Virus record (IMG/VR): IMGVR_UViG_3300044457_000021
Coordinates: 1 to 40,888 of that record
Reading direction: 5' to 3' (one strand)
Origin: a virus
Length of the DNA: 40,888 nucleotides
The notes under the pieces were generated by a model. It was not told the origin of the DNA, searched no databases, and worked only from the letters and a program-made list of their open reading frames with translations. Shown piece by piece: positions 1 to 40,888 of the stretch (the first letter of the stretch is position 1; each line of letters starts with the position of its first letter). A program made the position numbers and the translations under genes.

Positions 1-450
1 CTACCCGGTTTTTCTATTGTCCTCTCCGTCGTCCCGCTCATCAATCACAGGGAACTTGCGACGCCTGCGTGATTTTTGATCGATAACACAGCGGGCAATA
101 GCTATCACTTCCTCCCAATCATCAGCCGACAATTCCTGACCTGCGCCAAAAAAAGCGGTGCGGGTTTCCGACAGGTTGCCCTTCTTCTTACCGCGTGCGA
201 CGTCAAAAATATCGTCCTCTGGGACTTGAAGTCCCTTCGCAAGCGCCTGCAATGTCTCCACTTTTACAGCTCGCGTCTTACCGCTGAGGATGTCGCTAAT
301 CGTTGGGCTACTAACTCCGCTACGACGCGCGACCTCCCTGTAAGTCATTTGTCGGTCGTTTGCGACGCGTCTCACGTAGTCAGCGAGTTTTTCCTGCTCG
401 GTATGCACAGCAGTTTGTTTACTACAACTTGCGTTCGACGCACCTAACAT
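1..450 (-). CDS. XRE-family helix-turn-helix repressor (CI-like)
   Basis: This is probably the lysogeny repressor. A typical XRE HTH domain occupies the middle third, with the run MTYREVARRSGVSSPTISD and then a stabilising helix; the C-terminal 60 residues are charged and carry no LexA/CI-type serine protease residues, so it is not a self-cleaving repressor. The gene is transcribed away from the Cro-like gene, the standard arrangement for a phage switch. The start is uncertain. ATG at 450 is chosen because an ATG at 483 would put both operator palindromes (430-442, 452-463) inside the coding sequence; neither has a good ribosome-binding site. A GTG just before the HTH (near 408) is also possible. 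The stop codon is at the window edge, so the gene is complete at its 3' end. Confidence 0.8.
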   Translation of the reverse strand: MLGASNASCSKQTAVHTEQEKLADYVRRVANDRQMTYREVARRSGVSSPTISDILSGKTRAVKVETLQALAKGLQVPEDDIFDVARGKKKGNLSETRTAFFGAGQELSADDWEEVIAIARCVIDQKSRRRRKFPVIDERDDGEDNRKTG

Positions 451-505
451 TTGCGTAGGCGCACCTAAAAAAGTAGTTGACATGTATAAATGGTAAGTGT
501 ACCTT
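430..505. promoter_or_regulatory. Phage switch operators and divergent promoter region
   Basis: Two palindromes lie 22 bp apart: TGCGTTCGACGCA (430-442) and TGCGTAGGCGCA (452-463). Both are part of a longer direct repeat, TTGCGT plus a short spacer plus CGCACCTAA. To their right is a perfect -35 box TTGACA (477-482) with a weak -10 candidate TACCTT at 500-505 after 17 bp; a better-looking TATAAA at 485-490 has no matching -35. The spacing fits two operators bound by the repressor and/or the Cro-like protein. The operator call rests on symmetry and position only. Confidence 0.5.
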
Positions 506-528
506 CCACGGCGCAAGGAGAACCGAGC

Positions 529-762
529 ATGTACAGAAACGAAAAAATCAGAGGTAAGCAAGCTGAACTCGGCTTATCGAACGAAGAGCTTGCCGCAAAA
601 GCTGGCGTCAATGTGAACACGGTCAGTGCAATAAGGCTGGGGAAGAGCGTGTCAATTACTTCGCTGACGGCCGTCGTAGGCGCCCTGGGCCTGACGATGG
701 CGGACGTGTTCGAAGAGAAGCCATCGGCAGAGCAGCCGCAAGCCGAGACGGTGGGGGCGTGA
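529..762 (+). CDS. Small XRE-family HTH protein (Cro-like)
   Basis: This 77-aa protein is almost entirely one XRE HTH domain (about residues 8-60, with NEELAAKAGVNVNTVSAI as the helix-turn-helix). It is divergent from the repressor and the first gene of the rightward operon, which suggests the Cro or CII-type role in the switch. The start ATG at 529 has AGGAG 8 nt upstream; a longer frame from GTG at 490 would run through the promoter region and is not preferred. The stop overlaps the next start (TGATG). The last 81 bp of the gene are duplicated at 1242-1324. Confidence 0.8.
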   Translation: MYRNEKIRGKQAELGLSNEELAAKAGVNVNTVSAIRLGKSVSITSLTAVVGALGLTMADVFEEKPSAEQPQAETVGA

Positions 763-764
763 TG
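682..764 (+). repeat. 83-bp direct repeat, copy 1
   Basis: The 3' end of the Cro-like gene, including its TGATG junction with the next start codon, recurs exactly 560 bp downstream. The two copies differ at only two positions (728 and 736, both C here and T in copy 2). Confidence 0.95.
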
Positions 765-938
765 GAAGAACAAAACCCCAAACCGGAAGCAGCCATGTTG
801 AGTGACTCGATCGAGCGCCTGGAGGCGAGCGTCCGCCGACTGGATGAGCCAAGCCCTAGTGACTGTATTCGGGAGGCTCTTCGGACTCGGCCTGAGACGC
901 TGCGAGATCTTGTTGCTGGCAAGTCTCAATCGTTGTGA
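762..938 (+). CDS. Small hypothetical phage protein
   Basis: A 58-aa frame starts at ATG 762 inside the stop of the Cro-like gene, which indicates translational coupling. The product begins MEEQNPKPEAA and is charged, with a short predicted amphipathic helix (SDSIERLEASVRRLDE). I do not recognise it. Its last 83 bases are antisense to the 3' end of the minus-strand gene at 856-1203, which is unusual in a compact phage genome and suggests that one of the two was brought in by rearrangement. Confidence 0.5.
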   Translation: MEEQNPKPEAAMLSDSIERLEASVRRLDEPSPSDCIREALRTRPETLRDLVAGKSQSL

Positions 939-1203
939 GCAGCGTTTCGTAGATCGCATCGATGCGCCTTGCTCCGTCTTCGTCGTTAGCCAGTTCGCGA
1001 TACCAGCCAGCGAGCAAGTCACGATCCGCTATCGCTGAACCTTTTGCATCCGCTTTGTCGAGGTAATACCGCGTGAAGAATAAATACAAAATCGCCTGCC
1101 AAGCGCGCAGTTGCATTAACTCTTCCGTCGTCTTTTCCGACAGCTCGGCAGTCATTTCGGCGGACCTTGCAAGCATGTCGAGAAACGCAGCGTTGTGATT
1201 CAT
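856..1203 (-). CDS. Hypothetical helical protein, minus-strand insertion
   Basis: A 115-aa protein on the strand opposite to the rest of the early region. ATG at 1203 has GGAG 8 nt upstream, and a possible -10 (GATAAT) lies about 30 bp further up, so it may have its own promoter. The product is mostly helical, with a hydrophobic stretch in the middle (AWQAILYLFFTRYYLDKA) that is too interrupted for a clear membrane segment. No family is recognised. It sits between the two copies of an 83-bp direct repeat, so it may be a moron (an independently expressed cargo gene) or a remnant of an insertion. Confidence 0.6.
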   Translation of the reverse strand: MNHNAAFLDMLARSAEMTAELSEKTTEELMQLRAWQAILYLFFTRYYLDKADAKGSAIADRDLLAGWYRELANDEDGARRIDAIYETLLTTIETCQQQDLAASQAESEEPPEYSH

Positions 1204-1241
1204 TTTTGAGGTCTCCAATGATTGAAAGAACATTATCAAAA

Positions 1242-1322
1242 GCCCTGGGCCTGACGATGGCGGACGTGTTCGAAGAGAAGCCATCGGTAGAGCAGTCGCA
1301 AGCCGAGACGGTGGGGGCGTGA
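1242..1322 (+). pseudogene. C-terminal fragment of the Cro-like gene
   Basis: Copy 2 of the repeat keeps the reading frame for the last residues of the Cro-like protein (ALGLTMADVFEEKPSVEQ and on to the stop) but lacks the HTH. An internal ATG with no good ribosome-binding site could make a 21-residue peptide. It is best read as a duplicated gene end that could still couple translation to the following start. Confidence 0.7.
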
Positions 1323-1324
1323 TG
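1242..1324 (+). repeat. 83-bp direct repeat, copy 2
   Basis: Second copy of 682-764, 81 of 83 bases identical. It ends with the same TGATG junction and is followed, like copy 1, by the start of a different small gene. Confidence 0.95.
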
Positions 1325-1888
1325 CTGAGATACCAAAACAACCAGACCGGTGAGGTCCGGACAGTCACTGGAAGCGCACCGTTGCAGGGGGCTCTTGTGA
1401 TCCTGGACAACGGCGACACGCTCAGCGAAAAACTGCTCAAACAAGACTGGAAAACGGTGAGGCGCCCGGAAGGCGAAGGAACCGACCTGGTGCCGATGTG
1501 GGCCTTCACGCGCGCGTCCGAGTGCGGAATGACCAACGTAGGCTGGAAAGAGCCGCGCATCGGTCTGACCTTCGAAACCGAAAGCGCTGGCGCACTCGCA
1601 ATCGGATTGAGAGAAGCGCTGGACTCCTACCGAGGCCGAACCATCTCTTCCCATTCTGAAATAGCTTCCGGGCCTCCTATGTGTGAGATGGAAGAGACTT
1701 CAGTCACGCCAACTGGTAACCCAATTTCGACCGCGCGGGCGCTGTTGGATATTTTTCTGTCTTTCTGCAAGGTACCGTTTTACCGCCTTCGAATTCTCCA
1801 ACTGAAGCTCGTCAACAAGTACATCCACTTCAAGATCGCGTTGCTCCCGCTCCGCGCGAAGCTGAACGATTTCTTTTTTCCATTTTAG
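1322..1888 (+). CDS. Hypothetical protein with suspicious C-terminal part
   Basis: The frame begins at ATG 1322 in the TGATG junction of repeat copy 2. The first 110-120 residues look like a normal protein (MLRYQNNQTGEVRTVTG, then a compact mixed alpha/beta region). From about 1700 on, the frame is the antisense of a minus-strand gene with its own strong ribosome-binding site, and the residues there are unusually hydrophobic and basic. The likely explanation is that the original plus-strand gene was cut by the minus-strand DNA and now reads through to a chance stop at 1888. No family is recognised. Confidence 0.45.
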   Translation: MLRYQNNQTGEVRTVTGSAPLQGALVILDNGDTLSEKLLKQDWKTVRRPEGEGTDLVPMWAFTRASECGMTNVGWKEPRIGLTFETESAGALAIGLREALDSYRGRTISSHSEIASGPPMCEMEETSVTPTGNPISTARALLDIFLSFCKVPFYRLRILQLKLVNKYIHFKIALLPLRAKLNDFFFPF

Positions 1889-1948
1889 AGCCATGAGCAG
1901 AAGCAAGAGCAGGAGAGCGATCGTGACGACGAATGGAAGACGGTACAA
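1700..1948 (-). CDS. Membrane-anchored coiled-coil protein (second half of a split gene?)
   Basis: The frame encodes one strong membrane segment (VVTIALLLLLLLMALKW) followed by about 50 charged, heptad-like residues (EIVQLRAEREQRDLEVDVL). It has only a TTG at 1948 as start, with no ribosome-binding site, and it overlaps the frame 1830-2081 on the same strand. The upstream reading in this frame (WLRLIALYRLPF) stays plausible, so the two frames may be one gene joined by a frameshift. TM plus coiled coil is the layout of i-spanins and XhlA-like lysis proteins, but this is not enough for a functional call. Confidence 0.45.
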   Translation of the reverse strand: MYRLPFVVTIALLLLLLLMALKWKKEIVQLRAEREQRDLEVDVLVDELQLENSKAVKRYLAERQKNIQQRPRGRNWVTSWRD

Positions 1949-2081
1949 GGCGATCAGCCGCAGCCAGCCGCGCGAACTTTTCGAAGAACGTCATAGCGGC
2001 AACGACGGCCGATGGAGTGCCGATTAAGAACCGAGCGTCTTTCCAAAGTGGTTTTTCTTTTTCCGGTGCTTTGTCGCTCAT
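1830..2081 (-). CDS. Small phage protein, first half of a split gene?
   Basis: ATG at 2081 has a perfect GGAGG 5 nt upstream, so translation here is credible. The first 45 residues (MSDKAPEKEKPLWKDARFL, then a moderately hydrophobic helix IGTPSAVVAAMTFFEKFARL) look natural. The rest, from about residue 46, is Arg/Ser-rich in the way out-of-frame readings are, while the other frame at the same place continues with a membrane helix (see 1700-1948). A one-base shift near 1950-1960 would join them. It lies on the minus strand, unlike the surrounding early operon. Confidence 0.5.
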   Translation of the reverse strand: MSDKAPEKEKPLWKDARFLIGTPSAVVAAMTFFEKFARLAAADRLVPSSIRRHDRSPALASAHGSKMEKRNRSASRGAGATRS

Positions 2082-2269
2082 AGGAACCTCCGATGCTGAA
2101 TCACGCCACTGGAAGAGGAGAGCCGCATGCGAATACGGCGTTAACTCCCGGCGGCGCGGGTGGCCGAAGCCACCGAGGCGGAGACTACTCGCAAGCGGAG
2201 CTCAGGTGAACGGGACTTTTTGAGAAATATTCCCGGGGGTCGAAGAGCAGTGAAGAGTGACGAGTGATG

Positions 2270-2545
2270 AGAAGAGCCGAAGAGATCGGACAGGTTCATT
2301 GATATTTACGAAGGGCCGAAACGGGCCCCGTTACGTGAGGCGACACCTGCCAGCCGAGTCCTAAGCCTAGTCTTGGGGGGAGTGGTGTGACTGCCGGGGA
2401 GAGTACCGGCGCATAAGTTCTTTCCAGTTATGGGCTGTGCGGCGTGGAAGGGCACGCGGAGGTAACGGGCGTGCGAAACAGAAATGTTCGCCATTGCGTT
2501 AGCGGTTAGTTCGCAGCAAAGCAAGACAGACCGTCACTCGCCGTG
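2270..2545 (+). ncRNA. Candidate structured non-coding RNA
   Basis: Between the minus-strand gene start (2081) and the gene at 2633 there are 551 bases without a credible reading frame but with an unusual density of hairpins. Seen directly: GGTGGC/GCCACC closed by a CGAA loop (2159-2174); CCGA/TCGG (2277-2289); GGGCC/GGCCC (2313-2328); ACACC/GGTGT (2343-2388) enclosing CCTAAG/CTTGGG (2360-2377); GCCGG/CCGGC (2393-2410); CATAA/TTATG (2412-2432); GCACGC/GCGTGC (2452-2474); GAACA/TGTTC with a bulged A and a GAAA loop (2475-2489); TGCG/CGCA (2495-2515). Ordered, adjacent stems with GNRA-type loops resemble large phage RNAs. I cannot assign a family: no IscB-like, reverse transcriptase or maturase gene is nearby. 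Strand is assumed from the neighbours; the ends are approximate. Confidence 0.4.
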
Positions 2546-2632
2546 AGTAAACCGAGTCGGTGTCGAATCCGGCCACAGCCCACCCAGGGGAAAACTGAAT
2601 TTCTCAAAAGAATATTTCCGGAGGCTGAATCG

Positions 2633-3409
<777 letters not shown>

Positions 3410-3446
3410 TTTTGTCGGTTGAGAGTTCTTTACAGGGAGTCGGGAT

Positions 3447-3562
3447 CGCGCGCGTGGGGGTGGTCGCGCGCGTCTCGCAGGTAATCGTTCCCGCGCTCCC
3501 ATCCGGGAACGTTTGCCGAGAGGTCGCCGCACCTCATGGGTGTGATGCGGTGCGGCGACCTC
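3447..3562 (+). repeat. Three consecutive hairpins between early genes
   Basis: Three inverted repeats follow each other: CGCGCGCG arms (3447-3472), CGTTCCCG/CGGGAACG (3486-3511) and a perfect 14-bp stem GAGGTCGCCGCACC/GGTGCGGCGACCTC (3520-3562). No T-run follows, so they are not standard Rho-independent terminators. They fill the gap between two co-directional genes and could attenuate transcription or protect or process the mRNA. Confidence 0.75.
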
Positions 3563-3585
3563 CTTAACCATCACCTTTGTTTCTT

Positions 3586-4074
3586 ATGTCGTTTCCGAGC
3601 CCGCACAACTTAATGAAGGCGATTTGGGACACGCCGGTTCTTAAGGGCCGGCTGAAGCGGCGTCTCGGAATCGGAAAGACCCAATTCTATTTCGTGATGT
3701 CGGGGGAGCGACCCTGCCTGGTCCAACGGTTTTGCGATCTGATCGATGACGCTTTAGTGATCGATCGGACCGGAAGGAAAGCCCTCAAGCTTGCAGAGTA
3801 TCCGCTCCGCTATTTGCGATCGCTGATGCAGGAACAGGCCACGGAGGATCCGGCCTGGGACAATCACGCGGCCGCCGACGAGCTGCTCGCCGAAGTAACC
3901 AAGGCCATCACCAAACTTAATTCGCTGGATTTGAACGCGCTTCGTCCGGGAGCGCTGGAAGAGGCGCGCACATCGCTGACAGACGTCGAGCAGATCGTGC
4001 GCCAGACAATCGGGCGCGTCGACGCCGAGGAACGTCGGCGCCGCTCGACCGCGGGCAACTGGTGTCAGAGGTGA
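3586..4074 (+). CDS. Hypothetical early protein, possible DNA-binding regulator
   Basis: A protein of 162 aa from ATG 3586 (TTG 3577 and ATG 3613 are alternatives; none has a clear ribosome-binding site). The N-terminal 60 residues contain a helix-turn-helix-like run (LKGRLKRRLGIGKTQFYFVM followed by SGERPCLVQRF), and the rest is helical and charged with a likely coiled coil (residues 95-155). Position at the head of the replication block and the HTH-like pattern suggest a regulator such as the phage CII group, but I cannot support this beyond resemblance. Confidence 0.6.
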   Translation: MSFPSPHNLMKAIWDTPVLKGRLKRRLGIGKTQFYFVMSGERPCLVQRFCDLIDDALVIDRTGRKALKLAEYPLRYLRSLMQEQATEDPAWDNHAAADELLAEVTKAITKLNSLDLNALRPGALEEARTSLTDVEQIVRQTIGRVDAEERRRRSTAGNWCQR

Positions 4075-4107
4075 ATCACGTTGCCCGCTTAATTTTGGAG
4101 TAGGTCG

Positions 4108-4476
4108 ATGAGTGAGACCGACAAAATGTCAGCCTTGCGAACGCAAGCGCTCGCGTTGGAAAGCCAGGCTGGGCATCTCTTCGCGGATCTGCGCACAGCG
4201 ATCGCCGAGGCTGAAGCGGAAGCGCAAGAGCTCCGCGCGGCCGCGGAACGATTCAACCTCGAAGTGTTTACCGAAAAGGAGGCAGCCGAAAGACTCAGAG
4301 TCAGCGATGACACGATGGCCAGGTTAAGAGTGCGCCTGGGGCTTCCGCACTTTCGGGTGGGATCTCAGTACCGATACACCAGCGCGCACCTTGTCGAGAT
4401 CATCGGAATTTTGGAGAAGCGAAAAGACGCGAAACAGGCGCGCCGACATCTACGCGAGGTTTCTGCAAGCCGATGA
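4108..4476 (+). CDS. Excisionase-type (HTH_17) DNA-binding protein with coiled coil
   Basis: The C-terminal half carries a MerR/excisionase-like winged HTH: FTEKEAAERLRVSDDTMARL followed by LGLPHFRVGSQYRYTSAHL, the typical pattern in which the last part reads the substrate and sets the basic wing. The first 50 residues form an Ala/Glu-rich coiled coil, probably for dimerisation. Proteins of this type serve as excisionases or as phage regulators. It is 6 kb from the recombinase gene, so a role in excision is possible but not shown. GGAG lies 8 nt before ATG 4108. The stop overlaps the next start (ATGA). Confidence 0.7.
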   Translation: MSETDKMSALRTQALALESQAGHLFADLRTAIAEAEAEAQELRAAAERFNLEVFTEKEAAERLRVSDDTMARLRVRLGLPHFRVGSQYRYTSAHLVEIIGILEKRKDAKQARRHLREVSASR

Positions 4477-4853
4477 GTACCGCGAATGCAACTTTGGTTG
4501 ACGAGTCTCAGTGGATCAGCCCCGAGGAGGAGGCCGTAGCCGCCTTGGTGGACGCGGGTGATCTCGAAACGCTCGACGAGTCGTTGCTTGAAATAAATAA
4601 AAAACTCGCTCGCCTGGCTGTTGAAAGCAATGCTCTCTGGAGTCGCTATTACCAGCTGCTAGATGGGAAGCGTGAGGTTCGTCGCAGGCGCGCGCGAAAT
4701 TATCTCGACGAGTTTCAGTTACCGATCGTGTTCGAAGGAATCTCCGACGATCGCGAATCAAAAGAGAGCGCCGGATGTACGTGCAGTGCCGCCGGCGCTC
4801 TCCAGGTTACGGAGTCCCCACAAGAGATCTCCGCAACAATGGAGGGAACTTAG
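4473..4853 (+). CDS. Hypothetical early phage protein
   Basis: A 126-aa acidic protein starting in an ATGA overlap with the previous gene. It is helical in the middle (LDESLLEINKKLARLAVESN), basic around residues 65-75 (REVRRRRARNYL), with two cysteines near residue 100 (CTCS). No known family is recognised. Coupled translation with the HTH gene upstream and close spacing to the next gene (1 nt) show it is part of the same operon. Confidence 0.65.
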   Translation: MSTANATLVDESQWISPEEEAVAALVDAGDLETLDESLLEINKKLARLAVESNALWSRYYQLLDGKREVRRRRARNYLDEFQLPIVFEGISDDRESKESAGCTCSAAGALQVTESPQEISATMEGT

Positions 4854-4854
4854 C

Positions 4855-5172
4855 ATGTTGACCAGAGACCTTCAACAAAAGTTCACGGTCGATCTTAGCG
4901 AGGAGATGCCGCGAGTGATCGATTCCGCAGGCAATGAGATTACCGACTCGAAACACGCGCGCGACCTTTTGGTTTCCGCCGTAGAGAACGCCGCATACAA
5001 AGTTGGAGAGTCGCGCACGATGGTGGATCTGAAGCTAAACGCGCGATGGAAAATTGTCGGTGGCTTGGATTCGCTTTCCGGGAGCGATTTGGGAGTCGTC
5101 CTGAAGGAGTACCGGGACGCATACGAGACACGCCGAGCCCGCCGGAACAAGCGCGCGCCCGTAGCAGTTTAA
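4855..5172 (+). CDS. Hypothetical early phage protein
   Basis: A protein of 105 aa from ATG 4855, with GGAGGG 8-9 nt upstream located in the end of the previous gene. The product is mixed alpha/beta and ends with a basic run (RRARRNKRAP), which suggests nucleic-acid contact. The frame is open upstream to 4663, but that part only shadows the previous gene. No family is recognised; operon position suggests a role close to replication. Confidence 0.65.
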   Translation: MLTRDLQQKFTVDLSEEMPRVIDSAGNEITDSKHARDLLVSAVENAAYKVGESRTMVDLKLNARWKIVGGLDSLSGSDLGVVLKEYRDAYETRRARRNKRAPVAV

Positions 5173-5214
5173 CGATCATTTTTCAGAATCTCTCAGGGAG
5201 AGGGAACGACCCAG

Positions 5215-6108
5215 GTGCCAAGTCCCTTTGTGGCTGTACCGGAGGAAGCCATGCGCCGCCGCCGAGAGCTGACGCAAGGGGCCTGGCATCTTTACGAAAC
5301 CTATTGCAGGTACCGAAACCGCGACACCGGCCGCTGCGATCCGGGTCTCGAAACGCTGGCGAGAGAGATGCAACGAACCTACACACACGTTTCGAATATG
5401 AAGTCCGAGCTGGTCGATCAAGGCTGGCTCAGGCGCGTCGGCCGACATGCCGTCGACCTGCTGGTGGGTCAGTTTGCGCCGCCCAAAATCAGTCCGCTCG
5501 TTAGGAATAATCCTAACGAAGAGGGTGTCCTCGTTAGGAAAAATCCTAACGAAGAGAATCCTTCGTTAGGAAAAATCCTAACGGCCGTTAGGAAAAATCC
5601 TAACGAGGAAATCGCGAGTCCTATTACAGCTGAACCAGTAGTTGAACCAGTAGCTGCTGCTGCTGCAACTGCGCCGCGCGACTGGCGAAGCGAGATCTGC
5701 GACGAGCGATGGATTGAACAGGTTAAGAGCGAAGGGGACTTTTCGACACAGCTTGTTGATTTCGTCTGGCGAAAGCTCCAGAGGAATTGTGAGCGCGAGG
5801 GAGTCGAGCCGACCAAGGGACGTTTTGATCATTGGTTGTCGACCGAGAGAGGAACGCCGCCAGTTCAGCCGACCTTGCCAGCAATGGGAGCTGACCTCGT
5901 GGCCGGCAACTTCGAACCTGGTACCAACCAGCGAGTACAAGCGCCGGATCCGGAATGCACCAGGTGTTTCGGTGCCGGAATGGAAGTTGTCCCAGGAAGA
6001 GGCGCACGGCGTTGCCAGTGTCGAAGCGTCGAAGTCGAACAACCGACGAATGAAGAAATTGAATCCGTGATCGCGGACGATCGCGAACAAAAAAAGGAGA
6101 CCGGATGA
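5215..6108 (+). CDS. Replication initiator, lambda O-like, with iterons in its gene
   Basis: Residues 5-85 form a winged-helix domain of the phage replication-protein type (FVAVPEEAM; GAWHLYETYCRYRNRDTG; LETLAREMQRTYTHVSNM; LVDQGWLRR). Residues 95-133 are a linker encoded by four palindromic iterons and therefore repetitive (VRKNPNEE). The middle is a helical domain of unknown fold, and the C-terminus carries a zinc-binding pattern CTRCFGAG with a later CQC. Lambda O has the same plan: DNA-binding N-domain, origin inside the gene, partner-binding C-domain. GTG 5215 is chosen because the FVAVP segment belongs to the domain; ATG 5251 has a better ribosome-binding site (GGAGG) and is the alternative. 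No DnaC/P-like loader or helicase is recognisable downstream. The stop overlaps the ParB-like gene. Confidence 0.75.
   Translation: MPSPFVAVPEEAMRRRRELTQGAWHLYETYCRYRNRDTGRCDPGLETLAREMQRTYTHVSNMKSELVDQGWLRRVGRHAVDLLVGQFAPPKISPLVRNNPNEEGVLVRKNPNEENPSLGKILTAVRKNPNEEIASPITAEPVVEPVAAAAATAPRDWRSEICDERWIEQVKSEGDFSTQLVDFVWRKLQRNCEREGVEPTKGRFDHWLSTERGTPPVQPTLPAMGADLVAGNFEPGTNQRVQAPDPECTRCFGAGMEVVPGRGARRCQCRSVEVEQPTNEEIESVIADDREQKKETG
5498..5605. repeat. Four palindromic iterons, candidate replication origin
   Basis: The palindrome CGTTAGGAAAAATCCTAACG occurs at 5499-5518 (centre ATAA instead of AAAA), 5532-5551, 5564-5583 and 5586-5605. Arms are 8 bp, extended to 9 in copies 1 and 2. Start-to-start distances are 33, 32 and 22 bp, close to 3, 3 and 2 helix turns, so all four sites face the same side of the DNA. 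They lie inside the initiator gene, as the lambda origin iterons do. No strongly AT-rich unwinding stretch is obvious on either side. Confidence 0.85.
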
Positions 6109-7091
6109 GTGCCCTCCAAAATGAAATCAATGCAAGGGTCGATGGTCTGAGCGGTTCAGAAACGTTCAAGGTGGGCCAGCCAACTCGTCACGTGAATGCG
6201 CTTCGCCCGCATCCGGAAAACCCGCGTGGCCCGATCGACAAAACCGAGCCGGCCATCATTGAGCTGCGCGATTCGATCATCGCTAAAGGAATTCTTCAGC
6301 CGTTGGTTGTTACGAGCGATAACCTGATTCTGGCCGGACATCGGCGCCGTGTCGCCTCGAGAATGGCCTATGACGAGACAGCCGACGAGAAGTACCTGAG
6401 TGTGCCGGTCACGATCCGTGATCTCAAACCGAACGAGGACGCTCAGGAGCTCATGCTTCACGAAAACATGCAGCGGCGATCGCTAAGCCTGCTGGAAGAA
6501 GCTCGTGCATTTTTCGGAATCATGGACCGGCACCGACTTTCAGTAATGGACCTGGCGCGCCGGCTTTCAGTTCCCACCCCAACCGTTTCAGGACGATTGC
6601 AGATACTGAAGCTCGAGCCGGAAGTTCAGGCGATGTTCGAAGCCGACTTGCTGCCGATCACAGCCGCGGGTTCGCTAGCCCGCGTCGAAGACAAAGCGAA
6701 ACAGCTGAAGCTGGCGAACATGGTTGCCCGCAAGCAACTCACCTCTCCTGCGCTAAAAGACCTGGTGGCTAAGGAGTGCGGCGGGAAACAAAGCGAGTCT
6801 ATTTCAAGTCCTGCAGTTCAGGATCGAATCCAGCGAAGCTTGTCCCACCAACCAGCGCGGCGGCCGGCGAGAGGGAAGAGTGAGCCCCCTGCGGGACGAC
6901 AGATGGAACCGACCCGAATGGAAGCCGTTGCGGCTCTCGATCGGTCGAGCACCAAATCCATCAAGCTTTTCAATATCAAGCTGCTGACCGAAACCGTTTG
7001 CACCGCGTGCGGAATGCTGGAGAACCCGGATGTCTGCCGTACTTGTCCGCTGCCCAGGCTGATCATGGGAATCGTCGGGAGATCGATCTGA
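6105..7091 (+). CDS. ParB/Spo0J-like DNA-binding protein
   Basis: The N-terminal ParB domain is clear: NALRPHPENPR, GILQPLVV, the GHRRR box (residues 78-82) that belongs to the nucleotide-binding site of ParB CTPases, and the ENMQRRSLSLLEEA motif (120-133). A HTH follows (MDLARRLSVPTPTVSGRL, about 147-165). The C-terminus differs from partition ParB proteins: a disordered linker and a zinc-like cluster (CTACG and CRTC, about residues 296-315). No ParA gene is present. It overlaps the initiator gene by ATGA and the next gene by TGATG. It may be a partition protein or a phage transcription regulator using the same fold. A TCACGTGA palindrome, the core of chromosomal parS sites, is at 6188-6195. 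Confidence 0.8.
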   Translation: MSALQNEINARVDGLSGSETFKVGQPTRHVNALRPHPENPRGPIDKTEPAIIELRDSIIAKGILQPLVVTSDNLILAGHRRRVASRMAYDETADEKYLSVPVTIRDLKPNEDAQELMLHENMQRRSLSLLEEARAFFGIMDRHRLSVMDLARRLSVPTPTVSGRLQILKLEPEVQAMFEADLLPITAAGSLARVEDKAKQLKLANMVARKQLTSPALKDLVAKECGGKQSESISSPAVQDRIQRSLSHQPARRPARGKSEPPAGRQMEPTRMEAVAALDRSSTKSIKLFNIKLLTETVCTACGMLENPDVCRTCPLPRLIMGIVGRSI

Positions 7092-8236
7092 TGGCCCGAC
7101 AAAAGTTACAACAGCATTCCCGAAAATGGTGGACCAGGGATCGCGTCCTGAGGGGACTCTTGCGCTTTCGCAAAGACTTCGGTCTGGTACCGACGTCGAC
7201 GATGGCGTACCAGGACAAACAGCAATTCACCGGTCAGAGCCGTAATGGCCGGTCGTCGAACCAGGGGCACGACCAGCTCTATCCCAGCAGCTATGCAATC
7301 TTCTGTCACTTCAAATCGATGCGCGACGCGTGGGCTGCCTGCGGGGTTGAAACCGACCAGGCGGATCGTCCATGGACAGGCGACGAAGAGTGGTTCATCA
7401 CCGAGAGCGTCGGCCTGATTCCTCGTGATGAAGTCTCGCGCTTTTTGGGCCGCACGGGGCCGGCGATAAAAAGACGTCTCTACGAGCTCGGGGTCAGTTG
7501 CTACAACCGGTGGGGTTGGACACTTCACCACACCGAACGCGTGACGGGAATTGGTCAGCGTGTCGTCAAGAAATACCTTGAAGAGGGCCGCATGCCTTAC
7601 CTTCGGGGAAACAAATGTCTCTACATCGATCCTGGAGATCTGCTCGTCGTCGAAGAGTACGACTGGTCTCGCAGCGATATTCCCGTAGAAGCGGCCAGCG
7701 CGATTCGGGCGTCACTGATGAAGAGAATGTGCTTCGCCCTATTGCGATTCGACTGGCGATCCCATTCGCCGTTCAAGATTCAAAAAACATGCGAGCGATA
7801 TATCGGGCGAATCAAGAACCGCCGGCTGCTCAACTATGTTCCGGAACGGCCAGAGAGTCTCAAAGGATTTAGTCCGCTCGATTGGGTCCGCGTGCGCAGC
7901 GCTTCGAACGACCAGGAATATCTGGTCGACGGCGTCGGACGAATTTCAAGTATCTATTACTCACCGTTCAAGTCCAGCTGCAAGGGAACAGATACCGCAT
8001 GCTGGATGGCGCGCATCGAGTTCAAACAAAAGTTCCTGCTGCCGCATGCTCAGACTGGAAAACAATATCGGCCGAGATTTCACTACACGGTCCGTCTCGA
8101 TCAGCTTGAGAAGGCCGAGGCTCCGACAACGCCCCGCGAGCTCTCAAAAGAACCGTGGCCGGTCTACGCCCGCGAAGTTAAGAACCCTCGACGCATAGCT
8201 CGCGCTCGTGAACGGGGCCGAACCCTGGTCGGGTGA
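7091..8236 (+). CDS. Multi-HTH protein with homing-endonuclease-associated repeat
   Basis: A 381-aa protein assembled from several DNA-binding modules. Residues 10-80 resemble the HNH-endonuclease-associated repeat (WWTRDRVLRGLLRFRKDFG, then YAIFCHFKSMRDAWAACGV). Residues 90-135 are Myb/GcrA-like (WTGDEEWFITESV, DEVSRFLGRTGPAIKRRLYE). Next comes a MerR-like segment (VVKKYLEEGRMPYLRGNK). The last 200 residues are basic and unassigned. No HNH or GIY-YIG nuclease motif is visible, so it appears to be a binder without a nuclease, perhaps a regulator or a helper of replication. It starts in the TGATG overlap with the ParB-like gene. Confidence 0.65.
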   Translation: MARQKLQQHSRKWWTRDRVLRGLLRFRKDFGLVPTSTMAYQDKQQFTGQSRNGRSSNQGHDQLYPSSYAIFCHFKSMRDAWAACGVETDQADRPWTGDEEWFITESVGLIPRDEVSRFLGRTGPAIKRRLYELGVSCYNRWGWTLHHTERVTGIGQRVVKKYLEEGRMPYLRGNKCLYIDPGDLLVVEEYDWSRSDIPVEAASAIRASLMKRMCFALLRFDWRSHSPFKIQKTCERYIGRIKNRRLLNYVPERPESLKGFSPLDWVRVRSASNDQEYLVDGVGRISSIYYSPFKSSCKGTDTACWMARIEFKQKFLLPHAQTGKQYRPRFHYTVRLDQLEKAEAPTTPRELSKEPWPVYAREVKNPRRIARARERGRTLVG

Positions 8237-8248
8237 ACTTTGGCGAGA

Positions 8249-8536
8249 ATGCAAACCAGAACGACAAAATCCGATCGAGTCATTTTTCGCGTGTTGCCCT
8301 TGCCGGTCGCCCGCGGATGGGAAGTTACGCGCAGCGACGAGTCCGAGTCGGCCGAGAAGCTCTACTTCCAGCACGCGGACGGTAAGACAAAACACGATGC
8401 TATCTACTTCGCCACGTCGGCCGCGATCGACCTCATGCTTCACGATAGGACCGCCCACGTCGAGATTTACAAACGAGACGGAACGATTCAGAGCGAAAAA
8501 ACTTACGGCAACGATCCGAGGAGAACCGAGGGTTGA
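8249..8536 (+). CDS. DUF2188-like small protein
   Basis: The product (95 aa) fits the DUF2188 pattern as I know it: a beta strand VIFRVLP, GWEVTR, a helix over the middle, then VEIYKRDGTIQSEKTYGND at the end. Function of the family is unknown; it is common in phages and plasmids. ATG 8249 is chosen; TTG 8240 is the alternative and would add three residues. It lies 12 nt after the previous gene and overlaps the next start by four bases, so it belongs to the early operon. Confidence 0.7.
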   Translation: MQTRTTKSDRVIFRVLPLPVARGWEVTRSDESESAEKLYFQHADGKTKHDAIYFATSAAIDLMLHDRTAHVEIYKRDGTIQSEKTYGNDPRRTEG

Positions 8537-8751
8537 TACGCAAGAGACCAGTTGAAATAGAAACCGCGGCGACTCTGTTCGAACGGAGCCGGCAGCGAAA
8601 CGTAATCGTCATTGTAGAACCATCGGGCCTCATCGGATTGCGCTTGAAAGGAACCAGGCGGGTTGAAGAGGTTGACGCTGCGGTGCTTTATTGCCGGGCC
8701 GTCAAAGAAAGGGTATTGGCGACCCAGGTGAGAAGAAAAAAATCACGATGA
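8533..8751 (+). CDS. Small basic hypothetical protein
   Basis: A 72-aa frame with a TTG start at 8533 that overlaps the stop of the previous gene (TTGA), with GAGGG just upstream as ribosome-binding site. The product is basic at both ends (MIRKRPVEIE and QVRRKKSR) around a beta-rich core (NVIVIVEPSGLIGLRL). Its stop overlaps the next start by ATGA. Gene spacing and overlap on both sides support it, despite the rare start codon. No family is recognised. Confidence 0.55.
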   Translation: MIRKRPVEIETAATLFERSRQRNVIVIVEPSGLIGLRLKGTRRVEEVDAAVLYCRAVKERVLATQVRRKKSR

Positions 8752-9599
8752 TCGATGCGCAAAAATCCAGTTCGGCCGAAGAGATCGCAGCTGCTTCGAA
8801 TGAGACGCCGCGATGTAATGAATGCTCGCAATCATCGCGCTCGCGAATTCATCACGATCCGAAGATCGCCGGCGCGCATCACTTCAAACCGCTATTGGTG
8901 AGTGAAGATCTCGCTTTGCTAACTGCTTATCTCGAAATGGATCCGGAGGAGGCAAAGGCACACTGGGATATGGCGCGGCAAGACCTTAAGACGTTTGAAG
9001 CTTTGGTTCGTCACGCCACGTCGAATGAATTCAGAGTCACCGGGGGCGAACAGACCGAGGCTGACTACGCGGACGGAAAGAAAGGTGGCTATGCATTCGA
9101 GGTCACGAACAAGCGCAGTGGATCACTGACGACGGGTTTCGTTTGCATACGCACTCGCCCTGGCGATCGCGCCCCGCGCTGCGAATTTTGTCACACGCGC
9201 GCCGGCGAGAATCTTTGCGATTACCCAACCGGCCAACCGTGCGTGAAGTGCAAAGGGACCGGCCGTCATCCCGGACTCCACACGTGTGACGAATGCGCTG
9301 GTTCAGGGAAGGGAACCTGTTCAAAACGCTTTTGCCGGGACAAGCGCTGCGGGAAAGTAAAAAGCAGAGACGAAGGCTACTGCCACGATCATCAGGAGCG
9401 AGCTGGATACCCGGCGCCGGTTCAGATACCGGACGGCTATGAAGGCTTCCGATGGATCTCGGCGAAATATCCGGGGATCTGTCGTGACTGTCACGCCCCT
9501 GTTCGCCCCGGCGACCGGGTCTCGTTTGCCATCAAGTCTCGATTCACGGTCTGCGAAAGTTGCGGGCTCGAGCGACAGAAGGAAGGTGATCACCGATGA
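8748..9599 (+). CDS. Cysteine-rich multi-zinc-finger protein
   Basis: A 283-aa protein. Residues 1-135 hold few motifs (one cysteine pair CNECS near residue 20). From about 140 on there are many paired cysteines: CEFCHTRAG, CVKCKGTG, CDECAGSGKGTC, then a CxxH-like part (GYCHDHQE) and a last pair set CRDCHAPV and CESCG. The two CxxCxGxG elements are like those of the DnaJ zinc domain. This suggests a structural zinc scaffold binding nucleic acid or protein; no enzyme motif is visible. ATGA overlaps connect it to both neighbours. Confidence 0.6.
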   Translation: MIDAQKSSSAEEIAAASNETPRCNECSQSSRSRIHHDPKIAGAHHFKPLLVSEDLALLTAYLEMDPEEAKAHWDMARQDLKTFEALVRHATSNEFRVTGGEQTEADYADGKKGGYAFEVTNKRSGSLTTGFVCIRTRPGDRAPRCEFCHTRAGENLCDYPTGQPCVKCKGTGRHPGLHTCDECAGSGKGTCSKRFCRDKRCGKVKSRDEGYCHDHQERAGYPAPVQIPDGYEGFRWISAKYPGICRDCHAPVRPGDRVSFAIKSRFTVCESCGLERQKEGDHR

Positions 9600-9778
9600 A
9601 CGATAGCGAGGAATCCGTGCACAAGCTTTGCGCGAATCCAAAATGCAAAGAGCCGCTCATTGATGACATGCGAGTGATTTGTCCGGCGTGTCTCTTGATG
9701 GGAAGGCGCGGAGTTCTGGCTGGCGGAATCATCGTGGGCGTGGTCGTCGCGATCCTGAAATCGTTCGGATGGATTTAG
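9596..9778 (+). CDS. Small zinc-ribbon membrane protein
   Basis: A 60-aa protein with two cysteine pairs (CANPKCKEP and CPAC, about residues 12-33) followed by one C-terminal membrane segment (GVLAGGIIVGVVVAILKSF). It starts in an ATGA overlap with the zinc-finger gene, and the next gene starts 10 bases before its stop. A tail-anchored zinc ribbon is an unusual combination; its role is unknown. Confidence 0.65.
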   Translation: MNDSEESVHKLCANPKCKEPLIDDMRVICPACLLMGRRGVLAGGIIVGVVVAILKSFGWI

Positions 9779-10170
9779 AGGGACCGGAAATCACCGTGGG
9801 CCTATACAACTTCAAACAGCGCTTTGTCGCTCCGATTCTGGCTGGGACCAAATGCCACACCATACGCGCGGTGCGGCGATACCCGGACAAGGTGGGAAAT
9901 CTATTGCACCTCTACACGGGTCTACGGACGAAACGAACTCGGCTGCTAATGCGGGTTCCCTGCATCGCGTTCGAAGACATTTTGATCACGGCCGGTTCGC
10001 GCGGTCCGGCGACGGTAGTCATCAACGGCGTGACATTGGACCACGGCGAGTTGGAAGCGTTGGCTCGCAAAGATGGGTTTGCTGACTTCGACGAGATGGC
10101 GACGTACTGGCGAGGTCGGTTGCCGTTTGTTGGACACGTGATCCATTGGAAGGAAGTGACGCATGAGTAA
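9769..10170 (+). CDS. ASCH/PUA-like phage protein
   Basis: The 133-aa product fits an ASCH-type family often found in phages (FKQRFVAPILAGTKCHTIRA, then GNLLHLYTGLRTKRTRLL, later GFADFDEMATYW and the final strand GHVIHW). The fold is an RNA- or nucleotide-binding beta barrel; the precise role in phages is not known. ATG 9769 is chosen because the domain begins right after it; the frame is open further upstream but that part overlaps the previous gene. It overlaps the next start by eight bases. Confidence 0.7.
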   Translation: MDLEGPEITVGLYNFKQRFVAPILAGTKCHTIRAVRRYPDKVGNLLHLYTGLRTKRTRLLMRVPCIAFEDILITAGSRGPATVVINGVTLDHGELEALARKDGFADFDEMATYWRGRLPFVGHVIHWKEVTHE

Positions 10171-10465
10171 AGCAGACGTCGAGTTGGCCGACAGGATCGT
10201 GGAATTTCTAAATCAGTTACTGCAATACGACCGCGCTGCGATCGCCTCTCTGGTTGCGAACCGCGTTCCCTGTAACAAGGCGCTGGCCAATCATCCGACT
10301 GTGCAGGCCGGCTTTCACAATGGTGCGTTTAATGTCGGATTGCTCGGTTTGCTAAACGGCTTGTGCGGGACACGAGAAAACGAGACGGGCCTCATCAATG
10401 CGATCTACGACGGTGATGCCAGGGAGCTGCAGGACCTGGTCAAATTCGCGGTCCATAGCGATTGA
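10163..10465 (+). CDS. Conserved phage hypothetical protein
   Basis: A 100-aa protein that I recognise as a recurrent, functionally unknown phage family (VEFLNQLLQYDRAAIASLVA, NRVPCNKALANHPTV, GLLGLLNGLCG, LQDLVKFAV). It is the last gene of the tight early operon: after it comes a 250-bp gap with the 36-bp dyad and then the recombinase gene. ATG at 10163 overlaps the end of the previous gene. Confidence 0.65.
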   Translation: MSKADVELADRIVEFLNQLLQYDRAAIASLVANRVPCNKALANHPTVQAGFHNGAFNVGLLGLLNGLCGTRENETGLINAIYDGDARELQDLVKFAVHSD

Positions 10466-10535
10466 AGACGCGGTGGGAAGCGACGGGCATTCACCCGGCA
10501 TTTATTGCCCGGAAAAGAGCCGGTTGAGAGCGGTT

Positions 10536-10571
10536 TCTAGGTGTTGAGAAAACACATTCTCATTACCTAGA
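10536..10571. other. 36-bp dyad, candidate recombinase crossover or operator site
   Basis: Left arm TCTAGGTGTTGAGAA (10536-10550) and right arm TTCTCATTACCTAGA (10557-10571) are inverted copies matching at 13 of 15 positions, and they flank a 6-bp asymmetric centre AACACA. Arm-spacer-arm with a 6-8 bp non-palindromic centre is the form of tyrosine recombinase core sites (dif 11-6-11, loxP 13-8-13). The recombinase gene starts 147 bp downstream. A GGGGGC/GCCCCC hairpin (10581-10597) and a CGGGCA/TGCCCG pair further upstream (about 10478-10512) lie beside it. Confidence 0.55.
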
Positions 10572-10717
10572 CAATTTGGAGGGGGCCATCTGCCCCCGCT
10601 CCGCCGCTCCCAGCCGCGTGCTTATTGGCTTTCGTCGCTTTCTCCCGCTCCCGATCGGCCCCACTTTCAGGGGCTGATTTCGCGGTACGGCTGTTACAGA
10701 AATTGCAGCGAGTTCTT

Positions 10718-11764
10718 ATGACTCAGCGAGTGGTTGCATTTAAGGTCGAAAAGGCGTCCGGGATCGGCGCCCTGCAGCTCGTCCGCAGCGCCCCAGGCCG
10801 GCTCTCTCCGGAGGATCCGCTGGCCAGCGTGTCTATCTATCTCGACCAGCTCGCCCCCTCCGGCCGGCGCTCGCAGCGAAACAATCTCGAACGCGCTTCC
10901 CGTCTCCTGGGGGGAACCGGTCTCGACTTCGACTGGGCCTCACTCCGGAGTAGCCATCTCGAATTTCTGCGCGGGGCCCTGAAGGGCGAGAAGTTCGCGC
11001 CGTCGTTGATCAACTCCACGATCTCGGCTCTGCGCGGGGTCGCGCGCTGGGCCTGGCACCTCGGGCAGATGACCGAACGCGATTACGCTCGCTTGCGCGA
11101 CGTCCGCCTGGTGAAAGCCGGCGACGACCGACGTCGCGCAGCTCGAGCTTTGGGAGTCAATGAAATTGTCGGGCTCTTCGGGTCCTGCGAACGCGACCCT
11201 TCCATCTGCAGCGCAAGAGACGCCGCGCTGATCACTTTGCTTTACGCCGGCGGACTCCGGAGAGACGAAGCCTGCTCTCTCGATGTCTCGGCGTTCGCTC
11301 GTCGATCGCACACGATCACGGTCCGCGGTAAAGGCGACCGATCGCGCAGCGTCTACTTTCACGACGGCGGCGCCCGGCGAGCTCTGAATGCCTGGCTCCG
11401 GATCCGGGGCGACTGGCCGGGGCCGGTTCTGTCTCCGGTCTCTCGCCATGGCGCCGTCATCTGCCACGCTCTCTCCGCCAGCGGGCTTTATCGCGCGCTC
11501 GAGCGGCGAGCTGTAGACGCCGGCGTCGACCATTTCACACCGCACGATCTTCGTCGAAGCTTCGGAACGCACCTGGCCGAAGAGGGAACCGACATTGACC
11601 TGGTCCGACAGCTGCTCGGCCACGTCGAGATCACGACCACGCAGCGCTACATCATGCGGACCGAGAAGGCGAAAAAGAACGCATCGATGAAGATCCACGT
11701 GCCGTTTCGGACAAGGGGAAAAGGCGGGCGTAAGAAGCGGCGCCGGCGCGGGCGGAAAGACTGA
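10718..11764 (+). CDS. Tyrosine recombinase/integrase
   Basis: All catalytic residues of the family are present in order: R181 (AGGLRRDE), K205 (GKGDRSR), H276 and R279 (PHDLRRSFGTHL), H302 (LLGHVEITTTQRY) and the nucleophile Y311. The N-terminal 120 residues form the core-binding SAM-like domain. At 348 aa it has the size of XerC/D-like and compact phage integrases and no arm-binding domain. The C-terminus is very basic (GGRKKRRRRGRKD). ATG 10718 is chosen at the start of the recognisable protein although the ribosome-binding site is poor; the open frame upstream (from 10625) has no domain. It lies inside the phage gene order and not at an end, which is unusual for an integrase next to its attachment site. 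Confidence 0.9.
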   Translation: MTQRVVAFKVEKASGIGALQLVRSAPGRLSPEDPLASVSIYLDQLAPSGRRSQRNNLERASRLLGGTGLDFDWASLRSSHLEFLRGALKGEKFAPSLINSTISALRGVARWAWHLGQMTERDYARLRDVRLVKAGDDRRRAARALGVNEIVGLFGSCERDPSICSARDAALITLLYAGGLRRDEACSLDVSAFARRSHTITVRGKGDRSRSVYFHDGGARRALNAWLRIRGDWPGPVLSPVSRHGAVICHALSASGLYRALERRAVDAGVDHFTPHDLRRSFGTHLAEEGTDIDLVRQLLGHVEITTTQRYIMRTEKAKKNASMKIHVPFRTRGKGGRKKRRRRGRKD

Positions 11765-11782
11765 TCGGCTAAAGGAGAAAGT

Positions 11783-12106
11783 ATGAAAGCCAAAGAACGG
11801 ATCGAAGAGGACTGGCCAGACGTCATCGGCGATGCCGACGCACTCGAGAGTGCCGGCTTTTCGGCTGGATTGGAATTGCCGCTCGAGCAGCTTTCTTCCG
11901 ATCAGCTGGTCGAAGTTATCGAGGCCAGATTCGCGAATCAGGAGGGCGTGCTTATCTCACTCGGCAACCGCGTGCAACGGCTAGCCGCTGAAAACAAAGT
12001 CCTGCGCCGGCGTCTCTTTCGATGGCGCGAAGTGGCCGTGTTCATGATCGCGATCGTGATCGTGGTCTCGACCTGGCTCGGGCTTCTTCTCTACTCGACC
12101 TGGTAA
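11783..12106 (+). CDS. Tail-anchored coiled-coil membrane protein
   Basis: A 107-aa protein with an acidic N-terminal half, a heptad region (residues 45-82, LVEVIEARFANQEGV and NRVQRLAAENKVLRRRL) and one C-terminal membrane segment (VAVFMIAIVIVVSTWLGLLL). AAAGGAG lies about 7 nt upstream of ATG 11783. It could be a membrane-bound phage factor such as an exclusion or lysis-associated protein, but nothing in it decides this. It opens the gene block after the recombinase. Confidence 0.6.
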   Translation: MKAKERIEEDWPDVIGDADALESAGFSAGLELPLEQLSSDQLVEVIEARFANQEGVLISLGNRVQRLAAENKVLRRRLFRWREVAVFMIAIVIVVSTWLGLLLYSTW

Positions 12107-12119
12107 ACCCGGAACGCAG

Positions 12120-12650
12120 ATGAAAAAGAAGAAACCTCTAAATCGGAGATTGGTTAACGGCGGCGATCCGGAGAAACCGTTCGAGGTACCGCTGCAGGTT
12201 GCTTTCGTCGACGAAGCGACTAATGAGCTGAACGACTATTTGAGTTCTACCCAGTTGCGCGAGTTGGCGTCGGCGCTGATCGAGCGCTACGAAGAGTTTC
12301 AACACCTGCAGGACTTCAGCCTGGCCTATTTGTGGAAACGCAAGGGACCGTCATCCAGCGGCCACAACACTCTCGGTAAATGTCAGCGGCTCACCGGCAT
12401 GCTGAAGTTCTTTGCAAAGTACGACTTCGTTATCTGGCTCTCCGCCGATCATTGCCATGGCTTGACCGCGTTTCAAATCGAAGCCCTGGTATTTCACGAG
12501 ATGATGCACGCCGGCGCCGAAGATGGAAAGCCGGCTATTCGGAAACACGACTGGGAAGGGTTCGCCGCGGAGGTCCACAACTACGGTGAGTGGAAGTCCG
12601 ACATGACGGCAATCGGCGACGCATTTCAGTTCTCGTTGTTTGGAGGCTAA
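12120..12650 (+). CDS. Putative phage metallopeptidase (HExxH)
   Basis: The 176-aa protein contains HEMMH at residues 126-130 preceded by a hydrophobic helix (FQIEALVF), the zinc-metallopeptidase signature, and the surrounding sequence fits the putative phage metallopeptidase family (LAYLWKRKG, TLGKCQR, FVIWLSADH, HDWEGFAAEVHNYGEW). In this family no peptidase activity is established as far as I know. The later histidine and aspartate in KHDWEGFAAEVHNYG may complete the zinc site. The next gene starts 7 nt after its stop, with a ribosome-binding site inside this gene. Confidence 0.75.
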   Translation: MKKKKPLNRRLVNGGDPEKPFEVPLQVAFVDEATNELNDYLSSTQLRELASALIERYEEFQHLQDFSLAYLWKRKGPSSSGHNTLGKCQRLTGMLKFFAKYDFVIWLSADHCHGLTAFQIEALVFHEMMHAGAEDGKPAIRKHDWEGFAAEVHNYGEWKSDMTAIGDAFQFSLFGG

Positions 12651-12657
12651 TTCTAAC

Positions 12658-13269
12658 GTGGATCTCAAACAGGCCAGTGCGATCGCTGAACATTATCGTG
12701 AAGAGATGCGACCGTATGTCGAGCGAATTCAGATTGCCGGCAGCGTTCGCCGCGGGTGTCCCCAGGTCAGAGACATAGAGCTGGTCGCTATCCCAAAATT
12801 CGAACCAATTCCACACGACGGAGCGAGTCTCTTCGACAACCGGACAGAAGAGGAATCCTTGAACCTTCTTCACCGGTGGGCTACGCGCGGGGAAGGTACC
12901 AGCATTCGATGGATCAAACCGGGAACTTCAGAAATCGTCACCTGGGAGCCAAAGCCCGACGGGAAGTACTGGCGAGGCCTGTTGAGGGAGGGGATCAAGC
13001 TGGATCTATTTTTGTGCAGGCGAGAGAACTGGGGATTGATTCTTGCCATCCGGACCGGGTCCGCGGAATTCAGCCAGGCTCTTGTCACTCACGCGCGCGA
13101 TATCGGAATGCCTTCGATCGAGGGCTATCTGACAAACGCCGGCCAGCGGATTGTTACCCCCGAGGAGCACGACGTCTTCGACCAGCTGCAGCTCAACTAT
13201 GTCGATCCTCTGGACAGGACCGGCCGGGAGAAATTGCGACATCGAAATGGAGGGTTTAAGCATGCTTGA
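12658..13269 (+). CDS. DNA polymerase X-like nucleotidyltransferase
   Basis: The Pol beta superfamily signature is clear: GSVRRG (residues 28-33) followed by the metal-binding pair D39 and E41 (VRDIELVAIP) and a third carboxylate D116 (GIKLDLFLC). Near the C-terminus, NWGLILAIRTGSAEFSQALV is as in phage and Pol X palm domains. The finger, lyase and HhH domains of full Pol X are absent; 203 aa is one nucleotidyltransferase domain. It might repair or tail DNA or modify a protein or RNA; the substrate is unknown. GTG 12658 is chosen because GGAGG lies 11 nt upstream. The next gene starts inside its 3' end. Confidence 0.75.
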   Translation: MDLKQASAIAEHYREEMRPYVERIQIAGSVRRGCPQVRDIELVAIPKFEPIPHDGASLFDNRTEEESLNLLHRWATRGEGTSIRWIKPGTSEIVTWEPKPDGKYWRGLLREGIKLDLFLCRRENWGLILAIRTGSAEFSQALVTHARDIGMPSIEGYLTNAGQRIVTPEEHDVFDQLQLNYVDPLDRTGREKLRHRNGGFKHA

Positions 13270-13948
13270 TTATCGACATGAGTCTCTTGAAGTCTGGCCG
13301 AAGGACGTCGTGTGTACGGCGCCCGGTGACCGTCGCCATTCACCCTTTCGTTCTACCTGGAGCGCATCGTTGAAAGTCCTCGAGCGCGAGCTCTTGCATC
13401 TTGAAGCACATCCCGATCGCACTCGCTTCAAGACATTCCACCGACCCAGCGTGGTGCGGCGCGACGGCCAGCTCAGGTCCGATGCGCCGATGCCGGATAA
13501 CCCCGGCGTGATACTGACTTTCGAGGTCTTTCAGGAGAACGGAACATTTAATGACCGAGGGCAACGCCTGGGACGCTATGTGCCGGTTCAGTTCGAATGC
13601 GACACCTTCACTCATTGGAAAGACAACGCCCGCGCGATCGCGCTTGCTCTTGAGGCGCTGCGCAAAGTCGAGAGGTACGGTGTTGCGCGTGCGAGGGCCG
13701 TCGAGGTTGGGCGGAAACAACTGCCCGCGCATGTTGGCCAGGGCCTGACCATTGATGATGCGTTAGCCGTTCTTTCGAAGTTCTCCGGACGCACAGTCGC
13801 TGAGTTGAGGAATTCACCAGGGCTTATCAAAGCGGCCCACCGAAAGGCGTCGATTGAAGCGCATCCCGATCGGGGCGGGAATCACGAGGACGCGGTAAAG
13901 ATCAACGTCGCGTACGAAACGCTTAAAGCGGCCTTGGAACTCACATGA
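13262..13948 (+). CDS. J-domain-like phage protein
   Basis: The C-terminal 65 residues (about 163-228) look like a J domain: a first helix (IDDALAVLSKFSGRTVAELR), then a helix with the HPD motif (HRKASIEAHPDRGGN) and a last helix (DAVKINVAYETLKAAL). HPD is the residue set that stimulates the ATPase of DnaK/Hsp70. The N-terminal 160 residues are a separate, beta-rich domain that I do not recognise; several phages have this combination. GGAGGG lies 8 nt before ATG 13262. It overlaps the Pol X-like gene at the start and the zinc-finger gene at its end. Confidence 0.7.
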   Translation: MLDYRHESLEVWPKDVVCTAPGDRRHSPFRSTWSASLKVLERELLHLEAHPDRTRFKTFHRPSVVRRDGQLRSDAPMPDNPGVILTFEVFQENGTFNDRGQRLGRYVPVQFECDTFTHWKDNARAIALALEALRKVERYGVARARAVEVGRKQLPAHVGQGLTIDDALAVLSKFSGRTVAELRNSPGLIKAAHRKASIEAHPDRGGNHEDAVKINVAYETLKAALELT

Positions 13949-14199
13949 GCGAGAATCCACTCGATCGAAATTTGCTCTGCGCTTCATGTAGAACGTTATC
14001 GCCAGTTGGGGGCATTGTCTTATCGGGCTATGTATGTCCGGTATGCGGTGAGCCGATCTGCATCTTGTGTGGATGTACGGAAGCTGTCGCGTGCCTTGCT
14101 CAATGCAATTGGATCGCACCTGGCATTTGCTCGTCGCACGAGGCGGAACTGAAGAGCCAGGTTAAGAGGGTCTTCGGAACTGCAGTTCTCGCCGCTTAA
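13945..14199 (+). CDS. Small zinc-finger protein
   Basis: An 84-aa protein with paired cysteines throughout: CASC near the start, CPVCGEPICILCGC in the middle and later CNW and ICSSHE. The part CGCTEAVACLAQCNWIAPG is a typical phage zinc finger (treble-clef-like) found beside DNA-metabolism genes. It starts in an ATGA overlap with the J-domain gene, so the two proteins are made together. Function unknown; a role in DNA or RNA binding is likely for this type. Confidence 0.65.
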   Translation: MSENPLDRNLLCASCRTLSPVGGIVLSGYVCPVCGEPICILCGCTEAVACLAQCNWIAPGICSSHEAELKSQVKRVFGTAVLAA

Positions 14200-14244
14200 A
14201 ACGGGAACTACATACTTAACTCACTTTGAGGGAGAGGTAAATCA

Positions 14245-14481
14245 ATGCAGGAATATTTGAATTGCTACGCAGTTGAGTTTCACTGGGCTGGCTCTCGGCA
14301 AGCTACATATTTCATTATTGCAACAGATTTGGAATCGGCCGTCCCACCAGCGAAGACGGCACTGGCAAACATGTACGGACGGGAAGTGGGGGAGCGAGCT
14401 GCGCTCGCGAGCGTTAACGAGACCGCCCGCGGCGTACTCATTCCAGCTAAGAAGCCCGCGAAGAAGAGTGCGAGGAGGTAA
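14245..14481 (+). CDS. Small hypothetical protein with basic tail
   Basis: A 78-aa protein from ATG 14245, with GGGAGAGG about 8 nt upstream. Its first 55 residues look like a small alpha/beta domain (YLNCYAVEFHWAGSRQATYF, then a helix) and the end is Lys/Ala-rich (PAKKPAKKSARR), as in histone-like or nucleoid-associated proteins. The tail would bind DNA or RNA unspecifically. No family is recognised. Three hairpins follow it. Confidence 0.55.
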   Translation: MQEYLNCYAVEFHWAGSRQATYFIIATDLESAVPPAKTALANMYGREVGERAALASVNETARGVLIPAKKPAKKSARR

Positions 14482-14507
14482 GCAATATAAGTCCTCTTAA
14501 AACCTCT

Positions 14508-14618
14508 GCCGGCATTCCCCGTTGGAGACGACAGCCGGCGAGAAAGCACATACCGCTTACCGGGGGGCAGGCGGTATGTGCACAACGCGGAGCGACGAGC
14601 CTATGGGTCGCTCCGCGT
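14508..14618 (+). repeat. Tandem perfect hairpins
   Basis: Three inverted repeats fill the gap after the basic protein gene: GCCGGC arms (14508-14539), a perfect 11-bp stem GCACATACCGC (14546-14581) and a perfect 12-bp stem ACGCGGAGCGAC (14585-14618). None is followed by a T-run. Such perfect stems recur in several gaps of this prophage. They could be attenuators or mRNA-stabilising ends. Confidence 0.75.
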
Positions 14619-14681
14619 ATTCATAACGGACGAAGGCTGCGAGCCTGGTCTTTCTGTAAACAGTAAACCAAGGAGAGTGAG

Positions 14682-15011
14682 ATGGAGAACGAACAAGACG
14701 ATTTAGATAATCAGTCAGCTGGAACGACCGATGGATCGCCCGCCAACCCGTCGATTGAGAAACGTAATATAGAAAGACAGCCAACTACTACGAGCGCTGA
14801 AGCGCCGGCCAACACTTCAATCGACCTCGCGGCCCTGAACACCCGCATCGCCGCGCATACGAATCCAACTATCCGGGCCGGCTTTCGCGAGGTTCGCGTG
14901 CTTGAAGTACAGGAAGATCGCGTGAGGGTCGAAGCGGAAGGCCAGGAGACTTTCATCGCGCTTGATGACAATGTGCGTGGCCAGCTCGAGAGATCATTTC
15001 CCGCGGAGTAA
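14682..15011 (+). CDS. Hypothetical phage protein
   Basis: A 109-aa protein. The first 45 residues are acidic, Thr/Ser/Asn-rich and probably unstructured; residues 50-109 form a small beta domain (VRVLEVQEDRVRVEAEGQET). AAGGAGAG lies upstream of ATG 14682. No family is recognised. A perfect hairpin follows the stop. Confidence 0.55.
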   Translation: MENEQDDLDNQSAGTTDGSPANPSIEKRNIERQPTTTSAEAPANTSIDLAALNTRIAAHTNPTIRAGFREVRVLEVQEDRVRVEAEGQETFIALDDNVRGQLERSFPAE

Positions 15012-15014
15012 GTA

Positions 15015-15049
15015 ACACGAGGCGATGCGGATGCCGTATCGCCTCGTGT
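15015..15049 (+). terminator. Perfect 12-bp hairpin, possible terminator
   Basis: ACACGAGGCGAT and ATCGCCTCGTGT flank an 11-nt loop right after a stop codon. The stem is strong, but only short T-poor sequence follows, so termination would need Rho or be partial. Confidence 0.45.
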
Positions 15050-15061
15050 GCTCATTAAGCC

Positions 15062-15276
15062 ATGAGTAAGAACGTCGATATCAAAGATCCATCCGTTACG
15101 GTCAACAGCGACAGCGATGCGTTCTTGTGGACTAACGATCTGATCATTGACCTCAAGCTAATACTTGCGGGGGGGGTGAGCCAACAGAACCCATAACACC
15201 TGAGCGATTAGAGAGGTGGGAGGGGTACGGGCGAGAGCTGATTGATTGTAAGCGTGATGGACGACTAAGACATTGA
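15062..15276 (+). pseudogene. Small phage gene interrupted at a G8 tract
   Basis: From ATG 15062 the frame runs into a run of eight G (15169-15176) and stops at 15196, giving 44 aa (MSKNVDIKDPSV through LILAGG to the end). One further G would continue into a natural-looking C-terminus (EPTEPITPERLERWEGYG, RELIDCKRDGRL) ending at 15276, right at the next gene. The homopolymer suggests a slippage site: either a sequencing or assembly slip, a recent mutation, or phase variation. No family is recognised. Confidence 0.55.
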
Positions 15277-15302
15277 TCGCTTATCTAAGAGAGGAATTCA
15301 GA

Positions 15303-15602
15303 ATGACACCAACAGTTGGAAGAGTAGTTCACTATGTTGCATTCGGTACGCCTGGTGGTGAGTATCCGTCGACCGATCGCGCCGCCGTCGTTACCGAGGT
15401 AGATGAACCAGACAACGAACAAAGCCCGGTTGGCCTGGCCGTCCTAAATCCCACGGGGATGTTCTTCAACCAGCACGTTCCTTTTGGAACGAAGGGCGGG
15501 CAATGGCATTGGCCAGCGCGGCAGATCGAAGCCCGCACTCTTGAGATCCGGCCCGATCAAGACCGTGGTACGGACGGACCGTACTTCGATGGGTCATCCT
15601 GA
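15303..15602 (+). CDS. Conserved phage hypothetical protein
   Basis: A 99-aa protein of a type often found in prophages: VGRVVHYVAFGTPGGEYP, CxAA-less AAVVTEVDEP, VGLAVLNPTGMFF and GGQWHWP near the end. Function unknown. ATG 15303 follows GAGG at a normal distance; TTG 15273 would extend it by ten residues but overlaps the frame of the previous gene. A 14-bp palindrome GACCCGCGCGGGTC (15601-15614) overlaps the stop and may act as a weak terminator. Confidence 0.65.
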   Translation: MTPTVGRVVHYVAFGTPGGEYPSTDRAAVVTEVDEPDNEQSPVGLAVLNPTGMFFNQHVPFGTKGGQWHWPARQIEARTLEIRPDQDRGTDGPYFDGSS

Positions 15603-15713
15603 CCCGCGCGGGTCCTTCCTCGGCCTTTCGGACTGAGGGTAACTCGCAACCGCACGCCGTCGCCAGCGACAGAAATTATTTTCATTTCATCAGCAGGACA
15701 CACTTTTTAGAGT

Positions 15714-16043
15714 ATGCCGAAGCGTATCGACGTTAACCAGGGCGAGCTCGTCGACTTCCTCCGCGCTCTCGGCTTCTCGGTTGCACTCACGAGCTCCGTG
15801 GGCGATGGATTCCCTGACATTGTTGTTGGTGGCCAGATGCCTTGCCCCTGCGGCAGCGGCCGTCGCGTGCGGCAATCGAAGATCGTTGAAATTAAGGCGG
15901 GGAAGGGAATTCTTACTCCTGATCAGGTCGAATTCCATGGAGCCTGGCGCGGACAACTAACCATAATTCGCGATCGCGACCAGGCTCTGCAGCTGGTCGG
16001 GCAATCCGTTCGGCGGAAAACCGTGCCACCCTCGGCGAAATAA
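15714..16043 (+). CDS. VRR-NUC-like nuclease
   Basis: The 109-aa protein has the small PD-(D/E)xK nuclease layout of VRR-NUC proteins: a helix, then GDGFPDIVVGG with the first acidic residue, the core strand KIVEIKAGKG with E and K, and LTPDQVEFHGAWRG with the conserved Q. Members are structure-specific nucleases, such as Holliday junction resolvases, in phages. A CPCGSGRRV insert between the motifs carries two cysteines that may bind zinc. There is no clear ribosome-binding site before ATG 15714. The last six codons and the stop are copy A of the repeated control motif (16023-16043). Confidence 0.75.
   Translation: MPKRIDVNQGELVDFLRALGFSVALTSSVGDGFPDIVVGGQMPCPCGSGRRVRQSKIVEIKAGKGILTPDQVEFHGAWRGQLTIIRDRDQALQLVGQSVRRKTVPPSAK
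16023..16043 (+). promoter_or_regulatory. Repeated 21-bp control motif, copy A
   Basis: GTGCCACCCTCGGCGAAATAA overlaps the end of the nuclease gene. After it come a -10-like TAGTCT and a 9-bp inverted repeat with one mismatch (16082-16118) before the next gene at 16145. Two near-identical copies are at 16551 and 22800. Confidence 0.5.
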
Positions 16044-16144
16044 GCTCTTCGGCAGGTGCTAGTCTTTATGCGAAACAGTTTTAGCGACGGCAGACCGCTT
16101 CCTACCTGACCGCCGCTAAGTGTTACGGATAGACGATTCCCCCT

Positions 16145-16546
16145 ATGACTTCGCCGCCGCCGAACTCACGCCGCACGCAATACCGGCGTCGCAACGTTGA
16201 CAAGCGTCGCCGCGAGCGTCTTGACTTCGCGCTCGAGCTTTCTCAGATGGCCGACCGAGCTCCGGACGACGACGCCCGCCGAGCGCTAAACCGTGAAGTT
16301 GCGCGACTGAGAGAAAAGTCCGGAAGCAAAACGGTAGAAAACGAGAAGGCAATAGTCCGGGCGCTCACGGTTTGGCAGGAGCTGACCACGGCGGAGGTCG
16401 TTTCCGAAACCGGACGCTCGCGAGATATCGTGAACGAAACCCTCGCCCGCATGCTTTCCAAAGATCGCCCGCTCATCACCGGCCGCGAAGGTAACAGCGG
16501 CCGGCGGGGCACGCAGATGGTTTGGTCATTGCTGCGAAAGCCCTGA
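16145..16546 (+). CDS. Winged-helix-like hypothetical protein
   Basis: A 133-aa protein. The first 60 residues are very basic and helical (RRTQYRRRNVDKRRRERLDF). Residues 66-130 resemble a winged helix (AIVRALTVWQELTTAEVVSE, SRDIVNETLARMLSKDRPLI, then a wing GNSGRRGTQMVW). It may be the regulator of the late genes that begin just downstream, by position only. No ribosome-binding site precedes ATG 16145. Control motifs lie on both sides of the gene. Confidence 0.55.
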   Translation: MTSPPPNSRRTQYRRRNVDKRRRERLDFALELSQMADRAPDDDARRALNREVARLREKSGSKTVENEKAIVRALTVWQELTTAEVVSETGRSRDIVNETLARMLSKDRPLITGREGNSGRRGTQMVWSLLRKP

Positions 16547-16550
16547 ATTA

Positions 16551-16571
16551 GTGCCACCCTCCCGCAAATAG
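16551..16571 (+). promoter_or_regulatory. Repeated 21-bp control motif, copy B
   Basis: The second copy (GTGCCACCCTCCCGCAAATAG) begins 4 nt after a stop codon. The following 155 bp hold no gene but carry CCGCTCCC-CC-AGCCGCGT (16618-16635), which is also found before the recombinase gene (10604-10619, without the two extra C). The next coding start is 16727. Confidence 0.5.
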
Positions 16572-16726
16572 CCAAATCACAAACGTTAATCTCTCGAACC
16601 GGAAGGGCCGGTGCTCTCCGCTCCCCCAGCCGCGTATCGATTTTACAGGTACTCCTTTAAGTCGTTCCGGCAAACGGAGGGTATCCCCGGTCCTCCAAAC
16701 TTCAACATTTTGAAAGGATGGCACAC

Positions 16727-16941
16727 ATGGAGTTCTTTAGAGCATTGCTACCGACCGCATTGATGTCGGTTGGAATTTACCTCCAGGGACGGGATACGAA
16801 CCGGACGGGGCCGATGACGCTTTCGGCCAGGTCTTGACCGCTGCCGCGCCCGGCGTTGCTGTCGCACTTAAGCCCGCGGGGCCGGGCCAGGCTAAGTCAA
16901 TGGTCCGTGTTATGACCGCGATCCGCAATGCGGCCCAGTGA
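16727..16941 (+). pseudogene. Small gene with apparent frameshift before the lysis region
   Basis: The gap 16547-16975 holds no intact long frame. ATG 16727 with AAAGGA upstream opens a 36-aa frame (MEFFRALLPTALMSVG). In the -1 frame, from 16741 on, lies a more natural protein (SIATDRIDVGWNLPPGTGYE, then GQVLTAAAPGVAVALKP to SMVRVMTAIRNAAQ) that ends at 16941 and has no start of its own. A one-base loss shortly after the start would explain both. I see no classic slippery site, so a mutated gene is more likely than programmed frameshifting. Confidence 0.4.
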
Positions 16942-16975
16942 TATCTCGACCAAAACCCGCCGGTGTAAGTGCTGA

Positions 16976-17173
16976 ATGAGCCGCGCCCTATTCACCATCG
17001 GAGCTTGCTTCAGCGCCGCTTTCTTCGTCGCCAACTGGCTGGGCTTTTTCGGCCCGGCCTATGGCTACGAAGTTATCCATTGGTGGTTTGACTGGAGCGT
17101 GACGGTTTTTCTTACAGCGCTTTTCTACAGTGGATATTGGGCGATCAGTTTCTTCACCCGAACGCGGGGTTGA
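16976..17173 (+). CDS. Small membrane protein, holin candidate
   Basis: A 65-aa protein with two or three hydrophobic segments (ALFTIGACFSAAFFVANWLG and VTVFLTALFYSGYWAISFF) and a short basic C-terminus (RTRG). Size, position between control genes and packaging genes, and the next two small membrane genes suggest a holin. No holin family is recognised, and no endolysin lies nearby, so the role is only inferred. Confidence 0.5.
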   Translation: MSRALFTIGACFSAAFFVANWLGFFGPAYGYEVIHWWFDWSVTVFLTALFYSGYWAISFFTRTRG

Positions 17174-17245
17174 TCTCCCACCGGGCCGATCGATCACAGG
17201 CTCGCACGCTCGAAAACTACTGCAGGAAGAGAGAGGGGGTGGAAC

Positions 17246-17464
17246 TTGGACACGGTTGTCGTTGCCATCATCGCATCAGTGACCACGATCGTCGGCGCCG
17301 GGATTAGCAGTTACCTGGGCGTACGGACAGCCCAGGCAGAGATGAAACGCGACATCGCCTACAACGCAAGGGCTATTGAAGAGGAGACCGAGCGCCGGCG
17401 GGAAGTGGTAAACGATCTTCGTGATCGGGTAATCAGGCTCGAGAGCCCGCATTTCAGAGGATGA
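17246..17464 (+). CDS. Small membrane coiled-coil protein (lysis-cassette candidate)
   Basis: A 72-aa protein with TTG start at 17246 preceded by a purine-rich GGGGGTGGAA. One N-terminal membrane segment (VVVAIIASVTTIVGAGISSYLG) is followed by a charged coiled coil to the end (MKRDIAYNARAIEEETERRR, VVNDLRDRVIRLE). This layout recurs in XhlA-like and spanin-like lysis proteins. Its stop overlaps the next start by ATGA. Confidence 0.5.
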   Translation: MDTVVVAIIASVTTIVGAGISSYLGVRTAQAEMKRDIAYNARAIEEETERRREVVNDLRDRVIRLESPHFRG

Positions 17465-17583
17465 GCAACAATCGAAATCAAGCCATCGCGATTGTCCTCG
17501 CCGCGATTTTTCTCTGCGTGTTGCTGGCCGCCGGCTTCGTTCTCTTCTATGCCTTTCTGGTCTTTGTAAATGGTGGAAGATGA
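17461..17583 (+). CDS. 40-aa single-span membrane protein
   Basis: This short gene lies between two others with ATGA overlaps on both sides (17461 and 17580), which is good support for translation. The product has a short polar N-terminus (MSNNRNQ), one membrane segment (IVLAAIFLCVLLAAGFVLFY) and a hydrophobic end. It may be a part of the lysis set together with the two membrane genes before it. Confidence 0.6.
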   Translation: MSNNRNQAIAIVLAAIFLCVLLAAGFVLFYAFLVFVNGGR

Positions 17584-18182
17584 TTTCAATCAGCGTCAGA
17601 CTCGACCCTCCGAAGCGGGGCTCGGAACTTGATAAGCAGGTCCGGTTCGCGCTGACGATGGCGTTGACCGCCACTGCGAAAGACGCTCAGGGTGAAATCC
17701 GCGACTCGCTGCAGGACACATTCACGATACGCAACCGCTGGCTCGATCAGTCGAATAAGTTCGGGATCAAAGTGCGGCCGGCGAAGAAAGACGACCTGGT
17801 TGCGCAGGTAGGGACCGACGCGGACTGGCTCCAGTTCCACGAGGAAGGCGGAATCAAAACCCCGCAAGGCCACTTCATCGCCATCCCCACCAGGAACGTT
17901 CGCCGCACAAAGAAACAGATCATCCAGAAAGGCCAGCGGCCGCGGGCGCTGATCGGCAAGCGTGACTTTCTGATCACAACCAAAGCCGGCCGTGTCGTTC
18001 TGTTCCAGCGAACCGGCCGGGGAAAGCGAAGCGGCATCAAGGCTATGTATGTGATGGTGCCGCGCTCGTCGATCAAAAAGCATTCGACAATTCTGGACCC
18101 GACAATGAAAGCAATCCAGCAGCGCTTCGGAGGGAATTTTTCCAAAGCGCTGAAGCGAGCGATCGCGACGGCAAGGCCATGA
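17580..18182 (+). CDS. HK97 gp10 / lambda Z-like tail completion protein (tentative)
   Basis: The 200-aa protein has the features of tail completion or head-tail connector proteins of the gp10/Z kind: a helical N-terminus (ALTMALTATAKDAQGEIRDSL), a core with TDADWLQFHEEGG and the RALIGKRDFLITT region, and a C-terminal helix (PTMKAIQQRFGGNFSKALKR). The gene lies before the terminase genes; in lambda-like genomes the Z position is between capsid and tail tube. This displacement makes the call weaker. ATGA overlaps connect it to both neighbours. Confidence 0.5.
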   Translation: MISISVRLDPPKRGSELDKQVRFALTMALTATAKDAQGEIRDSLQDTFTIRNRWLDQSNKFGIKVRPAKKDDLVAQVGTDADWLQFHEEGGIKTPQGHFIAIPTRNVRRTKKQIIQKGQRPRALIGKRDFLITTKAGRVVLFQRTGRGKRSGIKAMYVMVPRSSIKKHSTILDPTMKAIQQRFGGNFSKALKRAIATARP

Positions 18183-18679
18183 GAGCTGAATCAACCACAA
18201 AGAAAAGCGCGAGAAAGGCCGCCGTCAAACCGGGCCCAGAATACTTTTCCGTTTCCGAACTTTCGCGTCTCACGAAGCTTGACCGCGCGACCATTGCAAA
18301 GCGGCTTAGCGGCACGAAATCGAAGCTGGGGGACAAAGGCGCAAAGACGTACTTACTGAAAGACGCGCTGCCGAAGTTGATCGCCGGCGAGTCCGCCGAG
18401 ATGGATATCGCAAGGCTTCGTAAGGCTCAGGCGGACGCTGAACTGAGAGAACATGAGCTGGCGGTCGAGCGCGAAGAGGTTTTGGAAGTGAGTGAGATTC
18501 GTGAACACCTGATCAAGTTCAACCGTGCGTTATATAACGAGCTTGCGAAACGAGCCCCGCGTGAAATTGCCGCCCAGCTTCGCAAGGCGGAATCAACGAC
18601 ACATATCATCGAAATTCTGCAGCATGAGTATTCGCGTAGATTTAATGACATCCGAAAAGATCACCAACGTTTTCTCTGA
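18179..18679 (+). CDS. Terminase small subunit (Nu1/DUF1441-like)
   Basis: At 166 aa, the protein starts with a basic arm (STTKKSARKAAVK), followed by a winged helix-turn-helix (FSVSELSRLTKLDRATIAKR, then a wing with AKTYLLKDALPKL) and a long helical C-terminus (AEMDIARLRKAQADAELREH) that would form the oligomerisation part. It binds the packaging site on phage DNA and hands it to the large subunit. The position directly before the large terminase supports the call. Confidence 0.75.
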   Translation: MRAESTTKKSARKAAVKPGPEYFSVSELSRLTKLDRATIAKRLSGTKSKLGDKGAKTYLLKDALPKLIAGESAEMDIARLRKAQADAELREHELAVEREEVLEVSEIREHLIKFNRALYNELAKRAPREIAAQLRKAESTTHIIEILQHEYSRRFNDIRKDHQRFL

Positions 18680-20669
18680 GGCGCTTCAAATCGCGATACC
18701 GGAGAGCCACTTAACGGTGTCCCAGCACGCGGGTACCTACCGCTATCTGGCGCCGGAGCGCTCCGCGCGGTCCGGCCGGTGGCGTAATGATCTCACCCCC
18801 TACCTTGTTGAAATAATGGACTCGGTTAATCAGCCAGGCGTGCGGGAAGTGGTATTTGTCAAACCGGCCCAAGTCGGCGGTTCAGAAGCCGCGAGCAACA
18901 TTTGCAGTTACTTCATGCACGCGGACCCTGCGCAAATCCAATACTCAGCCGAAACCCAACCTAAAGCCGAGGCGTGGTCGACAGAGTCGCTGGCCACGAT
19001 GATTCGCGATACGCCGGTTCTGGCGAACCTTGTTCGTGAAGCGCGAACGCGCGACAGCGGCAACACGATTGGCGCGAAGAAGTTCCCAGGCGGACAGCTC
19101 ACGATCGGCTATGCCACGTCGCCGGCAACGGCGTCTTCGCGCCCGCTGAAGATCGTCATCCTCGACGAGCGCGACGCCTATGTACCGACAAGCGAAGGCG
19201 ATTACTGCGCCATCATTGAAAAACGTACTGCGACGTTTGACGACTCGGTTATCTTCAAACTCTCAACCCCGCGTAACCGAATTGAGAATCCGGAGGGAAG
19301 TCCGGTCGACGCTCCGCGCTATTCGCCGATCGAACTTGAATACGAAAACAGTGACAAGCGCAGGTATTTCGTCCCCTGTCCGCACTGCGATGAATACCAG
19401 GTACTAGTCTGGTCACAGGCGGGCTCGATCATCGAAACAAACGAGGAGGGCAAGGAAGTTAAACGCGTTACTTTTACGGGCTTGAAATGGGACTCGGCAG
19501 AAACGGCAAGTGATGCCTATTACGTTTGCGTCAACGGCTGTGTGATCGAGCATGAAAGCAAGACCGAAATGCTGGCGCGCGGTGAATGGCGAGCCGAGAA
19601 GCCTTTCAACGGCTGTGCGGGTTTTTTTCTCAACGAGCTTTATTCGCCATTTGTAGATTGGTCGAGCATCGTGAAGACGTTTCTCAACGCTAAGGGTAAC
19701 CCGGAAAAACTCAGAGTGTTTGTGAATACTTCTCTGGCGGAAGGGTGGGAAGAGAAGATAGACCAGGCGTCGGTTGACGATCTTGAAAGCCGTCGCGAGG
19801 GTTACGGCGATTATCTTCCGGAAGGCGTGCTCGTGCTGACCGCAGGCGTCGACGTTCAGGGCGATCGCTTGGAATGTGAAATCGTAGGTTGGGGATTGGA
19901 TAAAGAGAGCTGGTCGATCGACTACAACATCATTTTCGGAGATCCATCGCAGATCCAGGTGTGGCGCGATTTGAAAGAATATCTCACTCGAGAGTGGGAA
20001 TATGAAATTCCTGTCGTCGGCTCCCTTGATGAAGTCTCGAACTTTTCCAAAATGCGCGTTGTGGCTGCAGCGATCGACACAGGCGGACACAACACCGAAG
20101 ACGTTTATCGCTTCTGCCGAGCCAACGCCGGCCGCAACTGGTACGCGATCAAAGGCGCGAACACGCCAGGCAAGCCGCTCGTTTCTCCGCCGACAAAGCA
20201 GGGCAAGCCGTATGTATTGCTCTATACCGTTGGCACGGAAACAGCCAAAGACTCCCTTGCGGCACACCTGGCTATCACAGAACAGGGACCGGGCTTTTGT
20301 CACTTCCCGGAAGAGTTCGAACGCGACGGAATAGTCTTCTACGGCGATCGATACTTCAAGCAACTTCGGAGTGAAACCGTCATTACGATTCACAACGGCG
20401 GTGTTACCACGCGCCGATGGGAGAAGATTAAGAAGGGTCTGCGCAACGAAGCTCTTGACGTTCGAATTTATGCAATGTTCGCAGAGCGCCGACTGAACCC
20501 CAACTACCGAATCCTGATGACGCGCCGCGAGCAATTGGCGGTTGATCCACCCGTCGAGACGCCGGCGGATCAGGCAGAGGCTGGGCAGGGCCAGATCGCA
20601 GGACGTCCGCCACGGCGCGGAGGACGAGGAGGCGGCGGCAAAAACTGGGTGAATGGATGGAGGTACTGA
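18645..20669 (+). CDS. Terminase large subunit (lambda GpA-like)
   Basis: The ATPase motor and nuclease for DNA packaging. Counting from ATG 18645: a Walker A-type loop VKPAQVGGS (72-80), Walker B ILDERD (172-177), the zinc pair CPHC in the middle, and the nuclease part in the C-terminal half (LTAGVDVQGDRLECEIVGWG with the metal-binding Asp, later AAIDTGGHNTEDVYRF, and RNEALDVRIYAMFAERRL at the end). This follows lambda gpA throughout. At 674 aa it is of normal length. The C-terminus is Gly/Arg-rich. ATG 18624 is the alternative start; neither has a ribosome-binding site, and both lie within the small-subunit gene, so coupled translation is likely. Confidence 0.93.
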   Translation: MTSEKITNVFSEALQIAIPESHLTVSQHAGTYRYLAPERSARSGRWRNDLTPYLVEIMDSVNQPGVREVVFVKPAQVGGSEAASNICSYFMHADPAQIQYSAETQPKAEAWSTESLATMIRDTPVLANLVREARTRDSGNTIGAKKFPGGQLTIGYATSPATASSRPLKIVILDERDAYVPTSEGDYCAIIEKRTATFDDSVIFKLSTPRNRIENPEGSPVDAPRYSPIELEYENSDKRRYFVPCPHCDEYQVLVWSQAGSIIETNEEGKEVKRVTFTGLKWDSAETASDAYYVCVNGCVIEHESKTEMLARGEWRAEKPFNGCAGFFLNELYSPFVDWSSIVKTFLNAKGNPEKLRVFVNTSLAEGWEEKIDQASVDDLESRREGYGDYLPEGVLVLTAGVDVQGDRLECEIVGWGLDKESWSIDYNIIFGDPSQIQVWRDLKEYLTREWEYEIPVVGSLDEVSNFSKMRVVAAAIDTGGHNTEDVYRFCRANAGRNWYAIKGANTPGKPLVSPPTKQGKPYVLLYTVGTETAKDSLAAHLAITEQGPGFCHFPEEFERDGIVFYGDRYFKQLRSETVITIHNGGVTTRRWEKIKKGLRNEALDVRIYAMFAERRLNPNYRILMTRREQLAVDPPVETPADQAEAGQGQIAGRPPRRGGRGGGGKNWVNGWRY

Positions 20670-20670
20670 G

Positions 20671-21234
20671 GTGAGCACAATCGTATCGAGGGTCGAGCCG
20701 AGCGTCATCGTAATCGGCGAGACGTTGGAATGGGAGAAAGCGATCGTCGACTATCCTCCTTCGGATGGCTGGTCGCTCTCTTATGCGTTTCGCGGCGCCG
20801 GCGCCGGGTTCGATGTAACAGCGACCGATGATAACGACGTCTTCCAGATCACCGTCACGGCTGCCGTGACGGTGACGCTTACCGCCGGAACATATTACTG
20901 GCAGGGTATGGTCACCAGGACGGGCATCAAGCACCTGGTGGGCGAAGGACAGTCACTAGTCAAAGCCGGTCTGGCGGCAACCGCAACGGGAACCGCAGCG
21001 GATCTCCGTTCATTCAATAAGAAAACGATCGACGCGATCGACGCGATGATGGGTGGAAAGGCTACGGCCGACGTCCAGGAGTACACGATCGGCATCCGGC
21101 AGCTGAAGCACATTTCCGTGACGGAACTGATCTCCCTCCGCGAACATTATTCCAAACTCTATTCCGCCGAGCTGCGGCGAGCTCGAGGCGGCGGGCTTCG
21201 CACTATCAACATTGGATTCGACAGGCCGAGGTAG
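20671..21234 (+). CDS. Head-tail connector, gpW-like with extra N-domain
   Basis: GTG 20671 follows GGAGG and comes 1 nt after the terminase stop. The N-terminal 110 residues are a beta-rich domain of a type that is found at this place in other phages (DYPPSDGWSLSYAFRG, VTLTAGTYYWQGMVTR). The C-terminal 70 residues (RSFNKKTIDAIDAMMGGKAT, QEYTIGIRQLKHISV, ELISLREHYSKLYSAEL) resemble lambda gpW, which plugs the portal after packaging. Its site between terminase and portal is that of gpW in lambda. Confidence 0.7.
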   Translation: MSTIVSRVEPSVIVIGETLEWEKAIVDYPPSDGWSLSYAFRGAGAGFDVTATDDNDVFQITVTAAVTVTLTAGTYYWQGMVTRTGIKHLVGEGQSLVKAGLAATATGTAADLRSFNKKTIDAIDAMMGGKATADVQEYTIGIRQLKHISVTELISLREHYSKLYSAELRRARGGGLRTINIGFDRPR

Positions 21235-21243
21235 CGAGGTAGC

Positions 21244-22788
21244 ATGAAATTAATTCCTGACAACATTCGATCGTTGCTCGCGCGCGCGTGGCCGAGCCTG
21301 GCCGCTGTCCCCAAACAACGCCGCTTTGAAGGCGCGCGCATGAGCCGGCTCGAGCGCGATTGGTCCGTGGTGCAGACGTCGACGAATTCCGAGTTGCGCT
21401 CTTCTCTGAGAGTCTTAAGATCACGATCGCGGGACCTGGCCAGAAACGATCCGACCATCAAGCGCTTCCTCTCGCGAGTGAGAACCAATGTTGCCGGCCC
21501 GGATGGATTCAAGCTGCAGGCGCGGGCGCGCGACGCAAGCGGCCAACTTGATCAACCGCTTAATCGGATCGTTGCAGCCGCATGGGAACAGTGGTCGTAT
21601 CCCGAGAACGCGAGCGTGAACGGGAAATCATCCTGGCGAGATATCTGCAGGAGCTGGTGCACGCGGCTGGCGCGCGACGGAGAACCGCTGATTCAGATGG
21701 TCCTGGCCGATAACCCTTTCGGCTTCGCTCTCAAGTTTTGGTGCCCTAGCTGGCTGGACGAGTCCTACAACCAGCTGCTCCGCAACGGGAACCGCGTGAT
21801 CATGTCCGTCGAGCTCGACCCTGACGATAAACCGGTTGCTTACTATCTAACGCCCCCGCCAACGGATTACCAATTTCGCGACCACACTATCCGGAAACGG
21901 ACCCGTATCGACGCGTCCGAAATACTTCACGACTTCCTGCGCGATTCCGGCCACGAAGACAGCGACTCGCAGACCCGCGGCGTCCCGTGGCCACATGCCG
22001 TAATGCTGCTCATCAAGATGTTGGGCGGTTATGCCGAAGCCGAGGTGGCTGCGGCGCGAGCCGGCGCCAGTAAATTTGCCAGCATCGAGAGAACGGTCGC
22101 CGAAGGAGAATGGACCGGGGATCCGGACGCCGCAGAGCAACGCGCGTCTGTCGACAGTATGCAGCCCGGCCAGATTATCGAGCTCGACCCCGGCGAGAAG
22201 TTCAACCTGATCGATCCCACCCACCCGACCACGGCCTACGGTGATTTCACCAGGCACGTCAAGCGCGATTTTGCATCCGGACTTGACCAGGCATATTTCG
22301 CGCTCTTCAACGACCTGTCCGACGTCAACTACTCTTCCGCCCGGATCGGTCTCCTGGACGAACGAGATTCCTGGCGGGCCCTGCAGAATTTCGAGATTGA
22401 TCATCTTTGCCGTCCGGTCTTCAAAGCCTGGTTGATATCCGCCGTAATGACGGGGGCCCTCAGTTTGAATGCCGATCAAATCAGGCGCGTCATAGAAGGC
22501 ACCTATTTTCAGCCCCGCGGTTGGAAGTGGATCGATCCGCAGAAAGAGATCCAGGCAAACATTTTGGCAATCAACAATGCGCTCGGAACCCGAACCGATA
22601 CGGTTGAAGAGCAGGGAGGCGATTGGCAGGAAATCCTCTCCATCCTCAAACAGGAAAAAGAAGACGCGGCTGCGGCCGGCATCGAGCTATCGCCAAAAAC
22701 TGAGGCAAAACCCGCCAGTCAGCAGGACGATGATACGGACGGCGACGACGCAATTGCTTCCAAGAAAAAGCAAAAGAAGGACGGATAA
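21244..22788 (+). CDS. Portal protein (lambda gpB-like)
   Basis: A 514-aa protein with the run of conserved segments of lambda-type portals: SSLRVLRSRSRDLARNDPTI near the N-terminus, VRTNVAGPDGFKLQ, WCTRLARDGEPLIQMV, ASEILHDFLRDSG, and DLSDVNYSSARIGLLDERDS in the C-terminal half. It forms the ring through which DNA enters and leaves the head. The end is Lys/Asp-rich. No internal protease or scaffold (lambda C/Nu3) follows; that role is in the next gene. Confidence 0.92.
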   Translation: MKLIPDNIRSLLARAWPSLAAVPKQRRFEGARMSRLERDWSVVQTSTNSELRSSLRVLRSRSRDLARNDPTIKRFLSRVRTNVAGPDGFKLQARARDASGQLDQPLNRIVAAAWEQWSYPENASVNGKSSWRDICRSWCTRLARDGEPLIQMVLADNPFGFALKFWCPSWLDESYNQLLRNGNRVIMSVELDPDDKPVAYYLTPPPTDYQFRDHTIRKRTRIDASEILHDFLRDSGHEDSDSQTRGVPWPHAVMLLIKMLGGYAEAEVAAARAGASKFASIERTVAEGEWTGDPDAAEQRASVDSMQPGQIIELDPGEKFNLIDPTHPTTAYGDFTRHVKRDFASGLDQAYFALFNDLSDVNYSSARIGLLDERDSWRALQNFEIDHLCRPVFKAWLISAVMTGALSLNADQIRRVIEGTYFQPRGWKWIDPQKEIQANILAINNALGTRTDTVEEQGGDWQEILSILKQEKEDAAAAGIELSPKTEAKPASQQDDDTDGDDAIASKKKQKKDG

Positions 22789-22799
22789 GCCGGGAATCT

Positions 22800-22820
22800 G
22801 TGCCACCCTCCCCGAAATGA
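22800..22820 (+). promoter_or_regulatory. Repeated 21-bp control motif, copy C
   Basis: The third copy (GTGCCACCCTCCCCGAAATGA) begins 11 nt after the portal stop. A TATAGT (-10-like) follows at about 22836-22841, 16 bp after the end of the motif, and the capsid gene starts at 22889. The copies at 16023 and 16551 are also placed at gene ends before a gap. Confidence 0.5.
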
Positions 22821-22888
22821 CAAAACCTCTTCATTTATAGTCCTGAGCCGCAAGGGAACGCCGCGGGCGCGACCTTCACTCAGGACTT

Positions 22889-24910
22889 ATGGCAACCCCC
22901 AACTCTCAAACATTCGACGAGCGAAAGATCATCGGCCGCGCGTTTTATCGCGAGGTCGAACTGAACGAGCGCTCGCTCAAAGTCGACCGCGAGAAACGCA
23001 CATTTCAGATCGCATTTTCCTCTGAATACCCCGTTCGCCGCTGGTATGGGTACGAGATTCTTGATCATTCCGGCAAAGGTGCTGATCTAAAACGGCTGAA
23101 CAGCGGCGCAGCTTTGCTGCTTTGTCATGACCGTAATCAACAGGTGGGCGCCGTCGTCAAGAAAACCGCGAAGATCGGGGAGGATAAAAAGGGCCGTGCT
23201 GAGTGCAGAGTTTCCCGTAGCCGCGATGACATTCTTGACGATCTCGAGGACGAAATCCGGGGCCCCGCATCGTTTGGCTACATTCCAAAAAAAATGAAGC
23301 TCGAGGAAAAGCAGCTTGACGGTGTCGATGTGTACCGAATTTTCGAGTGGGAAGCGATCGAGATTTCGCTCGAGCCGACGCCCGGCGATCCCACTGTCGG
23401 AGTCGGCCGCTCTCTCGAAGATACCGACGATCCCGAGACCGAAACAATTCTTGACGCAACCCGCGTCGCTGAACCCCTAACTCCAAAAGAAGAGGAAAGA
23501 ACGATGGAAACTCTAACTCCAACGCCGGCCGCCGCGGCTCCCCCGCCGATGTCCGAAGAAGTGACCCGCACAATAGAGCTCGTCGCAATGGGTGAAGCAC
23601 TCGGCGATGTTGAGATGGCGCGCACTGTTGCCACCGAAGGCGGCACGATTGCCGACCTGAGAACGCGACTTATCGCGAAACGCAAAGCGGCGACTCCGGA
23701 CGTGCCGGCGGAAGATCCGGCGGTCGTGGCCGCACGTAACGGCGGCGGAAGCGGCGCGGTCCAAGTCATCGCGCGTCACGGCAAGCTGAAGAATTTCAAA
23801 GGCGAAGGCGCCGATCTTCGTGCCTATCGCTGCGGCATGTGGGGTGTCGCTGCTCTGCTGGGTCGAAACAACGATAGCGCTATCGCAATACGTGCCCGCG
23901 AGTACTGTAAGACAAACGGCATTCCTTTAACGCGCGCCGCGACCGAAGGTATAAACGAGGACGGAGGGTTTAATGTCCCCACCGAATTCGGCAACGACAT
24001 CATCGACAATCGCGAAGAGTTCGGTGTATTACGGCCGAATATCAAAGTCGTTCCCATGGCCAGCGATTCGAAGACGCAGCCTGTTCGCGAAGGCGGATTG
24101 ACACTCTACGCGGTGGGCGAAGGCAAGGCGATCACCGAGAGCAAGAAACGATGGGGACAGATCTTACTTGTTGCCAAAAAATGGGGAGTCCTGACTAAGG
24201 TTTCTTCAGAGCTGAACGAAGACTCGGTCGTCAGTTGGGCTGACGATATGGTGGGCGAAGTCGCCGCCGCCATCGCCGAAGGCGAAGACGAAATCGGATT
24301 CAACGCCGATGGCACTTCGACTTACCACGGCATAAGCGGCATCCGTGCACGGCTTCGAAATCCAGAGCGGGCCAGTTCGTTGCCGACCATCGCTAACATT
24401 GCCGGGCTCGTTGTAGCGTCTGGCAATCTCTTCTCTGAATTCACTCTCAACGACTTCATTGCGGTGATGGGCAGGTTGCCGAAGTATGCGAAGAAACGCG
24501 GCATGCCTAAGTGGTATGTGGCTCAAGAGGTTTGGGCAAACACGATGGTTCGGGTGGCGGCGGCAGCAGGCGGCGTGACAGCAACGGAAGTGCAAAACGC
24601 GATAGTGACCGACAGCCCGCGCTTTCTCAGTTACCCGGTTGAAATCACGGAAGTCATGCCAGACGCCGATGCTAACTCTCAGATAAGCGTGATCTTTGGG
24701 AGCCTCAATCTAGGGGCGATGCTCGGCGATCGGCGCGGCGTCACCATCGCAATGTCTGATTCGGACGGCGACGACTTCGCCTCTGACATTCTCGCACTTC
24801 GCGCTACCACCCGTTTCGATATCAACGTGCACAGCGTTGGTAACGTGAGCGCCACGGCCAACCTTCGCAAACCCGGTCCGATCGTCGGTCTGATCAGCGC
24901 AGCGTCGTAG
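22889..24910 (+). CDS. Fused prohead protease and major capsid protein (HK97 fold)
   Basis: Residues 20-190 match HK97-type prohead proteases: an N-domain (TFQIAFSSEYPVRRWYG), the likely catalytic His in LLLCHDRNQQVGAV (H80), SFGYIPKK and the catalytic Ser segment WEAIEISLEPTPGDP (S160). Residues 200-300 are Pro/Ala/Glu-rich and helical, as expected of a delta-domain scaffold. Residues 310-673 are an HK97 capsid protein (EDGGFNVPTEFGNDIIDN, VPMASDSKTQPVREGG, VSSELNEDSVVSWADDM, KRGMPKWYVAQEVW). A maturation cut between the parts is expected, and the polyprotein keeps protease and capsid in equal numbers unless an internal start is used. No ribosome-binding site is evident before ATG 22889. Confidence 0.88.
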   Translation: MATPNSQTFDERKIIGRAFYREVELNERSLKVDREKRTFQIAFSSEYPVRRWYGYEILDHSGKGADLKRLNSGAALLLCHDRNQQVGAVVKKTAKIGEDKKGRAECRVSRSRDDILDDLEDEIRGPASFGYIPKKMKLEEKQLDGVDVYRIFEWEAIEISLEPTPGDPTVGVGRSLEDTDDPETETILDATRVAEPLTPKEEERTMETLTPTPAAAAPPPMSEEVTRTIELVAMGEALGDVEMARTVATEGGTIADLRTRLIAKRKAATPDVPAEDPAVVAARNGGGSGAVQVIARHGKLKNFKGEGADLRAYRCGMWGVAALLGRNNDSAIAIRAREYCKTNGIPLTRAATEGINEDGGFNVPTEFGNDIIDNREEFGVLRPNIKVVPMASDSKTQPVREGGLTLYAVGEGKAITESKKRWGQILLVAKKWGVLTKVSSELNEDSVVSWADDMVGEVAAAIAEGEDEIGFNADGTSTYHGISGIRARLRNPERASSLPTIANIAGLVVASGNLFSEFTLNDFIAVMGRLPKYAKKRGMPKWYVAQEVWANTMVRVAAAAGGVTATEVQNAIVTDSPRFLSYPVEITEVMPDADANSQISVIFGSLNLGAMLGDRRGVTIAMSDSDGDDFASDILALRATTRFDINVHSVGNVSATANLRKPGPIVGLISAAS

Positions 24911-24978
24911 CACACGGCGACGAGTAACAGGGCGGCGCGAGTCCCCCCTCAACTTGATTCACTTCCGGAGAGACAGAA

Positions 24979-25416
24979 ATGATTCACGCTACCAACATGA
25001 AAGCCGTCGCCGTTACCAGCCCGGCTGCGATTGTGGACAACGCGGCATTCACGACCAACACGATCGACACCCTTGGCTTTCGCTACATTCAGATCATCGT
25101 CCTGATCGGCGCGCTCGATATCGCGCTTGCGGTTTTTAAGCTGCGACAGTCGGACGACTCCGGAATGTCCGGAGCCACAGACGTTCCCGGCGCAGATTTC
25201 AGCGTCGACGGAACTCTGCCGAGCGCCACGGATGACAATCTGTTGTTCGCGATAAACGTCGACATGAGAGGAAAGAAACGCTACCTCGACGTCTCGATCA
25301 CCGGCGGCGACGGGTCGGTTGGCACTTACTTGTCCGCGATCGCTCTTCTCTCCCGTGGAGAAGAATCGCCGAACTCGGTGAGCGAGCGCGGCTTCTCCCA
25401 GGAATTGACGGTATAA
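24979..25416 (+). CDS. Putative head decoration protein
   Basis: A 145-aa protein directly after the capsid gene with GGAGAG before ATG 24979. It is beta-rich (FRYIQIIVLIGALDIALAVF, LFAINVDMRGKKRYLDVSIT) and has neither membrane segment nor enzyme motif. In lambda the decoration protein gpD lies before the capsid gene; here no gpD-like protein is found, and a small beta-rich protein next to the capsid is the natural candidate. It could also be a head fibre or spike-like protein. Confidence 0.45.
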   Translation: MIHATNMKAVAVTSPAAIVDNAAFTTNTIDTLGFRYIQIIVLIGALDIALAVFKLRQSDDSGMSGATDVPGADFSVDGTLPSATDDNLLFAINVDMRGKKRYLDVSITGGDGSVGTYLSAIALLSRGEESPNSVSERGFSQELTV

Positions 25417-25433
25417 ACAGGAGGCCGCTGCCC

Positions 25434-25742
25434 GTGGCCTTCACGGAAGACTTGTCACCGTTCTTTGACGTGGCCGGCCACGCGGTTGCCGCGGTCTTTC
25501 ACCTGGGCGGCGCGCCGGCCGTCAACCTGAACGCGAAAGTGATTTTTGACAACCCGACTGAGGAAGTCACGCTTTACGAAACCGCGATCGAGGCGCGGGC
25601 TCCGACGCTGCTCGCAAAGACTGCAGAGATCCCGGGAGTCGTGAGAGGAAAGACAGTCACGGTCAACTCGATCACTTACACGATCGTAAAAGTTACAGCC
25701 ATCGACGACGGGGCCGTCTCGCAAGTCCACTTGCAAACTTAA
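25434..25742 (+). CDS. Head-tail joining protein (gpFII-like)
   Basis: GTG 25434 follows AGGAGG at 9 nt. The 102-aa protein has the small beta-barrel pattern of head-tail attachment proteins (VIFDNPTEEVTLYETAIEAR, TVTVNSITYTIVKV). The position, between head genes and tail terminator, is that of lambda FII. Its stop overlaps the start of the next gene by one base. Confidence 0.6.
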   Translation: MAFTEDLSPFFDVAGHAVAAVFHLGGAPAVNLNAKVIFDNPTEEVTLYETAIEARAPTLLAKTAEIPGVVRGKTVTVNSITYTIVKVTAIDDGAVSQVHLQT

Positions 25743-26218
25743 TGCCGGATCCGCCAAAGACCCTGAGACAAAAGTTCGTCGACGCCATTGTCGCGCGGAT
25801 GCAGACGATCCTTACGACGAACGGCTATGTCACAAACGCCGGCCAGAAGGTAGAAGCCTGGCGAACTCATTGGGAAGAGGACGAGCTGGTCGACGGTGCG
25901 CTCGGGGTCTTCGACCTGACGAATGAATCCGAGAAGGAACATCGCCAGTCGTTGCGGCAAAAGAACACGCTGACAGTTCAGATTCGGATCTTCGTCGCAA
26001 AGGGGAGTCGGGCGGAGAAGGTTCGGCAAATAGAGGGCGACGTGTTCAAAGCGATTCGAAGCGACGATCGCTGGACCGTAGACGGAAAGGGAATGGCGAT
26101 CGAGACGCGGCCCAAACAGGACGGCTTCATCATTCCCCAGGATTCTTTCGAAGTGGCCGCCGGCGCGGTCGAAATCGAGATCGAGTACTTGTCCAACACT
26201 TTCGACGCATACGCATAA
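25742..26218 (+). CDS. Tail terminator/completion protein (gpU-like)
   Basis: A 158-aa protein with an N-terminal helix (LRQKFVDAIVARMQTIL), a beta core (KNTLTVQIRIFVAKGSR) and a helix plus strand toward the end (IEGDVFKAIRSDDRW, AVEIEIEYLSNTF). This fits the family of tail terminator proteins, which cap the tail tube, and the place before the tube gene fits as well. Direct sequence recognition is weak, so the call rests mainly on gene order. Confidence 0.55.
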   Translation: MPDPPKTLRQKFVDAIVARMQTILTTNGYVTNAGQKVEAWRTHWEEDELVDGALGVFDLTNESEKEHRQSLRQKNTLTVQIRIFVAKGSRAEKVRQIEGDVFKAIRSDDRWTVDGKGMAIETRPKQDGFIIPQDSFEVAAGAVEIEIEYLSNTFDAYA

Positions 26219-26235
26219 CGACGAGGTAAATCATC

Positions 26236-27009
26236 ATGGCAGTCGACGCGAAATACTTTATCGGCCGAGGGTCGCTCAACATGGCCACTCGAAATCAGAC
26301 GACCGGCGAACCCGGCACCCTGGTTGATGTCGCCGAAGTGCCGGAGATCGAGGTCATCCCCGGAGTCGAACGGGCCGAGAACATGAACACGAGCCGTCCG
26401 ATCGCGGTGAAAGACCTAAGCGTCGTGAAGTCGATGTCGTTGGGTATCCGCATAGTCTTGAAAGAAGTCACCCCGGCGAACATCGCGGTCATGGGTTTCG
26501 GAACGGTCGTAGCCGAGGGAAGCGGCGTTTTCACTGACCAGGCGCTCCCATCAGGATTGATCGTCGGCGATCGCGTAAGACTTCCTGGCGCGCGCACGAT
26601 GGTCAGCTCAGTCGTCGTAAAAGACAGCGCCGGCTCTCCCGCGACGCTGACCCTCAATACGCATTACGAAATCGACACGTCTTTCGGGATCATCAAGATC
26701 CTGAGCCTCGGCACCTTCGTTCAGCCCTTCACCGTTTCCGGCACGGAGGCCACTGGAAAGACGAGCGTTCCGTTCTTAACCACTCGCCAGGTTGAAAAAT
26801 ATCTTTTGTTCACGGGCTACAACCTGGGTAACGACGACAGGAAATGTATTTTCGAGATCTACCGCGCTTCACTTAGCCCGACGTCGAGCTTCGCCCTCAA
26901 GTCAGATGAAGTCGTCTCGTTCGAACTGACCGGCGAGTGTCTGTCGGACGCGACCAAAGGCATCGATCCGACATACGGAAATTACGCTCGCTACCGAGAG
27001 CTCGAGTAA
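26236..27009 (+). CDS. Major tail tube protein
   Basis: A 257-aa beta-rich protein. ATG 26236 follows GAGG. Features: an N-terminal part (YFIGRGSLNMATRNQTTGEP), a central Ig-like insert (GVFTDQALPSGLIVGD and SAGSPATLTLNTHYEID) and a final strand set (SFALKSDEVVSFELTGECLS). The order capsid, joining proteins, tube, terminator hairpin, chaperones and tape measure is the standard one for siphoviruses. A good terminator follows the gene, as expected for a highly expressed structural protein. Confidence 0.7.
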   Translation: MAVDAKYFIGRGSLNMATRNQTTGEPGTLVDVAEVPEIEVIPGVERAENMNTSRPIAVKDLSVVKSMSLGIRIVLKEVTPANIAVMGFGTVVAEGSGVFTDQALPSGLIVGDRVRLPGARTMVSSVVVKDSAGSPATLTLNTHYEIDTSFGIIKILSLGTFVQPFTVSGTEATGKTSVPFLTTRQVEKYLLFTGYNLGNDDRKCIFEIYRASLSPTSSFALKSDEVVSFELTGECLSDATKGIDPTYGNYARYRELE

Positions 27010-27048
27010 TCCGCGCCCGCGATGCGGCGGCGCGCACCTTGGACACAC

Positions 27049-27087
27049 AGCCGCAGGTTGGCGTCAATCGTCGGCCTGCGGCTTTTG
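27049..27087 (+). terminator. Rho-independent terminator after the tail tube gene
   Basis: Perfect 9-bp stem AGCCGCAGG/CCTGCGGCT followed by TTTTG, a normal intrinsic terminator. It probably lowers read-through from tube gene to chaperones and tape measure and so sets the ratio of structural proteins. Confidence 0.75.
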
Positions 27088-27107
27088 ATTAGAGGAGCAC
27101 ATAGACA

Positions 27108-27476
27108 ATGGGACAGTTGAAACGAAGAAAAATATTCGGCACACGTCGAACGACCACAGCCGAACTGACCTATGAAGAGGACGGCGAACGAAAAACAGAA
27201 AAGGTCCGCATTTCATATCTCGGATTGTCTACTAAGGTCGCGCGCGCGTTGAACGAGGAAGCCAAACTCGACAGCACGTCGCTTGCCAACCAGCTTTGCA
27301 GCATTCTCAAAGTCCAACTTGTCGACATCACCGAAGACGACAGCGACAAGCCCGCTACCCTCACGTTGGAGGACTTTGAAGAGCTCGGTCAGGACAACCT
27401 CATAGCCATCAACGCAGCGATTCGGGACGACGTAGAAGGAAAAAAATCCCCGTCCGTGGCCTCGCAAGGTTCCTAG
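27108..27476 (+). CDS. Tail assembly chaperone (gpG-like, unshifted product)
   Basis: A 122-aa protein with the plan of siphoviral tail chaperones: a basic beginning (KRRKIFGTRRTTTAEL), a helical middle (KVARALNEEAKLDSTSLANQ) and an acidic end. It binds the tape measure during tail assembly. The frame contains A_AAA_AAA (27440-27446), which allows a -1 shift into the extension described in the next entry. Confidence 0.75.
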   Translation: MGQLKRRKIFGTRRTTTAELTYEEDGERKTEKVRISYLGLSTKVARALNEEAKLDSTSLANQLCSILKVQLVDITEDDSDKPATLTLEDFEELGQDNLIAINAAIRDDVEGKKSPSVASQGS

Positions 27477-27643
27477 CCACGGAGGGAAAACAGGGCGTTC
27501 CGCTGCCAGGCCTCTCGACGATAGTCCTGGCATTGGAGTTTGGAGTAAATCCCCAGGAGATCGAGGAAGAGTGGGACGAGTGGTGGGTCCAGCGTTGCCT
27601 GCTCTATCTCGCCGCACGCGGTCAAGCACTTAAGATCAAATGA
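27108..27643 (+). CDS. Tail assembly chaperone, -1 frameshift product (gpGT-like)
   Basis: The heptamer A_AAA_AAA at 27440-27446 is exactly in the reading phase needed for -1 slippage (codons GGA AAA AAA). After the shift the frame continues for 65 codons (IPVRGLARFLATEGKQG, LSTIVLALEFGVNPQEIEEE, WWVQRCLLYLAARGQALKIK) and ends at 27643, overlapping the tape measure start by ATGA. The extension has no start codon with a ribosome-binding site of its own. Lambda G/GT and most siphoviruses use the same arrangement. The joined protein is 178 aa. Confidence 0.85.
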
Positions 27644-30291
27644 GAGGCGTCACAGCATACAAACTCGGAGTTGCGATCGATGTAAGGGGCGATGCTTCGG
27701 CGAGCTCTAAGCTTCGCTCTGTCGATCGCAGCGTCGGCTCGCTTCATAAATCATTTGGCGATCTCGGTAGCGCGAAAGGCCTTGGTGCACTTGCCGGCTC
27801 GCTGACCGGCCTGGTGGGAATCGCGACGGCGGCGTCGGCAGGCATCGGCACCGTAATCACGACAGGCTTCATGCTCGCGAAGTCTGCGTCTGAATGGGGT
27901 TCCGAAATTCACGACGCTTCGGAACAGACCGGCCGTTCAACCGAAATGATCTCCGCACTGAAGATGGCCACAGATCAGTCAGGTGGTTCGCTTTCTGATC
28001 TCACAGCCGGCTTCAAAATATTTTCAAAAACAATCGGAGACGCTGCCCGCGGTTCTGACGAAGCAAAGGACAAACTGCGGCGTCTCGGCATTGATCCGCA
28101 GGAAGCAATTAACGACCTCGACGGCGCGCTGGCCAAAGCCTTCAAAACCATCAACGACGCACCGCCGGGTGTTAAGCAGACCAATGCTGCGCTGGATGCG
28201 TTCGGACGCTCGGGCGCCAACCTCATCCCTACCATCCGCTCTTTCGATGGCGATCTTGCCGGGCTAATCAAACGAGCAAAGGAACTCGGCGTCACTCTTT
28301 CTAAGGAAGACGCGAAAGCCGCCGACGATTTCGGCGACATGCTCGACACGCTGACCCTGCAATTCAAAGGGGCGACGTTCGCGATCGCCAAAGAGTTCAT
28401 GCCCGAGATTCAGAAGGGCATGCAGGACATTTCCACCTTCGTTAAAGAGAACAAGCAAACATTCAAAGATTGGGGCAGCGGCATCGGTGACTTTGTTCGC
28501 GGCGTTCGCGCGATCTTCGACAGCGAAGCCGCGAGCATCATTGGTTGGGTGGTGAAGATCACCAGCTACGTTAACCCATTCACAGCGACGATCAGGGCGG
28601 CGCTCTGGGGTTTGAAGCAGCTCGGCTTAGCGTCGGGAGAGGTGGAACCGGACGCTACCACCTTCATGGACCCGGCGAATCGCATGAAGGCCGGCGCGGG
28701 CGCTTACGCTACGGTAGCGCCGGGCTCGGAATATGACCTGGCCGAGAGCACTGGCGAAGCTGAGAAGGCCCGTAAGGAGGCTGAGCGCCGCGCAAAGATC
28801 GCGTCCGATGCTCGCCTGGAATTACTTCAAACCGCAGAGCGCGAAGCCTCGCGCGTACGACAGGAGGGTCTTGATAAGGTCCGTCGAGACTACGACCGCG
28901 GACTCGTCGACAAAGAAACTTACGTCACTCAAGCCGTCGCCCTTGAGCGTCAGTACATGGACGCCATAGTTGAGAGCATTGCGAAGGAGCGCGCGGAAGT
29001 GCGCGGTCGCTCCGACGAAGCTGTCACGATTCTCGCGAAGGAAGGCGCACTCAACGAACGAGCGCTATCCGCACAGCAAGAATTCCGAAATAGGCGCCAA
29101 AGGATTATCGACTCTGCGAGCGAAACAGAAATCGAGCGTCTTAAACGCTCGAATGCGCACGCCCTGCAAATAGGCGAACAGATGGACGCCCGCGAACTCG
29201 CAAGCATTGCGGATCGTGTTGAGCAGGAGCACTTGCTTGCTACGGACGGGGAAAAACGGCGCGCGGTCATCATCGCTCGCGGGCTAGTCCGCCGACAGAA
29301 AGCCCTGGAGGACGAGCTCGCGGCGGTAAAAGGCAACGCTGACGAGGAGAAGCGGATTGATCGCGAACTCGACACGCTTAGGCAAGACTTTGCCGACGCC
29401 AGGCTCGAGCATGAACGTCGCCATCGTGACGCGATTCAGCAGACTCAGGAAAAAGAACGTGAGCGACATAAAGAGCTGCGAGCCCATTTCGCCGAAAGCA
29501 TGCAATGGGGCATTGAAGAGAACGCCCGCCAGGCCCAGAAGGAGCGCGAGGATCAGCGCCGCCAACAAGACAGAAGCCCAATCGGTCAGATAGGAAATCG
29601 GCTGCTCGGAATGCTGGGATCGAGCCGCGAAGAGTTCGAAGAAATCGGCGCGATGGGTATCGCGTGGAAAAACACCATCGATATGGGGATGGATTCAATC
29701 TATCAGATGGGGCAAGGCTTAGGGGAAATCGTCGGACAGTGGACGTTGATGGGTGACCAGGCGGACATCTCGTTAGCAAAAATGACAGCGGCCGTGTTGG
29801 CAAATCTTGCGGCTCAAGCCGCGACGATGGCCGTGTACTTTGCCGCAATGGGCGTTGTCTCACTAACCCCATGGGGAGCTTTATTATTCGGGCCCGCCGC
29901 CCCGTGGTTTAAGGGCGCCCTACTTATGGGGATCGTCGCGGCAGGTGCCGCTGGCCTGGGACGTCTGGCGGCCGGCAATGCCGGCGGTGGGGCATCCAGC
30001 CAATCGACGGCCGACCAGAACGCCGCATTCGCGGATCCAAACAATTCGGCAAACCAATTTAGCAACGGCAGCGATCGTCGCTTTGTTCCGCCGTCTGAGG
30101 ACTCGCGCTCGAGTCAGGCTCTTGATCGCGTGGCTAGAGCGCTTGAGCGTTTCGAAAATCTCAAGCCGGAACAGGTCGTCACATTGGGCGCACCAAAGGC
30201 TTACCAGGCAATCACCGAAGCCAACAACAGAGGTTTGCGCAGAAGCGGAAAGAACGTGAACGACCAGGGAAGGGCTCTTAACTTCGCATGA
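27640..30291 (+). CDS. Tape measure protein
   Basis: The largest tail gene (883 aa). The first 60 residues and the region 700-780 hold hydrophobic stretches (LVGIATAASAGIGTVITTGF near the start; NLAAQAATMAVYFAAMGVVS near the end). The middle is helical, with DASEQTGRSTEMISALKMAT, typical of tape measures, and a long coiled coil (residues 370-630). At about 0.15 nm per residue, the usual rule, the tail would be near 130 nm long. It starts in an ATGA overlap with the chaperone extension. Confidence 0.9.
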   Translation: MRGVTAYKLGVAIDVRGDASASSKLRSVDRSVGSLHKSFGDLGSAKGLGALAGSLTGLVGIATAASAGIGTVITTGFMLAKSASEWGSEIHDASEQTGRSTEMISALKMATDQSGGSLSDLTAGFKIFSKTIGDAARGSDEAKDKLRRLGIDPQEAINDLDGALAKAFKTINDAPPGVKQTNAALDAFGRSGANLIPTIRSFDGDLAGLIKRAKELGVTLSKEDAKAADDFGDMLDTLTLQFKGATFAIAKEFMPEIQKGMQDISTFVKENKQTFKDWGSGIGDFVRGVRAIFDSEAASIIGWVVKITSYVNPFTATIRAALWGLKQLGLASGEVEPDATTFMDPANRMKAGAGAYATVAPGSEYDLAESTGEAEKARKEAERRAKIASDARLELLQTAEREASRVRQEGLDKVRRDYDRGLVDKETYVTQAVALERQYMDAIVESIAKERAEVRGRSDEAVTILAKEGALNERALSAQQEFRNRRQRIIDSASETEIERLKRSNAHALQIGEQMDARELASIADRVEQEHLLATDGEKRRAVIIARGLVRRQKALEDELAAVKGNADEEKRIDRELDTLRQDFADARLEHERRHRDAIQQTQEKERERHKELRAHFAESMQWGIEENARQAQKEREDQRRQQDRSPIGQIGNRLLGMLGSSREEFEEIGAMGIAWKNTIDMGMDSIYQMGQGLGEIVGQWTLMGDQADISLAKMTAAVLANLAAQAATMAVYFAAMGVVSLTPWGALLFGPAAPWFKGALLMGIVAAGAAGLGRLAAGNAGGGASSQSTADQNAAFADPNNSANQFSNGSDRRFVPPSEDSRSSQALDRVARALERFENLKPEQVVTLGAPKAYQAITEANNRGLRRSGKNVNDQGRALNFA

Positions 30292-30752
30292 GCAGCACGC
30301 CCGATTACGAACGCCTGGATACGACCTATTTCACCTTCACGGCGATTCGGCTGAAGGTCGCAGTGTTGACGGTCGACTACGGCGATGGCTACGGCGATGG
30401 CGCTCTCGTCGGTTCTGATCAAGGGCTGCGCGGATGGAGCGTTCAGATCAACGTGTTACTCGACCTGGAAGATTACGGATTGATCCACAGCTATGACCCG
30501 GAGGGCCAAACGCCGTTTGTCTACCTTTTCAATTTCATACTGCGTTCAAAGGTGGCAGGGAATCGCCCGTTCATACTGCGCGACCCGAACGACGGCCGCG
30601 ACTACTTCGCTGAATTCGTAGAGCACGGATTAAACCTCGAGATGATGACGTCGGCGCTCTTCTCAACCGGCTTGGAATTGAGACAGCGAAGGGTCCGCGA
30701 CTTCGATTCGCCGAGTGAGCCGACGGATGGAGAGAATCCATTTTCGATATGA
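30288..30752 (+). CDS. Minor tail protein (gpM/distal tail-like)
   Basis: A 154-aa beta-rich protein following the tape measure with ATGA overlap, the place of lambda gpM. Segments: YFTFTAIRLKVAVLTVDYGD, LRGWSVQINVLLDLEDYGL, NRPFILRDPNDGRDYFAEFV. In lambda the gene M product joins the tail tip to the tube. No L or K-like protein with NlpC/P60 domain is seen between it and the hub gene. Confidence 0.6.
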   Translation: MSSTPDYERLDTTYFTFTAIRLKVAVLTVDYGDGYGDGALVGSDQGLRGWSVQINVLLDLEDYGLIHSYDPEGQTPFVYLFNFILRSKVAGNRPFILRDPNDGRDYFAEFVEHGLNLEMMTSALFSTGLELRQRRVRDFDSPSEPTDGENPFSI

Positions 30753-30757
30753 GGCGT

Positions 30758-30799
30758 GTGCGCGATTTTCAGCCTCAGCTGAGGTGAAGAATCGCGCAC
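30758..30799. terminator. Long hairpin between tail genes
   Basis: A nearly perfect dyad: GTGCGCGATT/AATCGCGCAC outside and CCTCAG/CTGAGG inside. It stands directly after the gene at 30288-30752. The next gene starts at 30837 without a ribosome-binding site but with AT-rich TATAGTTAATACAG about 20 bases before, so a new promoter may follow the terminator. Confidence 0.6.
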
Positions 30800-30836
30800 A
30801 ACAAAACAGTACATATAGTTAATACAGTTCTTAGAG

Positions 30837-33359
30837 ATGTCCGAATTCGACGCCACAACATTAGCCAAGCTGGAAGCCTTCGCTGCGATCCGCGCAAAGC
30901 AGGTCGCGGAGATCGTTGCTGTGTTCTGGCCGTCGCCGACAGGGACGATTTACTACGCAACAAGACAGCTCGACCAATTCGACTCCGCCCCGCCGGTTTC
31001 CCCCATACACGCCCGCTTAATCCCCGAAGACCTTGAAAGCGACCAACTCTTTCAAACGGTCACATCAGATTCTGCCCTCAGCGACGAAGAGGTCGAGCTT
31101 AACTTTTGGGATGGCGACGGCGCGATCGCGGATCTCGCGCACCTTCACGGCGAAGGCGTTCGCGTGGAAGTCTTCTACTGGTTGCCGCAGGTCGAGCTCT
31201 TGCTCTCTCACTGGTGGGGCCATCTGCGGACGCCCGACGGTGCCGACAGCGAAGTGTTCACATGCCCAGCGGCGATCGGGTTTCGCTCTCCGTTGTTACC
31301 GCTGCCGCGCAGAGCTTTCTTTGATACGTGCCAGGCGATCTGGGGAGGACACCTTTCGACGCTCGAGCAGATCGCTGACAACGATTGCCCCTGGAACCTT
31401 CATCTCCCAGGCGGAACGATCGGCGTGCCGGGCAGCGAACTGTTACCGCCGTGCCCGCGAACCAGCCGGACAGTCTGCGCCCAATATATCCAGATCGCGC
31501 CGGCCGCGCCTGACTCTAAATCCTATCTCGGTTTCGAGACACCGGTTCAGACCACACCGATCGGCAACCAGGGCACCACGATGTTCTATTCATCGCGGGG
31601 CAACACCAGCAACCTGAAGAATCCGCTGCGCGTCATCTTCGGCCGGCGCGTCGTGCGCGCGCTGGATCTCCTACTCTTCACCCCAACCATAAATACTAAT
31701 CATCCCGAGCAGGGATTCGTCCAAGTGCTTTTCGCGGTCTGCGAGGGACCGATCGCGGCGATGTTCAACTGCAAGGTCAATAACCTGTTGATCGCGGCCA
31801 TGCATTTGAACATCCGGCTGGGCGAGCGCCGGCAGTCGCCGACGTCTTACAGTTCCACGGTGCCGAACTTTTCAGGCACGGCGCATTTCTACGCAAATTA
31901 CGGACAGGTGAACGCCGCTCAGTACGGGGCCAACAACCTGGCCGGCGAGACGATCGTCGACGGACTGAATGATATTCGTGTCTACAGTACACCGACAGCC
32001 TTCACTCGACAGTTCACCAACAACCGCGCCTGGTGCTTGTTTGAAATGCTGCGCAATAAGCGATGGGGTTATGGCGAAGCTGATTCACGGTTCGTTACTC
32101 AGGACTGGATCGACCTTGCTGCATGGTGCATCGAGACGGTTATCTTCGAAGCCCCGGACGAAGGCGGAACTTACAGCGGCGTGCGCACGACTTTCAACGC
32201 GGAACTGATCGGACGCACGACCCAACAACAGATCTCTGATACCTGCGCCGCCGGCCGCTTCTCCCTTCCGTTCCTCCATCAAGGCAAGCACCGGATAGTT
32301 CCGCTCAAAAAAGAAGTGCTGACCGGCTGCAAACTCTTCACCGATTACGGCAACGATCGAAACATCGTGGTCGACGAGCGCGGGAAGTCGTCTATTCGGC
32401 GGTCCCAAACGTCAGACGAAGAGATGCCGAATGAGATAACGCTCACGTTTGAAGACGCCGCCAGAAACAACATAGAGCGACCGCTAACGTTCTCGGACAC
32501 GGACTACCAACTAAAGTCCGGACAGGCCGGCGGCGACGACTCTAGGCGTGTAGTTCGTAAGCCGTATTCCGCGATGGGGGTCACCAGCATCAACGAAGCC
32601 GTTCGGCTCGGTTACTGGCTGCTCAATCTCGGGGAGTTCGAATCCGGCGGGCTGAGAAATAATCTTTCAATCACTTTCACGACCTGGTTCGCCGAATGTC
32701 TGCAGCTTCATCCCTACAAAGTCATCAAGGTCCTGTCTCGCCAGCTCGAGCGCTACGGCTTTCAATACTTCAGGATTAGGTCAATGAGGAAGTTGCCTAA
32801 CCTGAGAATCGAGATCACCGCTCAGGCTTATGCAGACGAATACTACGACGAGCTCGAAACCAGCGTCGTGCCTTCCTTTGGCGACTACGAAGCTGAAGCA
32901 CCTGGTAACACGCTGACCGGCGGCGCGACCGTCACCGTCGACACGAGCTGCAGCGGCGGGGCAAAGGTCACGGGCATCGGGAACGGCGGCGCTCTTCGCT
33001 TTAACGGAATAACGGTTGACTCGACGCGGCTTTACGAAGCGACGGTCTATTACAAATCGTCCGAACCTCTGACCACTTATGTCTCGGTCAACGGCGCTGC
33101 GGCACAGCCTCGGTTCTTTCCCTCGAGCGGCGGAGTCGTCGGCCAAATCAACATCCAGCTTGGGATTCTTAACGCTGCGGGATCGCACACAATCAAACTT
33201 TCAAACCCGGATGATATTTGCCCCGATCTTGACGTCATTACTGTTCAGACGGTCTTCCTCGACCCGCCTGAGCTCGGCGGCGGCGTCTGCCAGGCTGAGT
33301 TCGGAACAATCGAATACGGACAGGGAGAGCTCCGGATCCCGGTGCTTCCTTGCGCTTAA
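30837..33359 (+). CDS. Tail tip/baseplate hub protein (gpJ-like) with C-terminal CBM-like domain
   Basis: An 840-aa protein. Residues 1-260 fit a gpL-like part (EEVELNFWDGDGAIADLAHL; CTW/CPRT cysteine segment). Residues 300-640 resemble lambda gpJ-type hubs (NNRAWCLFEMLRNKRWGYGE; TTFNAELIGRTTQQQISDTC; EEMPNEITLTFEDAARN). Residues 683-803 look like a carbohydrate-binding module of family 35/6: YEAEAPGN, GGALRFNGITVDSTRLYEA, YYKSSEPLTTYVSVNGAAA, then LNAAGSHTIKLSN with DLDVITV. This would let the tip bind a host glycan. The start ATG has no ribosome-binding site. Confidence 0.75.
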   Translation: MSEFDATTLAKLEAFAAIRAKQVAEIVAVFWPSPTGTIYYATRQLDQFDSAPPVSPIHARLIPEDLESDQLFQTVTSDSALSDEEVELNFWDGDGAIADLAHLHGEGVRVEVFYWLPQVELLLSHWWGHLRTPDGADSEVFTCPAAIGFRSPLLPLPRRAFFDTCQAIWGGHLSTLEQIADNDCPWNLHLPGGTIGVPGSELLPPCPRTSRTVCAQYIQIAPAAPDSKSYLGFETPVQTTPIGNQGTTMFYSSRGNTSNLKNPLRVIFGRRVVRALDLLLFTPTINTNHPEQGFVQVLFAVCEGPIAAMFNCKVNNLLIAAMHLNIRLGERRQSPTSYSSTVPNFSGTAHFYANYGQVNAAQYGANNLAGETIVDGLNDIRVYSTPTAFTRQFTNNRAWCLFEMLRNKRWGYGEADSRFVTQDWIDLAAWCIETVIFEAPDEGGTYSGVRTTFNAELIGRTTQQQISDTCAAGRFSLPFLHQGKHRIVPLKKEVLTGCKLFTDYGNDRNIVVDERGKSSIRRSQTSDEEMPNEITLTFEDAARNNIERPLTFSDTDYQLKSGQAGGDDSRRVVRKPYSAMGVTSINEAVRLGYWLLNLGEFESGGLRNNLSITFTTWFAECLQLHPYKVIKVLSRQLERYGFQYFRIRSMRKLPNLRIEITAQAYADEYYDELETSVVPSFGDYEAEAPGNTLTGGATVTVDTSCSGGAKVTGIGNGGALRFNGITVDSTRLYEATVYYKSSEPLTTYVSVNGAAAQPRFFPSSGGVVGQINIQLGILNAAGSHTIKLSNPDDICPDLDVITVQTVFLDPPELGGGVCQAEFGTIEYGQGELRIPVLPCA

Positions 33360-33376
33360 CTGAAGGCTACTAATTT

Positions 33377-33544
33377 ATGACAGACCGTTGGCTTTGGGCT
33401 CACAACATGATGCGGACTAAAGATTTGCCCAAGAAATTTCGCCGCAAACTTGGACGCGCGGTTCGCAGAGGTAGAAGCAAACCCTTCAAGTTAATCACTA
33501 CTCGTTGGTCTTGCGAAAGTTGGGGGTTCAACTATGCCAAGTAA
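33377..33544 (+). CDS. Small basic protein of 55 aa
   Basis: A short gene in the tail block, starting 17 nt after the hub gene and overlapping the next start by 11 bases. The product is highly basic (PKKFRRKLGRAVRRGRSKP) with several Trp (MTDRWLWAHN, RWSCESWG). No ribosome-binding site is evident. The overlap with the following gene and the natural composition support it; function unknown. Confidence 0.5.
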   Translation: MTDRWLWAHNMMRTKDLPKKFRRKLGRAVRRGRSKPFKLITTRWSCESWGFNYAK

Positions 33545-33779
33545 CTACGCAGCATTCGATGTGAAGGTTGATAACGACGATGGCACAGAAACGAAAGTTC
33601 CGGATGCCACGGTGAAGATTTATGACGCAACCAATGTCGTCGACTTGGGTGAAATTACGGCGGACTCCGACGGCCATATTGACGGCGGAACGCTGCCAGT
33701 CGACGCCGGAACGGTCATTCGCTTCCGGGTCGAAAACTATCTTAGTCAAGCGGGTTACTTGGAACAGGTGACGACTTAG
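33534..33779 (+). CDS. Small beta-rich tail protein
   Basis: An 81-aa acidic protein with the features of a single beta-sandwich (FDVKVDNDDGTETKVPDATV, IRFRVENYLSQAGYLEQV), similar to small Ig- or carboxypeptidase-regulatory-like domains on tail tips. AGTTGGGGG lies before ATG 33534. The next gene starts one base after its stop, so it is made together with the tip proteins. Confidence 0.55.
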   Translation: MPSNYAAFDVKVDNDDGTETKVPDATVKIYDATNVVDLGEITADSDGHIDGGTLPVDAGTVIRFRVENYLSQAGYLEQVTT

Positions 33780-34466
33780 ATGAAGCTGTTACTTAAACCA
33801 TGTCGCGGAATCTCCCTGGTCCTGCGCGACCAGTCGCAGCCGCTTTACCGCTTACCAGCGGACCAGGAGCCGGCCGTCGTTGAAGTCTACCAGGGCTTCG
33901 CGGATGAACCGCTCGGCACGGCGGAACTGATCGGAACGGTTGCGCCAGGTCAAACGCTGGTCAGGAATTACATCCCCGAGGTCGATCGAGACCTGCGCTT
34001 CTATCTCGTATCGCGTGGCGTTGACGGAGCTCGTGACACCTCGCTCCTGAGCGAATCGGTCAGCACAGTCTTTTCGCTTCGGCGCGAGAACGAAGAGCCG
34101 GTCATCGGGCAGATCGGGGCCGCGGAAAATCTGCTCGCAGTCGTTGGCGTGAACAACTTCACCCGCTTTGCCCGGCTGCGGAAAGTGGAAACCGCCGGCG
34201 ATGTAGATTTCACGACCGACGTCCAGACCGAGATCTACGACGGCGCTGATTTCGTCGCTAAAGAACTGCCGCGCTACATAAACGTCAATCGTCCATCCGG
34301 CGCCGGCACGCTGACAAAATTCGTGCGCGTGTCGCATTCGTCCGGCGCCGCTTACGGCCCAACCTCAAACGTGCTGGAAGTCACCTTCGCGAACTCTGGC
34401 GGAGCCGGTGGATCCACCGGAAGTTTCGACCCTATACCGCGCCTCGATTACGAACTTTTGCCCTAA
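33780..34466 (+). CDS. Minor tail protein, probably part of tail tip
   Basis: A 228-aa protein. The middle part resembles two fibronectin-like beta domains (AVVEVYQGFADEPLGTAE; RFYLVSRGVDGARDTS; LTKFVRVSHSSGAAYGPTSN) with a Gly/Ser hinge at the end (GGAGGSTGSF). It begins exactly after the stop of the previous gene. Location between hub and fibre and its beta composition support a structural tail role; no specific family is recognised. Confidence 0.55.
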   Translation: MKLLLKPCRGISLVLRDQSQPLYRLPADQEPAVVEVYQGFADEPLGTAELIGTVAPGQTLVRNYIPEVDRDLRFYLVSRGVDGARDTSLLSESVSTVFSLRRENEEPVIGQIGAAENLLAVVGVNNFTRFARLRKVETAGDVDFTTDVQTEIYDGADFVAKELPRYINVNRPSGAGTLTKFVRVSHSSGAAYGPTSNVLEVTFANSGGAGGSTGSFDPIPRLDYELLP

Positions 34467-34484
34467 CGAAGAATGGAGAACTCA

Positions 34485-36830
34485 ATGCAGACACTTAAGA
34501 AAAAACTTATCAGCCGGGCGATCGTTGCCTGCTTTATCCTGGCAACCGCTATCCCGGCTTTCGCCGGCGTTCCCGTCGCGTCCGGCTTCTCGACCTATGC
34601 CCCGGTCAATCGTCAAACCGCGCTCTTACTGCTCGGCTCGGATCCGGAATCGACGCCTCTGGTCTACGCGATCGCGTCGGGTCCATCGCACGGCGCGCTG
34701 ACGAACCTGAACACCGCGACCGGCGCCGTCGTCTACACGCCCGCCGCGGATTACACCGGGGCGGACAGTTTTACCTACACAGTGACGAGCGGCGGGCAAA
34801 CCAGCTCGGCCGGCACGGTCACGCTGACGGTCACCAGCGCCAAAACGACGATCAGCGACACGGTTACAGATGCGGCAGGCGCGCCGCGTAGTGGCACCGT
34901 GACGTTTATTCTGACTCAGGGCGTAACAACTCCGTCAGGCATCTCCCCGAAGGGCGCTACGGTCTCCGCAGGGCTCAATTCGAGCGGTGTGTTCACTATT
35001 CAGGTCTACCCGTCCAAGTCACTTTCCCCGGAAGCCTACTACCAGGTCTGGTTCGCCGACCGGAATACGCTGAACCGGGAACTGCTCGGCGTCTACGAGA
35101 TCCCGTTATCCACGACCACGATCTCGCTTGCCCCGTACAGAATCACGGACGTGAACCTTGCGGCGCGCTACAGCTTCATCTCCGCGGCTCAGGCTAATGC
35201 GTTGGGCGTTGCGCTGGGATCGATCTTTGACGGCACGCCGGTTGATGACACGGTACAGAAATACGACTCGGCAACCAGCAAGCTTCAGAACTCTACGATC
35301 AAGTCGACGGCGGCGCAGACCACGATAAACAGCACAGAAGGTCTGGTCATTAACTCGACCTTTCTTCAGCCATCCGCTGCGCTTCAGATCGACACCACAA
35401 CGCGCGGGCTTCTGGCTCCGAGGTTGACCACCACGCAGCGAACCGCGATGCCTGAAGTCCAGCAAGGGCTGTTGATCTACAACGTGACCACCAATCGCCC
35501 GAACTGGTTCAGCACCGGATGGAATGTGGTCGCGTACCTGACGGATTTCGAAGCCTTGAACGCCTCGGCCCTGACATCGGGAACGATTCCGGATGCTCGC
35601 TTTCCAGCGACGCTTCCGGCCTTGAGCGGCGCAAACCTGACCGCTTTGAACGCGACCAACCTGACATCCGGCACGCTGCCCGATGCGCGTTTCCCTTCAA
35701 CCTTGCCCGCTCTGAGCGGGGTAAACCTGACGAACCTTGACGCCTCCGATTTGGCCAGCGGAACTATGCCGGACGGCCGTTTCCCTGCAACGTTGCCCGC
35801 CGCCAGTGGAACGAACTTAACAAGTCTGAACGCTAGCAACCTGTCATCCGGCACGGTACCGATGGCACGTCTCGGCAGCGGCGGAGCGGGCGCGGGCGCG
35901 AAGGTTCTTACCGACGCCAATACATTTGTTAACCCCGACGTGCTCGGATTGATTGATGCTCCGTTCTCTTCGACCTTCAATAGGGTGGCGTTGTTTTTGA
36001 ACTCGCATACCGTCGGTGACAGTTATCTTCAGCAAAGCACAGATAGGATTTCAATTACCGGCACAGGCTCAGGGCCGCGCTTCGACATCTATTCCGCAGG
36101 GGCATACGGGGACACCGATTACGTTCGTGCTTCTATCTATGCTGACCCGACAGTCGTGGAAATCGGCACCGAGGTAGGGGGATCGTTTACCTCTCAATCA
36201 ACCTCAGTACGACTCAAAGCAATCGGCGCGACCGGTGATATTCAGTTCGAGACTGGACTCGGCATCCTCTGGAAACAGACTGGCCTCAATTGGGTGCCGC
36301 AGTTCATAACGATGGGCATCGGTAGCTCATCTCTTCCGCTCGGCTTTTTGAGAATGACATCGAACGGCGGGCTGCACTTCTATAACTCCGGCGTTGCTCA
36401 GTCGACAGTGCGAAGCGATGGTCTGAACAGTGTCGATATCATCAAGGGCGACAACTCTGGGCTCGGCAACCTGAACGCGGCGACAGTGAACCTAGTCAAA
36501 GCCTATCGCGCTTTGCTCACCCAAACCGGAAGCGGTGCACCATCCGCAACGGTCCGTGAAAACACACTTGGCGGAACTGTAGTTTGGACACGGAACGGCT
36601 CTGGCGATTACACCGCCACGCTCAGCGGCGCATTCACTTCCGGAAAGACCTTCATCACCATGGGGAGTTCGACCGCGGCGGGGACCGACTTCGTATCGCT
36701 CAGAACTGAACGAACCAGCGCCAACGCGATCTTACTAACGACAAAAAACGTAGACATCGCCGCGCCTTCCGCTTCCTTCGCAGACGATCTACTTGTCGCA
36801 ACCGAAATTCAGATTTTGGTTTATCCGTAG
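34485..36830 (+). CDS. Tail-fibre-like protein with signal peptide
   Basis: ATG 34485 with GGAG 6 nt upstream gives a 781-aa protein whose N-terminus is a normal Sec signal peptide: KKK, a hydrophobic core (AIVACFILATAIPAFA) and a likely cut after AFA. ATG 34473 is a less likely start. Residues 35-115 form a cadherin-like/Big domain (YTPAADYTGADSFTYTVTSG), then beta-rich DNA. Residues 355-470 carry four repeats of about 30 residues (LNATNLTSGTLPDARFP), a common fibre repeat. The C-terminus is a beta-rich trimer-type region. A signal peptide is not expected in a cytoplasmically assembled phage fibre. It may be exported in the lysogen or be a host-like gene taken up by the phage. Confidence 0.65.
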   Translation: MQTLKKKLISRAIVACFILATAIPAFAGVPVASGFSTYAPVNRQTALLLLGSDPESTPLVYAIASGPSHGALTNLNTATGAVVYTPAADYTGADSFTYTVTSGGQTSSAGTVTLTVTSAKTTISDTVTDAAGAPRSGTVTFILTQGVTTPSGISPKGATVSAGLNSSGVFTIQVYPSKSLSPEAYYQVWFADRNTLNRELLGVYEIPLSTTTISLAPYRITDVNLAARYSFISAAQANALGVALGSIFDGTPVDDTVQKYDSATSKLQNSTIKSTAAQTTINSTEGLVINSTFLQPSAALQIDTTTRGLLAPRLTTTQRTAMPEVQQGLLIYNVTTNRPNWFSTGWNVVAYLTDFEALNASALTSGTIPDARFPATLPALSGANLTALNATNLTSGTLPDARFPSTLPALSGVNLTNLDASDLASGTMPDGRFPATLPAASGTNLTSLNASNLSSGTVPMARLGSGGAGAGAKVLTDANTFVNPDVLGLIDAPFSSTFNRVALFLNSHTVGDSYLQQSTDRISITGTGSGPRFDIYSAGAYGDTDYVRASIYADPTVVEIGTEVGGSFTSQSTSVRLKAIGATGDIQFETGLGILWKQTGLNWVPQFITMGIGSSSLPLGFLRMTSNGGLHFYNSGVAQSTVRSDGLNSVDIIKGDNSGLGNLNAATVNLVKAYRALLTQTGSGAPSATVRENTLGGTVVWTRNGSGDYTATLSGAFTSGKTFITMGSSTAAGTDFVSLRTERTSANAILLTTKNVDIAAPSASFADDLLVATEIQILVYP

Positions 36831-36854
36831 TTTTGGACGGACAGGAGAATTGAT

Positions 36855-37742
36855 ATGACCCGACTTGATGAAGTAGTCCGCGTCGGCGGCAATGGTTCGA
36901 TCGTGGTTGAGCCTGACAAGACGGACAGTAGCAAGCCGTTGGTGATTCAGCGCCCGATCAAAACGGCGAACGGTCTCGACCTGCAAACGGTTTTAGACAG
37001 CAAAGCAACCGCCGCTCAGATCATCGGCGCGCTCGTTTACAAAGGCGTCATAGATTGCTCGTCGAACCCGAACTATCCAGTCGGCGTCTCCGGGGATCTC
37101 TACGTTATTTCCGTCGCTGGGAAGATCGGCGGCGCGTCTGGCGTGACTGTAGAAGCTGGCGATCTGGTTCTGGTTAAGACAGGCAACGCGGGCGGAACTC
37201 AGGCGGCTGTCGGTACCTCGTGGGATGCCGTGCAATCGAACATCGTCGGCGCGTTGGTGGGAGCGAACAACCTTTCGGACTTGGCGAACGCGGCGACGGC
37301 GCGGGCGAATCTTGGAGTTGGGGCGGCAGACATACCTATCTACAACACCTCAGCTGTGATGGTAGAAGGGAAATTAGCCACTGTCACAGGGGTCGACCTC
37401 AACACAACTGATCCAGCCGTCCTTTTCACTGCGCCTGCTGGTAAGAGCTGCGTAGTCACAAAGGTAATCATCCGAAACCCAAGCGCCGACCTGACAGGAA
37501 GCGGCAGCGTATTAACGTTTGAAGTTCAGATCACTACTTGGGCAACGCTTGCGCTGCCAGTTTCCAAACTAACAAGCTCGAACTTCTATGGAGTGATTTT
37601 ACCCGGCACCGCTGACTATCTCTTTGACGCGGGTATTACTCCGCGCAGGATTTCACCCGGTAGTGGGTTACGCGTGTCACTTAATGACGCGTTTGGCTCT
37701 GCCGAAACAGTCACGATTGATGTCTTCGGATACCTCTACTAA
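36855..37742 (+). CDS. Tail fibre protein
   Basis: A 295-aa protein with the typical fibre motif NNLSDLANAATARANLGV in the middle (about residue 137-154). The N-terminal part (YPVGVSGDLYVISVAGKIGG) recalls Gly-rich fibre stems and the C-terminal 130 residues form a compact beta domain (VTKVIIRNPSADLTGSGS, TVTIDVFGYLY) that may be the receptor-binding tip. AGGAG lies 7 nt before ATG 36855. Confidence 0.75.
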   Translation: MTRLDEVVRVGGNGSIVVEPDKTDSSKPLVIQRPIKTANGLDLQTVLDSKATAAQIIGALVYKGVIDCSSNPNYPVGVSGDLYVISVAGKIGGASGVTVEAGDLVLVKTGNAGGTQAAVGTSWDAVQSNIVGALVGANNLSDLANAATARANLGVGAADIPIYNTSAVMVEGKLATVTGVDLNTTDPAVLFTAPAGKSCVVTKVIIRNPSADLTGSGSVLTFEVQITTWATLALPVSKLTSSNFYGVILPGTADYLFDAGITPRRISPGSGLRVSLNDAFGSAETVTIDVFGYLY

Positions 37743-37754
37743 AGGAGAAAGAAA

Positions 37755-38081
37755 ATGCTCACAGCGACAATTCAAATCCACAACAATCCCGACTCTGGTG
37801 AGTGGGTCAAGCTTGGCCTAAACGCGGACGAGTTTCAATTCATCTACGCAGCCGATGTGCAAGAGCCGCCGTACTACGTGCCTATGGCGGACCATCCCTC
37901 TGTCGAAACGCTTGCCCAAAGATTCGCGGAGAAGGTGAGCGGTCGTGGGAAGTCAATAGGAGTGTCGGCGTCGGCGTCCGGTGACTCAATCACTCTCACG
38001 ACAATTTACGAAGAAACCACAGCCGAGCAATTAACGCTGGAAACCAATTCACCAGACGTCGTATTAACACCCTTCAGTTGA
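37755..38081 (+). CDS. Hypothetical phage protein, last gene of tail block
   Basis: A 108-aa acidic protein with AAAGGAG before ATG 37755. Segments: IHNNPDSGEWVKLGLNADEF, ASASGDSITLTTIYEET. It may be a fibre chaperone or another tail protein, by position only. After it 367 bp follow without a supported gene; they contain a 14-bp palindrome (38178-38191) and a 13-bp-stem hairpin (38256-38291). Confidence 0.55.
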   Translation: MLTATIQIHNNPDSGEWVKLGLNADEFQFIYAADVQEPPYYVPMADHPSVETLAQRFAEKVSGRGKSIGVSASASGDSITLTTIYEETTAEQLTLETNSPDVVLTPFS

Positions 38082-38255
38082 TGGCAACTTTCTGTCAAGA
38101 TCGGACACGGAAAGCACAGATGAGCACAGGGCGGCGGCCAAGTTGGGCGTCGCTTTCGTGCTTCCACGCTTACGACGGAACGTCTACGTTCTTGTCTTCT
38201 TCTCCCTGACTCCGCATTGGCGTAAACTAGAGCAGCGACCCCACCCTGAAACGAC

Positions 38256-38291
38256 AAGCGGTAGGACTCAGAGATGGAAGTCCTACCGCTT
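38256..38291. terminator. 13-bp hairpin after the tail block
   Basis: AAGCGGTAGGACT and AGTCCTACCGCTT flank a 10-nt loop. It is the last strong hairpin after the late genes, so it may end late transcription. The T-run after it is short (TTCTC), so efficiency is uncertain. Confidence 0.5.
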
Positions 38292-38448
38292 CTCAGCAGG
38301 GGGCAGCGCGCGGGTTATTTATAGAGCGTGTGAATCTGCGGGACAAGAGTTATTTCAGCGATCACGTATTCGGTAAGTTCATTAACAGAGGGCTTAGCCC
38401 AGCTTGATGATTTAGGAACGGTTTCAACCGCGGTGCCGAAGCGCATCG

Positions 38449-38700
38449 CTACTCTTTGCGAACTCTGCCAGCCTCTCTCGCCACTCGCGCCCAATCCATA
38501 CCAGCTGCGTTCGGATGATCGACTCGGTAACGGCAAGTACTGCACTCGGTCAGGCCGGCAGGCGGCTCGTCGAACTCCTCAAACAGGTGCCAAGGATGAT
38601 TGTAAATAATCATCGCATCGCAGAACACAAAGTCTTCGTTGCGCTTGTAGTGGTAAACCGTACCGCTGTTAAAGACGATCACTAGTGGTTTTGAATTCAT
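38449..38700 (-). CDS. Hypothetical 83-aa protein, minus strand
   Basis: A natural-looking protein near the right end: VIVFNSGTVYHYKRNEDFVF, CDAMIIYNHPWHLFEEFDEP, then CSTCRYRVDHP with a CxxC pair. The ribosome-binding site (GGTGA, 7 nt before ATG 38700) is weak. It is on the strand of the chromosomal genes and opposite to the tail block, so it can be a moron gene of the prophage or host DNA. A second minus-strand frame (38315-38545) overlaps its end and could continue it after a frameshift. Confidence 0.45.
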   Translation of the reverse strand: MNSKPLVIVFNSGTVYHYKRNEDFVFCDAMIIYNHPWHLFEEFDEPPAGLTECSTCRYRVDHPNAAGMDWARVAREAGRVRKE

Positions 38701-38841
38701 AAGAGTTTCACCGTGCGGGAAGTCTAGCCGGGGAGGGGAAGGCGTTGCAAGAGTGAAACAAGCAATTACCCCACCTGAGAAGCGAGATTTCCAAGCTCAA
38801 CCACCTGGGTTTTGTTTTGCTTAGGGGCAGCGTCGGGGGCT

Positions 38842-38874
38842 CAAAAGAAAAGAGGCGTCGTTCGCGGCGCCTCT
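38842..38874 (-). terminator. Terminator of the tRNA-Lys transcript
   Basis: On the minus strand AGAGGCG/CGCCTCT form a stem with a 10-nt loop, followed by TTTCTTTT. It stands about 27 bp downstream of the tRNA 3' end, a normal Rho-independent terminator. Confidence 0.75.
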
Positions 38875-38900
38875 AACTTACTCCCCTGTTTTGATTTAAG

Positions 38901-38976
<76 letters not shown>

Positions 38977-39081
38977 ACATAAAAACGGAAGGATTCGGTG
39001 CTGAGGCATCTTACGCAACGCGCTTCGCAATTGTCAATTTAGGCGTCTAAAAGGTACTCGAAGGCGTTATTGATTTGCTGA

Positions 39082-39237
39082 CTAGCCCCGTTTCTTGTCG
39101 GGTCTCGCGGTAAAACCACGGCTTTCGGGCAGTTTCTTAGCAGTAGGCGAGAAGCTCTGGGACTTGGTTTTGTCCGAACGCTCCTCTATTTCCTTCTGGA
39201 TCGCTTCCTTCAATCGTTTCTTTTCACGCTTCTTCAT
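39082..39237 (-). CDS. Small basic chromosomal protein, possibly leaderless
   Basis: A 51-aa Lys/Glu-rich protein (MKKREKKRLKEAIQKEIEER, then SFSPTAKKLPESRGF to the end). A perfect TATAAT lies about 8 nt before ATG 39237, so the mRNA may start at or very near the start codon; no ribosome-binding site is seen and a -35 box is not evident. It is between tRNA-Lys and purA on the same strand as both. I do not recognise a family. Confidence 0.5.
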   Translation of the reverse strand: MKKREKKRLKEAIQKEIEERSDKTKSQSFSPTAKKLPESRGFTARPDKKRG

Positions 39238-39341
39238 ACGGGAATTATACATTAGGAGATTCGAGATACGGAGTGGTCAATACCGGGTATCAGGCCAGTT
39301 TCAGCACTTCCCGGGTGCCGATTAACAAAAGCGCAACCGGT

Positions 39342-39443
39342 AACCACGAAATACACGAATTGTTAGAATCAAAAATCGCACGAAGACGCGAATCCTGGGT
39401 CTTGTTTCGTGTTGTTCGCAACGGCTTAGTGTATTTCGTGGTT
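39342..39443. repeat. 102-bp palindromic intergenic element
   Basis: AACCACGAAATACAC and GTGTATTTCGTGGTT are perfect 15-bp terminal inverted repeats; the inside has a further, imperfect dyad (CGCACGAAGACGCGAA and TTCGTGTTGTTCGC). Sequences of the kind TTCGTG(T)ATTTCGTGG are common in intergenic DNA of several bacterial phyla, so it is likely a REP/MITE-like host repeat. It lies in the 337-bp gene-free stretch between the 51-aa gene and purA. Confidence 0.65.
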
Positions 39444-39524
39444 CGTACTTCTTGCTCAGCCACAATGCCGCCCGCAATGAAACTGATTGGATGGGGCGAT
39501 GATTTGAGGGGAGGACCCATCCGC

Positions 39525-39544
39525 TATCCCGACACATCGGGATA
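39525..39544 (-). terminator. Hairpin after purA
   Basis: TATCCCGA and TCGGGATA around a CACA loop, 31 bp after the purA stop. No T-run follows on the minus strand, so termination may be partial. Confidence 0.45.
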
Positions 39545-39574
39545 CTGACTCGTTTGGGCGGGAATTGAATGGTC

Positions 39575-40888
39575 CTAAACCGCAAGCCATCGGCCGACGG
39601 CTGAGTCGCGAACGATAATTGTTTGGTCTCGTTCAGGTCCGGTGGAGATCATCCCGATCTCTACGCCGATCTGGTCGGAAAGAAAATCAACGTAATTGCG
39701 CGCGGCCGCAGGCAAGGCGTCCAGCTCGGTTATTCCAACCGTGGAGGATTTCCACCCGGGAAGCGTGGCGTACACCGGTTCGACTCGGCGCAGGTCCTGC
39801 GACACAGCCGGGAACGATGCGATGTCACTGCCGTTGATGCGATAGCCGGTGCAGACTTTGATCTCGTCCAGCGTGTCGAGAACGTCGAGTTTTGTCAGCG
39901 CTACCGACGAGAAGCCGTTGATGTCAGCGGCGTAGCGAGTCGCAAACGCGTCGAACCAACCGCAGCGACGTGGCCTTCCCGTCACAGCCCCATATTCGCG
40001 CCCGCGCTCGCGGATCAGGTTGGCCATCTCTGCTTCGCCTTCCAGCATTTCAGTCGGGAACGGGCCTTCGCCGACTCGAGTCGTGTAGGTGCGAACGATT
40101 CCCAGAACGCCGGTTATGCGATGCGGCGCCAGTCCGGTGCCAATCGCGGCTCCGCCGGCGGTGGTGCTCGAGGACGTAACGAACGGATATGTCCCGTGGT
40201 CTACGTCGAGTAAGGTGGCCTGCGCGCCTTCGATCAAAATCGATCGGCCGTCGCGGGCGGCTTGATTCAGGAAATGCGTGGTGTCGGCGATGAACGGTTC
40301 AAGCCGCTGTGCAAACACCGAAGTCTCTTCGAAAATCTCATCCGCGTTGAGCCGCGTCCCGCCGTACGCTTCGATGATTCGATTCGCATCTTCCAGATTG
40401 CGCTCGATTCGCGAGCGCAAGACTTCAGGGACAAGAGCATCGGCTACACGAATGCCTCGACGACCGGCTTTGTCTTCGTAGGCCGGGCCAATCCCTCGAA
40501 GAGTGGTTCCGACGCGTTCGTTGCCGAGACGTTCTTCGCTGGTGTGATCGAGCGCGCGATGGTAGGGAAGTATCAGGTGGGCACGCGAGCTGACGCGGAT
40601 TCGCTCCGGAGTAATCGAGACTCCTTTTTCCGCCAGTTGATCCGCCTCTTCGAAAAACGCTTTCGGATCGATCACCATTCCGTTACCGAGCACACAGACT
40701 TTGCCCGGATGAATCACGCCGGACGGCAACAAGCGAAGGACGAAAGCTCTGTCGCCGACATAGACCGAGTGACCGGCGTTATGGCCGCCCTGGTAACGCG
40801 CGACAATATCGAACCGCTCGGCCAACAGGTCGACGATCTTTCCTTTTCCTTCATCACCCCACTGGGCGCCGATAACTACGATTATCAT
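39575..40888 (-). CDS. purA: Adenylosuccinate synthetase
   Basis: Catalyses the first committed step of AMP synthesis from IMP (IMP + aspartate + GTP to adenylosuccinate). The 437-aa protein is complete: the P-loop-like GAQWGDEGKGK with the catalytic Asp at the N-terminus, GGHNAGH with the catalytic His, TLRGIGPAYEDKAGRRGIR, GAQATLLDVDHGTYPFVTSS, the loop TYTTRVGEGPFPTE, TGRPRRCGWFDA and TKLDVLD. The ATG is the last base triplet of the window, so an upstream start cannot be excluded but is unlikely. It is a core host gene and marks the chromosomal side of the prophage. Confidence 0.97.
   Translation of the reverse strand: MIIVVIGAQWGDEGKGKIVDLLAERFDIVARYQGGHNAGHSVYVGDRAFVLRLLPSGVIHPGKVCVLGNGMVIDPKAFFEEADQLAEKGVSITPERIRVSSRAHLILPYHRALDHTSEERLGNERVGTTLRGIGPAYEDKAGRRGIRVADALVPEVLRSRIERNLEDANRIIEAYGGTRLNADEIFEETSVFAQRLEPFIADTTHFLNQAARDGRSILIEGAQATLLDVDHGTYPFVTSSSTTAGGAAIGTGLAPHRITGVLGIVRTYTTRVGEGPFPTEMLEGEAEMANLIRERGREYGAVTGRPRRCGWFDAFATRYAADINGFSSVALTKLDVLDTLDEIKVCTGYRINGSDIASFPAVSQDLRRVEPVYATLPGWKSSTVGITELDALPAAARNYVDFLSDQIGVEIGMISTGPERDQTIIVRDSAVGRWLAV

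Follow-up and report, generated by a model that had tools for sequence, protein, structure and literature searches.

A putative lambda/pSK41-type replication origin within the linker codons of a phage initiator gene

In bacteriophage lambda, the initiator gene O encodes an N-terminal winged helix-turn-helix (wHTH) domain, then a flexible linker coded by the DNA sites of the origin, and then a C-terminal part (PMC7466680). A comparable arrangement is described for the RepA_N plasmid pSK41, where the N-terminal domain of Rep binds four boxes located centrally inside rep and the origin-coded linker is dispensable; in the pPR9 hybrid, the HTH_36 (pfam13730) domain and the origin form an exchangeable cassette (PMC5703833). 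We analyzed a locus with four palindromes in an IMG/VR virus record of 40,888 bases, referred to as the window. The record contains terminase, portal, head and tape-measure genes and an integrase, and its right end carries tRNA-Lys and purA, which makes a prophage with flanking host DNA the most likely reading.

Among the closest described parallels is ori-lambda (NC_001416), which like the window has four inverted-repeat iterons with an A-rich center where the initiator linker is coded. The 18-bp lambda iterons fall in all three frames and differ from the window sites in sequence, in their shorter and less perfect arms (6 versus 8 bp) and in spacing (20, 24 and 23 versus 33, 32 and 22 bp). 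An earlier analysis of this DNA, here called the original prediction, had proposed a lambda-like layout with different sequence, symmetry and spacing. Layout, sequence and spacing were upheld, but symmetry is not a difference, because in lambda, too, the sites are inverted repeats around an A-rich center. The likeness of layout covers the iterons in the linker, but other parts of the lambda module were not found: in lambda the sites adjoin a strong AT-rich tract and P is the neighboring gene, and neither was recognized in the window, where no strong AT-rich tract was found beside the array (the right flank is mildly AT-rich), the gene directly after the initiator is ParB-like rather than a P-type helicase loader, and none of the downstream genes scanned was recognized as a helicase loader or helicase. 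The window initiator itself resembles lambda O weakly. With pSK41 it shares four sites inside the initiator gene and an N-terminal winged HTH, whereas pSK41 and pPR9 are staphylococcal plasmids with other DNA sites and another C-terminal domain; moreover, pPR9 has an HTH_36 domain, to which the window initiator has only a sub-threshold match (0.0084; 16.3 bits against a Pfam gathering score of 25).

Four palindromic sites and the initiator that contains them

A pattern search located four 20-bp palindromes (Table 1) in an ORF on the plus strand, within residues about 95–131 of 297. All four share the consensus CGTTAGGA-N4-TCCTAACG with perfect 8-bp arms, as had been claimed; the arms lengthen to 9 bp at sites 1 and 2, which at site 1 explains the start at 5498 given earlier. 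The center is AAAA at sites 2–4 and ATAA at site 1, so that the AAAA center originally assigned to all four applies to three. Dinucleotide shuffles of the window yielded a mean of 0.12 copies and a maximum of two, with four copies in 0/100, and no fifth copy was found in the 40,888 bases on both strands at ≤3 mismatches. Measured start-to-start spacings agreed with the predicted 33, 32 and 22 bp and correspond to 3.1, 3.0 and 2.1 helical turns at 10.5 bp per turn. The sites are, therefore, in phase only approximately: roughly three, three and two turns separate them, but the non-integral values accumulate to an angular drift of ~100° at site 4.

Table 1 Features of the initiator locus (window coordinates)
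Feature	Position	Strand	Basis or description
Replication initiator gene	5215..6108	+	ORF, 297 aa, GTG start; profile matches; 66% identical relative in L005
N-terminal winged-helix DNA-binding domain (predicted), residues 10–82	5242..5460	+	AlphaFold2 model, residues 1–92
Putative iteron 1	5499..5518	.	CGTTAGGA-ATAA-TCCTAACG, translated V-R-N-N-P-N
Least stable 100-bp stretch of window	5500..5599	.	Nearest-neighbour energy, about 100th percentile
Putative iteron 2	5532..5551	.	CGTTAGGA-AAAA-TCCTAACG, translated V-R-K-N-P-N; present in L005
Putative iteron 3	5564..5583	.	DNA as iteron 2, other frame, translated L-G-K-I-L-T
Putative iteron 4	5586..5605	.	Translated V-R-K-N-P-N; 22-bp spacing also in L005
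Possible weak unwinding element right of array	5616..5655	.	97th percentile at 40 bp
Cys-rich C-terminal motif CxxC...CxC, residues 248–269	5956..6021	+	Alignment with L005, conserved there

The product of this ORF matched phrog_270 (replication initiation) at 8.8e-7 and, more weakly, the O-like PHROGs 391, 345 and 678 (9e-4 to 0.03), which supports its assignment as an O-like initiator. From an alignment of residues 1–92 with the domains of three other initiators, AlphaFold2 predicted a wHTH with confidence (pLDDT 82.8, pTM 0.76), with helices at residues 10–14, 21–33, 45–52 and 56–68 and wing strands at 72–74 and 80–82. This domain is 30% identical to the initiator HTH of the IMG/VR contig L274, and Foldseek matched the model to phage HTH proteins (best E 1.2e-4). 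In the PDB, the structure search gave no match below 1e-3; its matches are winged-helix proteins with replication initiators among them, and 4pta (‘Structure of MDR initiator’) had the top query TM-score of those listed (0.64, E = 0.07). A PDB sequence search returned no meaningful match. The full-length model, based on two sequences, was too poor to use (pLDDT 48, lowest in regions that include the linker), and the structural reading is confined to the 92-residue N-terminal domain. Directly after this domain come the four sites, in agreement with the proposal that they encode the linker.

The Cys-rich C-terminal part matched no Pfam family; its motif suggests a possible zinc site for protein contact. 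The contig L255 was rejected as a relative because only this short Cys motif matched, in a different gene: L255:4767-5102 encodes a small protein with the initiator’s C-terminal CFGAGME motif and adjoins another putative replication gene.

DNA constraint in the linker and the proposed origin

The codons of the sites point to a constraint at the DNA level. Sites 2 and 4 read GTT AGG AAA AAT CCT AAC (VRKNPN) and site 1 gives VRNNPN, whereas site 3, 32 bp after site 2, is read as TTA GGA AAA ATC CTA ACG (LGKILT), placing GKILT where sites 2 and 4 give RKNPN; the third reading frame across the palindrome includes a stop. AGG, TTA, CTA and CCT are among this phage’s rarest codons for their residues. 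In synonymous-codon shuffles, the 21-bp out-of-frame repeat was reproduced in 0/200 trials (P = 0.005). A protein 66% identical to the initiator, also matching phrog_270 (1.6e-4), is encoded in the IMG/VR contig L005 (IMGVR_UViG_3300044836_000082), which retains the last three sites with the 32/22 spacing and the frame switch at site 3, although the outermost base pair of site 3 is missing. The extra site of the window lies 33 bp (11 codons) upstream of the shared three. Residues shared by the two proteins have identical codons at 17/18 positions in the sites versus 80/158 outside (Fisher P = 2.5e-4); L005 is the only close relative and a single contig, so this conservation evidence amounts to one genome pair. 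On the strength of these synonymous codons, selection appears to act on the site DNA and not on the peptide. The predicted dictation of linker codons by the DNA is supported: site 3 changes frame, three palindromes are kept and their codons are conserved beyond protein need. As one DNA site gives two unrelated peptides in one linker, the demands of the DNA here clearly take precedence over those of the protein code.

We consider it highly probable that the four palindromes are the iterons of a theta-type origin of the lambda/pSK41 kind, nested in the gene of its own initiator and presumably bound by that protein’s N-terminal domain. In such a mechanism, the domain would bind each palindrome as a dimer, with the dimers roughly on one helix face across the four sites. 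Wrapping or bending by several dimers could then melt the DNA, either inside the low-stability array or immediately to its right. The window's least stable 100-bp stretch overlaps the array, and the L005 counterpart of the right-flank stretch lies at the 98.6th percentile; GC skew showed no clear turn at the iteron site. The C-terminal part would recruit the host helicase, directly or via a loader not recognized here, with the Cys-rich C-terminus (residues 248–269) as a candidate contact surface in helicase loading. Since binding domain and sites occupy one 400-bp stretch, the pair would stay together in recombination, and the linker would tolerate any peptide that the sites impose.

The most serious rival, which we nevertheless regard as unlikely, is that the palindromes form a parS-like centromere for the ParB-like protein encoded at 6105..7091. 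ParB proteins bind palindromes, sometimes several, as in phage N15, and this gene, with ParB_N and HTH_ParB domains and a TIGR00180 match, starts immediately after the initiator gene. However, the 29-kb L005 fragment keeps three sites with no ParB match and a different gene downstream, four other initiators with linker palindromes lie in records (also fragments) without ParB_N, no ParA was noticed, and the sites occupy the exact place where related initiators carry repeats. Perfect dyads of this size would suit operators through which the initiator or another HTH protein represses or tunes transcription of the replication gene. Two HTH regulator genes lie near the left end (1..561, minus strand; 490..762, plus strand), and similar TAGGA-N4-TCCTA pairs occur near CI/S24-type repressor genes in other contigs. 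Yet no site is in an intergenic or promoter region, there is no fifth copy near the HTH regulators, and an origin is the better account of four sites arrayed well inside a coding sequence, so that pure operator function seems improbable; autoregulation could coexist with origin function.

Two further readings concern the gene’s products. RNA hairpins acting in translation pausing, mRNA stability or processing are very improbable: the predicted folding of the transcript is much stronger than that of shuffled sequences (z = −8.6), but DNA palindromes give hairpins automatically, an Rfam search matched no family, and in the RAH1, LspM and GJ44 initiators the 20–24-bp repeats are direct and not strongly palindromic, a pattern that fits DNA binding but not hairpin formation. 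That the repeats serve the protein, as a recurring peptide such as RKNPN from which the DNA similarity simply follows, is hardly credible. Three of the four copies do share one frame and nearly the same peptide, but copy 3 has identical DNA in another frame, in L005 too, and the result against synonymous shuffles and the rare codons in the sites speak against it.

Linker repeats in other phage initiators

Several phage initiators share the order of elements seen in the window. Those of PHROG_270 type from Staphylococcus phage 77, Pseudomonas phage Skulduggery and Lactobacillus phage PMBT4 likewise have a wHTH followed by a repeat-coded linker, as do the initiators of the IMG/VR contigs L274, L296 and L301. 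Repeats of the PHROG_270 type are 20–24 bp apart, often palindromic with an AAAA center and frequently in different frames, whereas the window spacing is wider (32–33 bp) at two of three gaps. The linker palindromes of Skulduggery (CTTCGG-AAAA-CCGAAG) and PMBT4 (TTAACA-AAAA-TGTTAA) have arms that differ from those of the window, and several of these initiator genes adjoin a helicase loader or helicase gene.

We surveyed known-phage initiators picked by HTH domain alone, of which sixteen were chosen for diversity before their DNA was inspected; 15 were testable, one gene being too short. For each, the longest direct repeat at offsets of 15–60 that are not multiples of three was compared with synonymous-codon shuffles. 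Out-of-frame linker repeats were significant (P ≤ 0.01) in 11/15, three further initiators had significant in-frame repeats, and spacing was 20–24 bp in nearly all. Leptospira phage LE1 alone, with a related HTH, had no linker repeats, implying that initiators of the HTH kind can do without an origin of their own. The lambda iterons gave P = 0.010 in the same test. Unselected IMG/VR phrog_270 genes reached P ≤ 0.01 in three of six cases and control genes in 0/35 (Fisher about 1e-8 versus the HTH-picked initiators, in samples that include related phages and so fall short of full independence). In 4,200 linker bases there were 28 palindromes with a 4-base loop and arms of 5 or more, versus 17 in 12,519 bases elsewhere in the same genes (P = 1.6e-7). 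An A4/T4 loop was present in 5/28 linker palindromes of the HTH-picked genes, making the AAAA center recurrent but not universal.

The core GGAAAAATCC was tried as a universal iteron signal and rejected: pairs showed no clear enrichment across ~695 cellular genomes (six versus three for the reversed pattern), and many of 55 viral hits, with their short arms, seem to be chance matches. From these hits, we retained only the arrays with long arms that lie in initiators (L274, L291, L296 and L301).

The linker-nested repeat architecture is widespread among phage initiators. What is new in the window is the iteron sequence and its initiator; the architecture is already known. Our literature search, which reached few subscription papers, returned the lambda, Stx and pSK41 precedents and no systematic account of nested origins. 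Phage replication modules were reportedly treated broadly by Weigel and Seitz (2006), and for this reason the generalization is not claimed as new. It is an even call whether linker-nested origins with iteron-spelled linkers are the rule for a large superfamily of wHTH phage initiators across phyla, with a recurrent variable-arm/AAAA design that makes origin and initiator specificity predictable from sequence alone. If so, CGTTAGGA-A4-TCCTAACG would represent one new specificity of this iteron code. The survey also suggests a simple phage-origin finder based on out-of-frame repeats in wHTH initiator linkers.

Immediately after the iterons, the initiator genes of many Firmicute phages have AATAATACA-like repeats, translated as NNTSINNT, which are a candidate shared unwinding element; carriers are L323, L324, L325, L327, L328, L332 and L337, and the window lacks them.

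Related sequences and genome context

Among viral contigs, the same array was found in L005 only. Searches of viral contigs, GTDB contigs and known phages yielded no relative beyond L005, and a related-locus search of GTDB genomes gave none. The iteron had no match among known phages or plasmids, in line with the predicted new initiator/iteron pair. The locus offers a candidate origin with its initiator, ready for testing, from a phage group without a known-phage match.

Candidate hits from these searches were rejected. Eight GTDB-contig stretches proved to be 21-bp tandem arrays or isolated pairs and, as far as seen, not initiators. Tandem arrays of this spacing with TTAGGA-like palindromes occur in planctomycete and Chitinophagaceae MAG contigs (L126, L131 and L127), partly in short ORFs. 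TAGGA-N4-TCCTA pairs in viral contigs were mostly unrelated, comprising a non-coding family with 28-bp spacing and operator-like pairs. The former, TAGGA-N3-CTCCTATGC, occurs as a non-coding pair 28 bp apart in most viral contigs matched (most of L137–L252) and might serve as a late promoter or some other kind of control site; one such pair, L139:7310-7351, immediately precedes a short gene that looks structural and lies beside a ribonucleotide reductase gene. In L135, L148, L152, L172, L174, L188, L219 and L246, CI/S24-type repressor genes have pairs of GTAGGA-N4-TCCTAC, 31 bp apart, immediately before them or at their beginning; these look like conserved operator pairs.

Elsewhere in the window, an ORF at 2543-3409 contains a long alanine-rich AAADAAAS/AYWAAA tract and matches phrog_3416 (unknown function). 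Two early-region proteins are encoded further to the right, one with a DNA polymerase beta thumb domain (12640-13269) and one with a weak DnaJ-like C-terminus (13151-13948), similar to a protein encoded in L005.
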